Assembly (NCBI GenBank): GCA_003488965.1
Contig: DNJW01000417.1
Span: 18,187 to 30,753, forward strand
Origin: Lachnospiraceae bacterium
Lineage (GTDB): Bacteria; Bacillota; Clostridia; Lachnospirales; Lachnospiraceae
Direction of reading: 5' to 3'
DNA: 12,567 nucleotides
Both the position numbers and the translations under genes were made by a program. This document shows, one piece after another, positions 1-12,567 of the stretch (positions are counted from its first letter, which is position 1; every line of letters begins with the position of its first letter). The notes under the pieces are model-generated. The model did no database searches. It was not told where the DNA came from and saw only the letters and a list, made by a program, of their open reading frames with translations.

Positions 1-1092
1 GTCTATGCAGGTATATAATACATTCTTAAAGTCTTCTCCTGTCTCACTGTCAATTCCTGTCTCGAAAACTTCAAAAAGCCAGACCGTTTTTACCTCATAT
101 TTACCTGCAGATGTCTTGACCGGCATCTGATACAGCTTGGCTCTTGTTGCTGTATATTTGGCACCAGTAAGTATATTTCCATATTTATCGGCAACCTTTT
201 GTGCTATTTCATCAAATTGTTTCAGTTTTATATTTTCATCCGTAGTTTCAAATGTATATACTTTTGCCACATCCAGACGCTTCAGCCCGTCTTTAGAACA
301 TACTGCCTGTATTGGTCTGTTTTCTATACTGTCCTGCGGAAAGTCTTGTTCGCCAAAATAAACCGGGATCCCATCATGCAGCTGCTCGGCAAAAAAATAA
401 TAACAATCATCTTCCTCTGTCCATATACTCTTTTCCGATTCAATATTTTTTCCTTCCATTTCCACATGAGACTCTTCCTGCTGCATTGTATTATAATCCA
501 GCGAAAAATACTCATAATGGCACTCGCCCAGTTCATATCCGGATTGGTTGATTAGCTTTTTGACCTCTTCAAAGCACACCTCCGGTGACTGAAAATTTAA
601 TGTCGGCAGCAAATATTTATCGGCATTATATAATTCACCGTCTTCAACGTGAAATGCACTATGAATCTTCTCAAAAAAGGGGGTTGAATAAACCAGAGTC
701 GTATCTATTGATATCAGGCTTTCATCATCATATTTTGCATAATATGTATCATACATAACGCTATTTTCGCCCTCAAATTCTCCCCTGTATTCATCTGCAA
801 CATTTTTATTCTCTGCAAATATATTTATTATATTATCTGCTTTGGGGATCTGCCTAACTGCGATACTTTTTTTAATAGTATTCAAATCGACATTCTCCGG
901 AACCTCTACCTTCAGATCAAATTCCACTTCATTTATTATTTCTTTCATGTTTTCAGGAAACTCTGTCGCTGATTCCAGCACAGCCTTATCTTCTCTCTGT
1001 TCTGTTTCGCCATTTTTCGCAGAACATCCGGCAAGCCCCAGCATCACTATAAGAAACATCACATAATAGTTTCTTCTCATTTTACATTCCAT
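1..1092 (-). CDS. Secreted lipoprotein of unknown function, 3' end beyond window
   Basis: An open frame of 364 codons reads without a stop from the ATG at 1092 to the window edge, so the C-terminus is missing. The N-terminus is basic, then hydrophobic (about residues 9-22), and ends in a lipobox LAGC, so the protein should be lipid-anchored on the outer face of the membrane. The mature part is acidic and rich in Tyr, Glu and Asp, and I recognise no domain. I chose the ATG at 1092 because AAGGAGA (1102-1108) lies 9 bases upstream; the ATG at 1080 would be too far from it. The gene follows the small secreted protein on the same strand, about 135 bp away, with a hairpin between them. It may be the second gene of an agr-controlled unit; that is inference. 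Confidence 0.85.
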   Translation of the reverse strand, partial: MECKMRRNYYVMFLIVMLGLAGCSAKNGETEQREDKAVLESATEFPENMKEIINEVEFDLKVEVPENVDLNTIKKSIAVRQIPKADNIINIFAENKNVADEYRGEFEGENSVMYDTYYAKYDDESLISIDTTLVYSTPFFEKIHSAFHVEDGELYNADKYLLPTLNFQSPEVCFEEVKKLINQSGYELGECHYEYFSLDYNTMQQEESHVEMEGKNIESEKSIWTEEDDCYYFFAEQLHDGIPVYFGEQDFPQDSIENRPIQAVCSKDGLKRLDVAKVYTFETTDENIKLKQFDEIAQKVADKYGNILTGAKYTATRAKLYQMPVKTSAGKYEVKTVWLFEVFETGIDSETGEDFKNVLYTCID

Positions 1093-1151
1093 ATTTATCA
1101 GTCTCCTTCCATGTTCCTTCCTTTTAAAGCGCTACAGATAAAAATGCACTT

Positions 1152-1174
1152 TGAACAGCAGTTTGTTCATTATA
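1152..1174 (-). promoter_or_regulatory. Possible promoter -10 and short inverted repeat upstream of the lipoprotein gene
   Basis: On the minus strand a perfect TATAAT lies at 1174-1169. It is followed by TGAACA-N6-TGTTCA (1152-1169), a 6-bp inverted repeat that could be an operator. No -35 box is visible 16-18 bp upstream, where the arm of a hairpin sits instead, so this is a weak call. Confidence 0.3.
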
Positions 1175-1180
1175 TTTTGA

Positions 1181-1210
1181 CACAGGAGAAGAACTTCCTC
1201 TTCTCCTGTG
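1181..1210. terminator. Perfect 12-bp hairpin between the secreted-protein and lipoprotein genes
   Basis: CACAGGAGAAGA (1181-1192) and its exact complement TCTTCTCCTGTG (1199-1210) enclose a 6-base loop. On the minus strand, the direction of transcription, the hairpin is followed by TCAAAATATAATG and not a U-run. It is therefore more likely a weak attenuator or an mRNA-stabilising stem than a full terminator. It starts 16 bases after the stop of the small secreted protein gene. Confidence 0.55.
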
Positions 1211-1226
1211 CATTTTCTCTCTTAGA

Positions 1227-1637
1227 TTACGGACAATAATATCCTGTAACCGTCACTCTGCTAGTTGCCGGAGTTGCTTTCATATAATAATAAACGCCTC
1301 CATCTGCTGTTCTATTATACGCACGTACCTGAGTCATTCCAATATTATTACTGGAAAGATATGCACTATTTGACATTAAGGAAGTGTCCGTTTTCTTATA
1401 GGAGCGAACATAAATCCCTGCAGTTGCTTTATTAAAAGTACTTCCTGTAAAATATGCATTGTTATCTCCATCTGCGGTTTTAATTTCCTTCATAGATAAT
1501 GGATCCTGAGTACCCGAACCACCAACGGTTACCGTAAAGGGTATAGTCTCAGCAAATGCAGTTGTCCCTGCACATGCCAGACTCATAGCTGCGAATGCAG
1601 CACACATCATACGTTTAATTTTCTGCGTTTTCATCAT
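1227..1637 (-). CDS. Small secreted protein (136 aa), possible agr-controlled product
   Basis: The N-terminus is a clear Sec signal peptide: basic start, hydrophobic stretch with Ala, Met and Cys, and probable cleavage after Ala-Phe-Ala at about residue 29. The mature part is about 107 residues, rich in Gly, Ser, Thr, Asn and Tyr, and looks beta-structured. It ends in VTVTGYYCP with one Cys near the end. Layout and ending recall small secreted Firmicute proteins of the DUF2712 type, but I cannot confirm membership. TTG at 1640 also opens the frame; I chose the ATG at 1637 because GGAG lies 8 bases upstream. A -10 box (TATACT, 1697-1692) and a tandem site shared with the agr promoters lie upstream, so I infer that it is an output of the adjacent agr system. 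Confidence 0.8.
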   Translation of the reverse strand: MMKTQKIKRMMCAAFAAMSLACAGTTAFAETIPFTVTVGGSGTQDPLSMKEIKTADGDNNAYFTGSTFNKATAGIYVRSYKKTDTSLMSNSAYLSSNNIGMTQVRAYNRTADGGVYYYMKATPATSRVTVTGYYCP

Positions 1638-1691
1638 CAATTAATCTCCTTTATTTTTTATTTGCAGCTACCGGTATTGCTTACATTGCCT

Positions 1692-1759
1692 AGTATAGCG
1701 CAGCTTGATATTCCAATGTTTCTTTTGACCACTAATCATGTATTCCTTGTCCATCTATT
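1692..1759 (-). promoter_or_regulatory. Promoter of the small secreted protein with tandem AgrA-type sites
   Basis: Reading the minus strand, AATAGATGGACA (1759-1748) and GATTAGTGGTCA (1737-1726) start exactly 22 bp apart. The second ends 28 bp before a -10 box, TATACT (1697-1692), which lacks a good -35. The same arrangement occurs upstream of agrB and of the gene at 3970-4506. Tandem sites two helical turns apart next to a weak -35 are typical of LytTR regulators such as AgrA. Binding is inferred, not shown. A second possible promoter lies further upstream: TTGACA (1808-1803), a 20-bp spacer and TATATT (1782-1777). Confidence 0.55.
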
Positions 1760-1824
1760 TTTTGCCATGTTTCTGCAATATAAAAATAGAGTTTAATCTG
1801 GCTGTCAATTCTATATTTTCTGTC

Positions 1825-1851
1825 CGCAAAAAAACTGCCGGAAATTTCCGG
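1825..1851 (-). terminator. Rho-independent terminator of agrC
   Basis: The 20-bp perfect palindrome at 1832-1851 (arm CTGCCGGAAA) is followed on the minus strand by seven T (1831-1825). It starts 34 bases after the agrC stop and closes the agrA-agrC transcript. Confidence 0.92.
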
Positions 1852-1885
1852 CAGCCAATCTATTACCCTCTCATATTGTTTTATA

Positions 1886-3199
1886 TCACTCCATATTTTT
1901 CTTGTCCCACTGCATCATAATTTTTACCGTAAACACGCCATTCTCCGCTGTGCAGTCCATAGTTCCGCTGTATTTTTCCACTGTATCCCGGACACTGCGC
2001 AGACCCCATCCATGAAGGCTTTTATTTTCTTTCGTAGTCTTCGGAAAGCCACCAGAGCTCTTTAGATCTTCCCTGCACGGATTTATCACTTTAATAAGCA
2101 GAAAATAATTGATTCTGCGCATCGTCAGGCAAATACATCCCTTCTGTTCTGTATCTGCCGCGGCTTCTATTGCGTTGTCCAGCAGATTAGAAAGAATTGT
2201 ACACATATCATTTGGAGTGATATTGCATTCTGCCGGATATTCCACATTGATGTCCGCTTCCATTCCGCATTGCTTTATTTTTTCCAGTTTACTGTTAATA
2301 ATCACATCCACCACGTCCACGCCTGTCCATGCAGTTTTCGACAGCTTTAAAATCGGTCTGCTTATTTCTTTGATATATTCCTTTGCCCTCGTCTCATTTT
2401 TTTCCTCCAGCAACTGATACAGCGTATTTAAATGATTATTCAGATCATGATATAGTTTTGCATTTTCCATATAAACATCATTTAACGCCTCATATTTATC
2501 CTCCAGCAACCGGCTCTGCATCTCCACAAAGCCCAGCGCCATCTTCTCCTTTTGTCTCTCTATCATAAAATATACCACAAGCACAATCAATGCCAGTATG
2601 CAGACAAACATAAACCATACCCACGGTACCGTAAAATTAAAGGTTTTCATTGTCTGTCCCACCAGAAATGCAAACCCACAGAATCCAGCTATTGATATCA
2701 GAAGCGCTGCGTTAGCGCCCCGGACACTGACAGATATCTTTTGCAGGAACTTTTTTAGCACTAAAAAAGCAATAATCCATAATGTCTTTATCAGAATAAC
2801 CAGTCTGGCGCGCAACGGTCCCATATCGTACAACAAAGCCGTCAGAGTATCGGCTCCCTTATAGACGTTCGATGCTATAGTCAAAACAAGGAAATCAAAA
2901 CCACTTATACACAATACATAAAAACTTACAACCGCCAATATGCTAATATACTTTCCTCTATATATCTGCGCACCAGATATGCTGGTAAAAAGTGCAAACA
3001 TAAACATTGTAAAATATGAGAAAAGGGAAATCTGGTTGCAGAGTCTGGTTATAACAGCACCAATAAGAGCCCATATAATCATTTCTATCTGTTTTTTATA
3101 CGGATTTCTCGCCGGGAAAAAAATCTCCAATACCTTATATGCAATAAAAACTTCTATAAAGGATGCCAGATATTCTACTACTTCCCATACTATCCTCAT
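1886..3199 (-). CDS. agrC: AgrC-type sensor histidine kinase (GHKL)
   Basis: This is the membrane receptor kinase of a peptide quorum-sensing system and presumably senses the cyclic peptide made from the adjacent agrD. Residues 1-215 hold about six hydrophobic segments, the usual AgrC sensor. A coiled linker follows, then the phospho-acceptor region around YHDLNNHL with His251. The ATPase domain has the N-box SNLLDNAIEAA (337-347) and the glycine motif GWGLRSV (397-403). Length (437 aa) is normal for the family. The ATG overlaps the agrA stop by 4 bases (ATGA), so the two are translationally coupled, regulator first. The ligand pairing is inferred from position only. Confidence 0.93.
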   Translation of the reverse strand: MRIVWEVVEYLASFIEVFIAYKVLEIFFPARNPYKKQIEMIIWALIGAVITRLCNQISLFSYFTMFMFALFTSISGAQIYRGKYISILAVVSFYVLCISGFDFLVLTIASNVYKGADTLTALLYDMGPLRARLVILIKTLWIIAFLVLKKFLQKISVSVRGANAALLISIAGFCGFAFLVGQTMKTFNFTVPWVWFMFVCILALIVLVVYFMIERQKEKMALGFVEMQSRLLEDKYEALNDVYMENAKLYHDLNNHLNTLYQLLEEKNETRAKEYIKEISRPILKLSKTAWTGVDVVDVIINSKLEKIKQCGMEADINVEYPAECNITPNDMCTILSNLLDNAIEAAADTEQKGCICLTMRRINYFLLIKVINPCREDLKSSGGFPKTTKENKSLHGWGLRSVRDTVEKYSGTMDCTAENGVFTVKIMMQWDKKNME

Positions 3200-3915
3200 A
3201 TCTGTTCTCCCCAGAACTTACTCAATGTCTGCTTGATTTGCTCTTCCTTTGCGTGACTGGCTGGCAGCCGGATTCCGTTTTCCATCTCTACAATGCCATC
3301 CTTCACCCTCAATATATACCTCAGATTGGCAATATTCCCCCGGTCTATATAAATAAAATCCTTACAGTTCAGCTCTCCCATCACCTGTGCCAGACTCTTT
3401 CTCACTCTCGTTTCCGTATTGTCTGTGAGTGAAATCACCGTATTTTTTCCCTCTCTCCAGATATATAAAATTCGCTGATACGGTATCTTCTCCACCCGGC
3501 TCGGCATCGTAATATGGTAATACCGGTCTGATCTTCCCTCTATCAGCTTTACCACATCCTCCAGCGCATGCCGCAGTCTTTCATCGATTGCATTCTTGGG
3601 AATATATCGAAATACAGCCAGCTCGTACGCATCTATCGCATATTTCAGATATGAGGTAACAAAAATAATAAAAACATCCGGCAAATGTGATTTAATGTAA
3701 CGCGCCAGATCCATTCCATTTATGTAAGGCATATCAATGTCACTTAGAATAATGTCAAAGTATTTTCCTTCCTGGATATCGTACTGAAGCATTCTGCTCT
3801 GGGAATATGCAGCAATTTCCATACAGATATTATTTTTCTTAAAATATGCCGTTACTTTTTTTGTCAGCGACTCTGCCGCTTTTTCATTATCATCACAAAT
3901 TGCAATATAAATCAT
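3196..3915 (-). CDS. agrA: AgrA-type LytTR response regulator
   Basis: A cytoplasmic transcription factor of 239 residues. The receiver domain (1-120) has the acidic pair Asp8-Asp9, the phospho-acceptor Asp59 in LSDIDMP and the conserved Lys in RYIPKN. The LytTR DNA-binding domain covers about 135-235, with IPYQRILYI and the KDFIYIDRGNIANL region. It is 54 bp downstream of the 178-aa unknown gene and overlaps agrC by 4 bases. The start has GGGAG a few bases upstream. LytTR proteins bind pairs of short direct repeats about two helical turns apart; candidate pairs occur at 5390-5423, 4570-4603 and 1726-1759. Autoregulation is therefore likely, but inferred. Confidence 0.93.
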   Translation of the reverse strand: MIYIAICDDNEKAAESLTKKVTAYFKKNNICMEIAAYSQSRMLQYDIQEGKYFDIILSDIDMPYINGMDLARYIKSHLPDVFIIFVTSYLKYAIDAYELAVFRYIPKNAIDERLRHALEDVVKLIEGRSDRYYHITMPSRVEKIPYQRILYIWREGKNTVISLTDNTETRVRKSLAQVMGELNCKDFIYIDRGNIANLRYILRVKDGIVEMENGIRLPASHAKEEQIKQTLSKFWGEQI

Positions 3916-3969
3916 ATCCGCTTCTCCCTCATTTTCTGCTTCTTATTGTATCAGTATTTCCACTTTTTC

Positions 3970-4506
3970 TCAATCACGAAAGGTATAAAATGCCCCTTTC
4001 CGGATATCGTGAAAAAATATTTCCTTCTCGTTGATTACCAGTTCATATAAATCCCCGGTGGCAGCACACTCATAGCAAAATATCCCCATTTCTTTTTTCT
4101 CTGTTTTTCTGATAATGTCTTCCACAACCTCGCCGATCTTCATACCCTGCCCGGAAGATGCCGGCCATCTCCGGAGCATACTCCTTACCTGGCTTTTGTT
4201 CAGCTTCACTTTTTTCGAGACATAAAACTTCTGTGGGAACTGCATTTCCCGCGTCGTTCCCAGACTGTCCAGAATCCGATCAAATACCTCCGCTCCCTCT
4301 TCGTAGGCGAAGCCCATCTCCAGATATGCCTGCATATGCAGCATTGCCGTCTCCAAAAAACGAATATCCTTCAGTTTTTCATAATACCAGTAAAGCTGCT
4401 CTGCCGCATCAATCATCGTCTTCTTCACGGAAAGATTTTTGTACTGGACACTGCCTGCTGCCATCTTAATTGCTTCAATATAACTGTTCCGCTCTGTTCC
4501 CTGCAT
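3970..4506 (-). CDS. Unrecognised 178-aa protein inside the agr locus
   Basis: I do not recognise this protein. It has no signal peptide or membrane segment, so it is probably cytoplasmic. Residues 1-90 look alpha-helical. The middle is basic (KKVKLNKSQVRSMLRRW), and the C-terminal third contains FCYECA and ends in a short beta-rich stretch (YELVINEKEIFFHDIR). The start is well supported: GGAGG lies 8 bases upstream of the ATG, and an extended -10 (TGCTATAAT) lies 30 bp further up. It sits between agrD and agrA, where staphylococcal agr operons have no extra gene, and appears to be co-transcribed with agrA-agrC. Its own tandem-site promoter suggests it belongs to the circuit, for example as a modulator, but no function can be assigned. 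Confidence 0.8.
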   Translation of the reverse strand: MQGTERNSYIEAIKMAAGSVQYKNLSVKKTMIDAAEQLYWYYEKLKDIRFLETAMLHMQAYLEMGFAYEEGAEVFDRILDSLGTTREMQFPQKFYVSKKVKLNKSQVRSMLRRWPASSGQGMKIGEVVEDIIRKTEKKEMGIFCYECAATGDLYELVINEKEIFFHDIRKGAFYTFRD

Positions 4507-4535
4507 TACATCTGCCTCCAGACTTTTTTTGACTA

Positions 4536-4603
4536 ATTATAGCAAAACAGCATACCCGGAAGGGGATTCTGTCCGCAAAACACTGCCGTTTTGCCCACAG
4601 AAT
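4536..4603 (-). promoter_or_regulatory. Extended -10 promoter with tandem AgrA-type sites, for the 178-aa gene and agrA-agrC
   Basis: The minus strand has TGCTATAAT at 4544-4536, an extended -10 with no recognisable -35. Upstream are ATTCTGTGGGCA (4603-4592) and GTTTTGCGGACA (4581-4570), starting 22 bp apart, with 28 bp between the second copy and the -10. Both copies lie in the arms of the 64-bp inverted repeat. This suggests a second, activator-dependent promoter inside the agr locus. Confidence 0.6.
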
Positions 4604-4616
4604 TTCCTTCCGGGTA
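4553..4616. repeat. 64-bp imperfect inverted repeat between agrD and the 178-aa gene
   Basis: Two 29-base arms (4553-4581 and 4588-4616) enclose the 6-base loop ACTGCC. Twenty-five of 29 positions pair perfectly, including runs of 11, 7 and 7. It begins 21 bases after the agrD stop. No U-run follows on the minus strand, so it may act as a 3' stabiliser or partial attenuator of agrBD mRNA. Part of it also resembles the sequence next to the agrC terminator (CTGCCG and TGTCCGC on the plus strand). Confidence 0.75.
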
Positions 4617-4637
4617 AAGTACACAAACTCATCCGTT

Positions 4638-4745
4638 TTATTTTCTTAATGCAGCTGGTACTTGGGGCTGATAGGAACCACAACAAGATGCACATCCAGC
4701 CCCCAGATTTGCACAGACTTCAATAATTTTCGCAATAATCTCCAC
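4638..4745 (-). CDS. agrD: AgrD-type autoinducer peptide precursor, 35 aa
   Basis: Short frame starting with GTG inside the end of agrB (26-base overlap), preceded by AAAGGGGGA with 8 bases of spacing. A stop codon two codons upstream excludes a longer form. Residues 1-14 form an amphipathic helix (MEIIAKIIEVCANL), as AgrD uses to sit on the membrane. Then come GAGCASCCGS and the conserved acidless tail YQPQVPAALRK, which matches the YQP-x-x-P recognition tail of clostridial AgrD. Known AIPs of this type end just before YQP/YEP/HQP, so the predicted signal ends at Ser24. The five-residue ring would be Ser-Cys-Cys-Gly-Ser, closed through Ser20 unless a Cys is used. The ring chemistry is inference. 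Confidence 0.85.
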   Translation of the reverse strand: MEIIAKIIEVCANLGAGCASCCGSYQPQVPAALRK

Positions 4746-5331
4746 GCCTTATTCCCCCTTTCCTACTGTTTTTTATATCAGCAAGCAGCATAAGCGCTGT
4801 TACCAATCCCATTGCAAAAGCGGCGTTTTCCATCCGCTCCAGGCTATAACGTGACAACACCCATATGTAAAATAAATCTACAATCACCATTGCCGAAGCC
4901 ATTCTGGCGTTTACCTGCTTCCGGTGCTCCGATAACGGCTGGTTTACATGGCGCACCGGAGAACGCATAGAAATATACACAGTCATCAAAAGTAACGCAA
5001 ATACAAGAACTCTCATCGGTATCAGCGGCTGTAAAATACTTTGCAGAAACATAGTGAAGCCATACAATAAGATAGTAATCACATAACATTTTCCATAGGT
5101 ATCCGCATGATACCCGCCGGTGAAAAGCCGCAGCGGTGCAAAAACAGAAAGAAAAACCACTCCCATCATCACATCCCCGCACAGCGCAGAAAATACCAGA
5201 ATTGTTATAAATATCAGACCTGTTGAAATGATCAGCTCGATTCCATAAACATAAATCTCCTGTTTCTCTTCTCCCCCGCCTGTATCTTTCAGCACTTCTG
5301 CTGCAAGCTTTACCGCTACTCTATTCAACAT
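4720..5331 (-). CDS. agrB: AgrB-type membrane cysteine endopeptidase
   Basis: This integral membrane protease cuts the C-terminal tail off AgrD and helps form the cyclic autoinducer. The catalytic motif is RLFTGGYHADTYGKC with His75 and Cys82, matching the His/Cys pair and spacing of S. aureus AgrB. About five to six hydrophobic segments span residues 28-190. Length is 203 aa, normal for the family. The frame opens further upstream, but the ATG at 5331 is preceded by GGGAGGGAG at close spacing and begins with the typical MLNRVAVKLA, so I chose it. agrD overlaps its 3' end. The promoter region at 5358-5423 carries tandem sites for the cognate regulator. Confidence 0.95.
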   Translation of the reverse strand: MLNRVAVKLAAEVLKDTGGGEEKQEIYVYGIELIISTGLIFITILVFSALCGDVMMGVVFLSVFAPLRLFTGGYHADTYGKCYVITILLYGFTMFLQSILQPLIPMRVLVFALLLMTVYISMRSPVRHVNQPLSEHRKQVNARMASAMVIVDLFYIWVLSRYSLERMENAAFAMGLVTALMLLADIKNSRKGGIRRGDYCENY

Positions 5332-5357
5332 ACTGCTCTCCCTCCCATCTATTGTAT

Positions 5358-5423
5358 ATTTTATCAGATATTCTTGAAGCAGCACGGGGTGTCCGCGAAT
5401 TACCGGATATTTGTCCGTAAACT
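5358..5423 (-). promoter_or_regulatory. agrBD promoter with tandem AgrA-type sites
   Basis: On the minus strand AGTTTACGGACA (5423-5412) and AATTCGCGGACA (5401-5390) start 22 bp apart. They are followed after 26 bp by an extended -10, TGATAAAAT (hexamer 5363-5358), with no proper -35. The predicted transcript starts about 20 bases before agrB. This is the expected layout for positive autoregulation by an AgrA-type activator. Confidence 0.6.
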
Positions 5424-5490
5424 GTTACTGCTCACGCCAGCCTCAGACACCTGCTGTTTAGTTTTAGAAGATGATTTTTAAAAATAAAGA

Positions 5491-5519
5491 TTGTCAACTA
5501 CTGCATCATACAGTATTAT
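5491..5519 (+). promoter_or_regulatory. Promoter of the MntA/HepT pair
   Basis: TTGTCA (5491-5496), a 17-bp spacer and TATTAT (5514-5519) each match the sigma-A consensus at 5 of 6 positions. It lies about 50 bp upstream of the nucleotidyltransferase start and points away from agrB. Confidence 0.7.
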
Positions 5520-5569
5520 TTATATAAAATGATTTGCAGACTTGAACTTTGAAAACGGACGGTGATGGA

Positions 5570-5839
5570 ATGTCAGCAGAAGAAGTAATAAATACAGTGG
5601 CAGAAATCTGCCGAAAACATAATGCTCATGAAGTGATTCTTTTTGGTTCGCGGGCGAAAGGTACAGCAAGATACCAAAGCGATATTGATATTGCAGTTTC
5701 GGGAGCGGAACATTTTGACGAGCTTGCGGAAGAGGTGGAAGAGCTACCAACCCTATATACAATTGATCTGGTAAATCTCGACACATGCAAAAACAATTTG
5801 TTACTGGAGGATATCAAAATTTATGGAAGAAAAATTTAA
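5570..5839 (+). CDS. mntA: MntA-like minimal nucleotidyltransferase (antitoxin of a type VII TA pair)
   Basis: An 89-residue minimal nucleotidyltransferase. The motif GSRAKG (26-31) with SDID (Asp38, Asp40) binds ATP and metal, and Asp66 in YTIDLVNL is the third carboxylate. In studied MntA/HepT pairs this enzyme transfers AMP to a Tyr on the partner HEPN toxin and silences it. I chose ATG at 5570; a TTG at 5549 would add 7 residues, but the conserved fold begins after 5570 and GGTGATGGA precedes it. The partner gene overlaps its end by 17 bases, so the two are coupled. Related pairs are often annotated only as nucleotidyltransferase plus substrate-binding protein, so a toxin role is inferred. 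Confidence 0.88.
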   Translation: MSAEEVINTVAEICRKHNAHEVILFGSRAKGTARYQSDIDIAVSGAEHFDELAEEVEELPTLYTIDLVNLDTCKNNLLLEDIKIYGRKI

Positions 5840-6236
5840 AAGAAGGTATCTTTCTTATAAAAATTCATTACATGCACTTTCTGAAGCACGGGAAAGAGAC
5901 ATGACGGATTCTTTTGTGCTAAGCGGAACAAGTGCAAAGTTCTGTATTACCTTTGACCTTGCCTGGAAGGTCATGAAAGATATTTTAACAGGATATTATG
6001 CTATAACTGATTTCGTGGCAGGTTCACCCAGAGAAGTGCTGAAAAAAGCCTTTCAAGCCAGCTTAATCCATGACAATACGTGGATGGAGATGCTGCAGAT
6101 GCGCAATCAGCTTTCCCATGACTACGATGGGGATATCATTAAAAGCTGCTGTAAACTTATCACAGAAAACTATCTGAATGAATTTTACGAATTTCAGGAA
6201 ACGGTAGAAGCTCTCTTAAAAAATGAATCCGACTGA
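5823..6236 (+). CDS. hepT: HEPN-domain HepT-like protein (HI0074 family)
   Basis: A 137-residue all-helical protein of the HI0074 or nucleotidyltransferase substrate-binding type. The motif RNQLSHDYD (Arg94, His99, Tyr101) is the HEPN RNase signature R-x4-H followed by the Tyr that MntA-type enzymes modify. Length is typical and the gene looks intact. It starts inside the end of the nucleotidyltransferase gene, with GGAGG about 12 bases upstream. The likely role is a toxin RNase held inactive by its partner. The stop lies 8 bases before the decayed ptsI fragment and converges with the second TA module. Confidence 0.87.
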   Translation: MEEKFKRRYLSYKNSLHALSEARERDMTDSFVLSGTSAKFCITFDLAWKVMKDILTGYYAITDFVAGSPREVLKKAFQASLIHDNTWMEMLQMRNQLSHDYDGDIIKSCCKLITENYLNEFYEFQETVEALLKNESD

Positions 6237-6243
6237 TTCGGCC

Positions 6244-6331
6244 TGCCGGGGAGACTGACAATTCATCTACCCCCATTTTGATAACTCTTCTGTCAGTCCG
6301 AGGTCTGCTCCCAGTTCTCCGCAGATTCCCG
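6244..6331 (-). pseudogene. Degenerate duplicate of the ptsI 3' region
   Basis: These 88 bases match 6809-6897 inside ptsI with one base deleted (frameshift after TTTTGAT) and two substitutions. The copy corresponds to enzyme I residues of about 498-526 (around AGICGELGAD to LSVSPA). It stops short of the ptsI stop codon, and no gene reads through it. It lies between the end of hepT and the PIN-toxin remnant, in the same orientation as ptsI, so the TA remnant is flanked by direct repeats about 565 bp apart. Confidence 0.93.
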
Positions 6332-6346
6332 GCTCCGGCCGTTTCA

Positions 6347-6583
6347 CTATTGGAGAAATTCAGCCGATGTCATAATCATCGGATTTTTCACGCCGGATTC
6401 TAAAAAGTCTTTATCGCCGGTCAGTAAAACATCGGCCTTTGCTTCTATGGCTGCCCGAAGAATCGGGCGGTCATTTACATCACGGATTTGTGCCTCTGAA
6501 ATATATTCCTCCGTCGGAATCGGAACCAGTTCCAAAGTCAAGAGCGCAACGGAAAGAAATTTGGTATCAATCAAAACCCTCAT
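6347..6583 (-). pseudogene. PIN-domain toxin with large internal deletion
   Basis: This 78-residue frame has the start and end of a PIN-family toxin (the COG1569 type, usually about 135-140 aa). The N-terminus MRVLIDT carries the first catalytic Asp. It jumps straight to the late part, LTLELVPIPTEE, then RDVNDRPILRAA and LLTGDKDFLESG with the later acidic residues. About 55-60 residues, including the middle acidic position, are missing in frame. Activity as an RNase is therefore unlikely. It overlaps the antitoxin stop by 4 bases (ATGA), the usual antitoxin-toxin order. The deletion size is inferred from memory of the family. Confidence 0.8.
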
Positions 6584-6759
6584 GCGTTCTCGTCCTCAGT
6601 TCTCAATTCTTTCACAAGCGCCATGACATCATCATCGGAGGTTAAGCCAGCGTGTTCCGCTTCTCCGGTCATCTCTTTTTGAAGAACCTGCATAGCGTAA
6701 ACAGCAGAATTGACAATAAGGAAAAATGCTGGAAGCAGCTCAGATTGAAAGGTTTTCAT
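6580..6759 (-). CDS. Probable antitoxin remnant upstream of the PIN toxin, 59 aa
   Basis: A short acidic protein whose second half (NSAVYAMQVLQKEMTGEAEH, then LTSDDDVMALVKELR) looks like the helical C-terminal part of antitoxins paired with PIN toxins. The first 15 residues are hydrophobic and do not look like a DNA-binding domain, so the N-terminus may have been lost or replaced at a junction. AGGAG lies 4 bases upstream of the ATG at 6759, and the frame starts only 7 bases after the ptsI stop. It ends in an ATGA overlap with the toxin. It is too short to have been noticed easily. Whether it is expressed is unknown. Confidence 0.6.
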   Translation of the reverse strand: MKTFQSELLPAFFLIVNSAVYAMQVLQKEMTGEAEHAGLTSDDDVMALVKELRTEDENA

Positions 6760-6766
6760 GAATCTC

Positions 6767-8386
6767 CTATTCTATCTCCCGTATGCGTCTGCGCAGCTCC
6801 AGCACCATTGCCGGGGAGACTGACAATTCATCTACCCCCATTTTGATGAACTCTTCTGTCAGTTCGAGGTCCGCTCCCAGTTCTCCGCAGATTCCCGCCC
6901 ATTTTTCGTGGCGGTGCGCGCTCTCAACGGTCATGCGGATCATCTGCAGGATTGCCGGGTGATGCGGATCATAAAAGTCATCAAGACGGGCGTTCTGCCG
7001 GTCAAGGGCGAGTGTGTACTGTGTGAGATCGTTCGTCCCGATGCTGAAAAAATCAGCCAGTTCTGCCAGCTCATCACTGATCATCACGGCGGCGGGGGTC
7101 TCGATCATGATTCCCTGCTCCGGTACCCTGTAGGGAATCCCCTCCGCTTCCAGTTCCTCCTGCACCTGCCGCACGATCACGGCAATCTGCTGCATTTCTT
7201 TTACTGAGATAATCATCGGATACATGATAGAAAGATTGCCGTACATAGCCGCGCGCAGCAGCGCCCGTAATTGCGTCTTAAAAATTTCCGGTTGTTTTAA
7301 GCAGATGCGGATCGCGCGGTAGCCGAGCGCCGGATTTTCTTCTTCGCCTATCCCCAGATATTCCGCTTTTTTGTCCGCGCCGATGTCCAGTGTGCGGATG
7401 ATAACCTTTTTTTCGCCCATCATGCGCAGCACCTGCATGTACGCCTGGAACTGTTCTTCCTCACCTGGAAGATTACTGCGCCCGATGTACAGAAATTCAC
7501 TGCGGAACAGACCGATTCCTCCGGCGTCATTTTCCAGCACATAGCCGACGTCCCCCACCCCGCCGATGTTTGCATAAACATTCACTGTCCTGCCGCTGCG
7601 CGTCCGGTTTTCTTTTCCCTTCAGCTCCTTAAGAAGGGCCGTGCGCTCCCTCTCCTGTGCCATCCGGCTCTCTGCTTCCTGCAGAACTGCCTGCGACGGC
7701 TCAAAAATCACTTCACCGCGCATCCCGTCCACCACTACGGTCATGCCATTTTCTATTTCCTCCAGATCGAGCGGGACACCCACCAGAGCCGGAATATTCA
7801 TCATCCGCGCCAGGATCGCCGTATGGGAGTTGGCGGAGCCGTGTACCGTAACAAACGCTAAAATCCGGCTCTTGTCCATCTGCACTGTTTCGCTCGGCGA
7901 AAGATCATCCGCAATGATCACAGACGGCTGTGCGGCAGAGGGGCCGCTCTCTCCCAGTCCGCTCAGATTGCGGATCAGGCGGTTAGTGATGTCGCGCATG
8001 TCTGCGGCGCGCGCCTTCATATAATCGCTGTCCATCGCCGCAAACATCTCCGCGAAATGATCTCCCGCCGCTGCCGCCGCATATTCTGCATTTACCATTT
8101 CTGTGCGGATCATATGATACATTGCTTCCAGAAAATCCTCATCCTCAAGAATCATCTGATGCGCTTCAAAAATCATGGCATTCGCCTCACCGACCTCTGC
8201 CACAGCTTTCTCATGCAGCGTCTGAAGCTGCTGCTTTGATGCGGTGACCGCCTCCCGGATACGTGCAATCTCTGCCTCCGCATCCTCTGTTTTTCTGCGC
8301 TGTACCTGCTGGTCGCACTTTTTTATTACTGCGGCCGGCCCTACCGCAATGCCCTTATATACTGATTTCCCGGAAAGTTTCCACAT
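6767..8386 (-). CDS. ptsI: PTS enzyme I (phosphoenolpyruvate-protein phosphotransferase)
   Basis: A cytoplasmic enzyme that takes phosphate from PEP and passes it to HPr, feeding all PTS sugar uptake. At 539 aa it is slightly shorter than the usual 570. The N-terminal HPr-binding and swivel region holds the phospho-histidine His188 in GSANSHTAILAR. The PEP-binding barrel has Arg295 (GLFRSE), Arg331 (RTLDIG), the SIGTNDLTQY motif (448-457) and Cys500 in GICGE. I chose ATG at 8386 because GGAGG sits 9 bases upstream and the protein then begins in the expected SGKSVYKGIAVGPA; the 44-codon upstream extension is not enzyme I-like. No ptsH is adjacent. About 200 bp without a recognisable gene separate it from the carboxypeptidase gene. 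Part of its 3' region is duplicated at 6244-6331. Confidence 0.97.
   Translation of the reverse strand: MWKLSGKSVYKGIAVGPAAVIKKCDQQVQRRKTEDAEAEIARIREAVTASKQQLQTLHEKAVAEVGEANAMIFEAHQMILEDEDFLEAMYHMIRTEMVNAEYAAAAAGDHFAEMFAAMDSDYMKARAADMRDITNRLIRNLSGLGESGPSAAQPSVIIADDLSPSETVQMDKSRILAFVTVHGSANSHTAILARMMNIPALVGVPLDLEEIENGMTVVVDGMRGEVIFEPSQAVLQEAESRMAQERERTALLKELKGKENRTRSGRTVNVYANIGGVGDVGYVLENDAGGIGLFRSEFLYIGRSNLPGEEEQFQAYMQVLRMMGEKKVIIRTLDIGADKKAEYLGIGEEENPALGYRAIRICLKQPEIFKTQLRALLRAAMYGNLSIMYPMIISVKEMQQIAVIVRQVQEELEAEGIPYRVPEQGIMIETPAAVMISDELAELADFFSIGTNDLTQYTLALDRQNARLDDFYDPHHPAILQMIRMTVESAHRHEKWAGICGELGADLELTEEFIKMGVDELSVSPAMVLELRRRIREIE
6809..6897 (-). repeat. Intact copy of the duplicated ptsI segment
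   Basis: This 89-bp stretch within ptsI pairs with the degenerate copy at 6244-6331 as a direct repeat (3 differences). The matching sequence begins at CGGGAATC and ends at CCGGCA when read along the gene. Confidence 0.93.
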
Positions 8387-8587
8387 CACACAAAGCCTCC
8401 GTTTCTGCCCGTCCAATGTCCATGACCCGCCGCATGCAAACATGCGCTCCTCATGACCGCTGTCCGGGACTTTCACTGTAATATCATGCCCGGTTTTCCG
8501 GCACCTATACGCAAGCATTGTCTGATAAACAGATCTGATCCGGTATCCTCAAAAAGCATATGTGAAATGCCTGCGCAAAAACCAATT

Positions 8588-9751
8588 TTATCCGAGCTGT
8601 CTTCCGACATTTAACGCGTCTTCTATGTGATATGGTTCTGTTTCGTGCGAGCCGGGCGCTCCCATCGTTACCAGAATGTATTCCCTTCCTCCGGCACTCA
8701 GAAGACTTGCCAGGCAAAGCCCCGCCTCCTGTGTGTAACCTGTTTTTCCGCCAAGGATGACACCGTCCGTATTGCTGCCTTCCTGTGAAAACAGTGTGCT
8801 CCAGAAGGTGAAGCCTTCCGGGTGCTGCTCCGTCGGCTGCACATAGTAATATTCACTGGTAAAAATTTCCCGGAAGGTCACATTTTGCAAAGCCTCCCGC
8901 AAAAGCACCGCGATATCCGCCGGAGACGAATAATGCGCTGTATCCTGCAGCCCTGTACAATTTGTAAAATGTGTATTGTCCATACCCAGCTCCGATGCCC
9001 TCTGATTCATCAGCTCCACATAAGCATCCTCCGATCCTGCAATGTACCTGGCAGCCGTCAGGCAGCATTCCGCCCCGGACGGAAGCAGAATGCCATATAA
9101 AAGTTCCCGCAGCGTTGTCTCTTCCCCTGGCAGAAAACCCGCCATAGAGGCGCCCTCCGCGTATAGCTGATCGTAAATATCCGATGGCATCCACACTGAT
9201 TCATCCAGATTCCCCGCATATTCAATTACCAGAAGAGCCGTCATAATCTTAGTAAGGGATGCCGGGTAACTTTGCAGGCGGCTGTTCTTCTCCGCCAAAA
9301 CTTCACCTGTATCCGCATCAAGTAAAATTGCACAGGGACTGTACAAACCGCCAAGATCCGCACCGGCAGCCCCATTTTCGCCATCCACGATCCCATTTCC
9401 GCCGTCTGCAGCCCCATTTTCGCCATCCGCAGTCCTATTCCCACCATCCACAGTTCTATTATCTGCTATCTTTTCCGACAGATTCTGTGCACTTTGCTGC
9501 AGCCATGGAATCGCAGCCCGAACTGCCGCCAGACAGACAAAAACCGCTCCGATTATGCCAACCGCAGACAGAAGCATTTTCTGCATGCGCACACGCCGCC
9601 TTCTCCGGCACTGCTGTACATTCTGCCTCTTCGCCCCATACGGAACTCTCTGCCGCGCGGTTTCCTGCCGTCCCGCTCCATATGATACTCTATGCCGCGT
9701 AGTTTCCTGCCGTCCCGCCGGACGTCGTCTGTCTTTATTCCTGTATTCCAT
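8588..9751 (-). CDS. Serine D-Ala-D-Ala carboxypeptidase (peptidase S11), N-terminally anchored
   Basis: A penicillin-binding-protein-type carboxypeptidase that trims the terminal D-Ala of peptidoglycan stems outside the membrane. Residues 1-56 are a strongly basic cytoplasmic tail containing a 14-residue repeat. One membrane segment spans about 57-80. A low-complexity linker of seven-residue repeats (98-132) follows, then the S11 domain. Catalytic SLTK gives Ser165 and Lys168; the second motif is PSGAEC (Ser225) in place of the usual SGN; the third is GGKTGYT (336-338). There is no C-terminal PBP5-like domain or C-terminal anchor. The start at 9751 follows AAGGGGGA at 6-base spacing. It lies just downstream of a VanRS-like pair but after their terminator, so regulation by that pair is possible but unproven. 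Confidence 0.92.
   Translation of the reverse strand: MEYRNKDRRRPAGRQETTRHRVSYGAGRQETARQRVPYGAKRQNVQQCRRRRRVRMQKMLLSAVGIIGAVFVCLAAVRAAIPWLQQSAQNLSEKIADNRTVDGGNRTADGENGAADGGNGIVDGENGAAGADLGGLYSPCAILLDADTGEVLAEKNSRLQSYPASLTKIMTALLVIEYAGNLDESVWMPSDIYDQLYAEGASMAGFLPGEETTLRELLYGILLPSGAECCLTAARYIAGSEDAYVELMNQRASELGMDNTHFTNCTGLQDTAHYSSPADIAVLLREALQNVTFREIFTSEYYYVQPTEQHPEGFTFWSTLFSQEGSNTDGVILGGKTGYTQEAGLCLASLLSAGGREYILVTMGAPGSHETEPYHIEDALNVGRQLG
9366..9470 (-). repeat. Five 21-bp in-frame repeats in the carboxypeptidase linker
   Basis: Five consecutive 21-base units (9366-9386, 9387-9407, 9408-9428, 9429-9449, and a degenerate 9450-9470) encode a DGxNGxx-like heptapeptide. Units one and three are identical over most of their length. 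Copy number could vary between strains without breaking the frame. Confidence 0.85.
9634..9717 (-). repeat. Two 42-bp tandem repeats in the carboxypeptidase N-terminus
   Basis: Units 9634-9675 and 9676-9717 encode the 14-residue repeat GRQET-(T/A)R-(H/Q)RV-(S/P)YGA. The second halves share a long identical run including GTTTCCTGCCGTCCCG on the plus strand. Confidence 0.85.
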
Positions 9752-9789
9752 TGCACATCCCCCTTGAAGAACTCACTTACAGAACACTT

Positions 9790-9798
9790 CCCCCCCCC
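9790..9798. repeat. G9 homopolymer upstream of the carboxypeptidase gene
   Basis: Nine C on the plus strand (nine G on the coding strand), preceded by T6 on the coding strand, about 39 bases before the start codon. It lies in the leader or promoter region, outside any reading frame. Such tracts are prone to length change. Confidence 0.8.
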
Positions 9799-9858
9799 AA
9801 AAAATACCAATTACCTGCACGACCCGCCACCGGCAGCTCCCTTCGGATGCATGGCGGC

Positions 9859-9897
9859 AAAAAGCTTCTGCTGGTATGTATCTTACCAGACAGAAGC
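9859..9897 (-). terminator. Terminator of the VanRS-like operon
   Basis: The arms GCTTCTG and CAGAAGC (9864-9897), with an inner TGGTA/TACCA pair, form a hairpin. It is followed on the minus strand by five T (9863-9859). It starts 43 bases after the kinase stop. Confidence 0.85.
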
Positions 9898-9940
9898 CCT
9901 CCATCCTTTAATTTGCAGTTGTTTATTTCCTAAGAAATGA

Positions 9941-11065
9941 TTAAGATTGCGGCAGCGTAACCGTGAAGGTCGTCAGCTCATTTTTACTCTCTGCCGTGAC
10001 AGAGCCGCCATGCAGTTCGATAATATCCCTGGCGATGGCAAGTCCCAGCCCGGCGCCGCCTGTATTTGTGGCACGGGCACTATCCAGGCGGAAAAACTTT
10101 TCAAAAATCTTCTCCAGCTTCTGCTGCGGGATCGTCCTGCCATGATTGCAAAAGCAGATCACGACCTCCTGTTCCTGCTCCTGTGCTGAAATTTCAATTT
10201 CCGTATCCGGATAACTGTATGCCACTGCGTTTTTCAGTATATTATTAAATACACGTGCCAGCTTCAGCGGGTCCGCGTAGATGGTCAGCCCTTCCTCCGC
10301 CCGTACCTGCGCCGTGTTCCCATGCTCATGCAGAATAGGATAAAACTCATCTGCCATCTGAATCAGCATATAGGAAAGATCGATACGCTCCTTCTCCAGT
10401 ACGATCTGCTGAAGATTATAGCGCGTGATCTCAAAGAACTCATTGATCAGCTGCTCCAGGCGGAGCGCCTTTTCCAGAGAAATATGCACATACTTTGCCT
10501 TCTGCGCCGGCGGCATATCCGTTGCTTCCTCCAAAAGGCTCAGATACCCGATCACAGAGGTAAGCGGTGTCTTTAAATCATGCGCCAGATAAACAATCAG
10601 GTCATTTTTCCGGCTGACTTCTTCCTTTAAAATCTGCTCGCGTCGCTGCATGTCGGCTTTGATCCCCGTCATCTGAATGGCGACTTCCTCATATCCGGGC
10701 GGAAATATTTCCCCGGCATCTCTGTCCTTTGCCATATAGCGGCGGATCATGGTGCCCGTTTCCGAGATAGATTCCCGTACTTTCTTTCTGGCATGGTAGC
10801 GCGCAGTCAGATACGCCGCTGCAATACAGATCAGTACGCCCAGAATCATCGTCTGCAAAATCAGCAGCTTAAGTGCTCCCCAGACAGGCTCATAAACATA
10901 AGAGCCATCCTCCAGCAAATGTAATCTCGTATAATTCGCCGTAAACCAGTCTATGAACATCCCGTTCCAGAAATAATCCACCGTGTTGTAAACCCACAGG
11001 CATCCGATAATTCCTGCCGCTGTCACCAATATGATCTTCAGCGCACGTATGCATTTATCCTTCAA
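9941..11065 (-). CDS. VanS-like membrane sensor histidine kinase
   Basis: A 374-residue HisKA-type kinase. Two membrane segments (about 10-30 and 65-88) flank a short extracytoplasmic loop of about 35 residues. A HAMP-like linker follows, then the H-box YLAHDLKTPLTS with His162. The ATPase domain has NNILKNAVAYS (274-284) and GGAGLGLAIAR (336-346). The H-box and overall plan are very close to VanS. The start is a TTG that overlaps the end of the regulator gene by 11 bases; no in-frame ATG lies nearby and the stretch is membrane-leading, so I kept TTG. The signal sensed is unknown; cell-wall stress or a peptidoglycan-directed antibiotic is likely from family and context. No D-Ala-D-Lac or D-Ala-D-Ser ligase is present. 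Confidence 0.92.
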   Translation of the reverse strand: MKDKCIRALKIILVTAAGIIGCLWVYNTVDYFWNGMFIDWFTANYTRLHLLEDGSYVYEPVWGALKLLILQTMILGVLICIAAAYLTARYHARKKVRESISETGTMIRRYMAKDRDAGEIFPPGYEEVAIQMTGIKADMQRREQILKEEVSRKNDLIVYLAHDLKTPLTSVIGYLSLLEEATDMPPAQKAKYVHISLEKALRLEQLINEFFEITRYNLQQIVLEKERIDLSYMLIQMADEFYPILHEHGNTAQVRAEEGLTIYADPLKLARVFNNILKNAVAYSYPDTEIEISAQEQEQEVVICFCNHGRTIPQQKLEKIFEKFFRLDSARATNTGGAGLGLAIARDIIELHGGSVTAESKNELTTFTVTLPQS

Positions 11066-11750
11066 TTTTATAACCGCACCCCCAGACTGTTTTTATGTAC
11101 TTCGGATTTTCAAAAGAATCTCCCATTTTTTCCCGCAGATGACGGATATGGACGGTGATTGTATTATTGCTCTTTGTGAAGTATTCCTCTTTCCAGATCT
11201 GATGGAACAGCTCTTCGGAGCTAACCACTCTGCCCCGGTTCTGACAAAGAATGTGCAAAATGGAAAATTCCGTTGGTGTCAGCACCAATGGCTTTTCATT
11301 TAATGTGCATTCATGCGTCGTCACATTCAGCACAAGTCCGCCATACACAAACACATCGGCTTCCAGCTGTGCGCCCGCATTGTAGCGCTTATAACGGCGG
11401 AGCTGCGCCTTCACGCGCGCGACTAACTCCAGCGGCAGAAACGGTTTCGTGATATAATCATCCGCGCCAAGTGTCAGACCGGTGATCTTGTCGATTTCCT
11501 CGCCCTTCGCCGTCAGCATGATTACCGGGTAATTGTATTTTTCACGAATTTTCCGGCAGATCTGAAATCCATCCATATCGGGAAGCATTACATCAAGGAT
11601 CGCCAGATCCAGCCTCTCATTTTCAATACACTGCAGTGCCTCCGCCGCACAATAGTATTTGTACACCCGGAAATTTTCATTCTTCAGATATAATTCTACT
11701 AGGTCCGCAATTTCCTTCTCATCATCCACAATCAAAATATTCTCACTCAT
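11055..11750 (-). CDS. VanR-like OmpR-family response regulator
   Basis: A 231-residue cytoplasmic regulator, exactly the VanR length. The receiver domain has Asp9-Asp10, phospho-acceptor Asp53 in LAILDVMLPDMDGF, Thr80 and Lys102 (YITKPF). The winged-helix DNA-binding domain (about 130-231) ends in VWGCGYKIEG. I chose ATG at 11750, which has AGAGG 6 bases upstream and gives the usual MSENILIVDDE. The frame opens 13 codons higher, but its first codon overlaps a -10 box. It is co-transcribed with the overlapping kinase gene. Confidence 0.94.
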   Translation of the reverse strand: MSENILIVDDEKEIADLVELYLKNENFRVYKYYCAAEALQCIENERLDLAILDVMLPDMDGFQICRKIREKYNYPVIMLTAKGEEIDKITGLTLGADDYITKPFLPLELVARVKAQLRRYKRYNAGAQLEADVFVYGGLVLNVTTHECTLNEKPLVLTPTEFSILHILCQNRGRVVSSEELFHQIWKEEYFTKSNNTITVHIRHLREKMGDSFENPKYIKTVWGCGYKIEG

Positions 11751-11787
11751 GGCTGTCCTCTCTGTTTTCCTTATCATTCTCTCCCGC

Positions 11788-11793
11788 ATTATA
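11788..11793 (-). promoter_or_regulatory. -10 box upstream of the VanR-like gene
   Basis: A perfect TATAAT (minus strand) lies 37 bp before the chosen start codon. No consensus -35 is seen, so an activator, perhaps the regulator itself, may be needed. Confidence 0.45.
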
Positions 11794-11823
11794 ATCTGAC
11801 AGACTCTAAATAAGGCGGCATTG

Positions 11824-11868
11824 GAATATCTGTAACAGTTCAGCCAGGCTGAACTGTTACGAATATCT
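11824..11868. mobile_element. 29-bp perfect palindrome with 8-bp flanking direct repeat, IS66-like miniature remnant
   Basis: GTAACAGTTCAGCC (11832-11845), a single A, and its exact complement (11847-11860) form a perfect palindrome. It is flanked with no gap by GAATATCT on both sides (11824-11831 and 11861-11868). IS66-family elements have termini starting GTAA and make 8-bp target duplications, so this looks like two terminal repeats fused with the interior lost. No coding content remains. It could instead be an ordinary hairpin with a chance repeat, but the exact abutment argues against that. Confidence 0.65.
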
Positions 11869-11921
11869 CTCAGTATAACACCGCCGGAAAAATGTTTCTA
11901 CCACTTTTGTATAATGCGAAA

Positions 11922-11954
11922 CAGGCGCAGAGCCTGTAAATGGTTCTGCGCCTG
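11922..11954 (-). terminator. Probable terminator of hsp20
   Basis: CAGGCGCAGA (11922-11931) pairs with TCTGCGCCTG (11945-11954), with extra pairing inside. On the minus strand it is followed only by TTTCGC, so the U-run is short. It begins 29 bases after the hsp20 stop. Confidence 0.65.
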
Positions 11955-11983
11955 CAGTCCGGGGCAGCAGCTTATCTGCCGTC

Positions 11984-12418
11984 TCAGCCCTCGATTGTAA
12001 TATATTTCTTTTCTTCCACCGCCGGTTTTGCTTCCTGCTTCGGAACAAACAGCTTCAGGGTACCGTCCTCGAATTTCGCCTTGATTTCCTCCTGCTTAAC
12101 TTCTTCGCCTACATAAAAGCTTCTGCTGCAGGTACCGAAATGACGCTCTCTGCGGATGTATCTGCCGTTTCCGTCCTTTTCATCATTGCTGGTATTACTG
12201 GTTGCCTGAATAGTAAGATAACCATCTTTCAGCTCTGCCTTTACATCCTCTTTTTTCACACCCGGAATGTTCATCGTAATTTCGTAGCCGTGATCGGTCT
12301 CTTTAATATCAGTCTGCATCATGCTGGATTTTACAACCTCATGCGGTCTCACTGCTTCAAACGGATATCCAAAAAAGTCATCAAACATATCTCTTCCAAA
12401 AATACTAGGCATCATCAT
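11984..12418 (-). CDS. hsp20: Small heat-shock protein, Hsp20/alpha-crystallin family
   Basis: A 144-residue holdase chaperone that binds unfolding proteins in the cytoplasm without ATP. The short N-terminal arm (MFDDFFGYPF) is typical. The alpha-crystallin domain runs from about 35 to 130, with MNIPGVKKEDVKAEL and the conserved FEDGTLKLFVPK. The C-terminal ITI near the end is the I-x-I motif used for oligomer contacts. Start is the first of three adjacent ATGs (12418), with AGGAGAG 7 bases upstream. It is a single-gene unit with its own promoter, CIRCE operator and likely terminator. Confidence 0.96.
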   Translation of the reverse strand: MMMPSIFGRDMFDDFFGYPFEAVRPHEVVKSSMMQTDIKETDHGYEITMNIPGVKKEDVKAELKDGYLTIQATSNTSNDEKDGNGRYIRRERHFGTCSRSFYVGEEVKQEEIKAKFEDGTLKLFVPKQEAKPAVEEKKYITIEG

Positions 12419-12525
12419 AAGTCATCTCTCCTTTTCACAAAATATATTATGTCCAATTTTCTATTCTTTAGAGCATCCGGAAAAATTATTCTATTTATTA
12501 TATCTTTTCCATTTGTTCTAGATGT

Positions 12526-12554
12526 AATATAACATATTTATTAGCACTCGTCAA
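12526..12554 (-). promoter_or_regulatory. hsp20 promoter
   Basis: Minus-strand TTGACG (12554-12549), a 17-bp spacer and TATATT (12531-12526) form a good sigma-A promoter. The -35 lies inside the CIRCE element, so a bound repressor would block polymerase. The leader before hsp20 is about 100 bases. Confidence 0.85.
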
Positions 12555-12567
12555 TAGTGAGTGCTAA
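12541..12567. promoter_or_regulatory. CIRCE operator (HrcA binding site)
   Basis: A perfect TTAGCACTC-N9-GAGTGCTAA occupies the last 27 bases of the window. HrcA binds this site at normal temperature and releases on heat stress. It controls hsp20 and may also serve a gene to the right of the window. Confidence 0.97.

Follow-up and report, generated by a model that had tools for sequence, protein, structure and literature searches.

A predicted AgrA operator of paired direct repeats at the promoters of a Lachnospiraceae agr locus

In a gut-type bacterium of the Lachnospiraceae, paired 10-bp direct repeats precede the signalling genes and a secreted-protein gene of an agr locus, and judging from their letters, geometry and distribution they very probably constitute the operator of the local AgrA in this agr clade, serving autoinduction and secreted, often bacteriocin-like outputs. 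The repeats keep a constant geometry, are conserved in the clade, and in relatives also stand before secreted or bacteriocin-like genes.

Genes, paired repeats and promoter cores of the locus

The window, that is, the whole stretch of 12,567 nucleotides analysed, carries an agr-type quorum-sensing locus in which AgrB, AgrD, an AgrC-type kinase and a LytTR regulator were each recognised by their profile scores:

4720..5331, minus strand: agrB, membrane endopeptidase (PF04647, 118.3 bits, cut-off 23)
4638..4745, minus strand: agrD, autoinducer precursor (TIGR04223, 21.8 bits, cut-off 19)
3970..4506, minus strand: p178, conserved protein of 178 aa, usually in the same locus as agrA
3196..3915, minus strand: agrA, response regulator with LytTR DNA-binding domain (PF00072, 54.1 bits, and PF04397, 38.3 bits, over cut-off)
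1886..3199, minus strand: agrC, GHKL histidine kinase (PF14501, 90.3 bits, over cut-off)
1227..1637, minus strand: sec137, 136 aa, likely secreted (signal-peptide-like N-terminus by eye)
1..1092, minus strand: lipoprotein-like gene after sec137, running off the window

AgrA scored 28.8 bits against the staphylococcal AgrA equivalog NF046049 (NCBIfam), far under the cut-off of 400. The likely start of agrB is ATG 5331, after the GGAGGGAGAG stretch, since the listed GTG start (5385) falls inside the promoter.

A sequence-only reading had placed six half-sites upstream of agrB, p178 and the secreted gene, in pairs with a 22-bp period; all six were found where claimed, on the minus strand, and the period was reproduced in each pair. 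The same reading gave 26, 28 and 28 bp between operator and -10, distances recovered here for TAAAAT, TATAAT and TATACT, and held that none of the promoters has a good -35, in agreement with TTGACA being matched at 2, 1 and 1 of its six positions at 16-18 bp spacing. The paired sites (mismatches counted against the TTNRYGGACA pair) and their promoter cores are:

5390..5421, minus strand: agrB tandem operator, TTTACGGACA-N12-TTCGCGGACA, 0 mismatches
5358..5363, minus strand: -10 of the agrB promoter, TAAAAT with TGA before it, 26 bp past the operator
4570..4601, minus strand: p178 tandem operator, TCTGTGGGCA-N12-TTTGCGGACA, 2 mismatches
4536..4541, minus strand: -10 of the p178 promoter, TGC-TATAAT, 28 bp past the operator
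1799..1830, minus strand: fourth pair, TTTGCGGACA-N12-TTGACAGCCA, 2 mismatches, 73 bp above the sec137 pair
1726..1757, minus strand: sec137 tandem operator, TAGATGGACA-N12-TTAGTGGTCA, 2 mismatches
1692..1697, minus strand: -10 of the output (sec137) promoter, TATACT, 28 bp past the operator

The fourth pair (1830-1799) had been overlooked in the earlier reading. It has no -10 at 26-28 bp and so lacks the position just above a promoter core that is usual for LytTR operators and that the three main window pairs show. The 22-bp period is common to all four (4/4) and is itself a trait of LytTR tandem operators, which are direct repeats of 9-10 bp about two helical turns apart.

The same layout was found when the promoters of relatives were added. 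Thirty promoters were listed and 27 used, the weak p178 pair of locus L115, the fourth pair of the window and a weak pair of L121 being excluded; L116 and L119, near-repeats of L114 and L117, were left out of the list. With a -10 search range of 20-35 bp and a slight preference (0.05 per base) for 27.3, the distance was 26 bp in three promoters, 27 bp in 15 and 28 bp in nine. At least five of six matches to TATAAT were present in 23/27, versus 4.6% at random positions, and a TGn extension of the -10 was present in 21/27, while the -35 matches of the 27 were no better than the random control.

Chance, conservation in relatives and paralogous regulators

That a short degenerate motif was picked out by chance in reading many promoters is hardly credible, even though the motif was derived from these very sites and half-sites alone are just mildly enriched in the window (16 with at most one mismatch vs 9.06 expected; 3/200 shuffles as high). 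Across the whole genome the pair at up to three mismatches showed no excess (30 matches vs 31 for the reversed pattern); at up to two mismatches, 4/8 matches in the 3.1-Mb assembly fell within this 3.7-kb locus. A held-out matrix was built from 22 half-sites in the agrB promoters of 11 relatives, with the window excluded and with training pairs originally located by the pattern of the sequence-only reading, and its top four hits in the window were exactly the four pairs: agrB (29.1; model R1 23.0 bits), sec137 (16.9; R1 16.3 bits), the fourth pair (16.2; R1 22.2 bits) and p178 (13.9; R1 16.9 bits), the next best scoring 5.8. When the window was shuffled 60 times, the top pair scored 5.4 on average (maximum 18.0), and pairs scoring at least 13.9 averaged 0.03 per shuffle (maximum 1); other spacings from 11 to 40 bp reached at best 14.5 in the window itself. 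A held-out promoter model built on 22 sites of relatives recovered the same four window pairs, and an unrelated place in the own genome (C284, 16.3 bits) scored above one of them.

This training on relatives, the constant -10 distance and the spacing in other loci all argue against chance, which we consider refuted for the agrB pair. Half-sites 22 bp apart were present in 14/14 agrB loci examined, any other spacing occurring in at most two; as L072 lies within L110, these correspond to 13 distinct loci. The check proposed with the original claim, enrichment of the paired motif near the agr genes of relatives, was thus borne out, with a 22-bp pair before agrB in 13/13 distinct clade loci carrying p178 and agrB.

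The motif tracks the relatedness of AgrA. It was strong where AgrA is 52-65% identical (12/13 loci, 12 having an AgrA identity value because L119 ends before agrA), and a strong pair (score 28.6) was also detected in L142, with an AgrA of 46% identity. Among L122-L132, with AgrA identities of 25-40% where matched and none in L127, the sole pair at or above the weakest window score of 17.6 was that of L127 (18.2), 7 kb from p178. Two further loci with agrB-like matches outside the 14, L126 (AgrA 37%) and L132 (AgrA 25%), yielded no pair at the matrix threshold, and the model gave weak matches in them (22.4, 14.8 and 14.3 bits in L126; 8.8 in L132). Agr genes lay beside 4/12 of the model matches examined in other genomes, training contigs excluded, vs 0/26 control loci, all of the controls coming from the own genome; 8/13 of the non-own model matches examined had no agr-like gene in the surrounding DNA examined. 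Among 397 genomes of the family, p178 was matched in 16 and the model, under stricter filters, in 12; both occurred together in only four.

The pairs might be occupied by another LytTR protein encoded in this genome, instead of or alongside the local AgrA, the promoters being common to paralogous systems, and we regard such cross-talk as rather unlikely. The own genome holds 11 LytTR matches, and a paralogue on C93, 44% identical to AgrA, has TTCATGGACA-N11-ATTATGGACA directly after its own agrC; from these letters its recognition core looks the same and may be shared with that of AgrA. The C93 pair, however, has a period of 21 bp, a second agr system (C259, AgrA 38%) shows just weak pairs (9.8 and 9.3) in the DNA examined, which includes little upstream of its agrB, and it is this agr clade that the 22-bp pair accompanies in all of its distinct loci. 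The local AgrA is preferred as the candidate binding protein.

The p178 pair and the output genes

The p178 operator is the weakest of those claimed, with two mismatches, a location inside a hairpin and poor conservation. Its outer half-site scored only 0.8 in the held-out matrix, and a clear pair precedes p178 in only 3/13 relatives (L111, L121 and L133), with a weak one in one more and none in 9/13. The hairpin around it, overlooked in the earlier reading, corresponds to the following feature:

4553..4616, minus strand: inverted repeat between agrD and p178 with 29-bp arms (86% complementary), containing the p178 operator

As RNA, positions 4535-4640 fold at -45.2 kcal/mol (z -5.75), and a GG/GG internal loop of the hairpin coincides with the GG cores of both half-sites. 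The p178 pair could be no operator at all but an incidental feature of a hairpin that ends transcripts between agrD and p178, with p178-agrA-agrC expressed by read-through; we hold this rather improbable. It would fit the folding of the inverted repeat, far better than that of shuffles, the same behaviour in 5/8 relatives folded there (L110, L112, L114, L120 and L121; z -2.6 to -8.7), and the relatives without any pair. In L111, L113 and L115 (3/8) the fold of this interval was not clearly better than shuffles. Against it, both half-sites owe their GG to the CC/GG departure from the inverted repeat, the usual 28 bp leads to a perfect TGC-TATAAT, and no T-run directly follows the window hairpin; moreover, the L111 pair lies outside such an inverted repeat and the L121 halves pair over just 4 and 5 bp. 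A regulated promoter before p178 is the reading retained here. Profile searches assigned p178 to no family above cut-off, and an agrA match accompanied it in 16/17 p178 loci of one set and 22/24 of another.

The predicted structure of sec137 is beta-rich (mean pLDDT 75.3), and the protein, considered as a possible lactococcin 972-type bacteriocin, matched no Pfam or NCBIfam family. A search with it gave eleven proteins, the first 99% identical. A pair also precedes the sec137 relative in L114 and L116, whereas the distant sec137 loci L089-L091 gave 0/3 model matches at E <=1. Beyond the lipoprotein-like gene the contig continues with two membrane-protein-like frames and an ABC ATPase, whose best fit, TIGR03740, reached 158.0 bits vs a cut-off of 309.75.

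Relatives additionally have the pair in front of lactococcin-972-like and epipeptide-like clusters. The outputs of L117 and L113 both contain DUF1430 (PF07242) over cut-off, together with TIGR01654-like membrane-protein genes below the lactococcin 972 cut-off (151.7 and 168.9 vs 189.35) and TIGR03608-like ABC genes under but close to theirs (248.4 and 241 vs 254.85). The L112 output comprises genes best fitting the precursor YydF, the radical SAM epimerase YydG and the exporter YydI, all short of the cut-offs for an epipeptide cluster (16.5/35, 142.6/300 and 222.8/240 bits). Of the proposal of autoinduction plus one secreted output, autoinduction at agrB and the existence of a secreted output have good support; "one" fits the window but not the relatives, whose outputs differ, several of them being bacteriocin-like.

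Proposed mechanism and comparison with known systems

The tag is common to the signalling genes and to secreted or bacteriocin-like outputs, in the window and in relatives, and therefore one regulator probably turns on both signal and output together. We infer a chain in which AgrB would process and export the agrD product as a cyclic peptide, which AgrC would sense, phosphorylating AgrA. An AgrA dimer would then bind both half-sites, two helical turns apart, via its LytTR domains and, standing just above an extended -10 without a usable -35, recruit RNA polymerase. Activation of agrBD would amount to autoinduction, that of p178-agrA-agrC would supply more receptor and regulator, and that of sec137 and of the lipoprotein and ABC genes downstream would be the output.

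More tentatively, and with somewhat less than even confidence, the clade may use an agr operator code of its own (NNCRYGGACA repeats at a 22-bp period, with an extended -10 lying 27-28 bp below them) that couples peptide quorum sensing directly to antimicrobial-peptide clusters which can be exchanged; p178, encoded next to agrA, may be an additional, integral part of the system and act on AgrA or its promoters. This type of switch is already known. The operator provides a working pattern with which to look for agr-regulated genes in gut anaerobes difficult to manipulate, and in several relatives examined it suggests secreted or bacteriocin-like clusters as targets of quorum sensing. Having no family, p178 stands out as a possible new part of the agr signalling pathway, and we know of no p178 gene described in clostridial agr-like systems. 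Among anaerobes, agrBD-type signalling and LytTR-type regulators occur in C. perfringens, C. difficile and C. acetobutylicum. The AgrA repeat of Staphylococcus aureus differs in its letters from the window operators, and no Lachnospiraceae operator like this one was named among the literature matches listed.

According to PMC4227749, the AgrA sites at P2 and P3 of the S. aureus agr locus are paired direct repeats above promoters whose -35 and -10 are poorly spaced, and they serve autoinduction. Paired direct repeats at the agr locus and poor promoters are thus common to both systems; S. aureus has P2 and P3 (PMC4227749), whereas in the present locus agrBD, p178-agrA-agrC and an operon for a secreted protein lie in line.

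In PMC6193735, LytTR systems (HdrR, BrsR and relatives) have two direct repeats 11-13 bp apart immediately above the promoter, often with an extended -10, and experiments support a site of this kind of geometry as the one at which the LytTR regulator HdrR activates; such systems are autoregulated and have bacteriocin outputs in S. mutans. The repeats there are mostly ACC[AG]CTTA[TC], with 12 bp between 9-mers and a 21-bp period, whereas here they are NNCRYGGACA with a 22-bp period, positions 6-7 being GG where most repeats quoted in PMC6193735 have TT. In the table rows examined, the entries sum to a distance of 31-34 bp from the repeats down to the -10 (27 in one), compared with 26-28 bp from the 10-mer here, and those regulators pair with a membrane inhibitor, the present one with a histidine kinase and AgrBD (PMC6193735). 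Shared with the HdrR/BrsR-type systems are the paired-repeat geometry above the promoter, the extended -10, autoregulation, which would apply here as well, and bacteriocin-like outputs. By its letters and spacing, the operator thus appears to be a familiar type of switch in a new sequence form, with the geometry of an ordinary LytTR site and a GG core that seems to be this clade's own.

Paired half-sites in the window and in related loci

The three pairs described in the sequence-only reading, each made of two NNCRYGGACA-type half-sites with a 22-bp period, were found in the window as described, and their spacing and -10 distances were correct on recheck; the paired-site finding is real. A fourth, new pair was detected 73 bp above the third, and because no -10 was found at the usual distance from it, it looks like an auxiliary site more than a promoter of its own.

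5549-6236, divergent from agrB: nucleotidyltransferase gene and nucleotidyltransferase substrate-binding gene (PF18765/PF01909 and PF08780)
5421-5390, minus strand: pair upstream of agrB
4601-4570, minus strand: pair upstream of p178 (gene for a 178-aa protein, 3970..4506)
1830-1799, minus strand: fourth pair
1757-1726, minus strand: third pair, upstream of sec137 (gene for a likely secreted 136-aa protein, 1227..1637)

The minus-strand gene order was agrB, agrD, p178, agrA, agrC, sec137 and a lipoprotein-like gene. AgrB, AgrD, the LytTR response regulator and the GHKL kinase passed curated cut-offs, and searches of curated families with p178 and sec137 gave no match for either. Nucleotidyltransferase/substrate-binding gene pairs are often toxin-antitoxin-like. 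Further along, part of the 3' end of gene 6767-8518, which looks like ptsI, is duplicated (copies 6242-6335 and 6808-6900, by eye; 61/94 bases alike, ungapped), and the copies flank a PIN-like frame with its small partner, an arrangement as after insertion.

When the own genome (3.1-Mb assembly, 65% complete) was scanned for the paired motif with up to 3 mismatches, 30 places were found versus 31 for the reversed pattern, that is, no excess; with up to 2 mismatches there were eight, four of them in the agr locus of the window. Relatives of p178 were aligned and a contig collection of genomes was scanned, yielding 24 loci, 13 distinct ones of which (L110-L121 and L133) contain agrB; AgrA identity was 52-65% in 12 of these, and L119 ends before agrA. 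Single half-sites (up to 2 mismatches, any spacing) were sought upstream of agrB in 14 loci, L072 lying within L110. The sequence-only reading had pointed to related agr loci as one place to look, and there the 22-bp pair was present in 14/14 (13 distinct), any other spacing being seen in at most 2 of 14. A matrix built on 11 agrB-holding relatives (22 half-sites), the window left out, placed the four window pairs on top (29.1, 16.9, 16.2 and 13.9; next 5.8), the best scores in shuffled windows (n = 60) having a mean of 5.4 and a maximum of 18.0. A 65-position model trained on 22 relatives' promoters recovered the same four (E 1.2e-6 to 1.5e-4; next match 0.092), which ranked 1, 2, 3 and 5 in the whole own genome.

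Promoter anatomy and the p178 gene

Thirty promoters were listed and 27 counted, the -10 starting 26 bp (n = 3), 27 bp (n = 15) or 28 bp (n = 9) downstream of the pair. A -10 with at least 5/6 matches was present in 23/27, versus 4.6% at random positions, and a TGn extension in 21/27; the best -35 match in the 27 promoters was no better than the random control. This anatomy would fit an activator standing in for the -35. A palindromic TACCGGTA element, possibly a second control site, lies in the leader just below the output -10 boxes (1669-1676, the sole such octamer in the window; L111 6928-6935; L114 and L116 9879-9886).

The p178 pair of the window sits within an inverted repeat with 29-bp arms (fold -45.2 kcal/mol, z -5.75), and the 2x2 internal loop GG/GG of the hairpin is made up of the GG cores of the two half-sites, which would be expected if one stretch doubled as hairpin and operator. 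The agrD-p178 interval folded clearly better than shuffles in five of eight relatives and not in three, so that agrBD may form a unit partly separate from p178-agrA-agrC. Among the 13 relatives a clear pair at p178 was seen only in L111, L121 and L133, that of L115 being weak.

In the family search 16/17 p178 loci, two of them overlapping, also had an agrA match, and in the contig search 22/24 did. The protein search with p178 returned 139 proteins, the closest named one from Marvinbryantia formatexigens (83%). The predicted p178 structure is confident (mean pLDDT 90.3), helical in the N-terminal part and beta in the C-terminal one, and comparison with known folds gave no convincing match. The p178 protein is a candidate for a new agr signalling component.

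Outputs and the regulator

In the window, sec137 is followed by the lipoprotein-like gene, then by two frames resembling membrane proteins and an ABC ATPase. This order was identical in L114 and, without a sec137 match, in L111; L116 had sec137 and the lipoprotein-like gene, and all three carried a pair between agrC and the output genes. The L117 pair stands ahead of genes for a small secreted-type protein, a membrane protein with DUF1430 and a lactococcin-972-type ABC ATPase, with L118 alike and L119 holding the first gene (both by gene order only); in L113 the pair lies upstream of a DUF1430 protein and ABC ATPase, and in L112 (Faecalimonas umbilicata) upstream of two peptides 53-54 aa long, accompanied by YydI-, YydG- and M50-like genes. 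These labels are best matches, DUF1430 being over its cut-off and the named NCBIfam models below theirs. Additional pairs in L120, L121 and L111 lie upstream of other genes that have no assigned role.

The pair goes with the AgrA clade of the window locus. In L142, from a same-genus genome (AgrA 46%), a pair scoring 28.6 is flanked by agrC and a lipoprotein-like gene. In L122-L132 (AgrA 25-40% where matched; L127 without a match) one pair only reached the window's weakest score of 17.6, that of L127 (18.2), 7 kb from p178. A Blautia caecimuris locus gave weaker model matches, one directly after agrC (22.4 bits).

The family-wide model search (397 genomes; E <=0.001, filters stricter than in the own-genome search) found 15 places in 12 genomes; p178 was matched in 16 genomes, together with the model in four. 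Agr-like genes were in the locus at 5/13 fetched non-own matches, and none was found within the locus DNA examined at 8/13; with the training contig removed, they occurred at 4/12 independent matches versus 0/26 control loci, all own-genome. L154, L155, L157 and L161 had GGACA-type pairs and no agr-like genes within the locus DNA examined, at least one of these pairs, in L157, having a 21-bp period (by eye).

The own genome also encodes a paralogous agr-type regulator (AgrA 44%) on another contig, with TTCATGGACA-N11-ATTATGGACA after its agrC (L140, 3265-3295, 21-bp period), and it is therefore possible that recognition of the pairs is shared with this paralogue. That the pairs mark the regulon of the local AgrA, as the sequence-only reading proposed, was judged the best interpretation. 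The finding is of moderate interest because a likely Lachnospiraceae agr regulon is read out by the pair and p178 is unexplained.

Comparison with known systems

Among the papers listed in literature searches, none describes the GG-core operator with a 22-bp period. In the part of PMC11352710 available, cyclic lactone autoinducers are suggested to regulate bacteriocins in one Lachnospiraceae strain and no operator is named; in that of PMC4227749, AgrA binds a pair of direct repeats upstream of P2 and P3, where promoter spacing is poor. The available part of PMC6193735 describes LytTR repeats of 9 bp, mostly 12 bp apart, above promoters often with an extended -10, in systems with autoregulation and bacteriocin outputs, activation by HdrR being backed by gel shifts and reporters. 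Compared with the operators described there, the Lachnospiraceae pair has the same overall plan and agrees at the C, R, Y and A positions (alignment by eye), whereas it has GG at the core where those repeats mostly have TT, a 22-bp period, and a position a few bp closer to the -10. The Lachnospiraceae pair is new in sequence and well known in arrangement.
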